Made by a program: the position numbers and the translations under genes. 64,000 bases of DNA, from positions 7,103,001 through 7,167,000 of the forward strand of contig NZ_CP015136.1 of NCBI RefSeq assembly GCF_001618865.1, given 5' to 3'. Shown here in pieces: positions 1-64,000 of the stretch. The stretch is from Luteitalea pratensis. Lineage in GTDB: Bacteria; Acidobacteriota; Vicinamibacteria; Vicinamibacterales; Vicinamibacteraceae. The notes under the pieces are model-generated. The model saw only the letters and a program-made list of their open reading frames with translations, had not been told where the DNA came from and made no database searches. Numbering within the stretch: position 1 is the stretch's first letter; each line of letters starts with the position of its first letter.

Positions 1-210
1 GACGGCAACCTGAGCGTGCACGCGCGCAAGCTGGAGGATGCGGGCTACATCAGCTGTACCAAGACGTTCGAAGGTCGCCTCCCTCGCAGCGAGTACTCGC
101 TCACACGCGCCGGTCGCGTCGCCCTCGATCGCTACCTTGGCCACATGGAGGCGTTGATCACAGTCACGCGCGCCGGCAGTGCCAAGCACATCGAGGAAGC
201 GACGACGTGA
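1..210 (+). CDS. Winged-helix transcriptional regulator, C-terminal part
   Basis: Only the last 69 codons are present; the frame is open to the left edge. The peptide reads like the recognition helix and wing of a small winged-helix regulator (MarR/PadR-like, HTH_34 type): a helix containing LSVHARKLEDAGYI, then a wing with KTFEGRLPRSEYSLT, then a helix starting TRAGRVALDRYL. In this family the protein binds DNA as a dimer and often lacks a ligand domain. Its TGA stop at 208-210 is the first three bases of a run of 7-bp repeats, so the repeat ends the gene. The target cannot be inferred from this fragment. Confidence 0.6.
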   Translation, partial: DGNLSVHARKLEDAGYISCTKTFEGRLPRSEYSLTRAGRVALDRYLGHMEALITVTRAGSAKHIEEATT

Positions 211-292
211 TGCCTGATGCCTGATGCCTCATGCCTCATGCCTCATGCCTGATGCAATGCGCAGCATTCGGCATCGCGGCATCGCGGCATTA
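208..292. repeat. Heptanucleotide tandem repeats between convergent genes
   Basis: Seven consecutive 7-bp units (TGATGCC x3, TCATGCC x3, TGATGCA) fill 208-256. Related 8-bp units follow to 292. The first unit contains the TGA stop of the upstream plus-strand gene. The opposite end (minus strand TAATGCC) contains the TAA stop of the minus-strand FAA gene, so one repeat tract terminates both reading frames. Confidence 0.85.
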
Positions 293-1117
293 CCCAACCG
301 TGTTGGTTAGCGTGCCAATGCCATCGATGGCGATCGCCACCTCGTCTCCGCTTGCGAGCGTGAAGGCGTCTGGCGGCACGATCCCGGTTCCCGTGAAGAG
401 ATAGCAGCCGACGGGAAAGGTGGACTCGCGACACAGCCAGTCGGCGAGCTCGTCGAAGCCTCGCTTGATCTGGCCGGTGGTCGTCTCCCCCTCGAATGCG
501 AGCTGGCCACCACGCATGATGCTCAGGCGAATCGCCGTCGTCGCCGGCAGGGCATCCTCCGTGAAGAGCACGGCCGGCCCGATCGAGCAACTGCCGTCGT
601 AGACCTTTGCCTGCGGCAGGTACAGCGGGTTCTCGCCCTCGATGTCGCGCGCGCTCATGTCGTTGCCGATCGTGTATCCGACCACGGCACCGGCCGCATT
701 GATCACCAGTACCAGTTCCGGTTCGGGGACCGACCAGTGCGAGTCCCGACGTACGCGCACGACTCCGCCCGGCGCCACGACGCGTGGTGCGGTGGACTTG
801 AAGAACAGCTCGGGGCGATCGGCCTCGTACACGCGGTCGTAGAACGTCGAGCCTCCGCTCTCCCGCGCTTCGTCCATCCGCGCATCCCGGCTGCGGTAGT
901 ACGTCACGCCGGCGGCCCACACGTCCTGCGATCCGATGGGCGCCAGCAGCACCTGCGGTATGGCGCCGTCCACCTCCTGCGCCGTGCCGGCATGCGCCGA
1001 CAGTCGCGCGAGCGGCGCCCGATCCTGCAGGAGTTCGTCCCACGTGAGGTCGGCGAGGCGCAGCGAACGGCCTCCCGTGACGAGGACGAGACCAATGTCG
1101 GTGCAATAGAGCAGCAT
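290..1117 (-). CDS. Fumarylacetoacetate hydrolase-family protein, likely 2-dehydro-3-deoxy-D-arabinonate dehydratase-like
   Basis: The 275-residue product has the FAH C-terminal fold signature: [10 protein letters not shown] (metal-binding E-x-E), then [19 protein letters not shown] and [15 protein letters not shown]. These are typical of the bacterial branch annotated as 2-keto-3-deoxy-acid dehydratases of pentose oxidation (Mg2+-dependent removal of water from a 2-keto-3-deoxy sugar acid). The ATG at 1117 was chosen because it follows a GGAG about 8 nt upstream and shares one base with the TGA of the metallo-hydrolase gene (TGATG), which indicates translational coupling. The exact substrate is not provable here; other FAH members hydrate 2-keto-pentenoate or cleave acylpyruvates. 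The stop lies inside the heptamer repeat. Confidence 0.85.
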
Positions 1118-1917
1118 CAGGTACTCCGGAGGCGCCAGGCCTCGCCCGCGGACTCGACGCGACCATCCTCGGCGAGCTTGCGGAGGTGCGCGATCACGTT
1201 CTGCCGCGCGGCGGGCTTCAGCGCGTCGGCGGTGGCAGCATACAGCCGGTCGACGATGGCGTCGGCGGTGTCGATGCCGGCGGCCAGGCATTCGAGCACC
1301 TGTTGCTCCCGCGCCAGGCGGTGGGACAGGTAACCGCGGAGCAGAGAGGCCGGCTGCAGAATCGGATCGCCGTGGCTCGGGAGGATCACCCGCGGCTGCA
1401 GTTCGAGCACCGCCCGCAACGACTGCAGGTACTCTCGCAGGCTCCCGCCGTAGTCGGCTGGAATGGCAACCGTGGATCCGTTGATCGCCAGGTCGCCTCC
1501 GATCAACGTGCCGCCGTGCACGTCGAACAGGCACGAGTGGTCCGGCGCATGCCCCGGCGTGTGGAGCACCCACAACTCGCTATCGCCGGCAGCGAGCATC
1601 GGCTCCTTCTCGATCACCTGCCAGTCGATGCCGTCCTCTTGCGGCAGCGGCGCACGCTTGCGGAACACGGTGGCCGGCCACCGCGCATGCACGGCGACCG
1701 CACCGTCGATGTGGTCGGGATGGGCATGCGTCACGATGACCTGCGCAAGGGGGCCGTCACCCGCCGCATTCAGCGCAGCCTCGAGTTCGTCAAGGAACGC
1801 TGCGTCGGACGTCGGCGCGTCCACCAGCGTCGGCACCTCGCCGTGCAGCAGGTAGGCATGCACCGAGCCACGCGAGTACGCCGAGTCGTGCGCGGCCGTC
1901 AGGCGCGTGTATCGCAT
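1117..1917 (-). CDS. Metallo-beta-lactamase-fold hydrolase, LACTB2-like
   Basis: A MBL-fold hydrolase with the zinc motif THAHPDH about 60 residues in, a second ligand region [10 protein letters not shown] and a third, LIGGD. The C-terminal helical segment (about the last 60 residues) resembles the winged-helix tail of LACTB2-type MBL proteins. Such proteins hydrolyse thioesters, phosphodiesters or RNA; which applies is unknown. I place the start at ATG 1917; a GTG at 1929 gives four more residues, and neither has a clear ribosome site. It is co-transcribed with the FAA-family gene (one-base stop/start overlap), but a shared pathway is only an inference. Confidence 0.85.
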
Positions 1918-1933
1918 GGGGAACAGCACAATT

Positions 1934-2209
1934 TCAGAATTGCAGGAATTTCACAATCTCCGCGCCACCGCCAACCGTCGCTTGCTGCGGTGATGGTGAA
2001 ATTCTGAACTGCTGAAATTCTGGGAGTGCCTCGGCGCTGAGGAGAAAGCTGAGGGCGCCGGGCACTGTAAGGAGGAAGACTACGAGGAAGAACTTGACCA
2101 GGCGGGCCTGAAACTGCGAAGGCTCACCGTCCCTTTCGGAAGAGGTCGCTTCCAAGAGGGTTTGAAGGTTTTTGAACGGATGCCCGTCGACCCTCAGCTT
2201 GAGACGCAT
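1934..2209 (-). CDS. Doubtful small hypothetical protein with one membrane segment
   Basis: A 91-codon reading frame starts at ATG 2209. The middle contains a hydrophobic stretch (about residues 39-58) that could be a membrane helix. There is no recognisable domain, no ribosome-binding site, and codon use lacks the strong G/C third-position bias of the neighbours. Its 3' end runs through a region of diverged inverted repeats (TGAAATTCTG words near 1935-2030). It may be a decayed or spurious gene. A perfect TGTGA-N6-TCACA dyad lies directly upstream. Apart from this frame I see nothing coding in 1930-2320. Confidence 0.25.
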   Translation of the reverse strand: MRLKLRVDGHPFKNLQTLLEATSSERDGEPSQFQARLVKFFLVVFLLTVPGALSFLLSAEALPEFQQFRISPSPQQATVGGGAEIVKFLQF

Positions 2210-2211
2210 TA

Positions 2212-2227
2212 TGTGAAATCTTTCACA
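2212..2227. promoter_or_regulatory. CRP/FNR- or Rex-like palindromic operator candidate
   Basis: TGTGAAATCTTTCACA is a perfect 16-bp dyad in an AT-richer pocket. It matches the CRP consensus TGTGA-N6-TCACA exactly and the Rex core TGTGAA-N4-TTCACA exactly. It sits just upstream of the weak 91-codon minus-strand frame and downstream of the VOC gene. Which regulator binds, if any, cannot be told from the sequence. Confidence 0.4.
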
Positions 2228-2322
2228 AAGCCGTCAAGCGAAAAAGTGCGTTATCACATGCACTCTCCGTAAGTAGCTCTCTTGAAAAGAGTTGCAGACT
2301 ATTCACTGCAGTCGTCGAAGAC

Positions 2323-2724
2323 TCAGGGCTGCGTCGCGCTGGGTTCTGCCGGCTGGAAAAGCGCACAGACCGCCCCTGCCGGATCCCGGATTACCGCGAA
2401 CTGCCCGGCCCCCATGTCGGTCGGCTCGCGCAGCAGCTCGCCGCCGCGGCCGACCGCCTCGTCGACCGCAAACTGCAGGTCCATCACGATGAAGTAGACC
2501 AGCCACTGCGCCGGCAGTCCCTCGTTGACGCCGCGAGCGTGGCAGATGCCCGTGACGTCGCGACCCTCGAGGTTGGTCATCGCGAAGTCGGCGTAGCCGC
2601 CGTCCATGTCTACCTCGCGATAGTCCCAGCCGACGACGGCCCGGTAGAAGTCGCGTACCTCGGTGGCGTTCTCGACGGTGAGGTCGACCCACCCTACGTG
2701 TCCGGGCTGAATGTCGTCTGGCAA
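2323..2724 (-). CDS. VOC-family (glyoxalase/bleomycin resistance-like) protein
   Basis: The roughly 133-residue single VOC module runs beta-alpha-beta-beta-beta twice: GHVGWVDLTVENATEVRDFY, then a second half ending FAVIRDPAGAVCALFQ, the usual conserved DPxG terminus. Members include dioxygenases, glyoxalase I-like enzymes and antibiotic-binding proteins; no specific reaction is assignable. I chose TTG 2724 because translation further upstream would run through a palindromic repeat (2745-2792); a longer frame exists from 2784. It follows the thioesterase gene on the same strand, separated by that hairpin. Confidence 0.8.
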   Translation of the reverse strand: MPDDIQPGHVGWVDLTVENATEVRDFYRAVVGWDYREVDMDGGYADFAMTNLEGRDVTGICHARGVNEGLPAQWLVYFIVMDLQFAVDEAVGRGGELLREPTDMGAGQFAVIRDPAGAVCALFQPAEPSATQP

Positions 2725-2744
2725 GGGCGTCTCTCTAAGGTAGG

Positions 2745-2792
2745 CGCCGGACTTGTCCGACGCGCGGCGGCGACCGCCGGACAAGTCCGGCG
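2745..2792. repeat. Palindromic REP-like element (CGGACTTGTCCG family)
   Basis: Perfect 15-bp inverted arms at 2745-2759 (CGCCGGACTTGTCCG) and 2778-2792 enclose an 18-nt loop. It lies between the stop of the thioesterase gene and the VOC start, where a hairpin could act as a transcript end or processing site. Confidence 0.65.
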
Positions 2793-2793
2793 G

Positions 2794-3282
2794 CTACGTG
2801 TTGGCGTTCGGCGTTGTGCGTTCGTCGTTTGACGTGGTCTGTTCGGCGTTCGGCGTTCGACGTTCGGCGTTCGTCAGCGGAATCCCCTCGTATGCGGCGA
2901 TGCGGTCTCGGAACGCGTCCGGGATCAGCGCCGGCTTCTGCGACGCGTAATCGAAGAACACCTGGGCGGATCGGCCCGTCGCCATCACCGCGTCGCCACG
3001 CAGCACTTCGTAGGCGGCCCAGAAGCTCGTCCTGCGCAGCTCGGTCACGGCGGCGCGAATCGTCAGCACGTCGCCCGGATACGCCTGTCCGCGGAAGTCC
3101 ACGCTGGCGTGCACGATGGCCATGCCCGTGAACGGCACGTCGGGCACGACCGCCTTCCAGTAATCGATGCGCGCTTCCTCGAAGTACGAGAGGTAGCTGG
3201 CGTTGTTGACGTGCCCGAAGGCATCGCAATCACCCCAGCGGACGCGAATCGTCGTCGCGAACTTGAAAGCGTGGCTGCTCAC
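2794..3282 (-). CDS. Acyl-CoA thioesterase, 4HBT/YbgC-like hotdog protein
   Basis: The hotdog-fold thioesterase has the YbgC/4HBT active-site pattern RWGDCDAFGHVNNASYLSYFEEAR, with the Asp near residue 18, and a DFRGQAYPGD turn. It should hydrolyse acyl-CoA thioesters in the cytoplasm. GTG 3282 overlaps the thyX stop by 4 bp (GTGA), placing it third in def-thyX-thioesterase. The last about 27 residues (from LTNAERR onward, rich in N, E, R, T and P) are encoded by the heptamer repeat at 2806-2875 and have no counterpart in the family. The enzyme domain is therefore a normal length and the tail is repeat-derived. Confidence 0.85.
   Translation of the reverse strand: MSSHAFKFATTIRVRWGDCDAFGHVNNASYLSYFEEARIDYWKAVVPDVPFTGMAIVHASVDFRGQAYPGDVLTIRAAVTELRRTSFWAAYEVLRGDAVMATGRSAQVFFDYASQKPALIPDAFRDRIAAYEGIPLTNAERRTPNAEQTTSNDERTTPNANT
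2806..2875. repeat. Ten-unit heptanucleotide repeat inside the thioesterase 3' end
   Basis: Ten contiguous 7-bp units (GTTCGGC, GTTCGTC, GTTCGAC and variants) keep one register for 70 bp. On the coding strand they read through as the C-terminal tail of the thioesterase. A nearly identical block at 22821-22855 gives a TGA stop instead, because it joins its gene in another frame. Confidence 0.85.
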
Positions 3283-4106
3283 GCGGGTGCGACTTCGCTC
3301 ATGACGAGGACCCTGGCCTGCTCCATCTGGTGACGATACGCCTGCCAGCCGGTGAAGTTGTTGAACCGCGCCTCGCCCGACGCCGCCACGGCGACGTGCT
3401 CAAACGGCGACCAATGGCCGGCGTCGAGCAAACGCTGGTGCAGGACCTTGTCGGCGGCGATGTCGCGGGTACCGACATGCGTGAGATAGCTCACACGCGC
3501 GCACCGCGCCACCGACACCTGCTTGCGCTCCTCGATCGACAAATCGCCATCGTCGACGCCCACGAACGGCAGGTGCCATTCACCGGTCTCGCGGGGCTCT
3601 GGCGTGGACGCCTCGTACGCGGCACGCATCAGGTCGGCCAGCCGCTTGATCTCCGGCTGGGCGTCCGGGTGACAGCGAAGCGTGAAGAAGTTGTCGTAGG
3701 TCGTCGCCGACACGATCACGCTCGCCCACATCCACGGCTCGAGGACGCGATTGACGATCTGCTTGTGTACACCGGTCGTGCGGAGCTGTTCGGCGTGCGC
3801 CAGGGCGGCGTCGCGCGCGCCCAGCCACGCCGCCTCCGCAGCTCGCGCGGCATCGGCATCAAGCACCTCGTGCGCCTGCATGCCGGACTGATTGCGGCCC
3901 CATTCGACGGGGAGGACCGGATCCTCGCGCAATTGCTGCATCAGCCTCGTCGTCGGGATCGCCCGCGAACTCGACGCATTGCGCGAGAACATCCGGTGGG
4001 TGTTGAACTCCGACAGGACGAACCGCGGGAACCGGAGCACGAACGTGATGAGGCGCTGCCCGGTGGGGTTGACGCTGTCGAGCAGGACCTCGGCGTGATA
4101 GGGCAC
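3279..4106 (-). CDS. thyX: Flavin-dependent thymidylate synthase
   Basis: The 275-residue ThyX homologue would make dTMP from dUMP using FAD, NADPH and methylene-tetrahydrofolate. The signature loop reads THRMFSRNASSSR, where the textbook motif is RHR-x2-S-x-N-x2-S-x-R: the first Arg is Thr here, a variant I recall from phage-type ThyX. A conserved HWSPFEH segment near the C-terminus supports the family. GTG 4106 was chosen because it lies 2 bp after the def stop, with an AGGAGG 10 nt upstream; no ATG is suitably placed. It is the middle gene of def-thyX-thioesterase. I see no thyA in the window. Confidence 0.9.
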   Translation of the reverse strand: MPYHAEVLLDSVNPTGQRLITFVLRFPRFVLSEFNTHRMFSRNASSSRAIPTTRLMQQLREDPVLPVEWGRNQSGMQAHEVLDADAARAAEAAWLGARDAALAHAEQLRTTGVHKQIVNRVLEPWMWASVIVSATTYDNFFTLRCHPDAQPEIKRLADLMRAAYEASTPEPRETGEWHLPFVGVDDGDLSIEERKQVSVARCARVSYLTHVGTRDIAADKVLHQRLLDAGHWSPFEHVAVAASGEARFNNFTGWQAYRHQMEQARVLVMSEVAPA

Positions 4107-4108
4107 GG

Positions 4109-4651
4109 TTACGCGTCCTCCTCTTCGTCGTCCTTGGCACTGCGGTGGTAGCGCGAGTACTCGTCGAGGTAGGTGAGCGTATCGAACTTCGCCATCCGGT
4201 CGAAGAACAGCACCCCGTCCAGGTGGTCGGTCTCGTGCTGGACGACGCGCGCCGGGAAATCCTTGAGTTCGAGTTGGAACGGCTTGCCCTTGCGGTCGAG
4301 CGCCTCGATGCGGACGTGCGTGAAACGAGGCACGCGGCCGCGGATGTCGGGAATGCTCAGGCAACCTTCCCAGTCGTCCGCCTTGGTCTCCGACAGCGGC
4401 GTGATCACCGGGTTGACGAACGGAATCACCCTCAGCTTGCCCTGGCCATCGTCGATGCCAGCCACGAAGACACGGACGCCCTCGTGTACCTGCGGGGCGG
4501 CAAGGCCGATGCCCTCGTACTCGAGCATCGTGTCCATCATGTCGTCGATGAACTTCTGCATCACCGCCGCACGCACCTCTGACGGATCGAGGGCACGCGC
4601 GCGGCTGCGCAACACCGGGTGGCCCATGCGGGCGACTTTGAGAATGGACAT
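4109..4651 (-). CDS. def: Peptide deformylase
   Basis: All three deformylase motifs are present: GIGLAAPQV (motif I), EGCLSIPD (motif II, metal-ligand Cys) and HETDHLDG (motif III, two metal-ligand His and the catalytic Glu). The enzyme removes the formyl group from the initiator methionine of nascent proteins. The start ATG 4651 gives 180 residues beginning MSILKVARMGHPVL, the usual N-terminus; a longer frame runs back through palindromic repeat DNA and was rejected. The acidic tail (EEEDA) ends 2 bp before thyX. Confidence 0.95.
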   Translation of the reverse strand: MSILKVARMGHPVLRSRARALDPSEVRAAVMQKFIDDMMDTMLEYEGIGLAAPQVHEGVRVFVAGIDDGQGKLRVIPFVNPVITPLSETKADDWEGCLSIPDIRGRVPRFTHVRIEALDRKGKPFQLELKDFPARVVQHETDHLDGVLFFDRMAKFDTLTYLDEYSRYHRSAKDDEEEDA

Positions 4652-4663
4652 ATCGAGGTTGGG

Positions 4664-4750
4664 GTAAGGCCCGCTCTCCGAGCGGGCCATCTCCTCACCG
4701 TAAGGGCCACATCCCTCTCGGTGACGGACGGCTCGGAGAGCCGTCCCTAC
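4664..4750. repeat. Paired palindromes, GTAGGGAC family (REP-like)
   Basis: Two perfect 9-bp hairpins with 3-nt loops (arms at 4668-4676/4680-4688 and 4726-4734/4738-4746) face each other in inverted orientation. The outer flank of the right hairpin reads GTCCCTAC, the reverse of the GTAGGGAC seen at other copies. The element fills the gap between the aldolase gene and def. Confidence 0.75.
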
Positions 4751-4775
4751 CAACGGAGGCGTGATCCGTCAGTCG

Positions 4776-5849
<1,074 letters not shown>

Positions 5850-5914
5850 GAATGTTCCTGAAACGTGAAAAAGCGCGGGCCACGCGGCCCCGTCGAATTG
5901 TAGCGCGAGGGGCC

Positions 5915-7255
5915 TCAGGCGACTGCGGCAGCCGCGGCGTGGCCCGACACGACGGCGCCTTCGATCGTTGCCGGCAGGCCGGTGGCGGTCCAGTCACCTG
6001 CCAGCAGGAGGCCATCCACGGCGGTCCGGGTGCCAGGCCTCGGCGGCTCGCCAGCGGCCAGCGAGAACGTCGCGTTCGGCTCACGCACGACCCTGATACG
6101 CTGGACTTTCGCCTGGCGGAGGTCCGGTAACGCGTCACGCGCTTCCGCCAGCGCAAGGTCGGCCAGTTCATCGTTGCTTTGGCGCAGCACGGCGTCTGCG
6201 TCGCTGGCGACCAGCGTGAAGTGCGACGCCGTCTCCCCGAACGCCCAGCGCTTGTCGAACATCCACTGGAACGTGCGCTCCGGCAGGCCGACGAACGGCG
6301 ATGGCATCGTTCCACGCTCCAGCCACAGATTCACGGACACGATGGACGAGGACGCGCGGGTGGCCTCCCGGGCGACGAGCTCGCCAAGCGCGCCCTGCTC
6401 GCTGCCCCGAAGCACTCCGGCCAACCCGAACCACGGCACCGCCACGATCACGTTCGCCGCGCGGACCGACGTGCCTCGCGTGTCCACATATCCGACGCGG
6501 TCGCCCGCGACGACGACGCGCGACAGCGCATCGAGCTTGATCTGGCCGCCGCGGGCCTCGAGATACGCGCGCGCCGGCTCGCCGAACACCTGATGGAGCG
6601 GACGGGCCGGCACGCCGAGGGCCGCATCGGACCTGTCGTCGCTGAAGATCTGCCCGAGAACCCGCACGAACGGCTCGGCCAGTGCCTGCGCGGCCGACTG
6701 GTTGAGGGCGGCGATGGCGAGCGGCTCCCACAGCAGTGCGATCAGCCGCGGCGTCTGTCCGTTGCGTGCGAGCCAGGCCGCAACCGTTTCGCCAGGCTGC
6801 ACCGGAACCGGCTCTCCGTGCGTGATCACTCGCCTGGCGGCCTTGAGGCCACCCGTGATGCGCGTCGCCGCGAGGCGATCGGCCCAGGACAGGGCCTTCC
6901 ATCGCAGCAGGCCGCCAGCCAGATGCAAGGGCGGGCGCCAGTCCGGGCACTCGAGGCGGCTGATCGCGCCGTGCTTGTCGACGCACGTGAAGGCGAGCCG
7001 CTTCTGGAACTGCACGGCGTCGGCGGCACCGACCCGAGCCAGATAGCGTCGGGTCTCGTGGTAGCAGCCCATCAGGACGTGCTGGCCGTTGTCGACGTAT
7101 TCGCCGGATTCACGATCGAGGAAGGCGGTGGCGCGACCCCCGAGCTGGCCCCGGGCCTCGAGCACGAGCACCCGCGCGCCGCGCTCGGCCAATGCGCTCG
7201 CGGCGGCCAGGCCGGCGCAGCCTGCCCCGATGACGATCACGTCTGGCGACGTCAT
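5915..7255 (-). CDS. hpnE: Hydroxysqualene dehydroxylase (squalene-associated FAD enzyme)
   Basis: The 446-residue FAD protein has an N-terminal dinucleotide fold ([21 protein letters not shown]), a GGRATAF turn and a C-terminal FAD-contact segment ([21 protein letters not shown]). Together with hpnC and hpnD directly upstream this identifies HpnE, which reductively removes the hydroxyl from hydroxysqualene to give squalene. The start ATG 7255 overlaps the hpnD stop by 4 bp (ATGA). Carotenoid desaturases share the fold, but the linkage to two squalene synthase-family genes decides the call. Confidence 0.9.
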
Positions 7256-8169
7256 TTTGCGACGCGCAGCCCACCCGACGCGGACGAGGAGGCCATGGTG
7301 CGCATCCACGTGCCCAGGGCGAGTCGGGCCTTGTGGAACCCGGGAACGCGCACGCGTCCCGCGAACACGTCGTACTCCCGCGCGGCGATGCGGGTCAGCA
7401 GATCGCGATAGATCGCGCCCATGATGCGGGCCGCCACGAGCCGTCGCGCATCTTCTGGTGGCAACGCGGCCTCGGCGCGAGCGAACTGCTCGCGGGCGCG
7501 CAGGGCCTGCCGTTCGAGCAAAGCCGAAATCGCCGGCGTCAGTCGCCCCGCCCTCAGGTCGCCTTCGGTCACGCCGTGCGCCGCAAGCTCGTCGAGCGGC
7601 AGGTACAGGCGGCCGCGGGCCAGATCGGAAGGGACGTCGCGAAGGATGTTGGTCAACTGGAGGGCCAGGCCGAGTTCCTCGGCGTAGCGGCGGGTGCCGG
7701 GATTCCGGTAGCCGAAGATCTCGATGCAGATGAGGCCGACCGTGGACGCGACCTTGTAGCAGTAGGCCCGCAGGTCGCAGAAGGTGGCAAAACGCGTCGG
7801 CTCGAGGTCCATCGCGCAGCCGTCGATCAGTTGCTCGAACGGCAACCGTTGTACGGGAAAGCGGCGGACCACTCGTTGCAGCGCGTCCCCCTGCGGTGTG
7901 CGCGGACGACCACCATCGAAGCAGGCGGTCACTTCCTCGCGCCAGCGTTGCAGTCCCGCCGCGCGCTCCGCCAGCGGCCGCTCCTCGTGCTCGTCCACCT
8001 CATCGTCCACGGCCCGGCAGAAGTCCCAGACGGCCGTAATTGCTTCTCGGCGATCGGCGGACAGGGCCAGGAACGATAAGGCGAAGTTGGTGTCGCGACC
8101 CACAGTGACGGGATCGATTCTAGCAACCTGCGGGGATGGTAGGGCCGGCTCTCCGAGCCCGGCCTTCAC
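7252..8169 (-). CDS. hpnD: Presqualene diphosphate synthase
   Basis: A trans-isoprenyl diphosphate synthase head-to-head family protein with both Asp-rich motifs: DFCRAVDDEVDE and QLTNILRDVPSD. It condenses two farnesyl diphosphates to presqualene diphosphate. The core begins at about RDTNFALSFLAL. The only in-frame start upstream that leaves room for the usual N-terminus is GTG 8169, which lies inside the palindromic element at 8137-8211; the first roughly 12 residues are therefore repeat-encoded. A GTG at 8103 would trim the protein to 283 residues. It is the second gene of hpnC-hpnD-hpnE. Confidence 0.85.
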   Translation of the reverse strand: MKAGLGEPALPSPQVARIDPVTVGRDTNFALSFLALSADRREAITAVWDFCRAVDDEVDEHEERPLAERAAGLQRWREEVTACFDGGRPRTPQGDALQRVVRRFPVQRLPFEQLIDGCAMDLEPTRFATFCDLRAYCYKVASTVGLICIEIFGYRNPGTRRYAEELGLALQLTNILRDVPSDLARGRLYLPLDELAAHGVTEGDLRAGRLTPAISALLERQALRAREQFARAEAALPPEDARRLVAARIMGAIYRDLLTRIAAREYDVFAGRVRVPGFHKARLALGTWMRTMASSSASGGLRVAK

Positions 8170-8211
8170 CGTGGCAATGATTGGGGCCCCGTTCGGAGAA
8201 CGGGCCCTACC
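8137..8211. repeat. Paired GTAGGGAC-family palindromes at the hpnC/hpnD junction
   Basis: Two inverted hairpins (left about 8137-8166, right about 8184-8211) have outer ends GGTAGGG and CCCTACC. The right end supplies the TAG stop of hpnC (8207-8209) and the left part supplies the GTG used as start of hpnD. The left 30 bp are identical in reverse complement to the insertion inside panE at 50171-50200. Confidence 0.75.
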
Positions 8212-9097
8212 CTGATCGCCACCGGATCGCCCCGATCGCGATACGCATGAGGTCAGCCCACGTCAGCACCGGACGCTCGTGGAGCGATCGGCGACGTACC
8301 TCGAGGGTCTTGCGCAGGATGGTCGTGCCTCCAAGCCACGTCGCCCGGAGTTCGTAGCGCAGCCGGCCGTGCACGGCATCGCAGACCGGCCGGCCCTCAT
8401 CGAAGAGCGCGTTCGTCCTTGCGCCGAGCTCATCGATCACGCGCGCCCACGCCGCGTCCACGCCCCCGCCATCGAGGGCATGCAGGTCCGCGCCGTACTC
8501 ATGCAGCAGCTCCGAGGGCACGTAGAGTCGATTCCGGGTCCGCCAGTCGTCTCCAAGGTCCTGCCAGAAGTTGGCGAGCTGGAGCGCGGTGCACACGGCA
8601 TCCGACTGCCGCGCCGATTCCTCGTCGCGCACGCCGGCGATCCCCAGCACCAGGCGTCCCACCGGGTTGGCGGACCGGCGACAGTAGTCGAGGACCGAGT
8701 CCCAGGTTTCGTAACGCGTCGTGGTCACGTCCTGTGCGAACGCGGAGAGCAGGTCGTCGAACAACTGTGGATCTATACGGCAGCGTGTGATGGTGTCGTG
8801 CACCGCGATGAAGGTGGCTCGGACGTCCTCGGCCGGAACCTGGCCCACTCCGGTCGCCGCGGTCATCGAGGCAGGGGGTCGCTGGCGCAACACACGCCAC
8901 TGCTCGATCCACTCGAGCCGCCGCGCCTGGGGAATGTCGCCCTCGTCGGCGAAATCGTCGGCGGCACGGGCAAACGCATAGACCGCGGCGACGTGCGGCC
9001 GCATCTGTCCCGGCAGCAGCCGCGACGCCACCGGAAAGTTCTCGTAGTGCGCCGTCGCCACCTGCTGGCACCGCGCATAGGCCTGCTCGAGGGTCAT
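8207..9097 (-). CDS. hpnC: Hydroxysqualene synthase
   Basis: The 296-residue member of the squalene/phytoene synthase family has the two Asp-rich helices as FARAADDFADEGD and LANFWQDLGDDW. HpnC converts presqualene diphosphate to hydroxysqualene; with HpnD and HpnE the operon makes squalene for hopanoids. No squalene-hopene cyclase lies in the window. The start ATG 9097 lies inside heptamer repeats (9094-9142), so the leader of the whole operon is repeat DNA and no Shine-Dalgarno sequence is visible. The stop TAG comes from a palindromic repeat. Confidence 0.9.
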   Translation of the reverse strand: MTLEQAYARCQQVATAHYENFPVASRLLPGQMRPHVAAVYAFARAADDFADEGDIPQARRLEWIEQWRVLRQRPPASMTAATGVGQVPAEDVRATFIAVHDTITRCRIDPQLFDDLLSAFAQDVTTTRYETWDSVLDYCRRSANPVGRLVLGIAGVRDEESARQSDAVCTALQLANFWQDLGDDWRTRNRLYVPSELLHEYGADLHALDGGGVDAAWARVIDELGARTNALFDEGRPVCDAVHGRLRYELRATWLGGTTILRKTLEVRRRSLHERPVLTWADLMRIAIGAIRWRSG

Positions 9098-9217
9098 GCT
9101 TGATGCTTGATGCCTGATGCCTGATGCCTGATGCCTCATGCCTAGCCCCTGTCAGCGATGGCCTTTTGGCCTTTGACGTTAAGCATCAGGCACTAGGCAT
9201 GAGGCATTAGGCATTAC
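9094..9217. repeat. Heptanucleotide repeats in the divergent hpnC-mutY gap
   Basis: Seven units (TGATGCC and variants) occupy 9094-9142, and five units of GCATTAG/GCATGAG type occupy 9183-9217. They are separated by a short segment with GGCCTTTTGGCC. They fill nearly the whole divergent intergenic region, where promoters for both genes should be. Confidence 0.85.
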
Positions 9218-9226
9218 ATTGGTGCC

Positions 9227-9916
9227 GTGCCACGCAAGACCGGGCCGCTGTTGCCGCTGCCCGACGCGCCCGCCAGACGACGATTCCGTACCACGCTGCT
9301 GGCCTGGTACAGGGCCCAGGGGCGCGACCTTCCCTGGCGCCGCACGCGCGATCCGTACCACATCCTCGTCTCCGAGATCATGCTGCAGCAGACGCAGGTC
9401 GACCGCGTGTTGCCCAAGTATCACGAGTGGCTGGGCAAGTACCCGTCGTTCGAGGCCCTGGCCGCGGCGGCCGAGGACGACGTGGTGCAGACATGGCGAC
9501 CGCTCGGCTACAACATCCGTCCGCGGCGCCTGCAGTCCATCGCCCGCGAGGCGGTTTCCAACCACGGCGGTCAGTTGCCGTCCGACGAGGCCACGCTGCT
9601 GTCGTTCAAGGGCATCGGCGCCTACACGGCCGGGGCGGTCATGAGCTTCGCGTTCGGCAAGCGCGCCGCGATCCTCGACACCAACGTCGCCCGGGTCCTG
9701 TTTCGCGTGTTCGTGGGCGAGGGTGAGCCCAAGTCGCACGCGATGCTGAAGCATCTGTGGGAGTTGTCGCGGGCCGTGCTCCCGCACAAGCACGTGTTCG
9801 ATTTCAACCAGGCGCTCATGGACTTCGGTGCGACGGTTTGCACCGCGCGCAAGCCGCAGTGCCTCTACTGTCCGATGCGGAAGCGTTGCGCCTATCGCAA
9901 CGGCGCGTCGACCTAA
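9227..9916 (+). CDS. mutY: A/G-specific adenine DNA glycosylase lacking the C-terminal domain
   Basis: This MutY-type glycosylase removes adenine mispaired with 8-oxoguanine. Visible are the catalytic Glu in SEIMLQQTQV (Glu50), the helix-hairpin-helix FKGIGAYTAGAV, the catalytic Asp in ILDTNVAR (Asp151) and the 4Fe-4S ligands C-x6-C-x2-C-x5-C near the C-terminus. At 229 residues it stops right after the cluster; classical MutY has about 100 more residues forming a Nudix-like 8-oxoG reader. The start is GTG 9227, with no clear ribosome site. The TAA stop is inside the palindrome GTCGACCTAAAGGTCGAC, so the repeat may have truncated the gene. Confidence 0.88.
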   Translation: MPRKTGPLLPLPDAPARRRFRTTLLAWYRAQGRDLPWRRTRDPYHILVSEIMLQQTQVDRVLPKYHEWLGKYPSFEALAAAAEDDVVQTWRPLGYNIRPRRLQSIAREAVSNHGGQLPSDEATLLSFKGIGAYTAGAVMSFAFGKRAAILDTNVARVLFRVFVGEGEPKSHAMLKHLWELSRAVLPHKHVFDFNQALMDFGATVCTARKPQCLYCPMRKRCAYRNGAST

Positions 9917-10120
9917 AGGTCGACGTCTACAGCCCATTCATCGCCTCGACCGCGTCGATGTGAAGGTCAAGCGCTCGTAGCGTCGACCTGAAGGTCGACG
10001 TCCACAGCCCATCTTCCGCTGGAGAAAGCCTCCAGATCGACGGGACGGAGCAGTGGCGACGTCCGGCCCGATTGCGACGGCTCCGCCGGCGACTGTAGCC
10101 GCCGACCTTCAGGTCGGCGG
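9908..10120. repeat. Composite palindromic element, GTCGACCTGAAGGTCGAC family, copy 1
   Basis: Three palindromes occur here: about 9909-9926, 9982-9999 (GTCGACCTGAAGGTCGAC) and 10099-10120 (CCGCCGACCT-TC-AGGTCGGCGG). Between the last two is a conserved segment starting CTTCCGCTGGAGAAAGC (about 10013) and another reading CTCCGCCGGCGACTGTAGC. The same order of parts recurs, inverted, at 25847-25985. The region 9917-10156 holds no gene. Confidence 0.75.
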
Positions 10121-10156
10121 AGCCGGCAGGTACGTGTCGGTCGGCGGCACGCCGAT

Positions 10157-10825
10157 TCACACCGCGCTGCTGCCCGGTCGCGGCGCCATGAACCGGTGAT
10201 ACACAAAATGGGCCGGCCCGATCAGGGCGTAGGTGAAGCCGGCGGCCGCCGGCGCCCAGATCGCCGGCACGCGTGCCAGCGCCACCGAACTCAGGCCGAT
10301 GACGACGTAGACCAGACATGCGCCGAGGTGGACGTCAAGTTGCTGGAGGTCGACGCTGCCGTCGCTCTCGACGCGCAGGAAACGGCGCGCCCGCCAGTGC
10401 AACGCCGCCAGCAGCAGGAAGACCGCGACGAAGCCGATGCCGTACATCGACATCAGGCTCGGCATCTGTTCGCCCGTCACGGCTTCCGGCCGGCCACCGA
10501 ACATCACCCCATGCGGCCCCACCAGCATCGTCATCAGGAACTTGAGCGGGAACACGTAGAAGAGCACCACGAACAGCAGCAGGCCGTTCATCCAGATCGT
10601 GACGCCATCGTGGATCCCGTAGCGCCGGAAGAAGTTGTGATGCTCCTGCCAGATCAGCAGGAGGATCGCGAACGAAGCTGCGAAGGCGGGCAGCGCACGC
10701 ACGGTGCCCATCATGTCGTCGTAGGTGCGTGGCACCTCGAGCGACACGACCAGCAGGGTGAGTGCGAAGCCGAAGACAGCATCGCTGAAGGCTTCGATCC
10801 GTGTCACGTCACGAGAGACGGTCAT
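10157..10825 (-). CDS. TMEM175-family (DUF1211) potassium channel-like membrane protein
   Basis: The 222-residue protein has six hydrophobic segments. The first helix carries RIEAFSDAVFGFALTLL, the R-x3-FSD signature of bacterial TMEM175 proteins, which form tetrameric potassium-selective pores without the classical TVGYG filter. The start ATG 10825 overlaps the Nudix gene stop by 4 bp (ATGA), so it is translated last in ygfZ-nudix-TMEM175. The functional link is unclear; the overlap shows co-transcription only. Confidence 0.85.
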   Translation of the reverse strand: MTVSRDVTRIEAFSDAVFGFALTLLVVSLEVPRTYDDMMGTVRALPAFAASFAILLLIWQEHHNFFRRYGIHDGVTIWMNGLLLFVVLFYVFPLKFLMTMLVGPHGVMFGGRPEAVTGEQMPSLMSMYGIGFVAVFLLLAALHWRARRFLRVESDGSVDLQQLDVHLGACLVYVVIGLSSVALARVPAIWAPAAAGFTYALIGPAHFVYHRFMAPRPGSSAV

Positions 10826-11229
10826 TCGTGTACCTCAGGAGCACGATCCGTTGCCGTCAGCATCGCCACCAGGTCCGCGTCCGCTTCAGGGAGGTACAGC
10901 GCCTCGAGTGCGTCGCGAGCGACCCATCGCATTTCCTGGCCCAGTTGCGGGAGTGGCTCACCGACAAGGCGCGCCGAGAAAAAATGCAGTTCGACATGCA
11001 CGTCTGGATAGGCATGCCGTGTGGTCAACAGCAGCGGCCCCACTTCGACACCGCAGCCGAGTTCCTCGCGAATCTCGCGGACCAGCGTCGCGTCGAGGGT
11101 CTCGCCGGCCTCGGCCTTCCCCCCGGGAAACTCCCACCGGCCTCCCAGGTGCGTGTCCACGGCTCTCCGTGTCAACAGGAACGCATCGTCACGTTCGATC
11201 ACCGCGGCGCTGACCACGACGTCGCGCAT
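10822..11229 (-). CDS. MutT-like Nudix hydrolase
   Basis: The 135-residue protein has a complete Nudix box (G-x5-E-x7-REIREELG, about residues 35-57) and the MutT-type opening VSAAVIERDDAFLLTRR and WEFPGGK. It probably hydrolyses oxidised nucleotides such as 8-oxo-dGTP, sanitising the pool. The start ATG 11229 shares one base with the ygfZ stop (TGATG). A MutY glycosylase lacking its own Nudix-like domain is encoded 1.3 kb away, so two parts of the 8-oxoguanine pathway are close, though on opposite strands. Confidence 0.88.
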   Translation of the reverse strand: MRDVVVSAAVIERDDAFLLTRRAVDTHLGGRWEFPGGKAEAGETLDATLVREIREELGCGVEVGPLLLTTRHAYPDVHVELHFFSARLVGEPLPQLGQEMRWVARDALEALYLPEADADLVAMLTATDRAPEVHE

Positions 11230-12218
11230 CAGGGGAGTTTCCGGACGGTCGCCTCGTCGGCGCCGATGCGGACGAGCGCGCCCGGTTCGGTGGCGTCGCG
11301 GTGCAGCATCGCCATCGCAAGCAGACCACCGCGCGCTGGCGACCAGCACGCGCTGGTGACATGCCCGACGACACGATCACCGAGATGGACACTTTCGCCG
11401 CCGCTCCACACCGCGCCGTCCTGCGCGTGCGGCGTGTGCTCTACCCAGACCAGGCGACGGGCGACGCGTCCGCCGCCGCGATGCAGGATCCGAATCACGA
11501 CTTCCTGTCCGACGTAGCAGCCCTTGTCGAAGCTGATGCCGCGTGACTCGATGCCGGCTTCGAGGGGGATGGTGTCCTCATGCATGTCCACGCCGTAACG
11601 AGGCCGGCCGGCCTCGATCCTCACTGTCTCGAGCAGACGTTCGCTGGCCAGCGGGACGCGCGCCTGGAGCCACGTCCGCCAGATGCCGAGGCTCTCCTGC
11701 GGCGCAAACAGGTCGAACGCCGGGACGCCGAATTCCCGGGAGGCGGCAACGAGGGCTCCCGGCACCCCGACGGCGAGATGGGCGTGTTCGGGGAGCGCGC
11801 CGAGCGTGGCGAGCGCGGCTCCCGTGCAGGCGGAGGCGGACGCAGCCGCCGCCGGTCCCAGCACGGTGAGGCAACCCAGGGTCTCGGTGACGTCGGTGAC
11901 CGTGACGTCTTCCATGATCACGAACTGATCGAGACGCGCCAGGAGCGACGCCCGTGCGCTGGCGGCCGTCTCGAGCACGTACGTGTCGTCCCGGCGGAAG
12001 ACGCGCACATCCGCGATCATGCGGCCTTGCGGCGTCAGGTAGGCGGCATAGGTGCCTTGCCCGGGCTGGAGTCCCTTGACGTCCTGGGTGAGCAGGCCCT
12101 GGAGCCAGTCGGTGGCGTCGGGACCGCGCACCTCGAGGCGCGCGTCGCGCGTGCTGCGGTCCGCCCACACGGCGTCCTCATGGACCGTGCGGTACTCGGT
12201 GTCGAAGGTCACGGCCAT
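11229..12218 (-). CDS. ygfZ: YgfZ/GcvT-domain folate-binding protein
   Basis: The 329-residue protein carries the YgfZ signature DKGCYVGQE and a GcvT-like N-terminal half (RLEVRGPDATDWLQGLLTQDV). YgfZ uses folate to help assemble or repair iron-sulfur enzymes such as MiaB, especially under oxidative stress. It is the first gene of ygfZ-nudix-TMEM175. The start ATG 12218 is only 23 bp from the divergent hydrolase start, so its promoter must lie within that gene. It differs from aminomethyltransferase GcvT by the KGCYxGQ motif and shorter length. Confidence 0.88.
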   Translation of the reverse strand: MAVTFDTEYRTVHEDAVWADRSTRDARLEVRGPDATDWLQGLLTQDVKGLQPGQGTYAAYLTPQGRMIADVRVFRRDDTYVLETAASARASLLARLDQFVIMEDVTVTDVTETLGCLTVLGPAAAASASACTGAALATLGALPEHAHLAVGVPGALVAASREFGVPAFDLFAPQESLGIWRTWLQARVPLASERLLETVRIEAGRPRYGVDMHEDTIPLEAGIESRGISFDKGCYVGQEVVIRILHRGGGRVARRLVWVEHTPHAQDGAVWSGGESVHLGDRVVGHVTSACWSPARGGLLAMAMLHRDATEPGALVRIGADEATVRKLP

Positions 12219-12241
12219 TCCCGGGCTGATATCCTGAGCAA

Positions 12242-13927
12242 ATGCGAGCAGTCCTTCGCCATTGTACGTGGCTCCCCGTACTCGTCGCCTTGCTGCTCCG
12301 TAGTGCTCCGGCCATGGCCCAGGCCGCACCGGACGAGCGCTGGACCGCCGCCTACCGGATCGTGGTGCAGGGGCGCAACGTCGGGTCCGAGCAGGTCACG
12401 GTGGTGCGCGACGCCTCCGGGACGACCATCCGATCGTCCGGGGGGATCGCGGGCGGCGGCTATGTGCTGCGCTCCGCCGAATTCGTGTACGGCCCGTCCG
12501 GCGCGCCGCTGCGCATGCGCACCGAAGCACGCCTCAAGGATCAAACCGTGGCGATCGCGACGGTCGTGGCCGATGGCAAGGCGACCAGCAAGGTCACCCA
12601 GGGGGAAACGGCCAGCCAGCTCACCCACGATGTCGCGAGCAATGCCGTCTTCCTCCCCAACAACGTCTTTGCCGCCGCCCAGGGCCTTGCCTATCGCGTC
12701 GTCACGATGGCGGCCGGGTCCACGGTGCCGCTCTACGTCGTGCCGCAGGCGCAGGTAGTGGCAACGCTTTCGGCCGTCGCCGACGAGCGCTTGCAGACGG
12801 CGGCTGGCATGTACGAGGTGCGACGGCACGTGCTCGACTTCGACAACGCCGGCACACCGATGGTGCTGATGCTCTGGGCCGAGAAGGCTACCGGCAGGCT
12901 GATCCGCTATTCGATCGCGGCCGCCGGCGTCGACGTGGTGCGGGAAGACCTCACGAGCGTCTTCACGCGTGAGGTCAAGGAATTCAGGGAGAACGACCAG
13001 ACCCTGCTCGTTCCCGCGGTCGGGTTCAGCCTGGGCGCGACGATTTCGCGGCCGGCGGGCAAGGCCGCCCCCGGAAAGAAGGACAAGAACATCGAGAAAC
13101 TGCCGGCCATCGTCCTCGTCGGCGGCTCGGGCAACATCGATCGCGACACCATCGCCCATGGCATCCCGGTGATGGGCCAGCTCGCTGGACAACTGGCGGA
13201 CGCCGGCTACCTCGTCGTGCGGTACGACAAGCGTGGCGTGGGCCAGAGCGGTGGCCGCGCCGAGTCGGCAACCCTGGCCGACTACGCCGACGACGTCCTG
13301 AGCGTCGTCGGCTGGCTGCGCAAGCAGAAGGACGTCGACGGCCGTCGCGTCTACGTCGTCGGCCACAGCGAGGGCGGCGCCGTGGCCCTCATTGCCGCGA
13401 CCCGCGCCGAGGACATCAAGGCGGTGGTGACACTCGCGGCGCCCGGTACGAAGGGCACCGATCTGGTGCTCGAGCAGCAGCGCCAGGCCCTCGACGGGCT
13501 CACGATCGGCGACGACGAGAAGCAACGTCGCGTCGAACTGCAGAAGCAGATCATGAATGCGGTGCTCACCGGACAGGGCTGGGAGGGCGTCCCGGAGGCT
13601 ACGCGCAAGCAGGCCGATACGGCGTGGTTCCGGAGCGTCCTGCAATGGGATCCCGAGCCCGTGGTCAGGAAGGTGGACCAGCCGCTCCTGATCATGCACG
13701 GCGCCCTGGACAGGCAGGTGCCGGTCGCGAACGCGGAACTGCTCAACGGCCTGGCGGCGAAACGCAAGAAGGGGCCCGGGACCCTGACCATCGTGCCCGG
13801 CATCAACCACCTGCTGGTGCCGGCAAAGACCGGCGACATCGCGGAGTACGGGAGTCTGTCGGCCGAGAAGGTCAGCCCTCTCGTCGCCACCCAGATCTCT
13901 GACTGGTTGAAGCAACTGCCTCGCTGA
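12242..13927 (+). CDS. Exported alpha/beta hydrolase
   Basis: The 561-residue protein has a signal peptide (hydrophobic residues about 9-25, cut likely after AMAQA). A beta-rich N-terminal region of about 250 residues follows, then an alpha/beta hydrolase domain with oxyanion area VLVGGSGNID, nucleophile elbow GHSEGG, acid in GALDRQVP and catalytic His in GINHLL. It is probably a periplasmic esterase or peptidase of the type often annotated as dienelactone hydrolase-like; the substrate is unknown. The stop TGA at 13925-13927 directly abuts a heptamer repeat shared with the convergent permease gene. Confidence 0.82.
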   Translation: MRAVLRHCTWLPVLVALLLRSAPAMAQAAPDERWTAAYRIVVQGRNVGSEQVTVVRDASGTTIRSSGGIAGGGYVLRSAEFVYGPSGAPLRMRTEARLKDQTVAIATVVADGKATSKVTQGETASQLTHDVASNAVFLPNNVFAAAQGLAYRVVTMAAGSTVPLYVVPQAQVVATLSAVADERLQTAAGMYEVRRHVLDFDNAGTPMVLMLWAEKATGRLIRYSIAAAGVDVVREDLTSVFTREVKEFRENDQTLLVPAVGFSLGATISRPAGKAAPGKKDKNIEKLPAIVLVGGSGNIDRDTIAHGIPVMGQLAGQLADAGYLVVRYDKRGVGQSGGRAESATLADYADDVLSVVGWLRKQKDVDGRRVYVVGHSEGGAVALIAATRAEDIKAVVTLAAPGTKGTDLVLEQQRQALDGLTIGDDEKQRRVELQKQIMNAVLTGQGWEGVPEATRKQADTAWFRSVLQWDPEPVVRKVDQPLLIMHGALDRQVPVANAELLNGLAAKRKKGPGTLTIVPGINHLLVPAKTGDIAEYGSLSAEKVSPLVATQISDWLKQLPR

Positions 13928-13955
13928 GCGTTAGGCGTCAGGCGTTAAGCGTTAC
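13928..13955. repeat. Heptanucleotide repeats between convergent genes
   Basis: Four 7-bp units (GCGTTAG, GCGTCAG, GCGTTAA, GCGTTAC) fill the whole space between two convergent genes. The minus-strand permease stop TAA (13952-13954) lies within the last unit and the plus-strand TGA touches the first. Confidence 0.85.
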
Positions 13956-15298
13956 TCGTACCGTAGCGCCTCGATCGGGTCCATGCGCGAGGCGCGCAGC
14001 GCGGGTAGCAGGCCCGCGATGATGCCGACGACCATCAGGATCGCCGTACAGATGCCGAGCAGTTCAAGCGACAGCACCAGGTGGATGTCGGTCTGACGCG
14101 TCATGTCGTCGAGCAACTCGGCCAGGAAGGGCCGCGGGCTGAACATCCACACCATGACCCAGGAGGCCGCCACGCCTGTGGCGCCACCGAGGAACGTGAT
14201 GAAGAACGCCTCCACGAGGAACTGCATCAGGATCTCGCGGCGGCGAGCGCCGAGGGCCTTGCGAATGCCGATCTCGCGCGTGCGCTCGGTGACCGACACG
14301 AACATGATGTTCATGATCCCGACGCCGCCAATCGTCAGCGTCAGCACGCCGATGAAGGTGAGCACCACCTTCAGGCCATTGGTGATGCCGTTGATCGTGG
14401 CCATGTTCTCGACCGAGTCGTTGATGTTGATGGCGCGCTCGTCGGCGGCCTGGAACCGATACTTCTTGGCAAGGACTTCCCGCACCTGACGCAGTGCCTT
14501 CTCCTGCTGCATCGGGTTCATCGTCTGGAAGACGAGCGTGGCCACGTAGGTCGTGTCCTGCAGTTCTCCCATCGTCGTCCACGGGATGAATGCACAGTAC
14601 TTGTCGGGGGAGAAGTACGAGGACATCTGGACCTTGTCCTCCATGACGCCGACGACTTCGAACGGGCGGTTGGCGATGCGAACGGTCTGGCCCACAGCCT
14701 GCTGGGCGCCGAACAGCTTGCGCGCGACTTCGTAGCCCAGGAAGACGACGCGGCGACGGTCGGCGACGTCTTCATCGCTCAGCCACCGGCCCTGCCCGTT
14801 GCCAGGCCGTTCACCGCGCATCGCGCCGTAGGCGACATTGACGCCACGGATCGCGTACGTGTTCGACTTGTCGGCATAGGTCATCGGCAGCCGGTTGATG
14901 TACTCCGGACTCGCCATCTTGACCATCGGCAATTCGGACATCAGCGCCACGTCCTCGGGCTTCAGCCGGATGCGGCGGCCGGCGCGCTGACCGCCGGCCT
15001 GCATGCTCGTCTGGCCGGGCCAGATGACGGCCACGCCCTCGCCGAAGGCGTTTCGGAAGCCGACCATCAAAGCATCCTGGAAGCCGTTGCCATAGGCGAG
15101 TAACATCACCACCGACACAATGCCCCATGAAATGCCGAGCATCGAGAGCCCGGCGCGCAGTCTGTTGCGGGAGACGCCATAAGCAGCCTCACGCACGACC
15201 TCCTTGCACATCTGGATCGTGCGGGCGCCGCCTCGCACGCGTGGTGCCGAGGTCACCGGCAGCGCAGAATCGAGAGCAGCAATGTCTGGTGGTGTCAT
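13952..15298 (-). CDS. MacB-like ABC transporter permease (second of two)
   Basis: The 448-residue FtsX/MacB-type permease has a first membrane helix at about residues 50-72, a large periplasmic domain (MacB_PCD, about 80-290), then three C-terminal membrane helices with the coupling motif TREIGIRKALGARRREIL. There is no fused ATPase. With the adjacent adaptor and sister permease it should form a MacAB-type exporter or lipoprotein/antimicrobial efflux pump. It begins 7 bp downstream of the sister permease. Confidence 0.88.
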   Translation of the reverse strand: MTPPDIAALDSALPVTSAPRVRGGARTIQMCKEVVREAAYGVSRNRLRAGLSMLGISWGIVSVVMLLAYGNGFQDALMVGFRNAFGEGVAVIWPGQTSMQAGGQRAGRRIRLKPEDVALMSELPMVKMASPEYINRLPMTYADKSNTYAIRGVNVAYGAMRGERPGNGQGRWLSDEDVADRRRVVFLGYEVARKLFGAQQAVGQTVRIANRPFEVVGVMEDKVQMSSYFSPDKYCAFIPWTTMGELQDTTYVATLVFQTMNPMQQEKALRQVREVLAKKYRFQAADERAININDSVENMATINGITNGLKVVLTFIGVLTLTIGGVGIMNIMFVSVTERTREIGIRKALGARRREILMQFLVEAFFITFLGGATGVAASWVMVWMFSPRPFLAELLDDMTRQTDIHLVLSLELLGICTAILMVVGIIAGLLPALRASRMDPIEALRYE

Positions 15299-15305
15299 CG
15301 CGGAC

Positions 15306-16601
15306 TCACATCTCGTAGCGGAGGGCTTCGGTCGGCGGCAACTGTGCCGCTTTGCGGGCAGGCAGCGTGGACGAGACGACGCCGATCACGACCAACGAAC
15401 CCAGGGCGAGCAGCGCATTGGACCAGGTGATGACCATTCCGGAAAAGCGAATCGGCAACGTGGCGTACACATTGACCGCCGTACACAGCCCGACGCCGAT
15501 CAGCATCCCGAGACCGCCGCTGATCATTGTCAGGAAGAAGCCTTCAAGGAAGAACTGCCGCTGAATCGCCGCGGTGGTGGCGCCGAGCGCCTTGCGCACG
15601 CCGATTTCGCGCGTGCGATCCCGGACGGCAATCAACATGATGTTCATGACGCCGATGCCACCGAGCGCGAGTGTCACGAGCCCGACGACGCGGAAGAACG
15701 CGGCCATCGCCGAGATCATGCGGTCGAAGAACATCGTCTGCAGCGAGGTGTCCCACACGCTGATGGCGTAGCGGTCCTCCGGGTTGAACTCCTTGCGGCG
15801 CGCGAGGATCTCCCGGATCTCCCGCTGGAGCGGCCAGTCGATGTCCGCGACGCGGCCGGTGCGTGACGTCAGTGTGCTTTCGAGGCTGTCGACGACTTCC
15901 TGGCGCGGCATGACGATCAACTGGCTCAGGCTGCCCGCCGGCGCGTCGGGCCGCGGGAAGTACTTCGACATCACGGCAAACGGGATGAACAGCTTGTTGT
16001 TGTCGGGCCCGCTGTAGTTGCTGTCCTGATCCTTGCGCCGGATGCGCCCGACGATCTTGAACGGCGTGCCGTTGACGAGCACCTGCTCGCCCACCGGCTC
16101 GCGATCGCCGAACAGCTGCTTGCTCATCTCCCAGCCGATGACACCGACCTGGCTCTCATTCTCCTCGTCGGACCAGTTGAGCTGACGGCCGCGATCGACC
16201 TCGATCGTGCGCATGAACATGTAGGGCGGTTCGACGCCGTGTACCGTGACCGCGGCCTCGTTGTACGCGCTCTTGACCTTCGTGCCGCGCTGGATCTCCG
16301 GGCTCACCATACTCACGAGGCGGCCCTGCGTCTTGATCGCGCGGGCATCGTCGGCCGTCAGGTTGAGGAGACGGCCAGCGCGTTCGCCCCCGGCCTGCAT
16401 CGTGGTGCGCGATGCCCAGACGATGCTCATGTTGCGGCCGAACTCGCGCAACACCGCCTCGTTACCGCGCTGGAAACCCTCGCCCATCGCCGAGAGGACG
16501 ACGATCGATACGATGCCCCACATGATGCCGAACATCGTGAGGAAACTCCGGAGCTTGTTGGCCCGGAGGTTGTCGAGCGCCTGCAGGAACGATTCCTTCA
16601 T
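15306..16601 (-). CDS. MacB-like ABC transporter permease (first of two)
   Basis: The 431-residue protein has the same architecture as its neighbour: an N-terminal helix (about residues 18-40), a periplasmic domain and three C-terminal helices, with TREIGVRKALGATTAAI as the ATPase-coupling loop. The pair presumably forms a heterodimer across the inner membrane. The gene starts 3 bp after the adaptor stop. A nucleotide-binding subunit is needed for transport and is not encoded beside it. Confidence 0.88.
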   Translation of the reverse strand: MKESFLQALDNLRANKLRSFLTMFGIMWGIVSIVVLSAMGEGFQRGNEAVLREFGRNMSIVWASRTTMQAGGERAGRLLNLTADDARAIKTQGRLVSMVSPEIQRGTKVKSAYNEAAVTVHGVEPPYMFMRTIEVDRGRQLNWSDEENESQVGVIGWEMSKQLFGDREPVGEQVLVNGTPFKIVGRIRRKDQDSNYSGPDNNKLFIPFAVMSKYFPRPDAPAGSLSQLIVMPRQEVVDSLESTLTSRTGRVADIDWPLQREIREILARRKEFNPEDRYAISVWDTSLQTMFFDRMISAMAAFFRVVGLVTLALGGIGVMNIMLIAVRDRTREIGVRKALGATTAAIQRQFFLEGFFLTMISGGLGMLIGVGLCTAVNVYATLPIRFSGMVITWSNALLALGSLVVIGVVSSTLPARKAAQLPPTEALRYEM

Positions 16602-16604
16602 GGC

Positions 16605-17801
16605 CTAGGCCGGAAGGATGACGCGGTCGCCCTTCTTCACGCCCTCGAGCAACTGGGCGCGGGTGCCATTGCTGATGCCCACCTTGACCTGCACCTTGCG
16701 ACGTCCCGTCGGCTCGTTCGGATCGAACAGGTCCACCGACGCCTTGCGCTCCGCGTCGTAGCTGATCGCCGCCTCGGGCACGATCAGCGAGTTCGGCCGC
16801 TCCTCGAGGATGATCTCGGCGTTGGCCGTCATGTTCGCCTTCAGTTCGTTGCCGGGATTGTCGATCGAGACCTTCACCTCGAACGTCGTGACGTTGTCCT
16901 TCTCGGCGCCCATCGGCGAGATGAGCGTCACGCGGCCGTCGAACTTCTTGTCCTTGAAGGTCTCGACGCTGATGCGCGCGTGCTGCTCGTACCTGACCTG
17001 GCCGATGTCGGCCTCGTCCACCTTGCCGCGCACGAACACTTCCTTGATGTCGCCGAGCGTCATCACCAGCGTCGCGTTGGCGCCGAGGTTGAGGATCGAC
17101 GAGACCGGGCTGCCGATCTCGATGTCGCGGGTCAGCACCATGCCGGCAATAGGCGCACGGATGGTCGCGTTGCGAAGCTGCTCTTCGGACCGCTCGAGGT
17201 TGGCGCGCGCCTGCGCCACCTGGGCCGCAGCTTCCGACACCTTCGCCTGCGCCACGACCAGCTGTCCCTTGGCGACCTTCTGGCGGTTCATCGCCAGTTC
17301 ATACGCACTCTGGGCGGTGTCGAATTCCGACTGGGCCACGAGCTTCTGGGCGGCGAGATCCTCGGCCCGCTTCGCCGCACGCTTGGCGTACTCGACGTCC
17401 GGACCCTCGGCCTCGAACTTGTTCTTCTCGAGCTGCGCCTTCGCGGCCAGCAGCGCCGCGTCGGCGGCCTGGACGTTGGCGCTCGCTTCCCGCACCTGCG
17501 CGAGGAGGTTCTCCTTGTCGAGCTCGACGAGAATGTCGCCGGCCTTGACGACGTCGCCGACGTCGAAGTGCAGGCGCTCGATGATTCCGTTGGCCTTCGA
17601 CTTGATCTCGACCTTCGAGATCGGCTCGACCTTGCCCGTAGCTACCACCGAGCGGACCATCGTGTCCTGCTCGACCGTCGCCAGCCGTGACGGCTCGAAG
17701 GTCGCCTTGGCCGGGTTCATCCCCGACCAGACGTAGAGCCCGCCGCCGGCGACGAGCGCCCCGAGCGTGAGCATTCCAAGCCGCTTGTTCATCTTGGTCA
17801 T
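16605..17801 (-). CDS. Periplasmic adaptor (MacA/HlyD-like membrane fusion protein)
   Basis: The 398-residue adaptor has one N-terminal membrane anchor (about residues 8-24), a split lipoyl domain (first half ATGKVEPISKVEIKSK, second half NATIRAPIAGMVLTRD), an alpha-helical hairpin rich in A, E, Q and K (about residues 90-200) and a C-terminal beta barrel. It would bridge the permeases to an outer-membrane channel. ATG 17801 was chosen because GGAGAG sits about 7 nt upstream; another Met is three codons later. It is the first gene of adaptor-permease-permease. Confidence 0.88.
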   Translation of the reverse strand: MTKMNKRLGMLTLGALVAGGGLYVWSGMNPAKATFEPSRLATVEQDTMVRSVVATGKVEPISKVEIKSKANGIIERLHFDVGDVVKAGDILVELDKENLLAQVREASANVQAADAALLAAKAQLEKNKFEAEGPDVEYAKRAAKRAEDLAAQKLVAQSEFDTAQSAYELAMNRQKVAKGQLVVAQAKVSEAAAQVAQARANLERSEEQLRNATIRAPIAGMVLTRDIEIGSPVSSILNLGANATLVMTLGDIKEVFVRGKVDEADIGQVRYEQHARISVETFKDKKFDGRVTLISPMGAEKDNVTTFEVKVSIDNPGNELKANMTANAEIILEERPNSLIVPEAAISYDAERKASVDLFDPNEPTGRRKVQVKVGISNGTRAQLLEGVKKGDRVILPA

Positions 17802-18336
17802 CAAAATCTCTCCGCAGTGGCCCGAGTGGCCGCCTGTGCCGAACGCTGTACTTGGACGGAGCGCCTCGGCCGGGAGTTCACCCGCCTTCGCCGCTTCGCG
17901 GCGACGGCGCGACAAGCCCGCTGACGCGCATCGGGCTACGGCGCCACAAGATCGCTTCGTCCCACTGGGCTACGGCCATCGAACGGAGGCGTCGACCTGC
18001 CTCTAACAACGGAAAACGATCTCCAATGGTTAACGGGGTGCGACTGGGAAAGGCAAAAGGGCGAAAAGGACAAAAAGGGCAAAAAGGCAGAGTCGAAGGC
18101 AGCTGGATCGGCTACAGGTGTCCAATGTGAGGGACAAAGCAACAAAGGTAGGCCTCAAGACGCGCCTAGAACGCCGACGACGATCGAAAGATCCCCACGC
18201 GCACCGCTTACGGTGTAACGCCTTCTTCGATCCTTGTCTCCCTTGCACTTTCCTCGCCCTTTCCCCTTCGATTCTGTCTTTTGGCCCTTTTCGCCCTTTT
18301 CGCCCTTTCTCCTTTTCTCTCCAGTACAATCGCGCG
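17802..18336. other. Intergenic region with inverted nonamer repeats; no gene seen
   Basis: Between the divergent adaptor and pntAA genes I see no coding sequence. The left part contains small GC hairpins (CGCCGCTTCGCGGCG near 17889). The right part is a repeat-bounded segment described separately at 18046-18318. Promoters for both neighbours must lie here, but none is clear. Confidence 0.6.
18046..18318. repeat. MITE-like segment with imperfect terminal inverted repeats made of nonamers
   Basis: Four purine-rich 9-bp units (AAAAGGGCG type) at 18055-18090 are mirrored by four pyrimidine-rich units (CGCCCTTTT type) at 18283-18318. The similarity continues inward: GGCAGAGTCGAAGG on the left matches the reverse complement of CCTTCGATTCTGTC on the right. 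The inverted ends of about 50 bp enclose about 150 bp of non-coding DNA. The right end is the 5' leader of pntAA. Confidence 0.5.
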
Positions 18337-19524
18337 ATGGTGATTGGGGTCCCGCGCGAACTGGTGCCCGGCGAAGACCGGGTCGCCCTCGTCCCTGCCA
18401 GCGTCGCCCCCCTCATCAAGTCAGGCGCGGCGGTGCTCGTCGAGCAGGGCGCCGGGGTCCGCGCCGGCTGTCCGGACGACGCGTATGCCGCCGCGGGCGC
18501 GACGCTCGTCAGCCGCGACCAGGTCTTCGCGCAGGCCGACATCCTGCTGCAGGTGCGAACGGCGGCCGCGGCGGGCACATACGGCGCCGCCGACGTCGAA
18601 CGGCTGAGTTCCAGGCACACCGTGATTGGCTTTGCGGACCCGCTCGGAGCCCCCGAGACCGCCAGGGCCATGGCCGCCAGGGGCGCCACGGTCATCTCGA
18701 TGGAGCTCATCCCGCGCATCACCCGGGCGCAGAGCATGGACGCCCTGTCGTCGATGGCCAACATCGCCGGCTACAAGGCGGTGCTGCTGGCCGCCGCCAC
18801 CCTCCCCCGGATGTTCCCGATGATGATGACCGCCGCCGGCACGATCTCGCCGGCGCGCGTCTTCGTGATCGGGGCGGGTGTGGCCGGGTTGCAGGCGATC
18901 GCGACAGCCAAGCGCCTTGGCGCCAAGATCGAGGCGTATGACGTCCGCGCGGCCGTCAAGGAGCAGATCGAGAGTCTCGGTGCGAAATTCGTCGAACTGC
19001 CGCTCGATACCGCCGCCGCCGAGGGGCAGGGCGGGTATGCCGCGGCGCAGGACGAGTCGTTCTACAGACGTCAGCGCGAGACCATGGCGCGCGTGGTGGC
19101 CCATAGTGACGTGGTCATCACGACAGCCGCCATTCCGGGCAAGAAATCTCCCGTGCTGATCACGGCCGACATGGTCGCCTCCATGCCGCCAGGGTCGGTC
19201 ATCGTCGACCTGGCCGCCGAACGTGGCGGCAATTGCGAGTTGACCGTCGCCGACGAGACCATCGTGGCCCACGGCGTGACCATCCACGGCCCGACGAACC
19301 TGCCGGCCACCGTGCCGTTCCACGCCAGCCAGCTGTATGCCAAGAACCTCACGACGCTGCTCGCCCACCTTCGCACCAAGCAGGGCGACCTCGTAATCGA
19401 TCCGGCCGACGAGATCACTCGCGAGGTCCTCGTTACCCACAAGGGCGAGGTCATCGCCCCGCGCCTGCGCGAACAGCTGGGCCTGGCGCCGCTTCCGGCC
19501 CCGGTGGCCGCGGCCGCAGTCTAG
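18337..19524 (+). CDS. pntAA: NAD(P) transhydrogenase alpha subunit, NAD-binding part 1
   Basis: The 395-residue protein is the soluble domain I of proton-translocating transhydrogenase. It shows the MVIGVPRELVPGEDRVALVP opening, the SMANIAGYKAVLLAA segment, a Rossmann GAGVAGLQAIATAKRLGA, and DLAAERGGNCELT. It passes hydride from NADH to NADP in complex with PntAB and PntB. It lacks the membrane helices of fused PntA, so it is the split form. The usual pntAB and pntB do not follow; an FHA gene does. Alanine dehydrogenase is related but lacks the ANIAGY segment. ATG 18337 follows a pyrimidine-rich repeat, with no clear ribosome site. Confidence 0.88.
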   Translation: MVIGVPRELVPGEDRVALVPASVAPLIKSGAAVLVEQGAGVRAGCPDDAYAAAGATLVSRDQVFAQADILLQVRTAAAAGTYGAADVERLSSRHTVIGFADPLGAPETARAMAARGATVISMELIPRITRAQSMDALSSMANIAGYKAVLLAAATLPRMFPMMMTAAGTISPARVFVIGAGVAGLQAIATAKRLGAKIEAYDVRAAVKEQIESLGAKFVELPLDTAAAEGQGGYAAAQDESFYRRQRETMARVVAHSDVVITTAAIPGKKSPVLITADMVASMPPGSVIVDLAAERGGNCELTVADETIVAHGVTIHGPTNLPATVPFHASQLYAKNLTTLLAHLRTKQGDLVIDPADEITREVLVTHKGEVIAPRLREQLGLAPLPAPVAAAAV

Positions 19525-19542
19525 GCGACAGACACACACGAG

Positions 19543-19875
19543 ATGTGGATCCTTCGCACCGTGCAGGGGCATGAACCTGCGCTGACCTTCCGCCTCATGC
19601 CCGGCACCATCAAGACGCTCGGGCGCGCCGTCCGCGCCGATTTCATCGTCGACGCGGCGATGGTCTCGCGACTGCACTGCCGTCTCACCGCGCAGCCCAC
19701 GGGTCAGCTCGAGATCGAGGATCTGCAGAGCACGAACGGCACTTACGTCAACGGCCGCCGCGTGCACAAGGCCACGCTCCTTCCCGGCGACACGCTGCGG
19801 GTCGGCCGCGTGGACCTGGTCCTCGTCCACGCACCGCTCAATCAAGTCGAAACGACGCTGGAAGCGGGAAGCTAG
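19543..19875 (+). CDS. Small FHA-domain protein
   Basis: The 110-residue protein is almost wholly one forkhead-associated domain. It has the LGR start, VSRLHCRLT (the conserved S and H of the phosphothreonine pocket) and STNGTYVNGRRV. FHA domains bind phosphothreonine peptides made by Ser/Thr kinases. A large Hanks-type kinase is encoded convergently 42 bp away, which makes it a plausible partner. It starts 18 bp after pntAA and is probably on that transcript. Confidence 0.87.
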   Translation: MWILRTVQGHEPALTFRLMPGTIKTLGRAVRADFIVDAAMVSRLHCRLTAQPTGQLEIEDLQSTNGTYVNGRRVHKATLLPGDTLRVGRVDLVLVHAPLNQVETTLEAGS

Positions 19876-19903
19876 GACGAACGCCAAACGTCGAACGCTG
19901 ACC
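19876..19903. repeat. Heptanucleotide repeats after the FHA gene
   Basis: Four units (GACGAAC, GCCAAAC, GTCGAAC, GCTGACC) follow the TAG stop directly. The same GACGAACGCC-type block, in the same orientation relative to the gene, follows or enters the 3' ends at 2875, 22855 and 26031. Confidence 0.75.
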
Positions 19904-19917
19904 GCGACGACACGGCG

Positions 19918-22644
19918 TCATCGCGTCGAGGTCGTGACACGTCGTCGCACCTCGTCGAAGAAGTTCAGCACTACAGTCGCGTGCTTCTGGGCCGGTTCCA
20001 GGGCCGCGGCCGATAGCACCGCGGCGACGCGCTGGCCGTCGGGCGCCAGATCGAACGTCGCTGTAAGCCCGAGGTATTGAATGCGCCGATCGGACCACAC
20101 CCGCGGCCGTCCCGCCGCGAAGGTGTCTCCCGTCGCCGTGTACGGCACCACCATGACACGCTGATCATCCGCTCGGTAGAACAACTCGTTGGCACTTCGC
20201 GACCATACCGGATGGCTGCCGCCGCCGGTCGTGACGGGCCACTGCTTGCCGGTATCGGGGAACGCTCGCACATAGATGTCGTATCCCCCCGAGTCGGTCG
20301 ACATGTAGGCCAGCCAACGCCCGTCCGGCGAGAACTCCGGATTCGGGTTGTTCGATGACGTCTGGCGGTACACGACCGGCTCACCGAGCTGCAGCCGGTC
20401 CGCGTTGACTTCGAGCCCGGCAGTCTGAATCAGGCTTCCCCGCCCAGTTGTCACTTCGAAGAATGCGAGCCGCTTGCCGTCCGGCGTGAAAGCCCCCGGG
20501 AACTGCAGGCCGTTCTGGCGCGCGGTCAGGGGCTGGGCAGGGCTCCCACCGTCGGCTCGCATCGAGAACAGACGGCCTGCGGACTGGAAGACGATGTACT
20601 GCCCATCTGGGCTCCAGCGGGGAGATGTGTTGACCCCGGACCCTCCGGCCAGGCGCACGCGCGTCCCCCGCTGCCAGTCGTACACCAGGATGTGCGAGGT
20701 GGCTCCCTGATTGACCTCGACGGCGATGCGGCTTCCGTCCGGCGACACGCGAGGGTGCTGGTACAGCGCCGGTTCGAGGCCCATCGGTGCCGTTCGTCCC
20801 GTGCGGTCAAGCCATTCCAGGACTCGGAGTGCGTCCGTGGTGCCGCTGCGGTACACCATCGTGCCGCCGGCCGACACGTCGATCTGGGCCGCTCCGAACA
20901 CGGCGTTGTCGGCGACGCCCGCCATCACGGCGAATGCATCACCATGCACTTCACGCCGATCGAGGTCGAATGGCACCGCATACAGCGTCCCTTTCGACAC
21001 GTAGGCAAGGTGTCCGGTAGGGAGGTAGGAGGGCGAGAGTCCTGCATTCGGGAGCACGACTTGCTGGAGGTTGCGCTCGAAGTCCATGATTCCGATGCTG
21101 GCGGATGTGTGGTTGGCGGGCGCGCTGGTCACCGTGAACAGTGCCGCCTTGCCACCCGGCAGGAAGCGCGGCCACCGATGGCCCGGTTCTCCGGGCCCCA
21201 GATTCGTCACCCGCCTGGGGGTGCCTCCGTCAGCCGACACCAGCTTTAGGACGTCGCGCGTATCCAGGGCCGCGACGATCGTTCCATCGTCGCTCCAGCT
21301 CCCGCCACGGCCGGCCGGCGCGTCGCAGAGCGTGACCGGTTCTCCGCCGGCGAGGCGGAGTTTCTTGAGTTTGCCGGCCGCGAAGAAGCCGACCCACTGC
21401 CCATCGGGAGAGAAGAATGGTGCATGGGCGCCGACGGTGCCGGGCAAGGGCGTCGCCTCCAGTTGATCGAGGCGGCGAGTCGCGAGGCCCTGAATGCCGC
21501 CGCGGTCCACGGAGGCGAACACGATGCGCGTGCCGTCAGGAGAAAGGACGGCCGACGCGCCGATGATGTCGGTACCCGCCACGGCGTCAAGGCCCAAATC
21601 GAGCGCTATGTTGATCGATGCGCGTGACGAAGGCTCGATCGGCGTTCCCCTGCCAAACCATCCAAGGGCGGCGGCCGATGCCGCAAGTATCGCGAGCGCG
21701 AGGGCCACGCTCGACCACCTGAACAGGCTGCGCCGCACGAGTGGGCTTCGAGCCGCTTCGTCCGGGGCCTCGGCGCGGCTTTCGGCAATCCATCGCAGCT
21801 CGCGTCCGACGTCGCCGATGTTCTGCCAGCGCTCGTCCGGATCTTTCGCGAGGCATCTCGCGACAACGTGATCGAGCAGCCGAGGAGCCAGTGGCTGGCG
21901 CGACGAGAGTGGCGGCGGCTGATCCCGCAGGATCGCCCCGATGACCGACGCGGCGGAGGGGCCGTCGAATGGGCGACGACCGGTCGCCATCTCGTAGACC
22001 ACCGCGCCGAAGGTCCAGACGTCGCTCCGCGCGTCGGCCTCCCGGCCCTCGACCTGCTCGGGCGCCATGTAGTGCACCGTCCCGATCAGGGTCCCCGCCG
22101 CAGTGACCGGAGCTTCGGTCGCGATCTGCGTGACGCCCGGCACCACGTTCGCCTTCGATGGCGCCAATACCTTCGCCAGGCCGAAGTCCAGCAGCTTCGC
22201 CCCGGTGCTCGTCAACATGATGTTGGCGGGCTTGAGATCGCGATGCGTGATGTTGGCGCGGTGCGTGCGCTCCAGTGCGCCGGCGACTTCCAGGCCGATG
22301 CGCAGGACGTCCTCGAGCGGCAGCGGACGCCTGTTCGCGAGCCGCGCGGCCAGCGTCTGGCCCTCGAGACAGGGCATCACGAGGTACAGCATGCCGTCGC
22401 GCTCGCCGATGTCGTACACGCTGCAGATGTGTGGGTCGTCGAGGGCGGCAATGGCGCGCGCCTCGCGTTCGAAGCGTGCACGCAGGTCGGCGTCGGCGCT
22501 GCCAGCAATATCGGACGCGACCTTGAGGGCGACGGTGCGACCAAGGCGTACGTCGCGGGCGCGATACACCTCGCCCATGCCCCCGGATCCCAGGTGGCCG
22601 AGGATTTCGTACGAGCCGACTCGCTCAGCAGAGACGAGACGCAT
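19918..22644 (-). CDS. Membrane Ser/Thr protein kinase with TolB-like beta-propeller
   Basis: The 908-residue protein begins with a Hanks-type kinase domain (about residues 12-270): glycine loop GSGGMGEVY, lysine in ALKVA (Lys41), HRDLKPAN (Asp136), DFGLAK (Asp153) and APEQVEG. A membrane helix at about residues 308-330 follows. The outside part of about 560 residues contains repeated SPDG and SPDGRW/TPDGKR motifs typical of TolB/PD40 six- or eight-bladed propellers. It is probably a sensor kinase whose propeller faces the periplasm. This architecture is common in acidobacteria. The small FHA protein encoded convergently could read its phosphothreonines. Confidence 0.92.
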   Translation of the reverse strand: MRLVSAERVGSYEILGHLGSGGMGEVYRARDVRLGRTVALKVASDIAGSADADLRARFEREARAIAALDDPHICSVYDIGERDGMLYLVMPCLEGQTLAARLANRRPLPLEDVLRIGLEVAGALERTHRANITHRDLKPANIMLTSTGAKLLDFGLAKVLAPSKANVVPGVTQIATEAPVTAAGTLIGTVHYMAPEQVEGREADARSDVWTFGAVVYEMATGRRPFDGPSAASVIGAILRDQPPPLSSRQPLAPRLLDHVVARCLAKDPDERWQNIGDVGRELRWIAESRAEAPDEAARSPLVRRSLFRWSSVALALAILAASAAALGWFGRGTPIEPSSRASINIALDLGLDAVAGTDIIGASAVLSPDGTRIVFASVDRGGIQGLATRRLDQLEATPLPGTVGAHAPFFSPDGQWVGFFAAGKLKKLRLAGGEPVTLCDAPAGRGGSWSDDGTIVAALDTRDVLKLVSADGGTPRRVTNLGPGEPGHRWPRFLPGGKAALFTVTSAPANHTSASIGIMDFERNLQQVVLPNAGLSPSYLPTGHLAYVSKGTLYAVPFDLDRREVHGDAFAVMAGVADNAVFGAAQIDVSAGGTMVYRSGTTDALRVLEWLDRTGRTAPMGLEPALYQHPRVSPDGSRIAVEVNQGATSHILVYDWQRGTRVRLAGGSGVNTSPRWSPDGQYIVFQSAGRLFSMRADGGSPAQPLTARQNGLQFPGAFTPDGKRLAFFEVTTGRGSLIQTAGLEVNADRLQLGEPVVYRQTSSNNPNPEFSPDGRWLAYMSTDSGGYDIYVRAFPDTGKQWPVTTGGGSHPVWSRSANELFYRADDQRVMVVPYTATGDTFAAGRPRVWSDRRIQYLGLTATFDLAPDGQRVAAVLSAAALEPAQKHATVVLNFFDEVRRRVTTSTR

Positions 22645-22820
22645 GGCGTTGGGCCAGACCGGCGCGCGCGTACAGGGACGGCGGTGGAGCCACGCGCTCG
22701 CTCCTGCCGCACTTACGCTTTCGTGCCTACCGGAATGCCCATGATGGTACCGCAGTCAGTTGGGCAGGCCGCGTGCCAGACTGGTGTCCACACTCCACGG
22801 CGTTGGCGCGATGTCGCAGC

Positions 22821-22855
22821 GTTCGGCGTTCGGCGTTCGACGTTCGGCATTCGTC
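22821..22855. repeat. Heptanucleotide repeats at the 3' end of the GloB-like gene
   Basis: Five 7-bp units (GTTCGGC, GTTCGGC, GTTCGAC, GTTCGGC, ATTCGTC) nearly match the block at 2841-2875. On the minus strand the block edge gives the TGA stop of the hydrolase gene. Confidence 0.8.
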
Positions 22856-23501
22856 AGCGGATGCTGGCGAGAAACGGGTTCGTCCGCCGTTCCTCTCCGA
22901 TCGTCGTCGCCGGCCCGTGCCCCGGGTAGACGGTGCAGTGGTCTCCCAGCGGGAAGAGGAGGTCACGCACCGATCGCAGCAGCGTCTCGTGATCGCCGCC
23001 GGGAAGGTCCGTGCGGCCGATCGACCCTGCAAACAGAGTATCTCCAACGAAGAGGACGTCGGCGGGCTGGCCGCCCTCGCCGATCTGCAGACAGACCTGG
23101 CCCGGGCTGTGCCCCGGCGTGTGGTGGACGATGACGACGCAGTCGCCGAACGCCCACTGTGGCTGCTGATCGAACCAGGCGTCGATCGGCGGCTGCGGGT
23201 GCATGCCGATGCCGAAGGCAATGCCCTGCTGCACCGCTCGCTCGTACAGGAACAGGTCGTCCTTGTGCAGAACCAGCGGCACGGCCCATTCCGCCTTCGC
23301 CTCGTTGCATCCCGAGATGTGGTCGAGGTGCGAATGCGTCAACATGATGTAGCGGACCGTGACGCCCATTCGGCGGACAATGGCAATCAACTGTTCGACC
23401 TCGTCGCCGGGGTCGATGACGATGGCGTCGCCGGTCGCCGAGGACGCCACCACGTAGCCGTTCTTCTCGAACGGCGGCACGGCACACGATTCGATCAGCA
23501 T
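22854..23501 (-). CDS. Metallo-beta-lactamase-fold hydrolase, glyoxalase II-like
   Basis: The 215-residue MBL-fold enzyme has the zinc motif THSHLDH at about residues 56-62, HTPGHSPGQ, LFVGDTLF and YPGHGP. This is the short GloB-like type that hydrolyses S-acylglutathione or other thiol esters. The start ATG (23501) and the divergent PLP gene's ATG (23500) overlap within the tetramer CATG, so neither gene has its own leader. The stop comes from a heptamer repeat. Confidence 0.88.
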   Translation of the reverse strand: MLIESCAVPPFEKNGYVVASSATGDAIVIDPGDEVEQLIAIVRRMGVTVRYIMLTHSHLDHISGCNEAKAEWAVPLVLHKDDLFLYERAVQQGIAFGIGMHPQPPIDAWFDQQPQWAFGDCVVIVHHTPGHSPGQVCLQIGEGGQPADVLFVGDTLFAGSIGRTDLPGGDHETLLRSVRDLLFPLGDHCTVYPGHGPATTIGEERRTNPFLASIR

Positions 23502-24453
23502 GTTGGTCTCACTCGCTCACGTCCAGGCGGCTGCCCACCGCATCGCCGCGCACATCCGCCGAACCCCCCTGATCCACGCCGACGGCCTGTCCGAGGCGAC
23601 CGGTCGGGACACGTGGCTCAAGCTGGAGTCGCTGCAGCGGACCCGTGCCTTCAAGCGACGCGGGGCGTGCAACGCTTTGCTGTCGCTCGCGGAACGCGAC
23701 CCGGTCCTGCCTCCCCTGGTGACGGCCTCTGCCGGCAACCATGGGGTGGCGTTGTCCAGCGTGGCGCGTGAACTCGGGGCGCGCCTCACCATCTTCGTGC
23801 CGCGAGACGCCCCTCGCGCCAAGCTCGATCGCCTCCGGGGCGGCGGCATCACGATTGTCGCCGACTGTGTCGACTACGACGAGGCCGAGTCGCGCGCGCT
23901 CGCCGCGGCCGCCGCGGGCGACGGCGTCTTCATCTCGGCCTACAACCATCCGGACGTGATCGCCGGGGCAGGGACCGTCGCGCTCGAGATTCTCGAGGAC
24001 CTGCCTGAGGCGGCAGCCATCGTCGTCCCCACCGGTGGCGGCGGCCTGCTCGCCGGCGTCGCCGCGGCCGCCGATGGGCGCGTGGCGGTGGTCGGTGTCG
24101 AACCGTCCGCGAACCAGGCCTTCACGCAGGCACTCGCAGCTGGGCACACGACGACGATCGTGCCGGGGGCCTCGCTTGCCGATGGCCTCCTTGGCAACCT
24201 CGAGCAGGACGCGCTGACATTCGAACTCGTGCGACTGGGGCGAATCCCGGTCCATCTCGTACCCGAGCCGTTCGTCGTGGAAGGCGTACGCGCCTTGTTC
24301 GCACACGAGCGGTTGGTCGCGGAGGGAGCGGGCGCCATCGCGATCGGGGCACTGCTCGCGGGTACGCTGGTCCACCTCCCCGATCCGCTCGTGCTGCTGG
24401 TCACCGGCGCCAACATCGATGCCCCCACGCTGGCCCGGGTGCTCGGCTCGTGA
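23500..24453 (+). CDS. PLP-dependent threonine/serine dehydratase-like enzyme
   Basis: The 317-residue fold-type II PLP enzyme has the cofactor lysine in RAFKRRGACNAL (about Lys52), the phosphate/substrate loop TASAGNHGVAL, the GGGGLLAG phosphate cup and a C-terminal TGANID. It resembles catabolic L-threonine or serine dehydratase (deamination to 2-oxobutyrate or pyruvate) or serine racemase; no ACT regulatory domain is present. The start is ATG 23500. The start codons of this gene and the divergent hydrolase overlap. Confidence 0.85.
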   Translation: MLVSLAHVQAAAHRIAAHIRRTPLIHADGLSEATGRDTWLKLESLQRTRAFKRRGACNALLSLAERDPVLPPLVTASAGNHGVALSSVARELGARLTIFVPRDAPRAKLDRLRGGGITIVADCVDYDEAESRALAAAAAGDGVFISAYNHPDVIAGAGTVALEILEDLPEAAAIVVPTGGGGLLAGVAAAADGRVAVVGVEPSANQAFTQALAAGHTTTIVPGASLADGLLGNLEQDALTFELVRLGRIPVHLVPEPFVVEGVRALFAHERLVAEGAGAIAIGALLAGTLVHLPDPLVLLVTGANIDAPTLARVLGS

Positions 24454-24613
24454 CGTCGCCGAGCGCAGCGCGTCCCGCTGACGTGACCGCGGCGTCGGGC
24501 CGGCAACATGCGCGCATGACGCCAGCCGTGACGCGCTGCCCCGTGGGGCACGGCGGCCGCCTCCGCCGGGGCTTCGGCGCCCCGAGCGATCGGCGGCGCG
24601 CCTGGCGCGCGGC

Positions 24614-25837
24614 ATGACGTTCACCGCGCTGCTGCTCCACAATCCGCAGTTCCGCCGCCTGTGGATCGCGCAGGTGGTGAGCCAGCTCGGCGACTGGTTC
24701 AATGCCGTCGCCGTGTACGCGTTGCTGCTCGACCTGACGGGCTCCGCGACGCTAGTCGCGGCGATGATGGTCGTGCAGTTGCTTCCGCTCGCGCTCGTCG
24801 GTCCGCTCGCCGGCGTCATCGTCGATCGCATGTCGCGTCGGACGCTGATGATCGGCGCCGACCTCGCCCGCGCCGTCCTCTTTGCCGGGCTCGTGTTCGT
24901 CAGGTCGGCCGATCAGATCTGGCTCGCGTTCGTGCTCGTCACACTCGGGGTCATCGCCACTGCGTTCTTCGAGCCGGCGCGAACGGCCATGCTGCCCGAC
25001 GTGGTGCCGCGCGAGTCCCTGATCACGGCCAACGCCTTGTCGGCGGCCACGTGGGCGGTCATGCTCGCTATCGGCGCCTCGGTGGGCGGCGCGATCACGG
25101 TGCTCGTCGGGCGCGACGCGGCCTTCATCTGCAACGGCCTCTCGTTCCTTGCCTCGGCCGCTGCCTTGCGGGGCCTGCACGTCGTCGAGACGCACCACCA
25201 CCAGCATCGTCTCGAAGGCACGCGGTTACGTGTTCGCGATGGGATCGACTATCTGCGGCAGCATCCGGCAACACTCGCGCTGCTCAGCATTAAGGGTGTC
25301 TGGGCCGTTGCCGGGGGGATGATGCTGCTGCTCACGGTGTTCGGGCAGCGGGTTTTCGCGACGTCACCTGGAGAAACGGCGGCGCGGGGTATCGGCGTGC
25401 TCTTCGCCGCGCGCGGTGTGGGGGCCGTGGGTGGGGCGCTACTCGCCCGGGCCGTGCAGCGCATGGACGCGCCGCGCCTGCGCGGCCTGGTGCCGTGGTG
25501 CTACGGCCTGGCCTCACTCGGCTACCTGAGCCTCGCCAACGCTCCGACACTCGCCATCGGCGCGATGTCGGTCGTCTGGGCGCACGTCTTCGGGACCTTG
25601 CTCTGGGTGCTCAGCTCGGTGCTGCTGCAGTTGGCCGTGGAGGCGCGCATTCGAGGCCGCATCTTCGCCCTGGAACTGGCGCTTCACACGTTCATGTCGG
25701 CCGCGGCGATCCTGCTCACGGGCATCGGCCTCGACCGGTTGCACATCCCGCCGCGCACGCTCGCAACCGGCCTCGGCGCCTTCTTCCTCTTCCCGGCCGT
25801 GGCCTGGGGCGTGGCACTGACCATGAAGCGTCGGTAG
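24614..25837 (+). CDS. Major facilitator superfamily exporter (MFS_3/EntS-like)
   Basis: The 407-residue protein has about 12 membrane segments. The opening FRRLWIAQVVSQLGDWFNAVAVYALL and loop VDRMSRRTLMIGADLARA are typical of the MFS_3 group, which includes enterobactin exporter EntS and macrolide efflux proteins. It is probably a drug or siderophore exporter by proton antiport; the substrate is unknown. The 157 bp upstream hold only GC-rich hairpins. The stop TAG is part of a TAGGGAC word from the palindromic repeat that follows. Confidence 0.86.
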   Translation: MTFTALLLHNPQFRRLWIAQVVSQLGDWFNAVAVYALLLDLTGSATLVAAMMVVQLLPLALVGPLAGVIVDRMSRRTLMIGADLARAVLFAGLVFVRSADQIWLAFVLVTLGVIATAFFEPARTAMLPDVVPRESLITANALSAATWAVMLAIGASVGGAITVLVGRDAAFICNGLSFLASAAALRGLHVVETHHHQHRLEGTRLRVRDGIDYLRQHPATLALLSIKGVWAVAGGMMLLLTVFGQRVFATSPGETAARGIGVLFAARGVGAVGGALLARAVQRMDAPRLRGLVPWCYGLASLGYLSLANAPTLAIGAMSVVWAHVFGTLLWVLSSVLLQLAVEARIRGRIFALELALHTFMSAAAILLTGIGLDRLHIPPRTLATGLGAFFLFPAVAWGVALTMKRR

Positions 25838-25846
25838 GGACCCATC

Positions 25847-25985
25847 CGCCGACCTGAAGGTCGGCGGCTACAGTCGCCGGCGAAGCCGTCAGCCTCCACC
25901 ATAGTCGCCGCTGCAGGCCGTCCACTCGATCTGAAAGCTTTCTCCAGCGGAAGGAAGCCTGTAGGCGTCGACCTTTGTCGACGCG
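25847..25985. repeat. Composite palindromic element, GTCGACCTGAAGGTCGAC family, copy 2 (inverted)
   Basis: A perfect palindrome at 25847-25868 (CCGCCGACCTGAAGGTCGGCGG) is followed by GGCTACAGTCGCCGGCG. Then come the reverse complement of the CTTCCGCTGGAGAAAGC segment (about 25934-25953) and a GTCGAC...GTCGAC pair near 25967-25983. The parts occur in the same order as copy 1 at 9982-10120 when read on the minus strand. Confidence 0.7.
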
Positions 25986-25992
25986 CGAACCC

Positions 25993-26031
25993 GCGCTAAG
26001 CGCTAGAGGCGTTCGACGCTCAGCGTTCGTC
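25993..26031. repeat. Heptanucleotide repeats after the SDR gene
   Basis: Diverged 7-bp units (GCGCTAA, GCGCTAG, GTTCGAC, GCTCAGC, GTTCGTC) lie just downstream of the SDR stop. They are in the same orientation relative to the gene as the blocks at 2875, 19876 and 22855. Confidence 0.6.
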
Positions 26032-26037
26032 AAGGTC

Positions 26038-26751
26038 TCATTTCGGTTTACTGGGTCGTATTTCCACTCGGCTCGGCAGGCTGCGCTTGCTGTGGCCGAG
26101 CAGGTCGAACACCACCTGTGCCACGTCGTCGGCCGACAGCTTCCACTCGTGTTCGGGCGCGTCGCCGCCCTTCGAGAACGCGGTCTGCACCGATCCGGGC
26201 ATCACGGTGGACACGCGGATGTTGTCCTGCCGCACCTCGAGCATCACCGACTCGGCAAACGCGTTGAGCCCCGCCTTGGTGGCACAGTAGGCCGCGCCGC
26301 CCGCGAACGAATTGCGCCCCGCCAGGCTGCTGATGTTGATGATCCAGCCACCGCCCCGCTGCTTCAGTGCCGGGATCGCCGCTTTCGTGCACAGGAACAC
26401 GGCGGTCAGGTTGGTGGCGATCATGCGATGCCAGTCGTCCACGTTCATGTCGGCGACATTGGTGAACGTGGCGACACCCGCGTTGTTGACGAGTGTGTCG
26501 AGGCCACCGAAACGATCGACGGCGGTCCTGACGATCGCGTCGGCTACAGCCGGGTTGGCGACATCTCCCTCCACCACGGCCACGCTGGGAGCCAGTTCGG
26601 CGGCGACCGCGTCCAGGTCGGTCCGGGAACGGCCCGAAACGACGACCTTGGCACCGCGGGCCACGAACCCGCGCGCGACGGCGAGCCCGATCCCCCGTGA
26701 ACCTCCGGTGACGATGGCGACATGGCCGTCGAGTTGAGGCTGGGAAGTCAT
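26038..26751 (-). CDS. Short-chain dehydrogenase/reductase
   Basis: The 237-residue classical SDR has TGGSRGIG (cofactor loop), NNAG, the catalytic Ser in NISS and the YCATK pair (Tyr and Lys). Residue use after beta-2 (SGRSR) suggests NADPH preference. It resembles 3-oxoacyl-ACP reductase FabG-like or small alcohol dehydrogenases; the substrate is unassigned. It is divergent from the MDH-like gene, with a 48-bp gap that carries two inverted repeats. Confidence 0.88.
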   Translation of the reverse strand: MTSQPQLDGHVAIVTGGSRGIGLAVARGFVARGAKVVVSGRSRTDLDAVAAELAPSVAVVEGDVANPAVADAIVRTAVDRFGGLDTLVNNAGVATFTNVADMNVDDWHRMIATNLTAVFLCTKAAIPALKQRGGGWIINISSLAGRNSFAGGAAYCATKAGLNAFAESVMLEVRQDNIRVSTVMPGSVQTAFSKGGDAPEHEWKLSADDVAQVVFDLLGHSKRSLPSRVEIRPSKPK

Positions 26752-26763
26752 GCCCCTTACACT

Positions 26764-26790
26764 ACCGGTGTCGCGTGGCGTCTGCCACGC
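26764..26790. promoter_or_regulatory. Two adjacent dyads in a divergent promoter gap
   Basis: GCGTGGC-GTCT-GCCACGC (26773-26790) is a perfect 7-bp inverted repeat. Just left is a second short dyad centred on ACCGGT. They occupy the 48 bp between the SDR and MDH-like starts and could be an operator or an mRNA hairpin. Confidence 0.35.
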
Positions 26791-26799
26791 TTAACATTG

Positions 26800-27612
26800 A
26801 TGCCCTTCGTCGCCATCCTCGGAGCCGGCCCGCTCGGCGGTGCCCTCGCCTATGCGCTGGCTTCGCGCGGTCGGTTCGACGAAATTCGCCTGATCGATGC
26901 CGAGAAGACCCTCGCCGCCGGCAAGGCCCTCGACATCCTGCAGTCCGGGCCCGTCGATGGCTGCAGCACCAGGGTCAAGGGCAGCACCTCGCTGGACGAG
27001 GCGGCTGGCGCATGGGTGGCCATCCTCGCCGACCCAGTCAACCCGGACCCGCTGACGCACCTTGCGGCGCTGCACCGCCGATCGCCGGACGCCATCGTCG
27101 TCTGCGCGGACGCCGGACATGGCGTGGTGATGTCGCGCGCAGTGGCGACGGGGGCTGTCGCACCCGACCGTCTCGTCGGCGCGGCTCCGCTCGCCGTGGC
27201 GAGCGCGGCACGCTCCCTGATCGCGCTCGACGTGGATCTCAGCCCGGCACTGGTCCATGTCGGCGTCAAGGCCGGAACGGCACCGGGCGCCTGCGGCATC
27301 GACTGGTCCCGGACCGCCATCGACGGTGTCGCCGCCGATGCCGCGCTGCAACGCGAGAGACAGCATCGGCTCGATCAGCGTCTCGCGGCCTCGTTTCCAC
27401 CGGGCCCGCTCACGCTGGCCGCCGCAGCCGCCTCACTGGCCGAGGCGGCATGGTTCGGCGCCCGGCCGACCTTCCCCTGCTGGTGGGTGACAGACGGTGG
27501 TTCCGGTGCACCGCGCGTCGATGTGCTGCGGTTTGCTCCAGGTGGCCGCGCACGGCTGGTGACGCCGCCGGGAACCGGCGCCGGGCTCGCGGGTTCTGGC
27601 GCGGGCCGCTGA
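26800..27612 (+). CDS. Malate/lactate dehydrogenase-like protein lacking catalytic residues
   Basis: The 270-residue protein has a Rossmann start AILGAGPLGGALAYALASRG, an acidic residue after beta-2 (RLIDAE) and the LADPVNP segment that corresponds to the NPVD loop of MDH/LDH. The region that should hold Asp-x2-Arg reads LAVASAARSLIA, and the catalytic His loop (GxHGD) reads KAGTAPG, so both catalytic residues seem absent. It is also about 40 residues shorter than MDH. It is probably a non-catalytic or repurposed family member. ATG 26800 was chosen because it begins the Rossmann strand. It lies 1 bp from the next gene. Confidence 0.7.
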   Translation: MPFVAILGAGPLGGALAYALASRGRFDEIRLIDAEKTLAAGKALDILQSGPVDGCSTRVKGSTSLDEAAGAWVAILADPVNPDPLTHLAALHRRSPDAIVVCADAGHGVVMSRAVATGAVAPDRLVGAAPLAVASAARSLIALDVDLSPALVHVGVKAGTAPGACGIDWSRTAIDGVAADAALQRERQHRLDQRLAASFPPGPLTLAAAAASLAEAAWFGARPTFPCWWVTDGGSGAPRVDVLRFAPGGRARLVTPPGTGAGLAGSGAGR

Positions 27613-27613
27613 C

Positions 27614-28702
27614 GTGATCACTCCCTTGCTCGTCGTGACCTCGATGGTCGCGATGACCGCGCTGTACGTCGCCGCCGAATTCGCCGCCGTCTCCGTCCGC
27701 CGCAGCCGCATCCGGCAGATGGCAGAGGACGGCAATGCCATAGCGAAAGGTCTCCTCCCCATCCTCGAGGACGCGAGCGCCCTCGACCGCTACATCGCCG
27801 CCTGCCAGGTCGGCATCACGCTCGGCAGCCTCATCCTCGGCGCGTACGGCCAGATCGCGTTTGGACCGGGCCTCGCGACCCTGCTGCGAGAGCGTGTGGG
27901 CCTCGACCCGGTGGCCGCATCGTCGGCAGCGGCGGCGGTGATCCTGCTGATCCTCACGGTGGGGACGATGGTGGCGGGAGAACTCGCGCCGAAGTCCCTC
28001 GCACTCGAGTACCCGACGCAGATCGCGCTCTACACGTATTGGCCGATGCGCTGGTCACTGTGGTTGCTCGGCCCGTTCATCTGGTTCCTGAACGGGTCAG
28101 GCACGCTCATCCTGCGCCTGCTTGGCAGCGCGCACGGCGCCCACCGGCACGTGCATTCGCCGGAAGAGATCGAACTGCTCCTCGCCGAGAGCCACGACGG
28201 TGGCCTGCTCGAACCTGACGAACTGCGGCGACTGCAGCGGGCGTTGCGATTCAGCCTCCGGACGGCGGCGCAGTTGATGACCTCCCGCGACCGGATGCAG
28301 GCCATCGACGAGGCCACACCGATCGACCAGGTGCTGCTGCTGGCGCTCGGCTCCTCTCAAGCCAACGTGCCTGTCTACCGGGGCAACCTCGACACGGTGG
28401 TCGGCTTCCTGAACACCAAGCGCCTGCTGGTACGTCATGTCGAGGATCGTCCGGTGGCGTCGCTGCGGGAAGTGATCCAGCCCGCCCTCGTCGTGGACGA
28501 GTCCATGACAGGCGATCGGCTGATCGCCGAGCTCCGTGGACACCGCGCGCATCAGGCCATCGTCCTCGACGACCGGCGGCAGGTCGTGGGCATGGTCACG
28601 CTCGACGACATCCTGTCGTCGCTGCTCGGGCCGACGCCTGACGAATTCACCAAGTCGACACTGCGAATCAAGGCGCCGCGGGCCACGAGGTCGCGCACAT
28701 GA
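27614..28702 (+). CDS. CNNM/CorC-family membrane protein with CBS domains (first copy)
   Basis: The 362-residue protein has an N-terminal DUF21/CNNM transmembrane domain of about 180 residues (opening VAAEFAAVSVRRSRIRQM, signature GELAPKSLALEYP) followed by a CBS pair (about 205-345). CNNM/CorC proteins extrude Mg2+ with Na+. The linker between the CBS pair and the membrane carries HVHSPEEIELLLAES. It lacks the C-terminal CorC_HlyC domain found in the neighbour. GTG 27614 follows the previous stop by 1 bp; the next gene overlaps by 4 bp. Confidence 0.88.
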   Translation: MITPLLVVTSMVAMTALYVAAEFAAVSVRRSRIRQMAEDGNAIAKGLLPILEDASALDRYIAACQVGITLGSLILGAYGQIAFGPGLATLLRERVGLDPVAASSAAAAVILLILTVGTMVAGELAPKSLALEYPTQIALYTYWPMRWSLWLLGPFIWFLNGSGTLILRLLGSAHGAHRHVHSPEEIELLLAESHDGGLLEPDELRRLQRALRFSLRTAAQLMTSRDRMQAIDEATPIDQVLLLALGSSQANVPVYRGNLDTVVGFLNTKRLLVRHVEDRPVASLREVIQPALVVDESMTGDRLIAELRGHRAHQAIVLDDRRQVVGMVTLDDILSSLLGPTPDEFTKSTLRIKAPRATRSRT

Positions 28703-30012
28703 CGACGCTGATCGTCATCGTGGCGGTGCTGGTGCTGCTGAACGGGCTGTTCGTGGCGGCGGAGTTCGCCATCGTCGGCACCCCGCGTGTCGCGATCGAC
28801 AAACGTGTCGCGGCCGGCGAGCTGCTGGCGCGGCGCGTGCAAGGCGTGCTCGAGGATCCGCGGCGCCAGGATCGGTTCATCGCAACCGCGCAACTCGGCA
28901 TCACGCTGGCGAGTCTCGGCCTGGGCATGTACAGCGAGCACCAGGTCGCGGATCGACTGGTGCACTGGCTGGAAGGACTGGGTGCCGGCCGCTACATCGC
29001 CGCGCATACGCTTGCCAGCATCGTCGCCGTCGCGATCCTGACGTACGCGCACATCGTCTTCGGCGAGATGGTTCCCAAGTCGATCGCGTTGCAGCGGGCC
29101 GAGCGGACCGTGCTGTGGATCACGCCGGTGATGCTGGTGATACAGGCGGTGTGCTTTCCGCTCGTGCTGGCGCTCAACGCGCTCGGCAACACGTTGCTGC
29201 GGCTCATCGGCGTCCGACGACAGCAGCGATCGCACGAACACCTGTATTCACCGGAGGAACTCTCGCACATCGTCACCGAGAGCGAGGCCGGAGGGATGCT
29301 GCGGGAGGAGTCGGGCAAGATCCTGCGCGAACTGTTCGAGTTCGGCGACCTCACGGCGCGGGAGGTGATGACGCCACGGGTGCGCCTGGCAGCACTGCCG
29401 CTCGGCGCCGATGCCGAGACCGTGACCGCCACCGTGCGTAAGCGGCCGTATACGCGATACCCGGTCTACGAGGGAGACATCGACCACCTCACCGGCATGG
29501 TCAACGTGAAGGACCTGCTCCTGCTGAAGGAGAGCGGCGGCGTGCTCGCGACCGACATCGTCCGGCCAATCCCGGCCGTGCCGGATACCGCGACGCTCGA
29601 CGTCGTGCTCGAAACGCTGCGTGACGCTCGAACGCAGATGGCCGTGGTCATCGACGAGCACGGCGGTACCGCCGGGGTGCTGACGCACGAGGACCTGTTC
29701 GATGAGGTGATCGGCGAGGTGGCCGAGGGCGCCGCCGATCACACCAGCATCTACAGGACGGCAGACGGGGTGCTGCGCGTGAGCGGGACCTCACGCGTCG
29801 AGGAAGCCGGCGAAGCACTCGGCGTTGCGCTGGAGCACGACGAGGTGGACAGCGTCAGCGGCTTGATCCTGGCGCGGCTCGGACGACCGCCGATCATCGG
29901 TGACGAGGTCACGTACGACCACGTGCGGTTCGTGGTGGTCTCGATCGAGGGACTCGGTGTGAAGGAGTGCACCGCCGAACTCGAGGAGGCGGGCGATACC
30001 ACGGGCGAGTAG
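28699..30012 (+). CDS. CNNM/CorC-family membrane protein with CBS and CorC_HlyC domains (second copy)
   Basis: The 437-residue protein has the DUF21 membrane domain (VAAEFAIVGTPRVAIDKR, GEMVPKSIALQ), a CBS pair containing REVMTPRVRL and YPVYEGDIDHLTGMVNVKDLL, and the C-terminal CorC_HlyC transporter-associated domain. It is a probable magnesium/cobalt exporter component. The start ATG overlaps the previous stop by 4 bp; the two paralogues may work as a heteromer. A GC-rich hairpin follows the stop. Confidence 0.9.
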   Translation: MTTLIVIVAVLVLLNGLFVAAEFAIVGTPRVAIDKRVAAGELLARRVQGVLEDPRRQDRFIATAQLGITLASLGLGMYSEHQVADRLVHWLEGLGAGRYIAAHTLASIVAVAILTYAHIVFGEMVPKSIALQRAERTVLWITPVMLVIQAVCFPLVLALNALGNTLLRLIGVRRQQRSHEHLYSPEELSHIVTESEAGGMLREESGKILRELFEFGDLTAREVMTPRVRLAALPLGADAETVTATVRKRPYTRYPVYEGDIDHLTGMVNVKDLLLLKESGGVLATDIVRPIPAVPDTATLDVVLETLRDARTQMAVVIDEHGGTAGVLTHEDLFDEVIGEVAEGAADHTSIYRTADGVLRVSGTSRVEEAGEALGVALEHDEVDSVSGLILARLGRPPIIGDEVTYDHVRFVVVSIEGLGVKECTAELEEAGDTTGE

Positions 30013-30064
30013 CGTGGACGGGTGTCGAGCCTGCTCGACGCGCTCGACCGCCCAACAACGAATT

Positions 30065-30116
30065 GGCCCGGTTCCGCCGATCCTCGCCGGGGGCGGCGAG
30101 GCGGGGAAACCGGGCC
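30065..30116. terminator. Bidirectional hairpin between convergent genes
   Basis: GGCCCGGTTCCGCC (30065-30078) pairs with GGCGGGGAAACCGGGCC (30100-30116) apart from a small bulge. It lies between the CNNM gene (plus) and the sigma factor gene (minus). There is no long T run, so termination would be intrinsic but weak or factor-assisted. Confidence 0.5.
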
Positions 30117-30151
30117 TGGGTGGAGCGGGAGGAACGAGTGTCTGCTGAGCG

Positions 30152-30832
30152 TCAGACGACGCTGTGCAACGTGAGACCGGTGGCGAAGTCGGCGAGGCGC
30201 TCGCGCAGGATCAGCCGGCCGCGGTGCAGGCGCGACTTCAGCGTCTGGCTCTTCACGTTCAGCACCAGACTGGCTTCCTCGGTGGACAACCCGTGGATGT
30301 CGCGCAGCACGATCGGCGCGCGATAGATCTCGGGAAGGTCCTTCATCGCATCGGCGAGGCGGCCACGCAACTGGGTGCGTAGGAACGCCTCGTCGGCCAG
30401 GCTCGTCCAGTCGGCCGCCCCACGAAGGCGCCGGATGCCGTCGTCCTGGTCCTGTCCCTGCATCTCGTGCTCGGACACTTCGGCCGGGCGCGTGAACTTG
30501 CCATTGCGCAGGCGCGACATCGCCGTGTTGAAGGTGATGCGATAAATCCAGCTCGAGAGAGCCGCGTCACCACGGAACGCCTCGACCTTCTTGACGACCT
30601 TCATCAGGACGTCCTGGGTCACTTCCTCGGAGTCCTCGCGGTTCTTCATGTAGCGGAAGGCCAGTTGGTACACCTTGCTGCCATACGTGCTCGCGAGCAT
30701 TTCCACGGCACCGGGAACGCCGGCCTGCAGCTGCTCGACCAATGTGCGCTCTGCGTTGCTGTCTCGCTTCATCTCGCCTCCGTCCAACAGCTCACCGGAG
30801 ACGGGAGTGACAATCCCGACGTCTAGGCTCAT
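30152..30832 (-). CDS. ECF-type RNA polymerase sigma factor
   Basis: The 226-residue sigma-70 family factor has region 2 (YQLAFRYMKNREDSEEVTQDVLMKV, then SSWIYRITFNTAMSRLR) and region 4 (DLPEIYRAPIVLRDIHGLSTEEAS, helix-turn-helix SQTLKSRLHRGR). A roughly 25-residue N-terminal extension precedes the core. It looks RpoE-like. No anti-sigma gene follows or precedes it, which is unusual for ECF genes. The start ATG 30832 has GGAG about 9 nt upstream. Confidence 0.9.
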   Translation of the reverse strand: MSLDVGIVTPVSGELLDGGEMKRDSNAERTLVEQLQAGVPGAVEMLASTYGSKVYQLAFRYMKNREDSEEVTQDVLMKVVKKVEAFRGDAALSSWIYRITFNTAMSRLRNGKFTRPAEVSEHEMQGQDQDDGIRRLRGAADWTSLADEAFLRTQLRGRLADAMKDLPEIYRAPIVLRDIHGLSTEEASLVLNVKSQTLKSRLHRGRLILRERLADFATGLTLHSVV

Positions 30833-30946
30833 GGTGGGTCGCTCCGAGGTGAAAGCGTAGGCGGTAACTATACTCTGGTCCAGTTCACGAAGGTCTAGTG
30901 GCCTTTTTTAACGGTCATCGGGATCCGTTTACCTCGGACGTGCGTC

Positions 30947-31597
30947 TTAACAGGGGTTTCGATCGAAGACCCGGCACATGTGGTGGATGACGCGATCCTC
31001 GACGCCATCCATGGGGGGTGCGGTTCCGAGCAAGCGTTCCAGCGACGTCACGCCCCGGTCGGTGATACCGCACGGCACGATCAGGCCGAAGGGATCCAAG
31101 TCGGGAGCGACGTTCAGCGCGAAGCCGTGACTGGTCACCCACCGCGAGAGCCGGACGCCAATCGCGGCGACCTTCTCCTCCCCCACCCATACCCCTGTCA
31201 GGCCCGGCTTGCGCGTCGCGGCAAGACCGAAGTCCGCGCACACACCGATCAGGGCCTCCTCGAGGTCGCGGACGTACCGGTGGGCGTCCATCCGATCGGG
31301 CTTCAGGTCGAGGATCGGATAGCCGACGAGCTGACCGGGACCGTGGTACGTGACGTCGCCGCCACGCCCGGCCTCGTACAGCGCTATGCCCCTGGCGCGC
31401 AGGACGTCGTCGGTCGCGAGTACGTGCTCGCGAGACTGGCGTACCTTCACGCCGAGGGTGATGACCGGCGGATGTTGCAAGAGGAGCAGGCTGTCGCCGA
31501 TGGTGCCGGCCTTGCGCGCGGTGACCTGGTCGGCCTGTAGCGCGAGCGCGGCCTCGTATGGCACGAGACCGGCGCGCGTCACCTCGAGGCTGTTCAT
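30947..31597 (-). CDS. lipB: Octanoyl-ACP:protein N-octanoyltransferase
   Basis: The 216-residue LipB has the hallmark GGDVTYHGPGQLVGYPI, the catalytic Lys in EEKVAAIG and the catalytic Cys in IVPCG. It moves octanoate from ACP to the lipoyl domains of 2-oxoacid dehydrogenases. Its ATG shares a base with the E2 stop (TGATG), so the modifier is translated right after its substrate. No lipA is in the window. Confidence 0.93.
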   Translation of the reverse strand: MNSLEVTRAGLVPYEAALALQADQVTARKAGTIGDSLLLLQHPPVITLGVKVRQSREHVLATDDVLRARGIALYEAGRGGDVTYHGPGQLVGYPILDLKPDRMDAHRYVRDLEEALIGVCADFGLAATRKPGLTGVWVGEEKVAAIGVRLSRWVTSHGFALNVAPDLDPFGLIVPCGITDRGVTSLERLLGTAPPMDGVEDRVIHHMCRVFDRNPC

Positions 31598-32922
31598 CAG
31601 TCCCAGGACTCGATCGCGGCCTTGACCTTGCTCATGAACTCGTCGGCGACGGCGCCATCGACGAGGCGATGGTCGTATCCGAGCGTCAGGTAGCCGCGCT
31701 GTCGCATCGCAATCATGTCGTCGACGACGACCACGCGCTTCTCGATGGTGCCGACGGCAAGAATCGCGACTTGGGGCTGGTTGATGATCGGCGTGCCGAA
31801 CAGCGTGCCAAACGAACCCGGGTTGGTGACGGTGAACGTGCCGCCCTGCACGTCCTCCGGCTTGAGTTGCTTGGCGCGCGCGCGCGCGGCGACGTCGGCG
31901 ATGCCCTTCGCGATGCCCAGCAGGCTCTTCTCGTCGGCCTTGTGCACGACGGGCACGACGAGACCCCACTCCAGGGCTACCGCGAAGCCGAGGTTGACGT
32001 CCTTCTTGTAGACGACCGAATCGCCGTCGATCGCGGCATTGAGGACGGGCATCGTCCGCAGGGCGTCAGCCACGGCCTTGGAGATGAAGGCGAGGTAGGT
32101 CAGCTTCGTGCCGGCGCGCTCGAACTCCGCCTTGCGGGCCTGCCGCGCGGCCGCGACGCGCGTGAAGTCGACCTCGAACACCGAGTGCACGTGCGCCGAC
32201 GTCCGCCGGCTGTACATCATGTGCTCGGCGATCTTTCGGCGCATCACCGACATCGGCTGCACGTCGACGGGCTCGCCGGCCTGGAACGCGGGGATGTGCA
32301 GGCCGCTGCCCCGTGCCGTACCCGGCGTGGACGGCATGTGCTGGCGATCGTCGAGATACTTCAGGATGTCGCTCTTGGTGACGCGACCGCTGATGCCCGA
32401 GCCATGCACCTGCGAGATGTTGACCTGGTGTTGCTCGGCGATGCGGCGCACCAACGGCGAGGACTTCTGCCGGCGACGCTGCTCGGTCGTGTCCTCCTCC
32501 GACGACTCGCTGGCCGCCGGCATGGCTGCCCCGGCAGCGTGGCCCTCGGCAGCGTCCGCGGGCTGTCCCGCGACGTCGGTACCCGAGGTGTCGTGCCCGT
32601 GACTCGTCGTGGAAGGACTGGACGCGGTGCCATCCGGCTGCGGCGACGCCCCCTCCTGAGTTCCTGAGTTCCTGAGCTCCTGAGCTCCTGTCCCAAGCAC
32701 GGCCACGACCGTGTCGATGGCGACCGTCTCGCCTTCGTGCACCCTGATCTCCAGGAGCACGCCCGCCGCCGGCGACGGGATCTCGGCATCCACCTTGTCG
32801 GTGGATATCTCGAAGATCGGTTCGTCCCGGTCGACCGTGTCGCCGACCTTCTTGATCCAGCGGACGACGGTACCTTCCGCGACCGATTCGCCCATCTGGG
32901 GCATCACGACGTTTGTGGGCAT
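31597..32922 (-). CDS. 2-oxoacid dehydrogenase E2 (dihydrolipoamide acyltransferase)
   Basis: The 441-residue E2 has an N-terminal lipoyl domain (lipoyl lysine in STDKVDAE, Lys43), an Ala/Gly/Ser-rich linker (about 78-155), an E3/E1-binding domain (VRRIAEQHQVNISQVHGSG) and a catalytic domain with DHRLVDGA. It is probably the core of a branched-chain or pyruvate dehydrogenase complex; the single lipoyl domain and FEIS..KVDAE fit branched-chain or 2-oxoglutarate types. Upstream is lpdA and downstream lipB, but no E1 gene is present. Part of the linker (AQELRNSGTQ) is encoded by an 8-bp tandem repeat. Confidence 0.9.
   Translation of the reverse strand: MPTNVVMPQMGESVAEGTVVRWIKKVGDTVDRDEPIFEISTDKVDAEIPSPAAGVLLEIRVHEGETVAIDTVVAVLGTGAQELRNSGTQEGASPQPDGTASSPSTTSHGHDTSGTDVAGQPADAAEGHAAGAAMPAASESSEEDTTEQRRRQKSSPLVRRIAEQHQVNISQVHGSGISGRVTKSDILKYLDDRQHMPSTPGTARGSGLHIPAFQAGEPVDVQPMSVMRRKIAEHMMYSRRTSAHVHSVFEVDFTRVAAARQARKAEFERAGTKLTYLAFISKAVADALRTMPVLNAAIDGDSVVYKKDVNLGFAVALEWGLVVPVVHKADEKSLLGIAKGIADVAARARAKQLKPEDVQGGTFTVTNPGSFGTLFGTPIINQPQVAILAVGTIEKRVVVVDDMIAMRQRGYLTLGYDHRLVDGAVADEFMSKVKAAIESWD
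32655..32690. repeat. Octanucleotide repeats inside the E2 linker
   Basis: Four 8-bp units (CCTGAGTT x2, CCTGAGCT x2) lie in the coding sequence for the flexible linker after the lipoyl domain. A gain or loss of one unit would shift the frame. Confidence 0.75.
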
Positions 32923-32941
32923 AGGGACACTCGGCTCACGT

Positions 32942-33031
32942 CTCAGGGCTCAGGGCTCAGGGCTCAGGCTCAGGGCTCAGGGCTCGCCTGAAACTTGAAA
33001 CTTGAGACCTGAGACTTGAGACCTGCTACCT
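32942..33031. repeat. Heptanucleotide repeats between lpdA and the E2 gene
   Basis: CTCAGGG-type units (32942-32982) pass into GAAACTT/GAGACCT-type units up to 33024 in nearly constant 7-bp register. The right edge overlaps the TAG stop of lpdA. They fill the entire gap, including the region where the E2 ribosome site should be. Confidence 0.85.
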
Positions 33032-34457
33032 ACATGTGAATGGGCGCTCCGTGCGTCGCGTGCGCGGCCTCACCCACCGCCTCCGACATCGTCGGATGTG
33101 CCTGGATGGTGCGAATGAGTTCCTCGACGGTGCACTCGAGCCGCAGGGCGAGTGTGGCCTGTGCCACGAGTTCGGTGGCACGCGGGCCGATCATGTGCAC
33201 GCCGAGGATTTCATCGTACTTCGTCTCGGCGACAATCTTCACGAACCCCTCGGTCTCGTTCGCGATCTTGGCGCGGCCGAGGACACCGAACGGGAACGAG
33301 CCGACCCGCACGTCGTAGCCGCGTTCCTTCGCCTGCGCCTCGGTGAGGCCGACGCTGCCGATCTCGGGGTCGCAGTAGGTGCAACCGGGCACATGGTCGT
33401 AGGTAATCGGCCGGACCGCATGCCCGGCAATCCGCTCGGCCACCAGGATGCCTTCAGCCGACGACAGGTGAGCGAGCTGCTTGTGCGCGCCGTCGCCGAG
33501 GGTGATCACGTCACCGACCGCGGAGATGCCCGGCACACTGGTCCGCAGGAGCTCATCGACCTTGATGTAGCCACGCTCCATCACCAGGCCGAGTTCCTCG
33601 GCGCCGAGGCCGTCGGTCACCGGGCCGCGGCCGGTCGCCACGAGCAGGTACTCGGCCGACACCGTCTCGGTCTTGCCGTCGGGCAACTGCGCGGTGATCT
33701 CCACCACGTCGCCCTTGTTGGCGGCTGCGGTCACCTTCGTGCCCGTCAGGACGCGGATCTTCTTCTTGCGGAAACTCTTCTCGAGCAACTCCGAGACGGC
33801 GGCATCCTCGTTGGGGACGATGCGCGGCAGCAATTCGATCACCGTCACGTCCGTCGTGCCGAAGCTGTTGAAAATCGATGCGAACTCGACGCCGACCGCG
33901 CCACTGCCCAGGACGATGATCGACCTGGGGACCGACCGCAGGTTCATCGCCTCTGTGCTGGTGATGATGCGCTGGTAGTCGAACGAGATGCCCGGGACGC
34001 TGCGCGGCGACGATCCCGTTGCGACGATGATCTCCTTGCCGGCCGTGATCTGGCTGGTGGCGCCAGCAGCGTCGGTGACCTCGATGGTGCCCTTGCCGAG
34101 CAGGCGCGCGGATCCCTTGATCCACTCGATCTTGTTCTTCTTGAACAGCAGCCCGATGCCGCCGGTGAGGCCCTTGACGATCTTGTCCTTGCGGTCCTGG
34201 ACCACGTTCAGGTCCAAGCCGACGGCAGCCTCGCCGAGCGTGATGCCCCAGTCCTTGGCGGCTTTCGCAACCTTGAAGGCATGCGCATGCTCGAGCAGCG
34301 CCTTGGTCGGAATGCAGCCCGTGTTCAGGCACGTGCCACCGAGCACGTTCTCCCGCTCCACCACGGCTGTCGTCAGCCCGAGTTGTGCGGCACGAATGGC
34401 CGCCACGTAGCCGCCAGTTCCGGCGCCGATCACCACGACATCGAATGCGCTTGCCAA
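33030..34457 (-). CDS. lpdA: Dihydrolipoyl dehydrogenase (E3)
   Basis: The 475-residue flavoprotein has an N-terminal FAD fold (VVVIGAGTGGYVAAIRAAQLG), redox cysteines in GGTCLNTGCIPTK (Cys43/Cys48), an NAD fold (IIVLGSGAVGVEFASIF) and the active-site His-Glu pair in AHPTMSEAVGEA. It reoxidises dihydrolipoamide on E2 with NAD. TTG 34457 was chosen because GAGGAG lies 6 nt before it and the protein then starts at the FAD strand; no ATG or GTG fits. It heads lpdA-E2-lipB. Confidence 0.92.
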   Translation of the reverse strand: MASAFDVVVIGAGTGGYVAAIRAAQLGLTTAVVERENVLGGTCLNTGCIPTKALLEHAHAFKVAKAAKDWGITLGEAAVGLDLNVVQDRKDKIVKGLTGGIGLLFKKNKIEWIKGSARLLGKGTIEVTDAAGATSQITAGKEIIVATGSSPRSVPGISFDYQRIITSTEAMNLRSVPRSIIVLGSGAVGVEFASIFNSFGTTDVTVIELLPRIVPNEDAAVSELLEKSFRKKKIRVLTGTKVTAAANKGDVVEITAQLPDGKTETVSAEYLLVATGRGPVTDGLGAEELGLVMERGYIKVDELLRTSVPGISAVGDVITLGDGAHKQLAHLSSAEGILVAERIAGHAVRPITYDHVPGCTYCDPEIGSVGLTEAQAKERGYDVRVGSFPFGVLGRAKIANETEGFVKIVAETKYDEILGVHMIGPRATELVAQATLALRLECTVEELIRTIQAHPTMSEAVGEAAHATHGAPIHM

Positions 34458-34699
34458 CCCTTGCTCCTCTGCGAGTGAAGGACGGGCGCGCCCCTGCGCC
34501 GGCCCTGGGAACGCGTCGACCGCGCCCCGCCCAGCATGCCCCACTCGGATAAACCGAAGGACGCCCGGTGAAAACTCTCAATTATGGATCGCCTGCCGGT
34601 CCGTGCATCCGCCGTCCTACCGATCGACAGGCTTCGTGGGGCGGCCTCGCGGCAATTCCATCGCCGATGCGCTGGCGTTGGATAAGATGAGCCAACACG

Positions 34700-36088
34700 A
34701 TGGCACCCGCCCTGAAGACCATCCTCATCGTCGACGACGACGAGGGGATGCGAGACACGCTGATGGCGATTCTGAAGCGCGACTATCGCGTGTTGTCGGT
34801 CTCGTCTGCCGAGGACGGCCTGTCACGCCTGCGTCAGACACGGGTCGACCTGATGTTGCTCGACGTCCGGTTGCCCGGCATCGGCGGCCTCGAACTGCTG
34901 CGGCAGGTGCGTGAGCAGCGCGACGAGGTCGAGGTCATCATGATCTCGGCGATCACCGATGTCGAGACGGCCGTCCAGGCGATGAAACTTGGCGCCTACC
35001 ACTACATCACCAAGGAGTTCGATTACGACGCGCTGCGGGCGCTGGTGCGCAACGCGAGCGAACGGCAGGACCTGCGCAACCGCGTTGAATCGCTGACCGC
35101 GCAGGTGCAGGCCCAGGACGAGGAGTTCGTCACCGGGACGAGCGCAACGATGAAAGCCGTGGTGAGCCTCGTGCAGAAGGTGGCACGCCTCGACAGCACG
35201 GTGCTCATCACCGGGGAGAGCGGCACCGGCAAGGAGATGCTCGCGCGACGAATCCACGCCGAGTCGGATCGACGGAAAGGGCCGTTCATCGCGGTGAACC
35301 TGGCCGCGGTGCCAAGCGAACTGGTCGAGAGCACGCTTTTCGGGCACGAGCGTGGATCGTTCACTGGGGCCGTCCGCCAGCAGCTCGGGAAGTTCGAGCT
35401 CGCCAACAGCGGCACCTTGTTCCTGGACGAAATCGGTGACCTTCGCCTGGAGTTGCAGGCGAAACTCCTGCGAGCAATCCAGGAGGACGAAATCGAGCGG
35501 GTCGGTGGCCGGCACCCGATCCAGGTGGATTTCCGGCTGGTCGTGGCGACCAACGCCGATCTCTCGGAGGCAGTGCGGCAAGGGCGATTCCGGGAGGATC
35601 TGTTCTACAGGATCAACGTCATCCCGGCGCGGTTGCCTGCGCTCCGCGATCGCAAGGAGGACCTCGGGCAGCTGCTCGACGTGTTCATCAGGCGCTACGC
35701 GCTGCGCTTCCGGAAGGTCGTGCGCGGCATCGAGCCGTCGGCGTTCGCCGTGCTGGAACGCTATGCCTGGCCGGGCAACATCCGGGAACTGCAGAACCTC
35801 GCCGAGCGGATGGTCGCCGTCTGCGACAAGGCCGAGATCACCGAGGCCGACCTGCCGCTCGAGGTGCAACTGGCCGCGCTCGAGGCCCTGACCGCCGACC
35901 AGGGCGAGAGTGTCCTGGACCAGGCCGTCGCCGCCTTCGAGCGCAGTTACTTGCTGAAAGCCCTGGAGAAGGGCGAATGGAACATCGCCGCCACCGCGCG
36001 GCAACTACGCCTTCCGCTGAGCACCCTGAAGCACCGGATGGGGCGGTTGCGCCTCACCGACGTGACCCGGCGGCTGCGGGACGCCTGA
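34700..36088 (+). CDS. Sigma-54-dependent NtrC-family response regulator
   Basis: The 462-residue regulator has a receiver domain (acidic DDD at 12-14, phospho-acceptor Asp55), an AAA+ sigma-54 activation domain (Walker A GESGTGKE, sigma-54 loop GSFTGA in place of the usual GAFTGA, Walker B LFLDEIGD, arginine-finger region REDLFYR) and a Fis-type helix-turn-helix at the C-terminus (NIAATARQLRLPLSTLKHRM). Phosphorylation should trigger remodelling of sigma-54 polymerase. It sits 222 bp upstream of a radical SAM gene that has a sigma-54-like promoter. The NtrB-like kinase at 39518 is the obvious partner. Confidence 0.93.
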   Translation: MAPALKTILIVDDDEGMRDTLMAILKRDYRVLSVSSAEDGLSRLRQTRVDLMLLDVRLPGIGGLELLRQVREQRDEVEVIMISAITDVETAVQAMKLGAYHYITKEFDYDALRALVRNASERQDLRNRVESLTAQVQAQDEEFVTGTSATMKAVVSLVQKVARLDSTVLITGESGTGKEMLARRIHAESDRRKGPFIAVNLAAVPSELVESTLFGHERGSFTGAVRQQLGKFELANSGTLFLDEIGDLRLELQAKLLRAIQEDEIERVGGRHPIQVDFRLVVATNADLSEAVRQGRFREDLFYRINVIPARLPALRDRKEDLGQLLDVFIRRYALRFRKVVRGIEPSAFAVLERYAWPGNIRELQNLAERMVAVCDKAEITEADLPLEVQLAALEALTADQGESVLDQAVAAFERSYLLKALEKGEWNIAATARQLRLPLSTLKHRMGRLRLTDVTRRLRDA

Positions 36089-36279
36089 GCCTCCGCCGGA
36101 GTCTTCGGGTCCCCTCGATGTGCCGGTCAGCCGTCACCCCAGCAGTTCCTGCCGACACCTCAGAGCTGTAGAGGTTGCAGAAATCGCACTTTCAGGGCGA
36201 CATCCACTCGTGCTTGGATCCGTTTAAATCGTTGCATCTTATAACGTTACGTCTGAAGCCGGCGTAAACCCGTCAATTC

Positions 36280-36295
36280 TGGCACCGTTCTGGCA
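36280..36295 (+). promoter_or_regulatory. Sigma-54 (-24/-12) promoter candidate
   Basis: TGGCACCGTTCTGGCA matches the consensus TGGCACG-N4-TTGCW at all but two positions and keeps the required 10 bp between GG (36281-36282) and GC (36293-36294). Transcription would start near 36305, about 5 nt before the radical SAM ATG, giving an almost leaderless mRNA. The AT-richer DNA at about 36220-36255, with the palindrome TAACGTTA, is suitably placed for an upstream activator site. It lies right after an NtrC-type gene. Confidence 0.6.
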
Positions 36296-36310
36296 GTCTA
36301 CGGCGCCGCC

Positions 36311-37759
36311 ATGCGCGCGTCGCGGTTCACGGTATCCGTCCCGCTCCCGGACACAGGCGAACACTTCCTGTTCAATTCCCTGACCGACGCCCAGATCGTC
36401 GTCTCAGACGACGTCGTGCAGTTGATCGGCCGTGTGGACCGGGACGAGGCTGCCCATCTGGACCCCGCAGCCCGGGAGGCCGTCAGCGAACTGACCGCGC
36501 TCGGGTTCATCGTCGACAGCCGGGATGCCGAGGATCGCGCGCTCGAGACGTTCTTCACCGACCTCCGCGACGACGCGAGCCACCTGCGCGTCACGCTACT
36601 CACCACGCTGCAGTGCAACTTCGCCTGTGATTACTGCATCCAGGGGGACCACGAGGCGCATGCCACGCCAGCCGCCAGGATGTCTCTCGAACAGGCCGCC
36701 CAGGTCGGCGACTGGATGGAACAGCGGCTCGACGCGTTGGGGCCGCCACGGTTCACCCTGACGTTCTTCGGCGGCGAGCCCCTCCTGAACCTGCCCGTCG
36801 TGTATGCGCTGGCCGAGCGCATGTGGGACGCCTGCCGGAGCCGCGGCGTGGCGATGAACATCAGCATCATCACCAACGGCTTGCTTCTCACCGAGGCGGT
36901 TGTGGATCGGTTGCTGCCGTACGGTCTCACGGGCGTGAAGATCACCCTGGACGGTGACCGCGCGACGCACGATCGGCTGCGCCCGTTGCGCGGTGGCCAG
37001 GGCACCTTCGACCGCATCCTGGCCAACATGCGCGTCGTCGCCCCCAAGGTGCGCCTGAGCATCGGCGGCAACTTCGACGTGGAGAGTGCGGCCAGCTATC
37101 CGGAACTGCTCGCACTGCTGCGGAACGAGCCCTTCGCCGACCGCATCGCCAAGATTGCATTCAAGCCCATCATCCGCGGGCCGAATACCGGTAGGGCTGG
37201 CGCGGGCACGGTCGTGCGGAGCACGGCCGACGGCGGACGGGTGATCCCGTTGATGGCCGTCGACTCGCGTCAGGTCGCCCTCGGTGGCACCTGCATGACC
37301 GCGGCCGGCAGTGGCGCGGGCAGCGGAACACCGTGCGACACCTGCGGGCTGGCCGACGAGCGGATGTCCTGGCTCCGGGCCGAAACCAGGGCCAGCGGCT
37401 TCGCGACGCTCGACGGGCTACACATGGGCCCGTGCGAACTGCACCGCCGTCACTCGTACACGGTGGGACCGGAAGGGTCGCTGTACCCGTGCCCCGGCTT
37501 CACCGGCGAGCCGGGCCAGCGGATTGGCCACGTCGTCCCGGCGCTCGACCCGGCGCATCACGCGGTGCGTGATCGGTTCGAGGCGCATGCGCCGTGGCGG
37601 GCGTGTGGGGACTGCGCGCTGGTGCCCGTGTGTGGTGGCGGCTGCTCGGTGGCCGCGCACAACGAGCAGGGCGACCTCAACGCGCCGAGTTGCCATCGAC
37701 CGGGGATGCTGGTGGCCCTGGGCGAGATCGCGTCAGCTGCGGCAAGCGTTCCGGCCTGA
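36311..37759 (+). CDS. Radical SAM/SPASM peptide maturase with PqqD-like N-terminus
   Basis: The 482-residue enzyme has three parts. Residues about 1-85 resemble a PqqD-like peptide-recognition domain (NSLTDAQIVVSDDVVQLI, ELTALGFIV). A radical SAM core holds the SAM cluster cysteines C102-x3-C106-x2-C109 and a GGEPLLN motif. The C-terminal SPASM region has GPCELH, YPCPGF and C-x2-C-x5-C-x3-C in GDCALVPVCGGGCSVAAHN, plus a final CHRP. This architecture is typical of enzymes that install thioether or carbon crosslinks in ribosomal peptides. A 32-codon peptide gene follows 42 bp downstream and is the likely substrate. Sulfatase maturases share the fold, but no sulfatase is nearby. Confidence 0.88.
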   Translation: MRASRFTVSVPLPDTGEHFLFNSLTDAQIVVSDDVVQLIGRVDRDEAAHLDPAAREAVSELTALGFIVDSRDAEDRALETFFTDLRDDASHLRVTLLTTLQCNFACDYCIQGDHEAHATPAARMSLEQAAQVGDWMEQRLDALGPPRFTLTFFGGEPLLNLPVVYALAERMWDACRSRGVAMNISIITNGLLLTEAVVDRLLPYGLTGVKITLDGDRATHDRLRPLRGGQGTFDRILANMRVVAPKVRLSIGGNFDVESAASYPELLALLRNEPFADRIAKIAFKPIIRGPNTGRAGAGTVVRSTADGGRVIPLMAVDSRQVALGGTCMTAAGSGAGSGTPCDTCGLADERMSWLRAETRASGFATLDGLHMGPCELHRRHSYTVGPEGSLYPCPGFTGEPGQRIGHVVPALDPAHHAVRDRFEAHAPWRACGDCALVPVCGGGCSVAAHNEQGDLNAPSCHRPGMLVALGEIASAAASVPA

Positions 37760-37801
37760 CCGCCGGTGCCGAGTCGGCATGTATTCATCCTGGAGACGAC
37801 C

Positions 37802-37900
37802 ATGACCATTCGCATCGTCAAACGCGGCGTCAGCAAGGACAAGCCGCCGTTCTGCCCGTTCCTCATCGACTACCCGTGCGATCAGCCGGAGCCCAAGTAA
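37802..37900 (+). CDS. 32-residue two-cysteine peptide, candidate RiPP precursor
   Basis: ATG 37802 is preceded by a good ribosome site (GGAGA 7 nt upstream) and ends with TAA at 37898-37900. The first 14 residues are basic (four Lys and two Arg), as in a leader. The C-terminal 18 are PPFCPFLIDYPCDQPEPK, rich in Pro and aromatic residues, with Cys18 and Cys26. It sits between a radical SAM/SPASM maturase and a peptide-binding lipoprotein, all on one strand. No family is recognised. I infer it is modified by the upstream enzyme; leader cleavage and export genes are not seen nearby. Confidence 0.6.
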   Translation: MTIRIVKRGVSKDKPPFCPFLIDYPCDQPEPK

Positions 37901-38009
37901 CACACGAGACGAGCCCATGACGTCACGACCGACGTCGCGCCACACGGGTTCGTGATACAAGCAGCGTCGGCGGCGCCCCTCATCACGGAGAGGTCTCGCC
38001 GTACGCTGC

Positions 38010-39521
38010 GTGACCGCGCTCGCTGCCCGCTCTCCCGGACGTCGCGACGCACGGCGTCGTGCCGTGCTGCTTGTGTTCGCGTGCCTGCCCGGTATCGTCA
38101 TCGCGACGGCCGGATGTGGACGCGCGGACGCGCCGGCGGCTGCCGTGCCCGCCCGCATCACCGTGGCCCTGCCCAGCGCAGATGTGCCCATCGCGCCGCT
38201 GCTCTTCCTTCTCACCCAGACCCGGCTGGTCAGCGTCGATCAGACCGGGATCGAACAGCCGGCATTGATCGAGCGCTGGACCCGATCGGACGACCAGCGG
38301 ACATGGACGCTGTTCGTTCGTGATGGCGTGCGGCTCCATGACGGACGTATCGTGACCGCCGCCGATGTCGTGACCCGGGTTCGAGAGGCGGTCGACAGGC
38401 CCAGCACTCCCGGGTTGTGGCCAGTGACCTCGGTCGAGGAGGCGGGCCCACGCGAGGTGCGAGTGCACCTCCGCGAGCCGACGAGTCTGTTGCTCGAGTC
38501 CCTCTCGGTGACCCAAGCCGTCGATGCTGGCGCCTACCAGGCGAAGGACGACGCGCCCGCTGAACCGGAGCTGGTGGCTGTCCCTCAGTCGGGACATGGC
38601 CCTCCGAGCATCGGCACCATCCAGGTTCGGCGCTACGAGACGCCCCGCGCTGCCGTCGCCGCCTTGCTGCGTGAGGACGTCGACGTCCTCTACGAAGTGC
38701 CGAGCGAGGCGCGCGGTCTGCTGGCAGTGGAGGACGGCGTGCAGATCTTCCCGAACGTCAAGCCCTATGTCATCACCCTTGGATTCAATCACCGTCATCC
38801 GATTCTCCGGCGACGGGACGTGCGACTGGCGATGAACATCGCCGTGGATCGACAGGCGCTGGTGGCGCAGGTGGCCGGCGGCGTCGGCATTCCCGCGGCC
38901 GACATGCTCTGGCACCAGCATTGGACCCATCCACATGTGGACGATGCGCAGGCGTTCCCGGTGGACCGCCAGCGCGCCGGCCAGTTGCTCGATGCGAGCG
39001 GACTGCAGCAGCGACGGACGCCCACTGGGGCGATCGAGCCCCGGTTCCGAGTCACGTGCCTCGTGGTGGACGACCCGATGATGCAGCGCATCGCCAGGCG
39101 GCTCCAGAAGGCCTACGCCGACATCGGCATCTCAATCGATCTGGAACCGATCGCACTCGAGGCACTCGGCACGCGGCTGGCCAGCGGCCACTTCGACGCC
39201 TTTGTCTCACCCGTCGTGAGTGGCTACGGCATGAGCATGCCGTACGCGTCGTTCGGAAACCACGGCCACCCGCGGATGATCGACCATGGCTACACGGCAG
39301 CCGCGCCCGCGGCCGAACTGGTCCGTGCCGCCGCCACGCGAGAGGCCTTCGTCGAGGCCGTTCATGCCCTGCACCGGACTCTCATCGAGGACCCGCCGGC
39401 GGTCTCCCTGTTCTGGAGCGAGACGAGCCGCGCCGTCGGCCGCCGCGTGACAGTCCCTGATTCGTCGGGAGACGTGCTGGGCTCATTGGCGCGCTGGACG
39501 GTGAGGAGCAAGGGGCAGTGA
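38010..39521 (+). CDS. Family 5 (peptide-type) solute-binding lipoprotein
   Basis: The 503-residue protein has a signal peptide with a lipobox ending TAGC (Cys36) and the SBP_bac_5 fold: LIERWTRSDDQRTWTLFVRDGVRLHDG near residues 87-112, an RRDVRLAMNIAVDRQ segment and a long C-terminal domain. Relatives bind di- to oligopeptides, usually for DppBCDF importers. No permease or ATPase genes are adjacent. Instead the TGA stop overlaps the histidine kinase start (GTGA), so the binding protein is coupled to a sensor. It may present a peptide, possibly the product of the small upstream gene, to the kinase. The start is GTG 38010, with no close ribosome site. Confidence 0.82.
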   Translation: MTALAARSPGRRDARRRAVLLVFACLPGIVIATAGCGRADAPAAAVPARITVALPSADVPIAPLLFLLTQTRLVSVDQTGIEQPALIERWTRSDDQRTWTLFVRDGVRLHDGRIVTAADVVTRVREAVDRPSTPGLWPVTSVEEAGPREVRVHLREPTSLLLESLSVTQAVDAGAYQAKDDAPAEPELVAVPQSGHGPPSIGTIQVRRYETPRAAVAALLREDVDVLYEVPSEARGLLAVEDGVQIFPNVKPYVITLGFNHRHPILRRRDVRLAMNIAVDRQALVAQVAGGVGIPAADMLWHQHWTHPHVDDAQAFPVDRQRAGQLLDASGLQQRRTPTGAIEPRFRVTCLVVDDPMMQRIARRLQKAYADIGISIDLEPIALEALGTRLASGHFDAFVSPVVSGYGMSMPYASFGNHGHPRMIDHGYTAAAPAAELVRAAATREAFVEAVHALHRTLIEDPPAVSLFWSETSRAVGRRVTVPDSSGDVLGSLARWTVRSKGQ

Positions 39522-41236
39522 TCCCGATCACGCGACGCATGGCCCTGCTCGTGACGACCGCCGCGCTCGTTCCACTGCTGATCTTCGGTCTCGTCGCCGG
39601 CTGGACGCTGCGCACGACGACGCAGAATTCCGTGCGGGAGAACCACGCGGCCATCGCCGCCCGCGCTGCCGAGACGATCGCCCTGTACCTGAAATCCACC
39701 GAAAAGCTCGTGAAATCGGCGGTGTCGGACCTCGAAGGCACGGGGCTCACGCACGCGCAGCAGCAGCGGGTCCTGCTCAACCAGGTGACCAACACGCCCG
39801 AGATCAAGGTCCTGACGCTCTACGATGCCCGGGGCGTGCCCCTGGCCACGAGTGACCTCACGCCCGCGCCACCGGCACCGCTCGCGCATCTCACCGAGGC
39901 CGCATTGACGGTCCTGCCGGTGGACCTCGATGGGGATCAATGGCCGCGCACCCGGCTGACACTCCGGCTCGACGAGCCGCTCGCGCCCTACCTCGTGGCC
40001 GAGTTGCAGCTCGAGGAGCTGTGGCAGGTCGTCGACAACGTGAAGGTCGGCATGAGCGGCCGCGCGTTCCTGGTGGACGATACGGGGCGCATCATCGCCG
40101 ATGGCCGCCCCGACGGAAAGAAGCGCATAGCACGCCGTGAACGCATCGGCGCGCACCCGCTGGCCAGGGCGACCACCGTCGCCGGTGCGAGTTACACGCG
40201 CGCCTACGATGGAGTCGAGGTGCTTGCCGTCGCGACGGCCCCGCTCGAACGCTACGGCTGGCGCGTCATCGTCGAGCAGCCCACCGCGGACGCGTTCGCG
40301 CCCGCGACACGGCTGGAACAGCAGTTGCTACGATTCGTGACCCTCGCGCTGCTCGCGAACATCGCCATCGGCATCGCGTTCGGGCGATCGCTGCTCCGGC
40401 CCATCTCGGACCTGCTCGGAGGCATCCGGGCGATCGGCGAGGGACGGTTGGATCAACGGGTGCATATCACGCGCGACGATGAGTTCCGGCTGCTTGGTGA
40501 CGCATTCAACGCCACCGCCGACAAGCTCGGGGAACTGCAGCAGGCCGCGATCCGGCAGGAGCGTCAGGCGATGTTCGGCCGCATCGCCGCCGGCCTGGTG
40601 CACGACCTCTCGCATCCCATCCAGAACATCAACAACAACTGCAAGCTGGTGCTGCAGATGCACGACGACGCGGAGTACCGCGCGACGTTTGCCAAGCTCG
40701 TCAAGCGCGAATTCTCGACGATTCAGCGGACATTCGAAGACCTGCGCAACCTCGCGCGCCCAATCCCGCTCGAGAAATTCCCGGTGGACGCCGGCAAACT
40801 CATGGTTGACGTCGTCGAGCGGATGCAGGCACAGGCATCGGTCGCGGGGGTCACCGTGGCCGCGAGCGAGGTCCCGGAGCGGACGCTCTATCTCGAGGGA
40901 GACCTGTTCGCACTCGGGCGGGTGCTGCGCAACCTGGTGCTCAACGCGCTGCAGGCCACACCGCCGGGGGGGCGCGTGTGGATCGAGGTGGACGGGAACG
41001 ATGATCGCGTGCAAGTGCACGTGTGCGACACGGGCTGCGGGATCCCGGCCGACCGGATTCAGGCGGTGTTCGAGGACTTCGTGACGACGAAACGGCGCGG
41101 GCTGGGACTCGGCCTCGCCATTTCGAGAAAAATCGTGGAACAGCTGGGCGGGTCGATCAACGTGACCAGCACGGTCGGTGAAGGCAGCCGTTTCACGCTG
41201 GCGTTCCCGCGGCTCAGCAGGATTGCCGGCATGTGA
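39518..41236 (+). CDS. Membrane sensor histidine kinase (NtrB-like) with extracytoplasmic sensor domain
   Basis: The 572-residue kinase has an N-terminal membrane helix (about residues 9-30), an extracytoplasmic Cache-like domain of about 240 residues (LYDARGVPLATSD, VDDTGRIIADG), a second helix (about 273-293), HAMP, a HisKA-like helix with phospho-acceptor His362 in LVHDLSHPIQNINN, and an ATPase domain (NLVLNALQA, DTGCGIP, GLGLGLAIS). The kinase domain is of the NtrB type that pairs with sigma-54 regulators. GTG 39518 overlaps the lipoprotein stop by 4 bp. A strong terminator follows. Confidence 0.9.
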   Translation: MIPITRRMALLVTTAALVPLLIFGLVAGWTLRTTTQNSVRENHAAIAARAAETIALYLKSTEKLVKSAVSDLEGTGLTHAQQQRVLLNQVTNTPEIKVLTLYDARGVPLATSDLTPAPPAPLAHLTEAALTVLPVDLDGDQWPRTRLTLRLDEPLAPYLVAELQLEELWQVVDNVKVGMSGRAFLVDDTGRIIADGRPDGKKRIARRERIGAHPLARATTVAGASYTRAYDGVEVLAVATAPLERYGWRVIVEQPTADAFAPATRLEQQLLRFVTLALLANIAIGIAFGRSLLRPISDLLGGIRAIGEGRLDQRVHITRDDEFRLLGDAFNATADKLGELQQAAIRQERQAMFGRIAAGLVHDLSHPIQNINNNCKLVLQMHDDAEYRATFAKLVKREFSTIQRTFEDLRNLARPIPLEKFPVDAGKLMVDVVERMQAQASVAGVTVAASEVPERTLYLEGDLFALGRVLRNLVLNALQATPPGGRVWIEVDGNDDRVQVHVCDTGCGIPADRIQAVFEDFVTTKRRGLGLGLAISRKIVEQLGGSINVTSTVGEGSRFTLAFPRLSRIAGM

Positions 41237-41237
41237 A

Positions 41238-41271
41238 AAAGCCCCGCGGGACCGCTGTCCGGCGGGGCTTT
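41238..41271. terminator. Bidirectional rho-independent terminator
   Basis: AAAGCCCCGC (41238-41247) pairs with GCGGGGCTTT (41262-41271), with a further inner GGAC/GTCC pairing. A-run and T-run flanks make it work in both directions, ending the kinase transcript and the convergent HU transcript. Confidence 0.85.
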
Positions 41272-41288
41272 CTTCCTACCGGGCCGTG

Positions 41289-41588
41289 CTACTTGCGCGG
41301 CATGACGGCGTCCTTCATGGCCTTGACCACGGTCGCCTTGACACGGGTCTTGGCCGGGATCTTGATCGGTTCGCCCGTCGCCGGGTTGCGACCCATCCGG
41401 GCCTTGCTCTTGCGCACCGACAGCTTGACCATGCCGGGGAGCGTGAACTCGCCCGAACGCTTGATCTCCTTCTCTGCAAGCGCCGCGAGTTCGTCGAACC
41501 AGTCACGCACTTCGGTGCGCTTCACCTCGAACTTGTCAGCGAAGAACGCAAAGAGTGCCGACTTGGTCATCTTCTGGGCCTGGGCCAT
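41289..41588 (-). CDS. HU-family DNA-binding protein
   Basis: The 99-residue basic protein has the HU/IHF fold: MTKSALFAFFADKFEVKR, FTLPGMVKLSVRKSKA and the DNA-contact arm GRNPATGEPIKIPA. It bends and compacts DNA as a dimer. The start is ATG 41588; an internal Met at codon 7 is also possible. The chain departs from E. coli HU in the helix 1-2 region, as in the broad HU-like group of non-proteobacteria. Confidence 0.93.
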   Translation of the reverse strand: MAQAQKMTKSALFAFFADKFEVKRTEVRDWFDELAALAEKEIKRSGEFTLPGMVKLSVRKSKARMGRNPATGEPIKIPAKTRVKATVVKAMKDAVMPRK

Positions 41589-41757
41589 CCGCTTGTCTCC
41601 CCAATTTCACGCGCGCAAATTCTGGAAGCGTGCCTCGATCTCGTGGCGCGCGTGTCACGATTTCAGGCAAGAAACGCAATGGCGGACATGCTAACGACAA
41701 GCGAAACACGTGTCAATTGGGCAAAAAACGTCAATCTGCCCGATGTACACTCGAGCC

Positions 41758-42105
41758 ATGGCCAGTGCCGGCATCGAGACGTTCCCGAATCCACGACCGG
41801 GACGGCCCTACGAGATCGAGACGCGGTGCCCCGAGTTCACCTCGATGTGCCCCGTCACGGGCCTGCCGGACTTCGGCGAGATCCGCATCACCTACGTGCC
41901 TGACGCCACCTGCATCGAGCTGAAGTCGCTCAAGTACTACCTGCTCGACTTTCGCAACAAAGGTGTGTTCTACGAGGCGCTGACCAACCAGATCCTCGAC
42001 GATCTCGTCGCGTCCTGTGCGCCCCTGCGCATGACCGTGGTCGGCGATTTCACGCCACGCGGCGGCATCCGTACGACGGTCACCGCCACGTATCAGAAGG
42101 ATTAG
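41758..42105 (+). CDS. queF: NADPH-dependent 7-cyano-7-deazaguanine reductase
   Basis: The 115-residue short-form QueF has the catalytic Cys31 in [13 protein letters not shown], the QueF motif [21 protein letters not shown] (substrate-binding Glu) and a T-fold C-terminus. It reduces preQ0 to preQ1 in queuosine synthesis. ATG 41758 gives the typical unimodular length; a longer frame back to 41710 has no homology. No other queuosine gene is in the window. Confidence 0.92.
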
Positions 42106-42132
42106 AGTTCGGCAAGGAGTCGGCGCACTCGT

Positions 42133-42287
42133 GCGTCGACCTGAAGGTCGACGCCTACGAAGTGGCGCGGAGCGCTCGATTGGTCTTCGGCACTCGTCAG
42201 TGCCCGGTTTCTCCAATCAGCCGCGAACCGCGCGCGGCGCTCGACGGCTCCGCCGGCGACTGTAGCGGTCGACCTTCAGGTCGACCG
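42133..42287. repeat. Composite palindromic element, GTCGACCTGAAGGTCGAC family, copy 3 (diverged middle)
   Basis: A perfect 22-nt palindrome lies at 42133-42154 and another at 42266-42287 (CGGTCGACCTTCAGGTCGACCG). The second is preceded by CGACGGCTCCGCCGGCGACTGTAGC, as in the copies at 10.1 kb and 25.9 kb. The middle lacks the CTTCCGCTGGAG segment. Confidence 0.7.
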
Positions 42288-42307
42288 GCGCTCTGCTTGT
42301 CCGTGCC

Positions 42308-42571
42308 ATGGAAGATCCACACGTCGTGCCGATCGGGCCGGAGTTCGATCTCCACCCGTTCGCGCCACGCGACATCCCCGATGTGGTCGATGCCTATCTC
42401 GAGGCAGCCCACGCCGCCGGGCTGCGCGAGGTGCGCCTCGTGCACGGCCGTGGCATCGGCGTGCAACGCGCACGCGTACACCAGGTACTGAGCGCCCATT
42501 CCCTGGTCGCCTCCTTCCACGACGACCCACGCAGCCACCTGGGCGCCACCATCGTCACGCTCATCGAGTAG
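42308..42571 (+). CDS. Small Smr-domain protein
   Basis: The 87-residue protein is a stand-alone Smr domain: the LDLH-type motif FDLHPFAPRD, VRLVHGRGIGVQ and the terminal GATIVTLIE. Smr domains are nucleases that nick DNA or cleave RNA, and also form the C-terminus of MutS2. There is no MutS core here. The start is ATG 42308. The palindromic element ends 21 bp upstream. Confidence 0.85.
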   Translation: MEDPHVVPIGPEFDLHPFAPRDIPDVVDAYLEAAHAAGLREVRLVHGRGIGVQRARVHQVLSAHSLVASFHDDPRSHLGATIVTLIE

Positions 42572-43107
42572 TTCAGTAGCTGAAAGCGCTGAGCGTCAGG
42601 ACGGTACCGGTCCTCAACACCCGCGACCCGGGTGCGAGTCTGTCCGGTTGCCAGTTTCTCGCTTCACTCCCGACTCCCGACTCCCCGACCCATGACACAA
42701 CCATGACGCAGGGCCGGTATGGTGCCGGCTCTTTCGATGGGGCTGCGGTCAGTGCTTCCGGACACTCCTGCGTCGCGCCTCCTCGCTGACGGCCGGCGAT
42801 ACGACCTTCGAGGTCTGGCGCCTGGAGAACTTCGCCTGCGAAGTAGGCGCTACGCACTCCCGGCATCAAGCACCAGCATCACGCGTCAGGCGTCAGGCGT
42901 CACCTGGTACCTGACGCACATCGCACGAGCTGCGCGCGCAACTGCGCGTGACATCAACGAGCGAAGTGGCGTCTTGATGTCGCGGCATTCCTCTTGCTCT
43001 GCTCTCCGGCACCTTGGATCGCCTGCGCTGATTTCCCGCAGGATCTCGCGCGTTCCGCTCGATCTGATCGCAGAAGTCGCCAACGGCTGGCGCAGGGGAG
43101 ATGGCAG
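42572..43107. other. Non-coding region upstream of the helicase-methyltransferase pair
   Basis: No gene is seen. Heptamer-type repeats occur at about 42666-42686 (ACTCCCG units) and 42863-42903 (GCGTCAG units). A GACCTTCGAGGTC palindrome lies near 42802. The last 100 bp must hold the promoter of the helicase gene, but no clear -10/-35 pair is visible. Confidence 0.6.
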
Positions 43108-45360
43108 ATGCTGCACACCGAAGTCAGGCCAAGCGACGCAGCCGCGCCGGCCGATGGCACCTCCGCGCGAGTCTGGTGTCGGGCTCGCACGTGGCGCGTG
43201 CTCGACAAGCGCAGTGCCGGCGGCACGACCCTGTGGCGTCTCGTCAGAAAAGCGGAAGTTCCCCGCCTGATCGCATCGCCACCGGACGAAGTATCGGCAA
43301 TGCGCATGGGCAGGCGCGCGGTGTCGCGGCAAACGTGGATCCGTGATGCCGTCGCGCACGTGCGCTCGCATGCGCCGGTCTGGTGGCCGGCCACGGCGAC
43401 GACGCTGCCGGTTGCCGCACTGGCGTGGCAGCTCGTGCCGGCGATGATGGTCCTGTCCGGGCACCATCGACGCGTGCTGCTCGCCGACGCCGTCGGCATG
43501 GGCAAGACGATTCAAGCCGGTGTGTTGCTGCACGAGATCCACGCGCGCGAGCCCGACGCCACCACTCTGGTGATCACGCCAGCGACCCTCGTGGCGCAAT
43601 GGGCCACCGAGTTGCGTACCCGGGCATGCCTCACGCCAGCGGTGCTCGATGCCGCGGCGCTGCGCCGTGAAGCCGAATACCCCCGCGCCATGGTTGATGC
43701 AGCCCGGGCCGGCACCTGCTGGCTGATGTCCATCGACCTGCTTCGTCAACCCGACGTCGTCGCCCTGCTCGTACGTACGCGATGGACACTCCTGGTCGTC
43801 GACGAGGCGCACGCCGCCGCGCCGGGAACCGCCAGGCTCGAGGCCGTGTCGCGCGTGGCCGGCGCGAGCGTGCGTATGCTGCTGCTGACTGCCACGCCCT
43901 CCGCCGGCGGCGCGGCCGACGGCTTGCGCCGGCTGGGCGCACGGGCCGGAGAGGCGCCGATGCCAGTGGTGAGGCGAGACGCGTCGCTCTTGTCGCGACC
44001 ACACCGCCGTTCGCTCGCGCTGCGCGCTGGCCTCGACGCCGATCATGCGGCGCTCTGCGCGCGCCTGGATCGGTTCGTCGAGCGGGCACGCGTCGAGTCC
44101 GGCGCTCGCGGGCTCCTGCCCGCCCTGGTGCTCCGACGCCGGGCCTCATCCTGCCCGGCGGCCCTGCGGCGCTCGCTCGAACGCCGGCTCGAGGTGCTTG
44201 GGGAGTCGGCGACGACTGGCACTCCGTCTGTGCTTCCCTCGCTGTTCGAACCCGACCCATTCACGAGCCAGGACGAACGAGACGATGAGGTCATGCGCGT
44301 CGTGGCGTGGTCAGACGCGACTGCCGAGCGAACGGAACTGGAGAGGTTGCTCGAGCTCGCCCGGCAGGTGCCGCCCGCTGGCCGGAAACTCGGATGCGTA
44401 CGGCGCCTGGTGCGGCGATGTCGCGAGCCAGTGGTGGTCTTCACGGCGTTCCTCGACACGCTGCGGGCGCTCCGCGCCCTGCTGCCGGCCGAAGGCGTGG
44501 TGATGGTGCACGGCGAACAGCCGGACGCCCTGCGCGCTCATGCGATCCGGTCGTTCACCGTGGGTGATGCTGCGGTGCTGCTGGCCACCGACACGGCCGC
44601 CGAGGGCCTTAACCTCCACGCGCGGTGCCGTCTCGTGGTCCATGCCGAGGTCCCCTCGTCGAGCCGCATCTTCGAGCAGCGCACGGGCCGGCTGGATCGC
44701 TATGGCCAGTCCCGCCGCGTCCACGCGGTCATCATCTCCAGCCTGACACGTGAGGACCGCGAGGCCATGGAGCGCCTGCAGGCGCGGACGCAGCGCGACA
44801 AGCAGTGGATCGCAGGCGCAGGGGCGACCACTTGCAGACGCACCGCCGTGGCGGCGCGCAGGTTGGCGCTCGACGTCGCGCAGGAGCGGCCAGCCGCCGG
44901 CGCCGCGCCTGAACGCGACCGCGACGTGCCCGCGATTCGCGCGTGCGCGCTACCTCCACGTCGTTGGCGACGACTCGTGTCGCGGCTCGAGCTGCCGATC
45001 GGGACGACAGCGGTGTGGACGGCCACCTGGCGCATCGCCGGCGGGCCAGAGCTGTCCGCCTCACGGGTGCCAGTGCTCGTAGCAGGTGACTCCTCCGGAC
45101 CTCCGGACCTGACGTCGGCGGCGCGGCAGGGAGCAATGCGAGGCAGGGTGACACGGGCCGTATGGCTGGTACGTCGCCTCACCCGCTGGGAGGCCGACGC
45201 CGCACGCGCGATCGAAATGGACGAGTCGATGAACGCGATGCCGGACCTGTTTGCCGATGCGCCCCATGGCCATGAAATTCGACCCACCAGGCGCCAGCCG
45301 GACCTGTGGGCCACGCTGGAGGGCGAGACGATGATCGGACCCGCTGCCGGTGTGCGATGA
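43108..45360 (+). CDS. SNF2-family helicase of a candidate defence pair
   Basis: The 750-residue superfamily 2 ATPase shows Walker A DAVGMGKTIQAG (Lys133), DEAH box VVDEAHA (Asp232), motif III LLTATPS and motif VI QRTGRLDRYGQ. The helicase C domain contains TDTAAEGLNLH. This pattern is the RapA/SNF2 type found in restriction and DISARM-like systems as the translocase. ATG 43108 follows AGGGGAG at 8 nt. The stop overlaps the methyltransferase ATG by 4 bp (ATGA), so the two products are made together. The C-terminal about 200 residues have no recognised domain. Confidence 0.85.
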   Translation: MLHTEVRPSDAAAPADGTSARVWCRARTWRVLDKRSAGGTTLWRLVRKAEVPRLIASPPDEVSAMRMGRRAVSRQTWIRDAVAHVRSHAPVWWPATATTLPVAALAWQLVPAMMVLSGHHRRVLLADAVGMGKTIQAGVLLHEIHAREPDATTLVITPATLVAQWATELRTRACLTPAVLDAAALRREAEYPRAMVDAARAGTCWLMSIDLLRQPDVVALLVRTRWTLLVVDEAHAAAPGTARLEAVSRVAGASVRMLLLTATPSAGGAADGLRRLGARAGEAPMPVVRRDASLLSRPHRRSLALRAGLDADHAALCARLDRFVERARVESGARGLLPALVLRRRASSCPAALRRSLERRLEVLGESATTGTPSVLPSLFEPDPFTSQDERDDEVMRVVAWSDATAERTELERLLELARQVPPAGRKLGCVRRLVRRCREPVVVFTAFLDTLRALRALLPAEGVVMVHGEQPDALRAHAIRSFTVGDAAVLLATDTAAEGLNLHARCRLVVHAEVPSSSRIFEQRTGRLDRYGQSRRVHAVIISSLTREDREAMERLQARTQRDKQWIAGAGATTCRRTAVAARRLALDVAQERPAAGAAPERDRDVPAIRACALPPRRWRRLVSRLELPIGTTAVWTATWRIAGGPELSASRVPVLVAGDSSGPPDLTSAARQGAMRGRVTRAVWLVRRLTRWEADAARAIEMDESMNAMPDLFADAPHGHEIRPTRRQPDLWATLEGETMIGPAAGVR

Positions 45361-48300
45361 GTGCGGCATGGGTGACGGGTGGCCGCGTGTGGTCGCGAGT
45401 AGTCGAGCGCCACCTCGCAACGGCACTGCTCCATGGTGCGTCGGAGGAAGCGGCCGCTCGGGCGATGCGACGATGCATCTGCACGTGGCGAGGCGCGAGC
45501 GAGACCCTCGGCCCCGCGAGCGGCGCGGCTGCCGTGTGGGAGCACCTCGTGCGACCGTGCGCGGAGGCGCTCGGATGGTCGCCCCGACGCGACGCCGCCG
45601 TGCCAGTGGGTGGCATCCACATGCGCGTGGGCGAGGCCGCGCTCGGCCCGGTGCGTCAGCTGCTCGTGGCCATGCCCTGGGGCATGGCGCACGAGGGACT
45701 ACAGCGCGCAGCGACGCGACTCGGGGCTGCGCGCGATACGCGCTGGGTCGCTGCCTGCAATGGGCAGTCCTGGCGGTGGTACGACGCCACGCGGCCCTAT
45801 GCGCGCGAGCACATGGCGATCGACCTGGCACACGCGTCGATCGACGCCCGCGTCTGGCAGGTGCTCTGGCTGCTGGGCCAGCTGGTCCGGAGTACGCGCA
45901 GTGCCCGGACACCGGACATGCCGTGGCTCGAGCGACTCGTGACCTCGAGCGCCAGCGAAGGTGCGGGGGCGGCGGCGGCGCTGCGCGACGGGGTGTCCTC
46001 GGCGCTCGCCGGGCTGGCTCGACGAGCGGACGGCGATCACGACGCGCACGTGATGCTCGTCTTCCAGTGGCTCTTCCTGCTGTTTGCCGAATCCCGCTCG
46101 CTGTTGCCCATGTGGCATCCGGCCTATCGCCGGAGCTACGCCGTGTCGTCGCTCGCGCGCGAGAGCGCGCCGACTCGGGTCAGTGCCGTCGGCGTGCACG
46201 AGGGCCTCGCGGCCATCGGCCGGCTGGGCCGGGACGGCGCGGAACTCGGGGGACTGACGGTGCGTGCGCTGGGCGGCCCATTGTTCTCGGGCACCCTCAA
46301 GGCCCGGCGCTCGGGGCGCATCGCCGACGCGGAACTCGGAACGATGCTGGCACAGCTCACGCACGGGAGCGGCCCGCGAAGCGGAACCCCGATCGACTTC
46401 GGCGAACTCGGCGTCGAGCACCTCGGCTCGCTGTACGAGCGCTTGATGTCGCCGCCAGTCGCGGACGGATCGCCGGCGCTGTTGCGCAAGCGCACAGGTG
46501 CGTTCTACACGCCGCGCGTCCTTGCCGACATGCTGGTGGAGCGGACGCTCGATCCTCTCGTCCGCGGCGCCTCGTCACGCGAGATCCTCGGCCTGCGCAT
46601 CCTCGATCCAGCGATGGGAAGCGGCGCGCTGCTCGCGAGTGCCTTGCGCTACCTGGTCGCCGCCGTGGAGGCGGCCTGGATTCGCGAGGGACTCGGCGGC
46701 CCGCTCGACGTACCGAGGCACGAGCGCGAGTCGCTGCCACGCTGCATAGCCGAGCAATGCCTCTACGGCGTCGACGTCAACGCCAGGGCGGTGGACGTGG
46801 CACGGCTCTCGATCTGGTTGCTCTCGATGGCTCCCGATCGCCCGCTCACGTGGCTGGATGCACATCTGCGCGTCGGCAACAGCCTGGTGGGTACCTCGCC
46901 GTCCACGATTCTGTCGCGTCTGCCCGGACGCGACCGATGGCCACGGCGCCGCGCGGATGCCCAGTTGACGCTGTTCGACCTGGAGCAGTGGCATCACGAG
47001 GCCGCCGAGATCGGTCCGATGATGGAAGCGCTCGTGGCGCGACCGACCGAGTCCGCCGCTGCGGCCGGCGACAAGTCGCGCGCCCTTGCGAGCCTGCGAT
47101 CGCGGAAGGTGCTCGCCGCGTGGCGGGCCCGCGCCGATGCCTGGTGTGGCGCGGCAATGGAGGTCGATCCGCCCACGAGCGGACTGTGGCGGGCCGTGGA
47201 CGAGGCTCTCAGGGTGGGTGGCGCGAGCCCGGGCGCCGGCGCTGCACAGGTCTACCAATTCACCGATTGCTGGCTGGCATCGGCCGATGCGCAGCACTGT
47301 CTGCACTGGAGTCTCGAGTTCCCGGAGATGTTCGAGAACGGCCGCCATGGCTTCGACGCGGTGATCGCGAACCCTCCATGGGAGATGCTGCGTGGCGATC
47401 TCGGCAGCGGAGCCGACCGCACCGCGGCGAGAAACGACCTCGCACCACTGCTGCGATTCGTTCGCAGGAGCGGGCTGTACCGCGAAGTCGGCGGCCACGT
47501 GAACAGCTACCAGTTGTTTCTCGAGCGAATGCTCCAACTCGTGAGACCAGCCGGACGGCTCGGCTGTCTGCTGCCTGGCGGGATGCTGGTCGACCACGGC
47601 GCGGCGGCACTCCGTCGGCTCGTCCTCGACCGTGTCTCGGTCGATCAGCTCTCGATCTTCGACAACCGGGACGCCATCTTCCCCATCCACCGCTCCGTCC
47701 GCATTGTCGCCATGACGGGTACCAGCGGCGGCCCGACCGAGGCCATGCTCGTGGACGATGGCGTGCTGGCGACGACGGCAGTCCGCACACAGCGGGCAAC
47801 GGAGGCGCCGCGGCTGCTGCCGCGCACGCTCCTGCGCCAGGCGAGCGGCGATCTGGAGGCGGTGCCATGGGTCCGCGACGGCGACCAGGTGCGTCTGCTC
47901 GGGCAGTTGCTGTCGTTTCCGCGGCTCGGTGGCGCGCATTGGCACCTGCGGTTCGGCCGCGAGCTGAACGCCACCGAAGACAGGGCGCTGTTGCGCAGCG
48001 GTCCGATCCCCGATGGCGGCCTCGCGGTCGTCGACGGCAAGCACCTGCAGGCGTTCTCGGTATGCCCGCCGGATACGGCCTCGTGGGTCTCCGTCGTGGA
48101 CGCGGCCCGCGCACTCCCCGACCAGCGGTGGCGGCAGTGGCGACTCGCCTACCGTGACGTGTCGTCGGCGACGAACATGCGCTCGCTGATCGCGGCGTTG
48201 CTGCCACCTGCCTGCGTCAGCACGCACACGCTGTTCTGCCTGCGCACCCGGCTGGGACTACCTACGCAGCTGTACCTGTGCGGCATGTTGAACAGCCTGG

Positions 48301-48584
48301 TGGCGGATTGGTTCGTACGCCGGTATCTGGGCGGCCATGTGACCACGAGCCTGATCGCGAGCCTCCCGGTCCCGAAGGTTGCGGCGACACATCCGCTGCG
48401 GCGGCGCGTCGTGCGGCTAACGGCCAGGCTGATGCGCACCGCTGACGATGAGCGGGCGCAGGGCGAATTGCAGGCGGCCGCCGCCACGCTCTACGCGCTC
48501 GGCCAGGAATCGAGGGCTACCGTGGCCGCGGACTTTCCGCGACTGTCGCCCGTCGTCCGCGAACGGCTGCTGGGTGGGGAGTGA
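45357..48584 (+). CDS. Eco57I/type IIG-like N6-adenine DNA methyltransferase with degenerate nuclease region
   Basis: The 1075-residue protein has an N-terminal region (about 40-130) that aligns in layout with the HSDR_N-type nuclease of type IIG enzymes (ending ACNGQSWRWYD), but the E-x-K position reads VAMPWG. The methyltransferase core has FYTPRVLADMLV, motif I DPAMGSG (from Asp417) and motif IV NPPW (from Asn672), typical of N6-adenine methylation. A C-terminal target-recognition region includes FRLAYRDVSS-like and SLIASLPVPKV segments. Translationally coupled to the SNF2 helicase, it probably forms a phage-defence module; no specificity subunit or third gene is present. Confidence 0.85.
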   Translation: MSAAWVTGGRVWSRVVERHLATALLHGASEEAAARAMRRCICTWRGASETLGPASGAAAVWEHLVRPCAEALGWSPRRDAAVPVGGIHMRVGEAALGPVRQLLVAMPWGMAHEGLQRAATRLGAARDTRWVAACNGQSWRWYDATRPYAREHMAIDLAHASIDARVWQVLWLLGQLVRSTRSARTPDMPWLERLVTSSASEGAGAAAALRDGVSSALAGLARRADGDHDAHVMLVFQWLFLLFAESRSLLPMWHPAYRRSYAVSSLARESAPTRVSAVGVHEGLAAIGRLGRDGAELGGLTVRALGGPLFSGTLKARRSGRIADAELGTMLAQLTHGSGPRSGTPIDFGELGVEHLGSLYERLMSPPVADGSPALLRKRTGAFYTPRVLADMLVERTLDPLVRGASSREILGLRILDPAMGSGALLASALRYLVAAVEAAWIREGLGGPLDVPRHERESLPRCIAEQCLYGVDVNARAVDVARLSIWLLSMAPDRPLTWLDAHLRVGNSLVGTSPSTILSRLPGRDRWPRRRADAQLTLFDLEQWHHEAAEIGPMMEALVARPTESAAAAGDKSRALASLRSRKVLAAWRARADAWCGAAMEVDPPTSGLWRAVDEALRVGGASPGAGAAQVYQFTDCWLASADAQHCLHWSLEFPEMFENGRHGFDAVIANPPWEMLRGDLGSGADRTAARNDLAPLLRFVRRSGLYREVGGHVNSYQLFLERMLQLVRPAGRLGCLLPGGMLVDHGAAALRRLVLDRVSVDQLSIFDNRDAIFPIHRSVRIVAMTGTSGGPTEAMLVDDGVLATTAVRTQRATEAPRLLPRTLLRQASGDLEAVPWVRDGDQVRLLGQLLSFPRLGGAHWHLRFGRELNATEDRALLRSGPIPDGGLAVVDGKHLQAFSVCPPDTASWVSVVDAARALPDQRWRQWRLAYRDVSSATNMRSLIAALLPPACVSTHTLFCLRTRLGLPTQLYLCGMLNSLVADWFVRRYLGGHVTTSLIASLPVPKVAATHPLRRRVVRLTARLMRTADDERAQGELQAAAATLYALGQESRATVAADFPRLSPVVRERLLGGE

Positions 48585-48597
48585 AAGAGGTGCGCGG

Positions 48598-48879
48598 TCA
48601 GCCGCGCCACGCGTGCCAGATGGTCACGGCGAGGACGACCAGGACGCCGAAGGCATTGACCGCGAAGAACCAGTCGCGCTCGCGCACGTATTCGGCGCAG
48701 GAGATCAGCACCCGCGCCATTGGCGTCCCCATCAGCACGATCAGGCCGGTCTGCAGCAGCAGGTCGGCCGCGGGCCCTGGCCGGGCAAGAGCAAGACACA
48801 GGCCGGCCGCAAGCAGGCCGGTGCTGACCATCACACCGGTGCGAAGCGTACGTGCGAGGACTGTCTCGAACGTGGTCAT
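48598..48879 (-). CDS. DUF1634-family membrane protein
   Basis: The 93-residue protein has three hydrophobic segments, opening MTTFETVLARTLRTGVMVS. DUF1634 proteins are nearly always encoded next to TauE/SafE exporters. ATG 48879 overlaps the TauE stop by 4 bp. Its role is unknown; it is possibly an accessory subunit of the exporter. Confidence 0.82.
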   Translation of the reverse strand: MTTFETVLARTLRTGVMVSTGLLAAGLCLALARPGPAADLLLQTGLIVLMGTPMARVLISCAEYVRERDWFFAVNAFGVLVVLAVTIWHAWRG

Positions 48880-49694
48880 GCGCGCACCAGCATCATGACG
48901 GCCACAAACACCAGCACGAGGCCAAGCAGCACCTTCAGCCCGCGCGCCTTCGCACGCTCCGCGATCCAGAAGCCGCCGCGCGTGCCCACCATGACGCCGA
49001 GCACCGAGGCTGCCGCATACATCGGCGGGATCTCGCCCGCCGCGTAGTACAACGGCGCGGAAGCCGCTGCCGTCACCCCGATCATCATCGCGCTCGTCGT
49101 GGCCGAGACGCGCAGCGGCACACCGCACCACGTCGTCAGTGCCGGCACCTTGAGGATGCCGCCACCGATGCCGAGCAGGCCCGAGACGTTACCGGCGAGG
49201 AACGACACAAACAGGGCCAGCGGCAGTCGCCGCACGCGGTAGGCGCGCAGCCGTTTCTGTTCGTCGCAATACCACTGCCCACCCAGCCAGCCCGTGCCGT
49301 CCGTGCTCTCCTGGTCCGTCGTCCGCCGATAAATCTCGCGGAACATCACGCCGGCGATGAACAACGCGACGGCGCCGAAGAGCAGCCGCAGCGTACGCTG
49401 CGGCAGCGCCTGCGCCGTCAGGCCGCCGGCCAGGCCACCGATCGTGGTCGCGATCTCGAGGACGATCCCGAGGCGGAAGTTGACCGTGCCATCGCCCAGC
49501 TTCTGCGCCGACACGACGCTGGACGTCGCAATCACCGTCATCAGGCCGATGCCAGCGGCCTGGCGGAACGGCAAGCCGTACACGAGGGTCAGCGCCGGCA
49601 CCAGGAATACGCCGCCGCCCAGGCCGAGCAGCGCGCCGACCATGCCGCCGAGCGCGCCCAGCGCCATCACGCCGACGATGCCGAGCAGTGTCAC
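48876..49694 (-). CDS. TauE/SafE-family sulfite/organosulfonate exporter
   Basis: The 272-residue protein has about eight membrane segments and the two family repeats, GALLGLGGGVFLVPAL and SGLLGIGGGILKVPAL. Members export sulfite, sulfoacetate or related anions, or take up sulfur compounds. A hydrophilic insert of about 25 residues (around TTDQESTDGTGWL) separates the halves. It starts 7 bp after panE and is coupled to DUF1634. Confidence 0.88.
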   Translation of the reverse strand: MTLLGIVGVMALGALGGMVGALLGLGGGVFLVPALTLVYGLPFRQAAGIGLMTVIATSSVVSAQKLGDGTVNFRLGIVLEIATTIGGLAGGLTAQALPQRTLRLLFGAVALFIAGVMFREIYRRTTDQESTDGTGWLGGQWYCDEQKRLRAYRVRRLPLALFVSFLAGNVSGLLGIGGGILKVPALTTWCGVPLRVSATTSAMMIGVTAAASAPLYYAAGEIPPMYAAASVLGVMVGTRGGFWIAERAKARGLKVLLGLVLVFVAVMMLVRA

Positions 49695-49701
49695 CAGCGG
49701 C

Positions 49702-50667
49702 TCACCGGGAACTACCTCCGATGTACGGAGTGAGCGTGGACGCCAGCGTCGCCATCACGGGCGTTGGCACGCCCAGGGCGGCACCGCGACGCACGACGTC
49801 GCCGGCCAGTGCGTCGAGTTCGATCCGCTTGCCGGCTTGAAGATCGATGAGCAGCGAAGATCGCGTGCCGGCGGGCAGTGCGTCCATGTAGCCACGGACA
49901 CGATCGAGCACGTCAGGGGCGACGGCAATCCCCTCGGCGCGCGCAACCGCCTCGGTCTCGGCGAAGGCAGCGTCGAGCGTCGCGCGCAATGCCGGCGTCG
50001 ACCACACCACGCCGGCGGGCTGCCGTGCGGCGCCGGTAACGGCGGCAAACGGCGCGAGATAGACGAACTTCTCCCACAGGGGGACACGCGCGTCGGCCAC
50101 CGGTTCGGCCTGGATGTCGGCGCGCCGAAGTAACTCGGCCAAGGCCAGAACTCGTGGGGAAGGCTCCGCAGAAGGCCGGGCTCGGAGAGCCGGCCCTACC
50201 GTGTCGGGGATCTCGCCGAACACGATGCGTCGATGCGTGCCCGTCTGCTGGATCAGGCCTGGAGCCTTCAGGGCCGTGGCGATATAGGTGGGTCCGGCGA
50301 GTACCCGGTCCACGCCGACGACGGTGCCGACGTCCGCCGCGCTCGACACCCCGTTCTGCAGCGTGACCACGAGCGTGTCCGGCCCCAGCAACGGTCCGAG
50401 CAACGGCAGCGCCGTGGCGTTGTCGTAGGTCTTGACCGCGTACAGCACCACGTCGGCCGGTCCGATCCCGGCGGCGTCGGCCGAGACGCGAGGGTGAACC
50501 ACGAGGTCTCCAAGCGGACTCCACACCCAGAGCCCGCGTGACCGGATCGCCTCGAGGTGAGCGCCGCGCGCCAACAGCGCCACGTCGAACCCCGCGTGCG
50601 CCAGCCGCGCCGCGTAGTACCCACCGACCGCTCCCGCGCCCACCACCGCAAACGTCGCGTCGGACAT
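49702..50667 (-). CDS. panE: 2-dehydropantoate 2-reductase (ketopantoate reductase) with repeat insertion
   Basis: The 321-residue protein has an N-terminal NADP fold ([21 protein letters not shown]), TLQNGV, the catalytic Lys in [12 protein letters not shown] and a C-terminal helical domain ending [20 protein letters not shown]. It reduces ketopantoate in pantothenate synthesis or acts on a related 2-oxoacid. Residues about 155-169 ([15 protein letters not shown]) are encoded by a 30-bp palindromic repeat in frame and lie between GEIPD and the helix starting [11 protein letters not shown], a loop position. The core residues are intact, so the enzyme may still work. Confidence 0.88.
50171..50200. 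repeat. GTAGGGAC-family palindrome inserted in frame in panE
   Basis: The 30 bp are an exact reverse complement of 8137-8166. The hairpin (GGCCGGGCTC-GGA-GAGCCGGCC) keeps the reading frame of panE and contains no stop in that frame. Confidence 0.8.
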
Positions 50668-50731
50668 CGCAGAGGCATTATCGCGGCATTCGCCTGTTCG
50701 AGCCCGGTGCCGACGACGTTGTTCCAGATCG

Positions 50732-52213
50732 ATGCGTTCCCTCTACGCGCGCCTGCACGACCGCTATTCCCCCGATCGGCGGGACGGATTGACCCGTCGC
50801 CAGATGCTGCTGACGTCGCTCTCCGCGGGCGCCGGGTTGCTCCTCAGCAGCCGAAGCCACGCGCAGGGCGCCGCCGGACGCGGCCGCGTCATCGTCGTCG
50901 GCGCGGGATTCTCAGGCCTGACGGCGGCCTACGAACTCGCGAGCGCAGGCCTCGATGTCCAGGTCATCGAGGCGCGCAACCGTGTCGGCGGCCGCGTCCT
51001 GTCCTTCAGGGACTTCGTGCCGGGCAAGGTCGTCGAAGGTGGCGCCGAGTTGATTGGCTCTAACCACGTACTGTGGCAGGCCTATGCGAAGCGCTTCGGG
51101 CTCGAGATGAACCCGATGACCGACGACGAGGGTCTCTCCGATCCGGTCGTCCTCGACGGACGTCGTCTCACGGCGAGCGACGCCCACGCTCTGTTTGTCG
51201 AGATGGAGGCCGCGTTCGCGACGATGAACGAGGACGCGAGAAAGCTGGTCGACGCCGATCGGCCGTGGCTCGCAGACGACGCCAGCGCCCTCGACCTCAA
51301 GACGGTGGGCGACTGGGTGCGTGGCCTCTCGTGCTCGGAGACGTGCCGTGGCGCCATCGACGCGATGCTCACCGCAGACAACGGCGTGCGGACGGAGTGG
51401 CAGAGCTACCTCGGTCACCTCGCGATGGTGAAGGGTGGCGGCGTCGAAGCCTTCTGGACCGACTCCGAGCTGTACCGCTGCAAACAAGGCAACCAGCAGC
51501 TGGCCGAACGGCTGGCTGACAGCGTCGGCCGCGACCGGATCACTTTGAAGACGCCCGCCACGCACGTGGCGACGTCATCGTCGGGAGTGCGCGTGCGGCT
51601 GGCGGACGGCCGTACGCTCGAATGCGACCAGGTGGTGATCGCCGTGCCACCGAACACGTGGAATCGCATCGCCTTCGACCCGGTGTTGCCAGCGCACATC
51701 CAGCCGCAGGTCGGCGCGAACGTCAAGTTCCTGATGCGGGTGAAGAGTGAGTTCTGGAGCCGCGCCAGACTATCGCCGAACTTCCTTTCGAGTGGGCCGG
51801 TCCAGATGACATGGCACCAGACCGAGAACCAGCACGGTCCGGGGATGTGCCTGAATGCCTTTTCCGGCGGGCCTGGGGCGGAGGAGGTCAGGTCGTGGAC
51901 ACCGGAGGAGCGAATGCGCCGCTACATGCAGGTGCTGTCGCCCGTTTACAAGGCGCTGCCCTCGTCGATCGTCCAGACGCGGTTCATGGACTGGCCGTCC
52001 GACACCTGGGTCAAGGGTTCGTACTCCTTCCCGGCGCCGGGCCAGATCATGCGGGTCGGCGCGACGCTCTGGGACGGCATCGGCCGCCTGCAGTTCGCGG
52101 GCGAGCACTGTGCATGCGCCTTCCCCGGATACATGGAGGGGGCACTGCACGCCGGTGCCGCGGCGGCGCGGCGCGTTGCCGAGCAACTCGGGGTGCCGGC
52201 GCGCGTCGCCTAG
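50732..52213 (+). CDS. Exported flavin monoamine oxidase-like protein
   Basis: The 493-residue protein begins with a twin-arginine-type signal ([20 protein letters not shown], cut near AQG). The FAD fold [25 protein letters not shown] and GGR motif [10 protein letters not shown] follow, with a C-terminal FAD contact [20 protein letters not shown]. It is probably a periplasmic amine or amino-acid oxidase; a Cys in the GEHCACAF segment could hold flavin covalently, which is an inference. The stop TAG is the start of a GTAGGGAC-family repeat. Confidence 0.85.
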
Positions 52214-52414
52214 GTAGGGACGCCTCTCCGAGGCGTCCATCTCCGCAAAGTGGGCCGTTCCCGATCCCCGAGTCGATCCCCCATGTCCACGGGCCGCGTT
52301 ACGTGATCAGCTCTCTAGGTAGGGACGCCTCTCCGAGGCGTCCATCTCCGCAAAGTGGGCCGTTCGAGGAACGCCTGGCGGTGGTGGTGGACCGCTCGGA
52401 GAGCGGTCCCTACC
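52211..52414. repeat. GTAGGGAC-family repeats including a 50-bp perfect direct duplication
   Basis: The 50-bp sequence at 52211-52260 recurs without change at 52316-52365 (105-bp period). Each copy begins with the hairpin GACGCCTC-TCC-GAGGCGTC. A third hairpin, GACCGCTC-GGA-GAGCGGTC, faces the other way at about 52391-52409, ending CCCTACC next to the PfkB stop. Confidence 0.85.
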
Positions 52415-52415
52415 T

Positions 52416-53342
52416 TCACGCGGGGGCCGCCTCGAGCAACGCCTCGATCTCTTCGAGCGCTGGGACACCGCCGATCGCACCTGGACGGGTGCAGCTCAGG
52501 CCCGCCGCCGCGTTGGCGAATCGCAGCACCTGGTCGGTGGACCAACCCTGCAACGTGCCGTAGATGAAGCCAGCCCGGAACACGTCGCCGGCGCCGGTCG
52601 TGTCCACGGCCTGCACCTTGAAGCCGGGCGAGTGCACCAGGCGATCGCCATCGAGCGCGATGGCGCCTTCGGCGCCGATGGTGGCGCAGAGCAGCCCCGG
52701 ATGCATCTCCCGCAACTGGCGCAGGGCCGAGGCGAGGTCCTTCGTGCCCGTGAGCCCGGTCGGTACGTGCTCGGCGAAGATCGGCACCGTCACCGCCCTC
52801 ACCAGATCGACCGTCCGCGGCGTGAGTCGATCGATGTCACTGGTCACCACGAGCCCGGCGGTCTTCGCGATCTCGCCAGCGACGATCGCCGCTTCCTGGT
52901 CGACGTCGTCCACGTGCAGCAGCCGCGCGGAGACGATGGCGCGCGCGGGGATCTCGTGCGGCCTGAGATGCAGCTTCTCGTCGCGGTCCCACAGCACGAT
53001 ACGTTCGCCCGTGACCTCGTCGACCATGATCACCGCGTACTGGTTGCGGGCGTCCTTGATGATGGCGTCAGTGCAATCGACGCTGTGGTGCGCGAGTTCG
53101 CGACGGATGCGACGGCCGTTGTCGTCGGTGCCGGTGGCGCCGATGTACTTGGCGCGCAGGCCGAATCGCGCACACGCCACCAGCGCGGTGGTCATCTGGC
53201 CACCGCAGCTGATCGTCTCGCGACTGATCCGCATCTTGGAGAAATTGCCGGTCGCCTGGGGAACGGCGGGCAGCCGGTAGACGAAGTCGACGGCGTTGGC
53301 CCCGAGGCCAACCACATCCCAGAGCACGTCGGGCGTAGGCAC
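52416..53342 (-). CDS. PfkB-family sugar kinase
   Basis: The 308-residue ribokinase-fold protein has the N-terminal VVGLGANAVDFV, the glycine signature GGQMTTALVACARFG and the C-terminal signature DTTGAGDVFRAGF, with the catalytic Asp in GAGD. It phosphorylates a sugar or nucleoside hydroxyl using ATP. Substrate is not evident (ribokinase, fructokinase, KDG kinase or adenosine kinase types are possible). It stands alone and ends 2 bp from the palindromic repeats. Confidence 0.88.
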   Translation of the reverse strand: MPTPDVLWDVVGLGANAVDFVYRLPAVPQATGNFSKMRISRETISCGGQMTTALVACARFGLRAKYIGATGTDDNGRRIRRELAHHSVDCTDAIIKDARNQYAVIMVDEVTGERIVLWDRDEKLHLRPHEIPARAIVSARLLHVDDVDQEAAIVAGEIAKTAGLVVTSDIDRLTPRTVDLVRAVTVPIFAEHVPTGLTGTKDLASALRQLREMHPGLLCATIGAEGAIALDGDRLVHSPGFKVQAVDTTGAGDVFRAGFIYGTLQGWSTDQVLRFANAAAGLSCTRPGAIGGVPALEEIEALLEAAPA

Positions 53343-53412
53343 GATGGAGAAGTATACGGGGACCCCCTTCCGCGCCGCGAACGGCAGGGTAGGCGGGCCG
53401 CCGACTTGCCGA

Positions 53413-55341
53413 TCAGGCGCCGGCCGTGGGCGACCGGTCCAGCAGGGCGCGGATTTTCGCGATGAGTTCCGTCGGCGTGAACGGCTTGCGAAGCAGGTGG
53501 GCCGGGTCCACGGGCCGCTGCAGCATGGCCTCGGAGTAGCCGGTCATCAGGAGCACCGGCAGGCCGGGCCGCCGGCGCGCGAACTCCGCCGACAGATCGT
53601 CGCCGGTGCGCCCCGGCATCACGACGTCGGAGACGACGATGCCCAGGTTCGGGAGATCCATGAACCGGAGGGCGCTCTCGGCATCCTGCGCCTCGAGCAC
53701 CTTGTAGCCGTACTGCCGCAGTGCACGGGCAGCGAGTTCACGCACGATCGGCTCGTCCTCGACGAGCAGCACGGTCTCGTGGCCGTGCGCCGGGTGACGC
53801 GACACGGACGCACCCGCCGACGGTTCGCGTTGCGCCTGTGCGAGCGGCAGGAATACGCGGAAAGTCGTCCCGGCGCCAGGCGCGCTGTCACATTCGATTT
53901 CGCCGCCGGTCTGCGTGACGATCCCGTACACCGTCGCGAGGCCAAGACCTGTGCCGGCATCACCCTTGGTCGTGAAGAACGGCTCGAAGATGCGACTGCG
54001 CACCTCCTCGGCCATCCCGACGCCATTGTCCTGGATCATCAGCTCCACCGAGGGACGACCGGACGACTCGGCGTGGACCGGCCTGTCGATGATGCGTGTC
54101 GCGATGCGAAGCGAACCGCCCGCAGGCATGGCGTCTCGCGCGTTGCCTACCAGGTTGAGCAACACCTGCTCCAGTTGACCGAAATCGGCGACGACCCAGA
54201 GCTGCTCTTCGGCCAGGTGGGTCGTGAGCCCCACGTCCTCGCCGACGATCCGGCGCAGCATCCGGTGCAGGCCCCTGATCAGGGTATTGAGATCGAGGGT
54301 CTCGACGTGCAGCACCTGCCGCCGACTGAAGGCGAGGAGCTGTCGCGTGAGCTGGCTCGCGCGTCGGGCCGCGTTGTTGATCTCTTCGAGCTCGGTGCCG
54401 CCGCGCTGGCGCATGCGCAGCAGCTCGCAGTAGCCCAGGATCACGGTGAGCAGGTTGTTGAAGTCGTGGGCGACCCCACCGGCAAGACGGCCGATGCCTT
54501 CGAGCTTCTGCGACTGCAGGAGGTGCGCCTGCAGCTGATCCCGCTCGGTGCGGTCCCGGATGATGATCGTGAACAGCTGGTCGTCGGCCGCACCGGTGTG
54601 CGCGATGGACGCCTCGATCGGAAACGCCTCGCCGGATGCACGCACCGCGCAAAGATCGCTGACCGTGATGCGGCGGTCCCCGGTGGTGAGTCCGTCAAGG
54701 TGGCGAATCAGCGCGGAGTGCTCGTCGCCCGCAGCCGGCGGCACGAAGCGGGTCACGTCGCTGCCGATCGCCTGCGCCGCAGGCACACCGAACATCCGCT
54801 CGGCCGCGGGGTTGAAGAACAGCACGCGATGATCCGGGCCGGTGCTGACGATGGCGTCCATCGCCGAGTCGAGGATGCCGGCCAGCCGGCCCTGGCTGGT
54901 GCGATGCTGCTCGTGCGCGCGCAGCGCATCGCTGAGATCCACGGCCATCGAGAGGACGCCCACGACCTCGCCGCGTTCGTTGCGCCGTGGTGTCGCCGTC
55001 ACCTCGAAGGAACACGAACGGCCGTCGTGCTCGAGTTCGACGCGGCCCTGGTGCGGGCGCCCGCGTTCGATCGCCGCGCGCTTGATGGCCACGAGCCGCT
55101 CGGCAACGTCGCCGCTGTAGACCTCGGTCTCGAGTTGCCCGATGACGTGCGACACGTCAGGCATGCCGGGCTGGTCGAGTACGGCCACGTAGCGAAGGTC
55201 CAGGTCCTGCTCTGCCGCCGTCACGCGAGCCGCCTGCATCAACTCGCCCCAGGCGCTCACGGTGGCCTGCTCGCGCCTCGCCGTCTGGTCGGCAGTCGCC
55301 GCGAGTGCGGCCATCGGTGTGGTGACCTGGGGTTTGGACAT
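53413..55341 (-). CDS. Hybrid sensor histidine kinase with PAS domains and C-terminal receiver
   Basis: The 642-residue soluble protein has two PAS-like domains (about 40-150 and 155-290; GILDSAMDAIVSTGPDHRVLFFNPAAERMFG), a HisKA helix with phospho-His in GVAHDFNNLLTVILGY, an ATPase domain (NLVGNARDAM, DNGVGM, TGLGLATVYGIV) and a receiver domain with acidic VEDEP and phospho-Asp in VSDVVMPG. The AHDFNNLL box is the common acidobacterial/myxobacterial hybrid type. No membrane segment or output domain is present, so a separate response regulator must act downstream. ATG 55341 was chosen over a longer frame. Confidence 0.9.
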   Translation of the reverse strand: MSKPQVTTPMAALAATADQTARREQATVSAWGELMQAARVTAAEQDLDLRYVAVLDQPGMPDVSHVIGQLETEVYSGDVAERLVAIKRAAIERGRPHQGRVELEHDGRSCSFEVTATPRRNERGEVVGVLSMAVDLSDALRAHEQHRTSQGRLAGILDSAMDAIVSTGPDHRVLFFNPAAERMFGVPAAQAIGSDVTRFVPPAAGDEHSALIRHLDGLTTGDRRITVSDLCAVRASGEAFPIEASIAHTGAADDQLFTIIIRDRTERDQLQAHLLQSQKLEGIGRLAGGVAHDFNNLLTVILGYCELLRMRQRGGTELEEINNAARRASQLTRQLLAFSRRQVLHVETLDLNTLIRGLHRMLRRIVGEDVGLTTHLAEEQLWVVADFGQLEQVLLNLVGNARDAMPAGGSLRIATRIIDRPVHAESSGRPSVELMIQDNGVGMAEEVRSRIFEPFFTTKGDAGTGLGLATVYGIVTQTGGEIECDSAPGAGTTFRVFLPLAQAQREPSAGASVSRHPAHGHETVLLVEDEPIVRELAARALRQYGYKVLEAQDAESALRFMDLPNLGIVVSDVVMPGRTGDDLSAEFARRRPGLPVLLMTGYSEAMLQRPVDPAHLLRKPFTPTELIAKIRALLDRSPTAGA

Positions 55342-55363
55342 GCGTGATGCCGGCGAACGACTG

Positions 55364-56746
55364 TCAGGGCAGGTCGACGATGCGCTCCAGCCTATACCTG
55401 TCGGGCACGGACCCGCCACGAAGGAGCCAGAGCCGCGCCGGTCCGCCTGGGACGACCCTGGGTGTGGACGCGGTCGCGTTCCCTGGCGGCAACGACACTT
55501 CGTCGCCGACGGCGGCGGCGGTGTACGCCGGGCTGACGAAGAGGCCGCTTGCGTCCACTGTCTCGAGCGCACCGTACACGCGCAGGTCGCCGACGTCCTG
55601 GATGCTGCCCTGCCACTGCAGGACTCGACCGCCCGGCCCCTGCCGCACGACTCGCGTCCCGACTATCCCCACATCGGCACGGAACGGAGTTACACCAGTG
55701 CCGGGAATGACCGTGCCGCCCATCACGAGGGTGTGGAACAGGTCGGACTGGTTCTCCGGCAACCTCTCGTACAGCGAGGGATCGACGTTTGACACCCGGG
55801 CGCTGGCGATGGCGTCGAGCGCGGTCACGAGCGCGACGAAATTGAGTTGTACGAGCGTGCGATCCGGCTCGGGCCCAGGCCAGGGACCGGTCTCGATGAG
55901 CACGACCCCTGTGCCCCACTTCGTGATGTTGTCGCCAAACGCCCGCACCTCGAATTCGTCGTCGTAGCGACCGATGCGACCGGAGGCCAACGGGCGCAGC
56001 GCCTCGACGATCACGCTGCATGTTCGCTTGGTGAGCTGACGACGCGGATCCTCGGAGCGCGCTTCGTCGTACGCCACTGCGAGCAGCGACACGGCGGCGG
56101 GTTGCGGCGGCGTCCCGACCGAGGTGCGCCAGTTCTGGTTGTGAAGGTTGAAGCCGATGACCGGCTCGACCCGGTCGCGCAGGCCCTTGAGCAGCCGCCC
56201 CTCGGGCGTCTGGAGATGCAACGCGTCGCGGTTGATGTCGATGAACTGCGCGTTGCGTCGCTGGAAACGCTCGGCGCCATCGGGGTTGAGCATTGGCACG
56301 ATGTGCAGGGTCAGGCTGTCCAGCAGGCGCGCGACGATCGGTTCCTGTCGGTGCCTGACGAGCCACTGGCACAGATCGAACAGGGCGGACGTGGCCGTCG
56401 GCTCGTCGCCGTGCATCTGGGACCAGAGAAGGACGGGCTTTGCGCCCCGACCGATGGTGAGGTGGTGAATCGCGCGGCCTTCGACCGACGTCCCAAGCAC
56501 CTCGCTCGTGACGAGCCCGCCGCTCTCGCGTACCAGCCGCGCCACCCGCGCTTCGACGATGGCGTGCGTGACCAGCGGCGGTGCCGGCAGCGGCAGGCGC
56601 TCGGCCTCCCAGGTGCGCGCGAGAGCGTCCGGCGTGAGTGGCTGCAGTTCCTGGGATGCCACGGTGCAGGCAGGCGCGACGCAGGCGCAGGCCAGCAGGA
56701 CACCCGCGCGCAACGAAGCGGCGCCTGGAAGTTCAAGACGAAGCAT
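55364..56746 (-). CDS. Exported M14-family zinc carboxypeptidase
   Basis: The 460-residue protein has an N-terminal hydrophobic signal (about residues 11-27). The M14 domain has zinc ligands H-x2-E in SQMHGDEPTA and His in GFNLHNQN, the substrate-binding NRDA-type motif and the catalytic Glu in VLIETGPWPG. Members cut C-terminal residues from peptides or cell-wall crosslinks. A C-terminal region of about 120 residues with no clear domain follows. It lies 22 bp upstream of the hybrid kinase gene and could share its transcript. Confidence 0.87.
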   Translation of the reverse strand: MLRLELPGAASLRAGVLLACACVAPACTVASQELQPLTPDALARTWEAERLPLPAPPLVTHAIVEARVARLVRESGGLVTSEVLGTSVEGRAIHHLTIGRGAKPVLLWSQMHGDEPTATSALFDLCQWLVRHRQEPIVARLLDSLTLHIVPMLNPDGAERFQRRNAQFIDINRDALHLQTPEGRLLKGLRDRVEPVIGFNLHNQNWRTSVGTPPQPAAVSLLAVAYDEARSEDPRRQLTKRTCSVIVEALRPLASGRIGRYDDEFEVRAFGDNITKWGTGVVLIETGPWPGPEPDRTLVQLNFVALVTALDAIASARVSNVDPSLYERLPENQSDLFHTLVMGGTVIPGTGVTPFRADVGIVGTRVVRQGPGGRVLQWQGSIQDVGDLRVYGALETVDASGLFVSPAYTAAAVGDEVSLPPGNATASTPRVVPGGPARLWLLRGGSVPDRYRLERIVDLP

Positions 56747-56774
56747 GAGCAATGAAACCTCCCAGGGCCGACGG

Positions 56775-56848
56775 CCTACTAGCCTACGGCCTACTAGCCT
56801 ACGGCCTACTAGCCTACGGCCTACGGCCTGCAGGCTGCAGGCTGCAGG
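56775..56848. repeat. 15-bp (8+7) tandem repeats then 7-bp repeats
   Basis: Three perfect 15-bp units (CCTACTAGCCTACGG) occupy 56775-56819. CCTACGG, CCTGCAGG and CTGCAGG x2 continue to 56848. They lie between the start of the M14 gene and the end of the phosphatase gene, both on the minus strand. Confidence 0.85.
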
Positions 56849-56865
56849 CCACAGCCAGGGGACTT

Positions 56866-58167
56866 TCAGTAGGTGCCCGAGAGTTCGGGCTTGCGGTCGA
56901 TGAAGCGGCGCCGGCCGTTGCGCGACTTCGTGATCTCGAACGCGTCGAAGAGCTGGCCGCTCACGGTCCGCGCCTCGAAGCGCAGCGACTGCGGCGCGAC
57001 GTGGACGACCTGATAGAGCTGCAGGTTGGCGCCCGTCCGCGTTGCCCAGGAGCGATTCTTGCCCACCTCGAACATCTTCGGGCCGCTCACCGACACCACG
57101 TACACGGTGCCCGCATCGTCGCGCCGCGGCCCGCCTTCGGTGAGGTTCTCGCCGCGGCCGTAGGTGTGATCGTGACCCGTGAGCACGAGGTCCACTTCGT
57201 ACTTGTCGAACAGCGGTTTCCAGGCCGCACGCAGCGCCGCATTGTCGCCGTCGCCGGCGACCGAGAACACCGGGTGATGGAAGGCCACGATCGTCCAGCG
57301 GTTCTTGTTGTCCTTGAGCCTGGACTCCAGCCAGGCCGCCTGGTCGGCCAGACGTCCGTCCTCCGCCGAGTTGAGCACGATGACACGCGCGCCCTGGTAG
57401 TCGAAGGAATAGGTGGTTTCCGAGAGACCCTCGGGACCGTCTTCGGGCAGGGAGAACTGTGGCCGCCAGAGCGCGGTGAGCTGGGGCGGGTCCTCGCGAT
57501 TGACTCGCCCGTACTCGTGGTTGCCGACCACCGGCACTTGCGCGACGGTGCCGTTGATCCAGGCGCCGGCACCGAACCACTCGCCCCACTGGTCGTCGCT
57601 CTCGCCGACGTTGACGAGGTCGCCCGCGTGAAGCACGAAGCGCGCGCGGGGCGCGTCGGCGAACGCAGCGCGGATGGCGCGCGACCACAGCGAAGCAACA
57701 TCAGCCTCCGCGTCGCCGAGATAGATGAAAGAGAAGGCGGCGGGCTCCACGGTTGCCGTGCGGAACTGGAACCACTCGCTCCACGTGCCGCCGTCGCCGA
57801 CGCGATACATGTACGTCGTGCCCGGCCGGAGGGCCGTGAAGCGTGCCTCGTGGTAGTACGCGGTTCCGGCCGGAACGGGCACGGCCGTGGTGCGCGCAGG
57901 CGATCGGCGCGCCAGCGCCGTGGAGCCCGGGTTCGCGCTGGCTTCGACGATCTCGGCGAAGGTCTCCTCGACGAGGGCATCCGTGCGCCAGGTCACCGCC
58001 TGGGTCCGCGCTGGGTCGTCACGCCACGTGAGAACGACGCGACTCGGTCGTCGTCCGGGATCGGCGGAGTGGACCGGAATGGGTGCCTGGGCAGGCGCGA
58101 CCATGGACCAGGCGCCCAGGGTCAGCACGCACAGCAGGACACCGTGCAGCAGGCGTCGCACGGGCAT
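56866..58167 (-). CDS. Exported purple acid phosphatase-like metallophosphoesterase
   Basis: The 433-residue protein has a signal peptide (about residues 5-28), an N-terminal fibronectin-like PAP domain (RVVLTWRDDP, YMYRVGDG) and the dimetal phosphatase domain: GDAEAD, HAGDLVN, VGNHEYG, FHHPVFS and TGHDHTYGR. It likely releases phosphate from organic esters in the periplasm or outside. The last about 70 residues form the usual C-terminal strand region. It is divergent from DUF1800 with a 94-bp gap. Confidence 0.88.
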   Translation of the reverse strand: MPVRRLLHGVLLCVLTLGAWSMVAPAQAPIPVHSADPGRRPSRVVLTWRDDPARTQAVTWRTDALVEETFAEIVEASANPGSTALARRSPARTTAVPVPAGTAYYHEARFTALRPGTTYMYRVGDGGTWSEWFQFRTATVEPAAFSFIYLGDAEADVASLWSRAIRAAFADAPRARFVLHAGDLVNVGESDDQWGEWFGAGAWINGTVAQVPVVGNHEYGRVNREDPPQLTALWRPQFSLPEDGPEGLSETTYSFDYQGARVIVLNSAEDGRLADQAAWLESRLKDNKNRWTIVAFHHPVFSVAGDGDNAALRAAWKPLFDKYEVDLVLTGHDHTYGRGENLTEGGPRRDDAGTVYVVSVSGPKMFEVGKNRSWATRTGANLQLYQVVHVAPQSLRFEARTVSGQLFDAFEITKSRNGRRRFIDRKPELSGTY

Positions 58168-58261
58168 CGAATGAGAAAGTTCTGTGAAACCGGAACTCCG
58201 CGCAGAACGCAGGAGCAGGGACGGGCGCATGCTAGCACGGAGGCCTCCCCGGAGTTCTGTC

Positions 58262-59842
58262 ATGCGCGCTTCATTCTCGCGTTCATTGGCCTGGGTCGGT
58301 GTCGTGGTGGCCGCCACGGCGATGACCGTCTCGGGTACCGGTCGGCCGCCCGCCCTCGATCGGGACGCGGCGATTCACACCGCCAATCGCCTCACGTTCG
58401 GCGCCACGCCGGCGACGGTCGAGCGCCTGCAGTCCGAGGGGCTCGACGCCTGGCTCGAGGCGCAACTGCATCCGCAGCGGGTGCCTGACCCGCGGCTCGA
58501 GGCGAGGCTCGCTGCGCTGACGACCCTGACACTGACGCCGCGCGCCCTGGCTGAAATGAACCTGAAGGCGCAGCAGCGGCGACGCGCGGCGCAGGCGTCG
58601 ATGCAGACAGCAGGTGCAGGCGACGGCGGGTTGGAGCGCGCGGCCGGCGGTATCGAGCCCGGCATGGAGCGCTTCCCACGCGCGGAGGATCGTGGTCCAC
58701 AGCGGCAGGTGCTGATCGAACTCATCACCCAGAAGCTGGTTCGCGCAACAGCGGCCGAGCGCCAGCTGGAGGAAGTGCTCGTCGACTTCTGGTTCAACCA
58801 CTTCAACGTCTTCGCGGGCAAGGGACCGGTCCGGCAGTACGTGTACGACTTCGAGCGCACCGCGATTCGGCCGCATGTCTTCGGGTCGTTCCGGACGATG
58901 CTCGGGGCAGTGGCGGGCAGCCCCGCGATGCTCTTCTACCTGGACAACTGGCAGAGCAGCGCTCCCGGCACGCAGACCTTGCGTGGGCCGGGTGGCCTGA
59001 ACGAGAACTACGCGCGCGAGCTGCTCGAGTTGCACACGCTCGGTGTCGATGGCGGCTACAGCCAGGCTGACATCGTGGACGTGGCGCGTGCGTTCACGGG
59101 ATGGACGATCCGTGCCCCGAGGCAGGGCGGGGACGCAATCTTCGATGGTAGGCGTCATGACCGGGGCGCGAAGACGATCCTGGGGCACGTGCTGCCCGCC
59201 GGCGGTGGACGCGGCGACGGCGAGCGCGTCATGGACATCCTCGCGCGACACCCGTCGACCGCCCGCTTCATCGCGCGAAAGCTGGCGATACGGTTCGTGT
59301 CGGACACGCCTCAGGAGGCACTGGTTGCAAGAGTGGCGTCCCGATTCCTGCAGACCGGCGGGGACCTGCGGGCCACCGTCGATGCGCTCGTCAGGTCACC
59401 CGAGTTCATCGACCGGAGCGCGCGCCTGGCCAAGGTCAAGACGCCGCTGGAATTCGTGGCGAGCGCGGTCCGCGTCACTGGCGCCGAAGTGCGGATGGCA
59501 GGCGCCCTGGGGCAGCAACTTCGCACGCTGGGCATGCCGCCGTACTTCGCGCAGCCTCCCACGGGATACAGCGACCGCGCGGACGCATGGACTAACGCCG
59601 GGGCCCTCGTGCAACGCATGAACATCGCGCTCGCACTGACGCAAGGGCGCTTGCACGGGGTTGCGCCCGCCGGCCTGCCGGAGGCGGACGGAGACGATGC
59701 GGAGACGCGGGCCAGGTCGATGGCACGGGCACTGCTCTTGCGGGATCCGTCGCCGGCGACGCTGAAGACCGTCGCGATGGCGTCGATTCCCGCGGAAATG
59801 GCTGCGCTCGTGCTCGGATCGCCGGAATTTCAACGGAAATGA
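58262..59842 (+). CDS. DUF1800-family exported protein
   Basis: The 526-residue protein has a signal-anchor (about residues 8-24) and DUF1800 hallmarks: ANRLTFGATPATVERLQ, LVDFWFNHFNVF, NENYARELLELHTLGVDGGYSQ, DIVDVARAFTGWTI and FIARKLAIRFVSD. Genes of this family are almost always followed by DUF1501, as here. The function is unproven; members appear tied to the cell surface or extracellular material. ATG 58262 was chosen because it begins the hydrophobic segment. Confidence 0.9.
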   Translation: MRASFSRSLAWVGVVVAATAMTVSGTGRPPALDRDAAIHTANRLTFGATPATVERLQSEGLDAWLEAQLHPQRVPDPRLEARLAALTTLTLTPRALAEMNLKAQQRRRAAQASMQTAGAGDGGLERAAGGIEPGMERFPRAEDRGPQRQVLIELITQKLVRATAAERQLEEVLVDFWFNHFNVFAGKGPVRQYVYDFERTAIRPHVFGSFRTMLGAVAGSPAMLFYLDNWQSSAPGTQTLRGPGGLNENYARELLELHTLGVDGGYSQADIVDVARAFTGWTIRAPRQGGDAIFDGRRHDRGAKTILGHVLPAGGGRGDGERVMDILARHPSTARFIARKLAIRFVSDTPQEALVARVASRFLQTGGDLRATVDALVRSPEFIDRSARLAKVKTPLEFVASAVRVTGAEVRMAGALGQQLRTLGMPPYFAQPPTGYSDRADAWTNAGALVQRMNIALALTQGRLHGVAPAGLPEADGDDAETRARSMARALLLRDPSPATLKTVAMASIPAEMAALVLGSPEFQRK

Positions 59843-59851
59843 ACCGTCGGG

Positions 59852-59889
59852 ACTCAGGTCCCAAGGTCCCAAGGTCTCAGGTCTCAGGT
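59852..59889. repeat. Heptamer/octamer tandem repeats between DUF1800 and DUF1501
   Basis: ACTCAGGT, CCCAAGGT x2 and CTCAGGT x2 follow the DUF1800 stop by 9 bp. No coding role is seen. Confidence 0.75.
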
Positions 59890-59909
59890 CCGGGCGGGAG
59901 TAGACCACC

Positions 59910-61145
59910 ATGCGTGAGAATCGACGCGTTTTCGTGAAGCAGGGTGCGGTGGCGCTGCTGAGCCTCGGCTTCGCGCCCCACTTCCTCGCCCGAGCCGTCG
60001 CCGCCACGACACGGCGGCGCAAGGTGGTCGTGGTCGTGTTCCAGCGCGGTGCGGTCGACGGGCTCAACATGGTCGTGCCGCATGGCGACGGCGAGTACTA
60101 CGCCGCCCGGCCGACGATTGCCATCGCGCGACCCGGCAGCACCGGCGGTGCGCTCGACCTCGACGGCCACTTCGGCCTGCATCCGCGCCTGGAGCCGTTG
60201 CATGGCCTGTATTCGCGTGGCCAGTTCGCCGTGGTCCATGCGTGCGGATCGCCCGATCCCACGCGTTCGCATTTCGATGCCCAGGACTACATGGAGACCG
60301 GCACGCCCGGCGTGAAGAGCACGCAGGACGGGTGGCTGAATCGCGTCATGGCGCAACGCCACGACGCCGAACACGCGGGCGCGATGCGCGCCGTCGCATT
60401 GTCGCCGCAATTGCCCAGGATGCTGCAGGGCCACGCGCCGGCGCTCGCGATGTCGAGCATCGAACGCATGGGCGTGGCAGGAGGCGCACGTACGGGCGAC
60501 GCCTTCGAGGCGCAATACGCGGCAGCAGCCGATCAGGTGCTGCGGCAGACAGGCCAGGAGGCCTTCGACGCGATGCGGACGTTGCGCGCCGTGGAGGCAA
60601 GGGGTCCGCGCACTGCAGCCGGCGCCGCCTACCCACGCACGCCGTTCGGCAACGCGCTTCGTCAGGTCGCGCAACTGGTCAAGGCCGACGTCGGCCTCGA
60701 GGTGGCCTACGCCGAGATCGGCGGCTGGGACACGCACGTCAACCAGGGCGGCGCCGACGGCCAGCTGGCACTGCGCCTCAGTGACGTCGGCCGGTCCCTC
60801 GGCGCGTTGGTCACCGACCTCGGCACGCAGATGCAGGACGTCGTGGTGGTGACGATGTCCGAGTTCGGTCGGACGATTGCCGAGAACGGAACGCGAGGGA
60901 CCGACCACGGGCACGGCAACGCCATGCTCGTGCTGGGCGGGCCGGTGCGCGGCGGCCGGGTCTTCGGCCGGTGGCCCGGGCTGACGCGGGAGCAGCGCGT
61001 GGACGGTCGCGACCTCGCCATCACCACGGACTTCCGTGACGTATTCAGCGAGGTGCTGGCGTTGCACCTCGGCGTCGACGACCTGCGACCCGTGTTTCCG
61101 GGGCATGCGTGGCAACCGTCGCGACGACTCGGCCTGCTCGCGTGA
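59910..61145 (+). CDS. DUF1501-family exported protein
   Basis: The 411-residue protein starts with a twin-arginine-like signal (RRVFVKQGAVALLSLGF). DUF1501 features follow: VVVVFQRGAVDGLNMVVPHGD, RSHFDAQDYMETGTPG, a YAEIGGWDTHVNQGG stretch and SEFGRTIAENG...DHGHGNAMLVLGG. The fold is alkaline phosphatase/sulfatase-like, but catalysis is unproven. Partner of the DUF1800 gene; a heptamer repeat lies between them. Confidence 0.9.
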   Translation: MRENRRVFVKQGAVALLSLGFAPHFLARAVAATTRRRKVVVVVFQRGAVDGLNMVVPHGDGEYYAARPTIAIARPGSTGGALDLDGHFGLHPRLEPLHGLYSRGQFAVVHACGSPDPTRSHFDAQDYMETGTPGVKSTQDGWLNRVMAQRHDAEHAGAMRAVALSPQLPRMLQGHAPALAMSSIERMGVAGGARTGDAFEAQYAAAADQVLRQTGQEAFDAMRTLRAVEARGPRTAAGAAYPRTPFGNALRQVAQLVKADVGLEVAYAEIGGWDTHVNQGGADGQLALRLSDVGRSLGALVTDLGTQMQDVVVVTMSEFGRTIAENGTRGTDHGHGNAMLVLGGPVRGGRVFGRWPGLTREQRVDGRDLAITTDFRDVFSEVLALHLGVDDLRPVFPGHAWQPSRRLGLLA

Positions 61146-61187
61146 GCCGTTTGAGTTCGGCCTGCGGAGTGCGTTCTAATCACGCTC

Positions 61188-62021
61188 GTGAACGCGCCAT
61201 CGCTCAGTGCCCGCCTCGCCGTCTGTAGTTGGTCGTTGCAACCGGCCAGTCCGCAGGAACTCATTGCCGCCGTCAGGGCCACGGGCCTCAACCGCGTGCA
61301 GCTCGACCTCGATCCCCTCCGGGAGTCACCGGATGTCTGGGCCTCCACTCAGGCCCTGCTCGAGGAGGCCGGCATCGAGGTCGTCTCCGGCATGTTCCGC
61401 ACCGTCGGCGAGGACTACACGACCATGGAGACGATCCGCGTGACGGGAGGCGTCGCGCCGGATGCCACGTGGGAACCGAACAAGGCCAACATCGCCGCCA
61501 CCGTGCCCATTGCCAAGCAGTTGGGGATGCGGCTGGTGACCTTCCACGCCGGCTTCCTGCCGCACGACGAGACCGACCCCGCGTTTGTCACGCTCGCGCA
61601 GCGGCTGCGCGACATCGCCGACATGTTCGCCGCACACGGCATCGGGGTCGGGCTCGAGACGGGGCAGGAGACGGCCCCTGCTCTGCGCGACCTGCTGAAG
61701 ATTCTCGATCGCCCGACGCTCAGCGTGAACTTCGATCCGGCCAACATGGTTCTCTACGACAAGGGCGACCCCATCGACGCCCTGCGCACCCTCGGGCCGT
61801 GGATCGGCCAGGTGCACATCAAGGACGGCATCCGTACGAAGGTGCCCGGCGAGTGGGGCGAGGAAGTGGTTGTCGGCAGTGGCGACGTGGACTGGACAGC
61901 GTTCTTCGCGGCCTTGCACGAAGTCGGTTTCACGGGCGATCTGTGCGTCGAACGAGAGGCGGGAACGACCCGCGTGGCCGACATCGCCGCGGCACGCGAA
62001 CTGGTGGAGGCCATCCAGTGA
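61188..62021 (+). CDS. Sugar phosphate isomerase/epimerase-like TIM barrel
   Basis: The 277-residue xylose isomerase-like TIM barrel (AP_endonuc_2 family) has metal-site residues visible in LVTFHAGF, GLETGQET, VNFDPANM and GQVHIKDG plus a final CVERE. It likely epimerises or dehydrates a keto sugar, often with a Gfo/Idh partner, as here. GTG 61188 is the only good start. The TGA overlaps the next gene's GTG (GTGA). Confidence 0.86.
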   Translation: MNAPSLSARLAVCSWSLQPASPQELIAAVRATGLNRVQLDLDPLRESPDVWASTQALLEEAGIEVVSGMFRTVGEDYTTMETIRVTGGVAPDATWEPNKANIAATVPIAKQLGMRLVTFHAGFLPHDETDPAFVTLAQRLRDIADMFAAHGIGVGLETGQETAPALRDLLKILDRPTLSVNFDPANMVLYDKGDPIDALRTLGPWIGQVHIKDGIRTKVPGEWGEEVVVGSGDVDWTAFFAALHEVGFTGDLCVEREAGTTRVADIAAARELVEAIQ

Positions 62022-63055
62022 GCACCCCCATCAGTGACCGTCCGATCAAGGTCGGCGTCGTCGGCCTCGGCTTCATGGGCCTGACCCACATCAACGCCTA
62101 CCGCAAGATCGCCGGTGTCGACGTGGTTGCCGTGTGCGATGCGGTGCGGCAGCCGGTCAACGGCGTACTGACGGGCATCGCCGGCAACGTCGCGGGCTCT
62201 GACACCGTCGATCTCGGCGCGTCGGTGTGCGCATACTCGAAGATCGAGGATTTGCTCGCCGACGATGCGGTCGACCTGGTCGATCTGTGCCTGCCGACGC
62301 CGCTGCACGTGCCCCAGACGCTGGCGGCCCTGCAGGCGGGCAAGCACGTGATCTGCGAGAAGCCGCTCGCGCGCACATCGGCGCAGTCGCGGCTGATTGT
62401 CGACGCCGCGGCCACCGCGAAGACGTTCTTCATGCCGGCGATGTGCATGCGTTTCTGGCCGGGCTGGGCATGGCTGAAGGACCTCAAGGCCGCCGGCACC
62501 CATGGCGACATCCTGACGGCGCGGTTCCGGCGCGTGTCGGCGCCCCCGGGATGGAGCCGTGACACCTACTTCAAGGGGGGTGATTCGGGTGGCGCGCTGT
62601 TCGACCTGCACGTCCACGACACCGATTTCGTGCAGTACCTGTTCGGCCGGCCCACAGCCGTCTTCTCGACCGGCGTGAGCCGCTTCAGTGGCGCCACCGA
62701 TCACGTGGTGACGCAGTACATGGTGCCTGGCGGCGCGACCGTGTATTCCGAAGGCAGCTGGCTGCTCGCGAGCGGATTCGCGATGTCGTACACGGTGATG
62801 TTCGAGCGCGCGACCATCGACTACGACTCGGCGCGCGGCAACGCCGCCCTCCAGGTCTGGGAGGAAGGCAAGGAGCCGCAGGTGATCGTCCCCGAGGGGC
62901 CCGATGGCTACGTCGGCGAACTGCAACACCTCATCACCGCGATCCGGACCGGCCAGGCGCCCTCCATCGTCACGGCGCAGGACGGCCTGAGCGCGGTGGA
63001 GATCTGCGAAGCGGAAGAGCGGTCGGTACAGACAGGCCAGGTCGTCACGCTCTGA
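62018..63055 (+). CDS. Gfo/Idh/MocA-family oxidoreductase
   Basis: The 345-residue protein has an N-terminal Rossmann domain (KVGVVGLGFMGLTHINAYRKI), the conserved EKP motif in VICEKPLA (catalytic-region Lys) and a C-terminal beta-sheet domain with DLHVHDTDFVQYLFG. It oxidises or reduces a sugar or cyclitol with NAD(P). GTG 62018 overlaps the previous stop by 4 bp, so it is coupled to the TIM-barrel gene. The substrate is unknown. Confidence 0.88.
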   Translation: MSTPISDRPIKVGVVGLGFMGLTHINAYRKIAGVDVVAVCDAVRQPVNGVLTGIAGNVAGSDTVDLGASVCAYSKIEDLLADDAVDLVDLCLPTPLHVPQTLAALQAGKHVICEKPLARTSAQSRLIVDAAATAKTFFMPAMCMRFWPGWAWLKDLKAAGTHGDILTARFRRVSAPPGWSRDTYFKGGDSGGALFDLHVHDTDFVQYLFGRPTAVFSTGVSRFSGATDHVVTQYMVPGGATVYSEGSWLLASGFAMSYTVMFERATIDYDSARGNAALQVWEEGKEPQVIVPEGPDGYVGELQHLITAIRTGQAPSIVTAQDGLSAVEICEAEERSVQTGQVVTL

Positions 63056-63091
63056 TTCGGCTTTCCGGCGGTTCTCGGCTAGTCTCGCTCC

Positions 63092-64000
63092 GTGGCGAAC
63101 CTCACAGAACTCCAGACTCCGCTCGTGGTCGTCGACGCACCAGCCATGCGGCGCAACATCACCCGCATGGCCGAAGCCGCAGCCGCCGGCGGCAAGCTCC
63201 TACGGCCGCACGGCAAGACCCACAAGAGCGGCTGGATCGCCCGCGAGCAGATCGCCGCGGGAGCGGTCGGAATGACGTGCGCGAAGCCCGGAGAGGCCGA
63301 GGTCTTCGCCGCGGCTGAGATCCAGGACATCCGGATCGCCTATCCGATTTCGCCGACCTATGCGCCCCGTATCCTTTCGCTGATGGACGGCGTCCGCATC
63401 TCGACCATCGTCGATGATCTGGAAGTCGCAGGGGGGTGGTCCGACGCGATGGTGGCGGCGGGGCGCCGGCTCGAAGTGCTCGTCAAGATCGACGTCGGGA
63501 CGCATCGCTGCGGCGTGGACCCGCGGCAGCGCGACGCGCTCGGCTTCATCGAGCGGGTGAGCGGCATGCCGGGGCTCGACCTGCGCGGCCTGCTCAGCCA
63601 CGCGGGACATTCCTACGCGGCCGGCTCGGTCGAGGAGATTGCCGACGTCGCGCGAGCCGAGGCCGCCATGATGGCCGAGCTCGTCGAGGGATGCCGCGCG
63701 CGCGGTGTCGCGCTCGAGGAAGTGAGCGTCGGCTCGACGCCGACGGCGCTGGTGAGCGCGACCCTGGATGGAATCACCGAACTTCGCCCCGGCAACTATG
63801 TCTTCCACGACCGCACCCAGGTCGGCCTGGGAGTCGTCGACTGGCCCGGCTGTGCGCTGCGGGTCCACGCTTCGGTGACGACCTTCCCCGCGCCCGACCG
63901 GCTCGTACTCGACTGCGGGAGCAAGGTACTTTCCTCGGACGGCGCCCGCGGGTTCTCGGCCACGCCGGGGTTCGGGGTCATCCTCGGGCCCGACGGGCAA
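63092..64000 (+). CDS. D-threonine aldolase-like PLP enzyme, 3' end beyond the window
   Basis: The first 303 codons are present. The alanine-racemase-like barrel has the cofactor lysine in RPHGKTHKS (Lys42), a conserved VKIDVGTHRCGV, LLSHAGHSY and VSVGSTPTA. This matches D-threonine aldolase / D-serine dehydratase-like proteins (Mn2+ and PLP dependent), which cleave D-threonine to glycine and acetaldehyde. The GTG start lies 36 bp after the Gfo/Idh stop, so it may belong to that operon. The C-terminal metal-binding region is not in view. Confidence 0.88.
   Translation, partial: MANLTELQTPLVVVDAPAMRRNITRMAEAAAAGGKLLRPHGKTHKSGWIAREQIAAGAVGMTCAKPGEAEVFAAAEIQDIRIAYPISPTYAPRILSLMDGVRISTIVDDLEVAGGWSDAMVAAGRRLEVLVKIDVGTHRCGVDPRQRDALGFIERVSGMPGLDLRGLLSHAGHSYAAGSVEEIADVARAEAAMMAELVEGCRARGVALEEVSVGSTPTALVSATLDGITELRPGNYVFHDRTQVGLGVVDWPGCALRVHASVTTFPAPDRLVLDCGSKVLSSDGARGFSATPGFGVILGPDGQ

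Follow-up and report, generated by a model that had tools for sequence, protein, structure and literature searches.

The DNA analysed here, a stretch of 64 kb of Luteitalea pratensis that we refer to as the window, holds on its plus strand a cassette with the order sigma-54 response regulator, maturase, peptide (or peptides), OppA-like lipoprotein and Cache histidine kinase. The response regulator (RR, 34700..36088) is of the NtrC-type, sigma-54-activating kind and has the Pfam domains Response_reg, Sigma54_activat and HTH_8. It is followed by a sigma-54 promoter-like site, TGGCACCGTTCTGGCA (36280..36295), by the radical SAM/SPASM maturase (36311..37759), by a predicted precursor peptide of 32 amino acids (37802..37900), by a lipoprotein of the Pfam family SBP_bac_5 with its lipobox cysteine at position 36 (SBP1, 38010..39521) and by a histidine kinase (HK, 39518..41236) with dCache, HAMP and HATPase domains according to Pfam, which overlaps the SBP1 stop by 4 nt. 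The earlier note on this DNA had placed the peptide between maturase and lipoprotein but had omitted the sigma-54 RR upstream and the Cache HK downstream, which belong to the unit. One flank of the cassette has lipoate and 2-oxoacid dehydrogenase genes (LplA/B-type, acyltransferase and dihydrolipoyl dehydrogenase type), the opposite flank has HU and QueF, and no exporter, permease or processing protease was recognised among the named neighbours in the window and the part of the recurrent neighbour families that was scanned. At 42994-48584, downstream of the cassette, there may be a DISARM-like defence locus: a SNF2-type helicase and a large methyltransferase ORF match the PADLOC models for DISARM-like DrmD and DrmMI (144 and 236 bits).

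The ORF at 37802-37900 translates to MTIRIVKRGVSKDKPPFCPFLIDYPCDQPEPK and has its cysteines at residues 18 and 26, as described in the earlier note, which had also placed the ORF correctly: the gap to the maturase, whose ORF ends at 37759, is 42 nt (42 bp in the note) and the gap to the lipoprotein, whose ORF begins at 38010, is 109 nt (about 110 bp). The strong ribosome site announced at 7 nt is present as a predicted GGAG (37792..37795), but the spacing to the ATG is 6 nt. No family of NCBIfam or Pfam matched the peptide, in line with the earlier opinion that it fits no RiPP class that can be named. The gene is too small to be picked up by routine annotation. When the peptide alone was used as query, each of the other four genomes of the genus yielded homologues (E 3e-13 to 2e-6) and 50 of 198 genomes matched at E<=1, many of them weakly and unconfirmed; several of the homologues within the order adjoin homologous maturases and binding proteins. 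Purifying selection, the check that had been suggested, is evident from dN/dS values of 0.23-0.75, below 1 in 10/10 pairs from five genomes of the genus.

A profile made from these peptides matched 66 of the 162 genomes of the order at E<=0.01. Four weak or partial matches were set aside (G037, G043, G054 and G080), and the remaining 62 profile-positive genomes all fall within the 66 genomes of the order that have a maturase orthologue; the maturase genomes with no match to the peptide profile are G006, G071, G125 and G151. For the analysis of loci, 70 neighbourhoods were taken, of which 68 contain the maturase (a few genomes contributed two). Six of these 68 stop within 100 bases behind the maturase, have no peptide match and were left out. 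Of the 62 Vicinamibacterales loci with sequence behind the maturase, 60 have an intact peptide ORF there: 57 were found via the profile at E<1e-4 (including L115, which is cut by the contig end), L034 by the peptide-alone search, L082 at E 0.015 and L127 separately. The two exceptions are a peptide with in-frame stops (L122) and a degenerate remnant (L095). A peptide-like stretch with a weak match (E 0.26), TVARGSVKDRPSGCPFQVD, lies near a contig start of genome G103 (L049, ~181-237); no maturase was found on this stretch. The earlier view is right in that a SPASM maturase and a peptide-binding lipoprotein flank a real peptide, which is conserved and precursor-like, and the homology, the position and the purifying selection seen in the sequences show that the ORF is a gene. 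A chance ORF with no function would be compatible with the small size of 32 codons and the absence of a library match, but can hardly be reconciled with a frame and position that are conserved across an order and in a second phylum.

An alignment of 49 copies gives the consensus M-K-I-x-V-V-K-K-G-...-K-P-...-C-P-x-x-I-D. C18 is present in 49/49 copies, which had been chosen with Cys, and C26 is restricted to this organism: the other four species of the genus have Y, Y, V and I at this position. The two conserved cysteines proposed earlier are thus reduced to C18 alone, and chemistry that needs both (a disulfide or two thioethers) is ruled out, as C26 is not conserved. Asp or Glu at Cys+5 (Cys-X4-Asp/Glu) occurs in 60 of the 64 copies found with the profile in 57 loci, seven of which have two copies at E<1e-4; in the remaining four, which read C-P-W-M-I-x, this position is A, S, C or T. 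Proline at Cys+1 (48/64) and Trp or Phe at Cys+2 (49/64) are less strict; the family trait is usually C-P-[WF]-x-[IV]-[DE], with the Cys and the Asp/Glu at +5 as the most constant positions of the core. The Cys is usual, not indispensable, because some loci carry copies in which it is replaced: [ST]-P-W-L-V-D is present in L081 and L082 and also, as a second precursor, in L044, L045 and L046, and H-P-W-L-V-D in L094. The second precursor-like ORFs of L044, L045, L046 and L094, which have no Cys, end in [TH]-P-W-L-V-D-V-P-[LV]-[DE]-H-[ML]-[KR].

The maturase has the Pfam domain Radical_SAM and scores 45.7 bits on the SPASM model TIGR04085 (cut-off 27). All 27 aligned maturases (27/27) share C102, C106 and C109, the CX3CX2C motif of radical SAM enzymes, as well as C375, C394, C432, C435, C441, C445 and C461, which we take to be the SPASM pattern. 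Orthologues with 48-82% identity occur in the order, and in a sample of Acidobacteriota, maturase matches were found in 18 of 396 genomes, all of the same order. Beyond the SPASM domain, the best NCBIfam match is the geopeptide maturase model TIGR04280, with 230.3 bits against a cut-off of 400; L081 (263.9), L264 (292.5) and L152 (257.0) also score under 400. The PapB model reaches 122.6 bits, under its cut-off of 340. The closest solved structure is 5wgg, presumably the thioether enzyme CteB.

Linkage of the cassette genes is strict. Across the 68 loci, tblastn detected, wherever the contig has room, the RR in 62/62 loci (three partial), SBP1 in 55/55 and the HK in 51/51; the counts rely on tblastn because greedy ORF calling gave antisense artefacts in the GC-rich DNA. 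The lipobox Cys36 of SBP1 is invariant in 30/30 sequences. A predicted model of SBP1 (pLDDT 89) and its profile best match oligopeptide and nickel binders, namely AppA with a nonapeptide, AgaA and NikZ, and SBP1 also matches AapF with a signalling molecule. SBP1 has the largest mean distance of the five proteins (0.64), followed by the peptide (0.58), the HK (0.46), the maturase (0.39) and the RR (0.29). Beyond common ancestry, the divergence of the peptide follows that of SBP1 (partial r 0.14, p 0.02) and of the maturase (0.15, p 0.04) slightly, and values for the HK are 0.13 (p 0.07) and for the RR 0.00 (p 0.49; 38 loci, four tests, p uncorrected). The slight covariation with SBP1 and the maturase would lend weak support to a ligand-receptor change.

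The promoter-like site in the window is the sole match in the 64 kb (0.13 expected) to a pattern that was written to fit that site. Relatives within the genus carry similar sites and there, too, the -12 element is TGGC, which is nonstandard. At the level of the loci we used the pattern GG[ACT]A[CT]-N5-TTGC, which follows the textbook consensus and was fixed after a first look at the loci: 47 of the 62 loci have it in the 250 nt that precede the maturase, and it stands before other genes in 0/46 (SBP1), 0/40 (HK), 0/35 (RR) and 7/349 (remaining genes) cases. Word counts upstream of the maturase yielded, in addition, the palindrome CGGCCAA-N4-TTGGCCG. With up to one mismatch it has 25 sites in the 24.8 kb of DNA upstream of maturases (23/62 loci) and none in the other 770.5 kb, and with spacers of 0-3 and 5-9 it has no site upstream and two elsewhere; with two mismatches it is found in 40/62 loci, with 60 sites versus 10 elsewhere. 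These counts describe rather than test the motif, because it was derived from the same regions. The palindromes that were compared lie about 100-220 nt upstream of the promoter pattern, which is the usual placing for an NtrC-type activator. Upstream of the maturases of the window's genus the palindrome is absent (5 loci, best sites with at least five mismatches). The earlier note mentioned neither the sigma-54 promoter nor this palindromic upstream site of most families.

The 4-nt centre of the palindrome and some symmetric changes point toward an RNA hairpin. However, paired positions differ in 15 of the 36 two-mismatch sites, and of these 10 are complementary and 5 are not; furthermore, the sites stand upstream of the promoter. 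We therefore prefer to read the palindrome as a probable DNA dyad rather than an RNA hairpin. With the promoter pattern in 47 and the two-mismatch palindrome in 40 of the 62 loci (the palindrome in none of the window's genus), the operon may be controlled by its linked regulator, in which case the RR would be the protein that binds.

Of 30 RR-positive genomes with no maturase, 12 RR loci were inspected. Eleven of these are empty sites: the RR is kept, and maturase, SBP1, HK and palindrome are absent. HU stands directly after the RR in 10 of the 11 and about 6 kb away in L394, QueF follows behind HU in nine (L386 ends before that point) and a dihydrolipoyl dehydrogenase is present in 10 of the 11. 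The twelfth locus (L395 of G116, a single MAG) has lost maturase and SBP1; between RR and HK, it has kept the palindrome, the promoter pattern and the peptide ORF, as well as the kinase itself, and its peptide has Ser in place of the Cys. This remnant suggests that the Cys may be important for the maturase, and the peptide for the kinase.

In fourteen genomes, further copies were sought with a looser form of the palindrome (an additional free base, one mismatch) and with a backward control. Counts exceed the control in most of the 14 genomes, but not in G007, G021 and G077. The best genome-wide sites led to a second SBP_bac_5 gene (SBP2) in L304, L306 and L308, with permease domains behind SBP2 in both loci that were scanned; at the sites in L303, L305 and L307, no second oligopeptide-binding gene adjoins. 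Perfect copies at L303 7566 and L305 7313 lie beside genes other than those for oligopeptide-binding proteins. In the window's own genome, the palindrome occurs with one mismatch shortly before SBP2. Among the 69 genomes with SBP2, 48 have a site with up to two mismatches within about 400 nt upstream of the gene, versus 2/345 in a shuffled control (a pass with some minus-strand loci in the wrong orientation). The palindrome stands at SBP2 also in cassette-free genomes, which rules out that it is specific to the cassette. It is found at SBP2 in 44/59 RR-positive and 4/10 RR-negative genomes, a difference that is not significant (p 0.057, with cassette genomes counted as RR-positive; p 0.053 before three genomes were reassigned to RR-positive), and it is close to the gene start, which is not the usual place for an NtrC-type enhancer. 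Binding of the RR to the SBP2 palindrome is plausible.

The same arrangement exists outside the phylum. A Nitrospirae MAG (L152) has a maturase with 32% identity, a 23-residue peptide, an SBP and an HK in the same order, with a sigma-54 site just upstream of the maturase. A search of Nitrospirota with the Nitrospirota maturase matched 51 of 395 genomes: ten at 50-75% identity or as the query itself (own genome included), the others at 26-38%. Nine further Nitrospirota genomes have the orthologue at 50-75% identity, and their nine loci (L260-L268) have the sigma-54 pattern in 8/9 cases and the peptide in all seven loci with sequence behind the maturase. The eight Nitrospirota peptides, L152 included, have 23-25 residues and each ends five residues after the Cys. 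An RR that is 51-53% identical to the window's RR lies 4-7 kb upstream in L263, L264 and L267, with a TonB-dependent receptor between RR and cassette in L263 and L264. In L266, two SBP genes stand in tandem between peptide and kinase.

A second group of Nitrospirota maturases, about 30% identical, includes L272, which passes the TIGR04280 cut-off with 535 bits. Around it are a TonB receptor, a short ORF with CCRIG, an ABC_sub_bind protein, a histidine kinase and a sigma-54 response regulator; L269, L273, L274, L277 and L278 of the same group have kinase-like matches downstream. The geopeptide system shares with the window its maturase model, as best NCBIfam match, and at L272 the same kind of sensing genes. 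It differs in that the L272 peptide precedes the maturase and has the core CCRIG, the binding protein is of another family, a TonB receptor is upstream, and the window enzyme reaches 230 of the required 400 bits. None of the precursor models in the libraries matched the peptide of the window or that of L272, so that the libraries give no yardstick for a geopeptide-type precursor. The two systems have the look of related designs that differ in their binding proteins and peptides.

We tentatively interpret 37802-37900, at somewhat short of an even chance, as the precursor of a radical-SAM-modified peptide that is sensed by its producer. The maturase would bind the basic N-terminal half of the peptide and act on the core C-P-[WF]-x-x-[DE], where it would most likely join the Cys to Asp/Glu(+5) in a thioether, as PapB does in Cys-Xn-Asp. 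The product would leave the cytoplasm and be caught by the OppA-like lipoprotein, which would signal to the Cache HK; the HK would phosphorylate the adjoining NtrC-type RR, and the RR would activate the sigma-54 promoter of the maturase-peptide-lipoprotein-kinase operon and probably also control the oligopeptide importer that bears the same palindrome. The outcome would be positive feedback on the modified peptide. Of this circuit, the sequences show the gene and how it is conserved, the linkage of the cassette, the promoter pattern, the palindrome of the relatives and the empty sites.

Several lines of evidence favour self-sensing: the peptide accompanies the maturase in 60/62 loci and the two co-occur over genomes; RR, SBP1 and HK are linked wherever the contig has room; the sigma-54 pattern (47/62 versus 7/349) and the palindrome (25 sites versus none) are concentrated upstream of the maturase; Nitrospirota share the order maturase-peptide-SBP-HK and the sigma-54 site; Cys-X4-[DE] is present in 60/64 copies and has the PapB precedent; the G116 remnant, with no maturase, has a Ser-for-Cys peptide; and SBP1 is the fastest-changing protein, with weak covariation of the peptide with SBP1 and the maturase. 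Against it stand the lack of a recognised exporter or processing protease among the named neighbours, the absent palindrome and nonstandard -12 element in the window's genus, the loose palindrome that does not exceed its control in all 14 genomes, the position of the SBP2 palindrome near the gene start and its presence in cassette-free genomes (link to the RR p 0.057), the Cys-less peptide copies beside a maturase, and the binding of nutrients and nickel complexes by other SBP_bac_5 proteins. The sensing role could also go with another modification, such as a thioether to an alpha carbon or a carbon-carbon bond at Trp/Phe. The aromatic residue at Cys+2 in 49/64 copies and the P-W-L-V-D that is kept in the Ser/Thr/His-for-Cys copies would fit, but we consider this improbable, as Cys and Asp/Glu(+5) are the most constant core positions and the closest solved enzyme, 5wgg, is presumably CteB, which forms a thioether.

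Rather than its own product, lipoprotein and kinase may sense environmental peptides, as nutrients or cues, with the RR switching on import and RiPP together and the modified peptide being an output (antimicrobial, inhibitor or cofactor). The similarity of SBP1 to general oligopeptide and nickel binders speaks for this, as does the palindrome before SBP2 (with permeases behind in the two scanned loci), with and without the cassette. Yet SBP1, HK and peptide come and go as one block while the RR stays, and G116 (one MAG), which has lost SBP1 and maturase, still has the peptide next to the kinase; we regard this explanation as rather unlikely. Less probable still is a metallophore that is secreted, re-imported with its metal, bound by SBP1 and sensed, comparable to methanobactin and MbnE: a small RiPP bound by an OppA-related periplasmic protein is on record in the excerpted text of PMC7558416, SBP1 resembles nickel-complex binders, and the Nitrospirota cassettes L263 and L264 have TonB-dependent receptors next to them, but no TonB receptor was recognised among the named neighbours of the window's cassette, and the core offers few metal ligands apart from its single Cys, which a thioether would block.

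A wider and doubtful claim is that self-sensing extends to a whole family of peptide pheromones, modified by radical SAM enzymes and made by Gram-negative bacteria of soil and groundwater, in which every peptide is encoded together with a receptor lipoprotein, a kinase and a sigma-54 RR of its own, the RR also switching on the importer. Because the Nitrospirota peptides stop exactly at the position of the Vicinamibacterales Asp/Glu, activity would reside in the short terminal stretch C-x-[WF]-x-x-x, and the tail behind the Asp/Glu of the Vicinamibacterales peptides would have to be cut off.

Methanobactin is a copper carrier made by other enzymes (MbnB/MbnC). It resembles the cassette as a small RiPP with an OppA-related protein that binds it, as SBP1 may do here; unlike the cassette, it comes with no kinase circuit in the excerpts of PMC7558416. 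Among ranthipeptides, PapA/PapB share with the cassette the radical SAM/SPASM enzyme and a Cys and Asp/Glu a few residues apart: according to the part of PMC9413430 at hand, PapB joins Cys to Asp/Glu and accepts Cys-Xn-Asp with n=0-6 in vitro. Natural PapA has six Cys-X3-Asp motifs, in contrast to one Cys-X4-Asp/Glu here, a conserved spacing that departs from the ranthipeptide Cys-X3-Asp/Glu motif and that PapB tolerates in vitro. Streptococcal RaS-RiPPs combine peptide signalling with a radical SAM RiPP, as the window would if its peptide is sensed: the excerpt of PMC13361665 describes Rgg/SHP signalling with Opp uptake and positive feedback, which controls a radical SAM RiPP. In streptococci a separate SHP peptide serves as the signal and the cytoplasmic Rgg as its receptor, whereas the predicted RiPP of the window is linked to a binding lipoprotein, a kinase and a sigma-54 regulator. 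No description of this cassette was recognised in excerpts of the open-licence PMC literature on RiPPs, Acidobacteria, sigma-54, SBP-kinase pairs, quorum sensing and Luteitalea/Vicinamibacter, and no such cluster appears in the extract of PMC8692599; the combination of 'geopeptide' with 'radical SAM' found no open-licence PMC literature.

Vicinamibacterales are abundant in soil and poorly understood. Their cassette has the general features of a radical SAM RiPP, with CX3CX2C and SPASM cysteines in the maturase and a conserved short precursor beside it (60/62), and it is best read as a RiPP system of this type that includes its own circuit for sensing, with modification, export and binding deduced from the genes. 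Should it be no more than a RiPP, the cassette still contributes a further pair of maturase and substrate, with a compact Cys-X4-Asp/Glu core. To judge from the geopeptide locus L272, such circuits may be more widespread. Should the linked lipoprotein and kinase indeed sense the peptide, radical SAM RiPP and sensing circuit would form one unit, and a single synthetic or co-expressed peptide would suffice to test cell-cell signalling directly in an environmental phylum.
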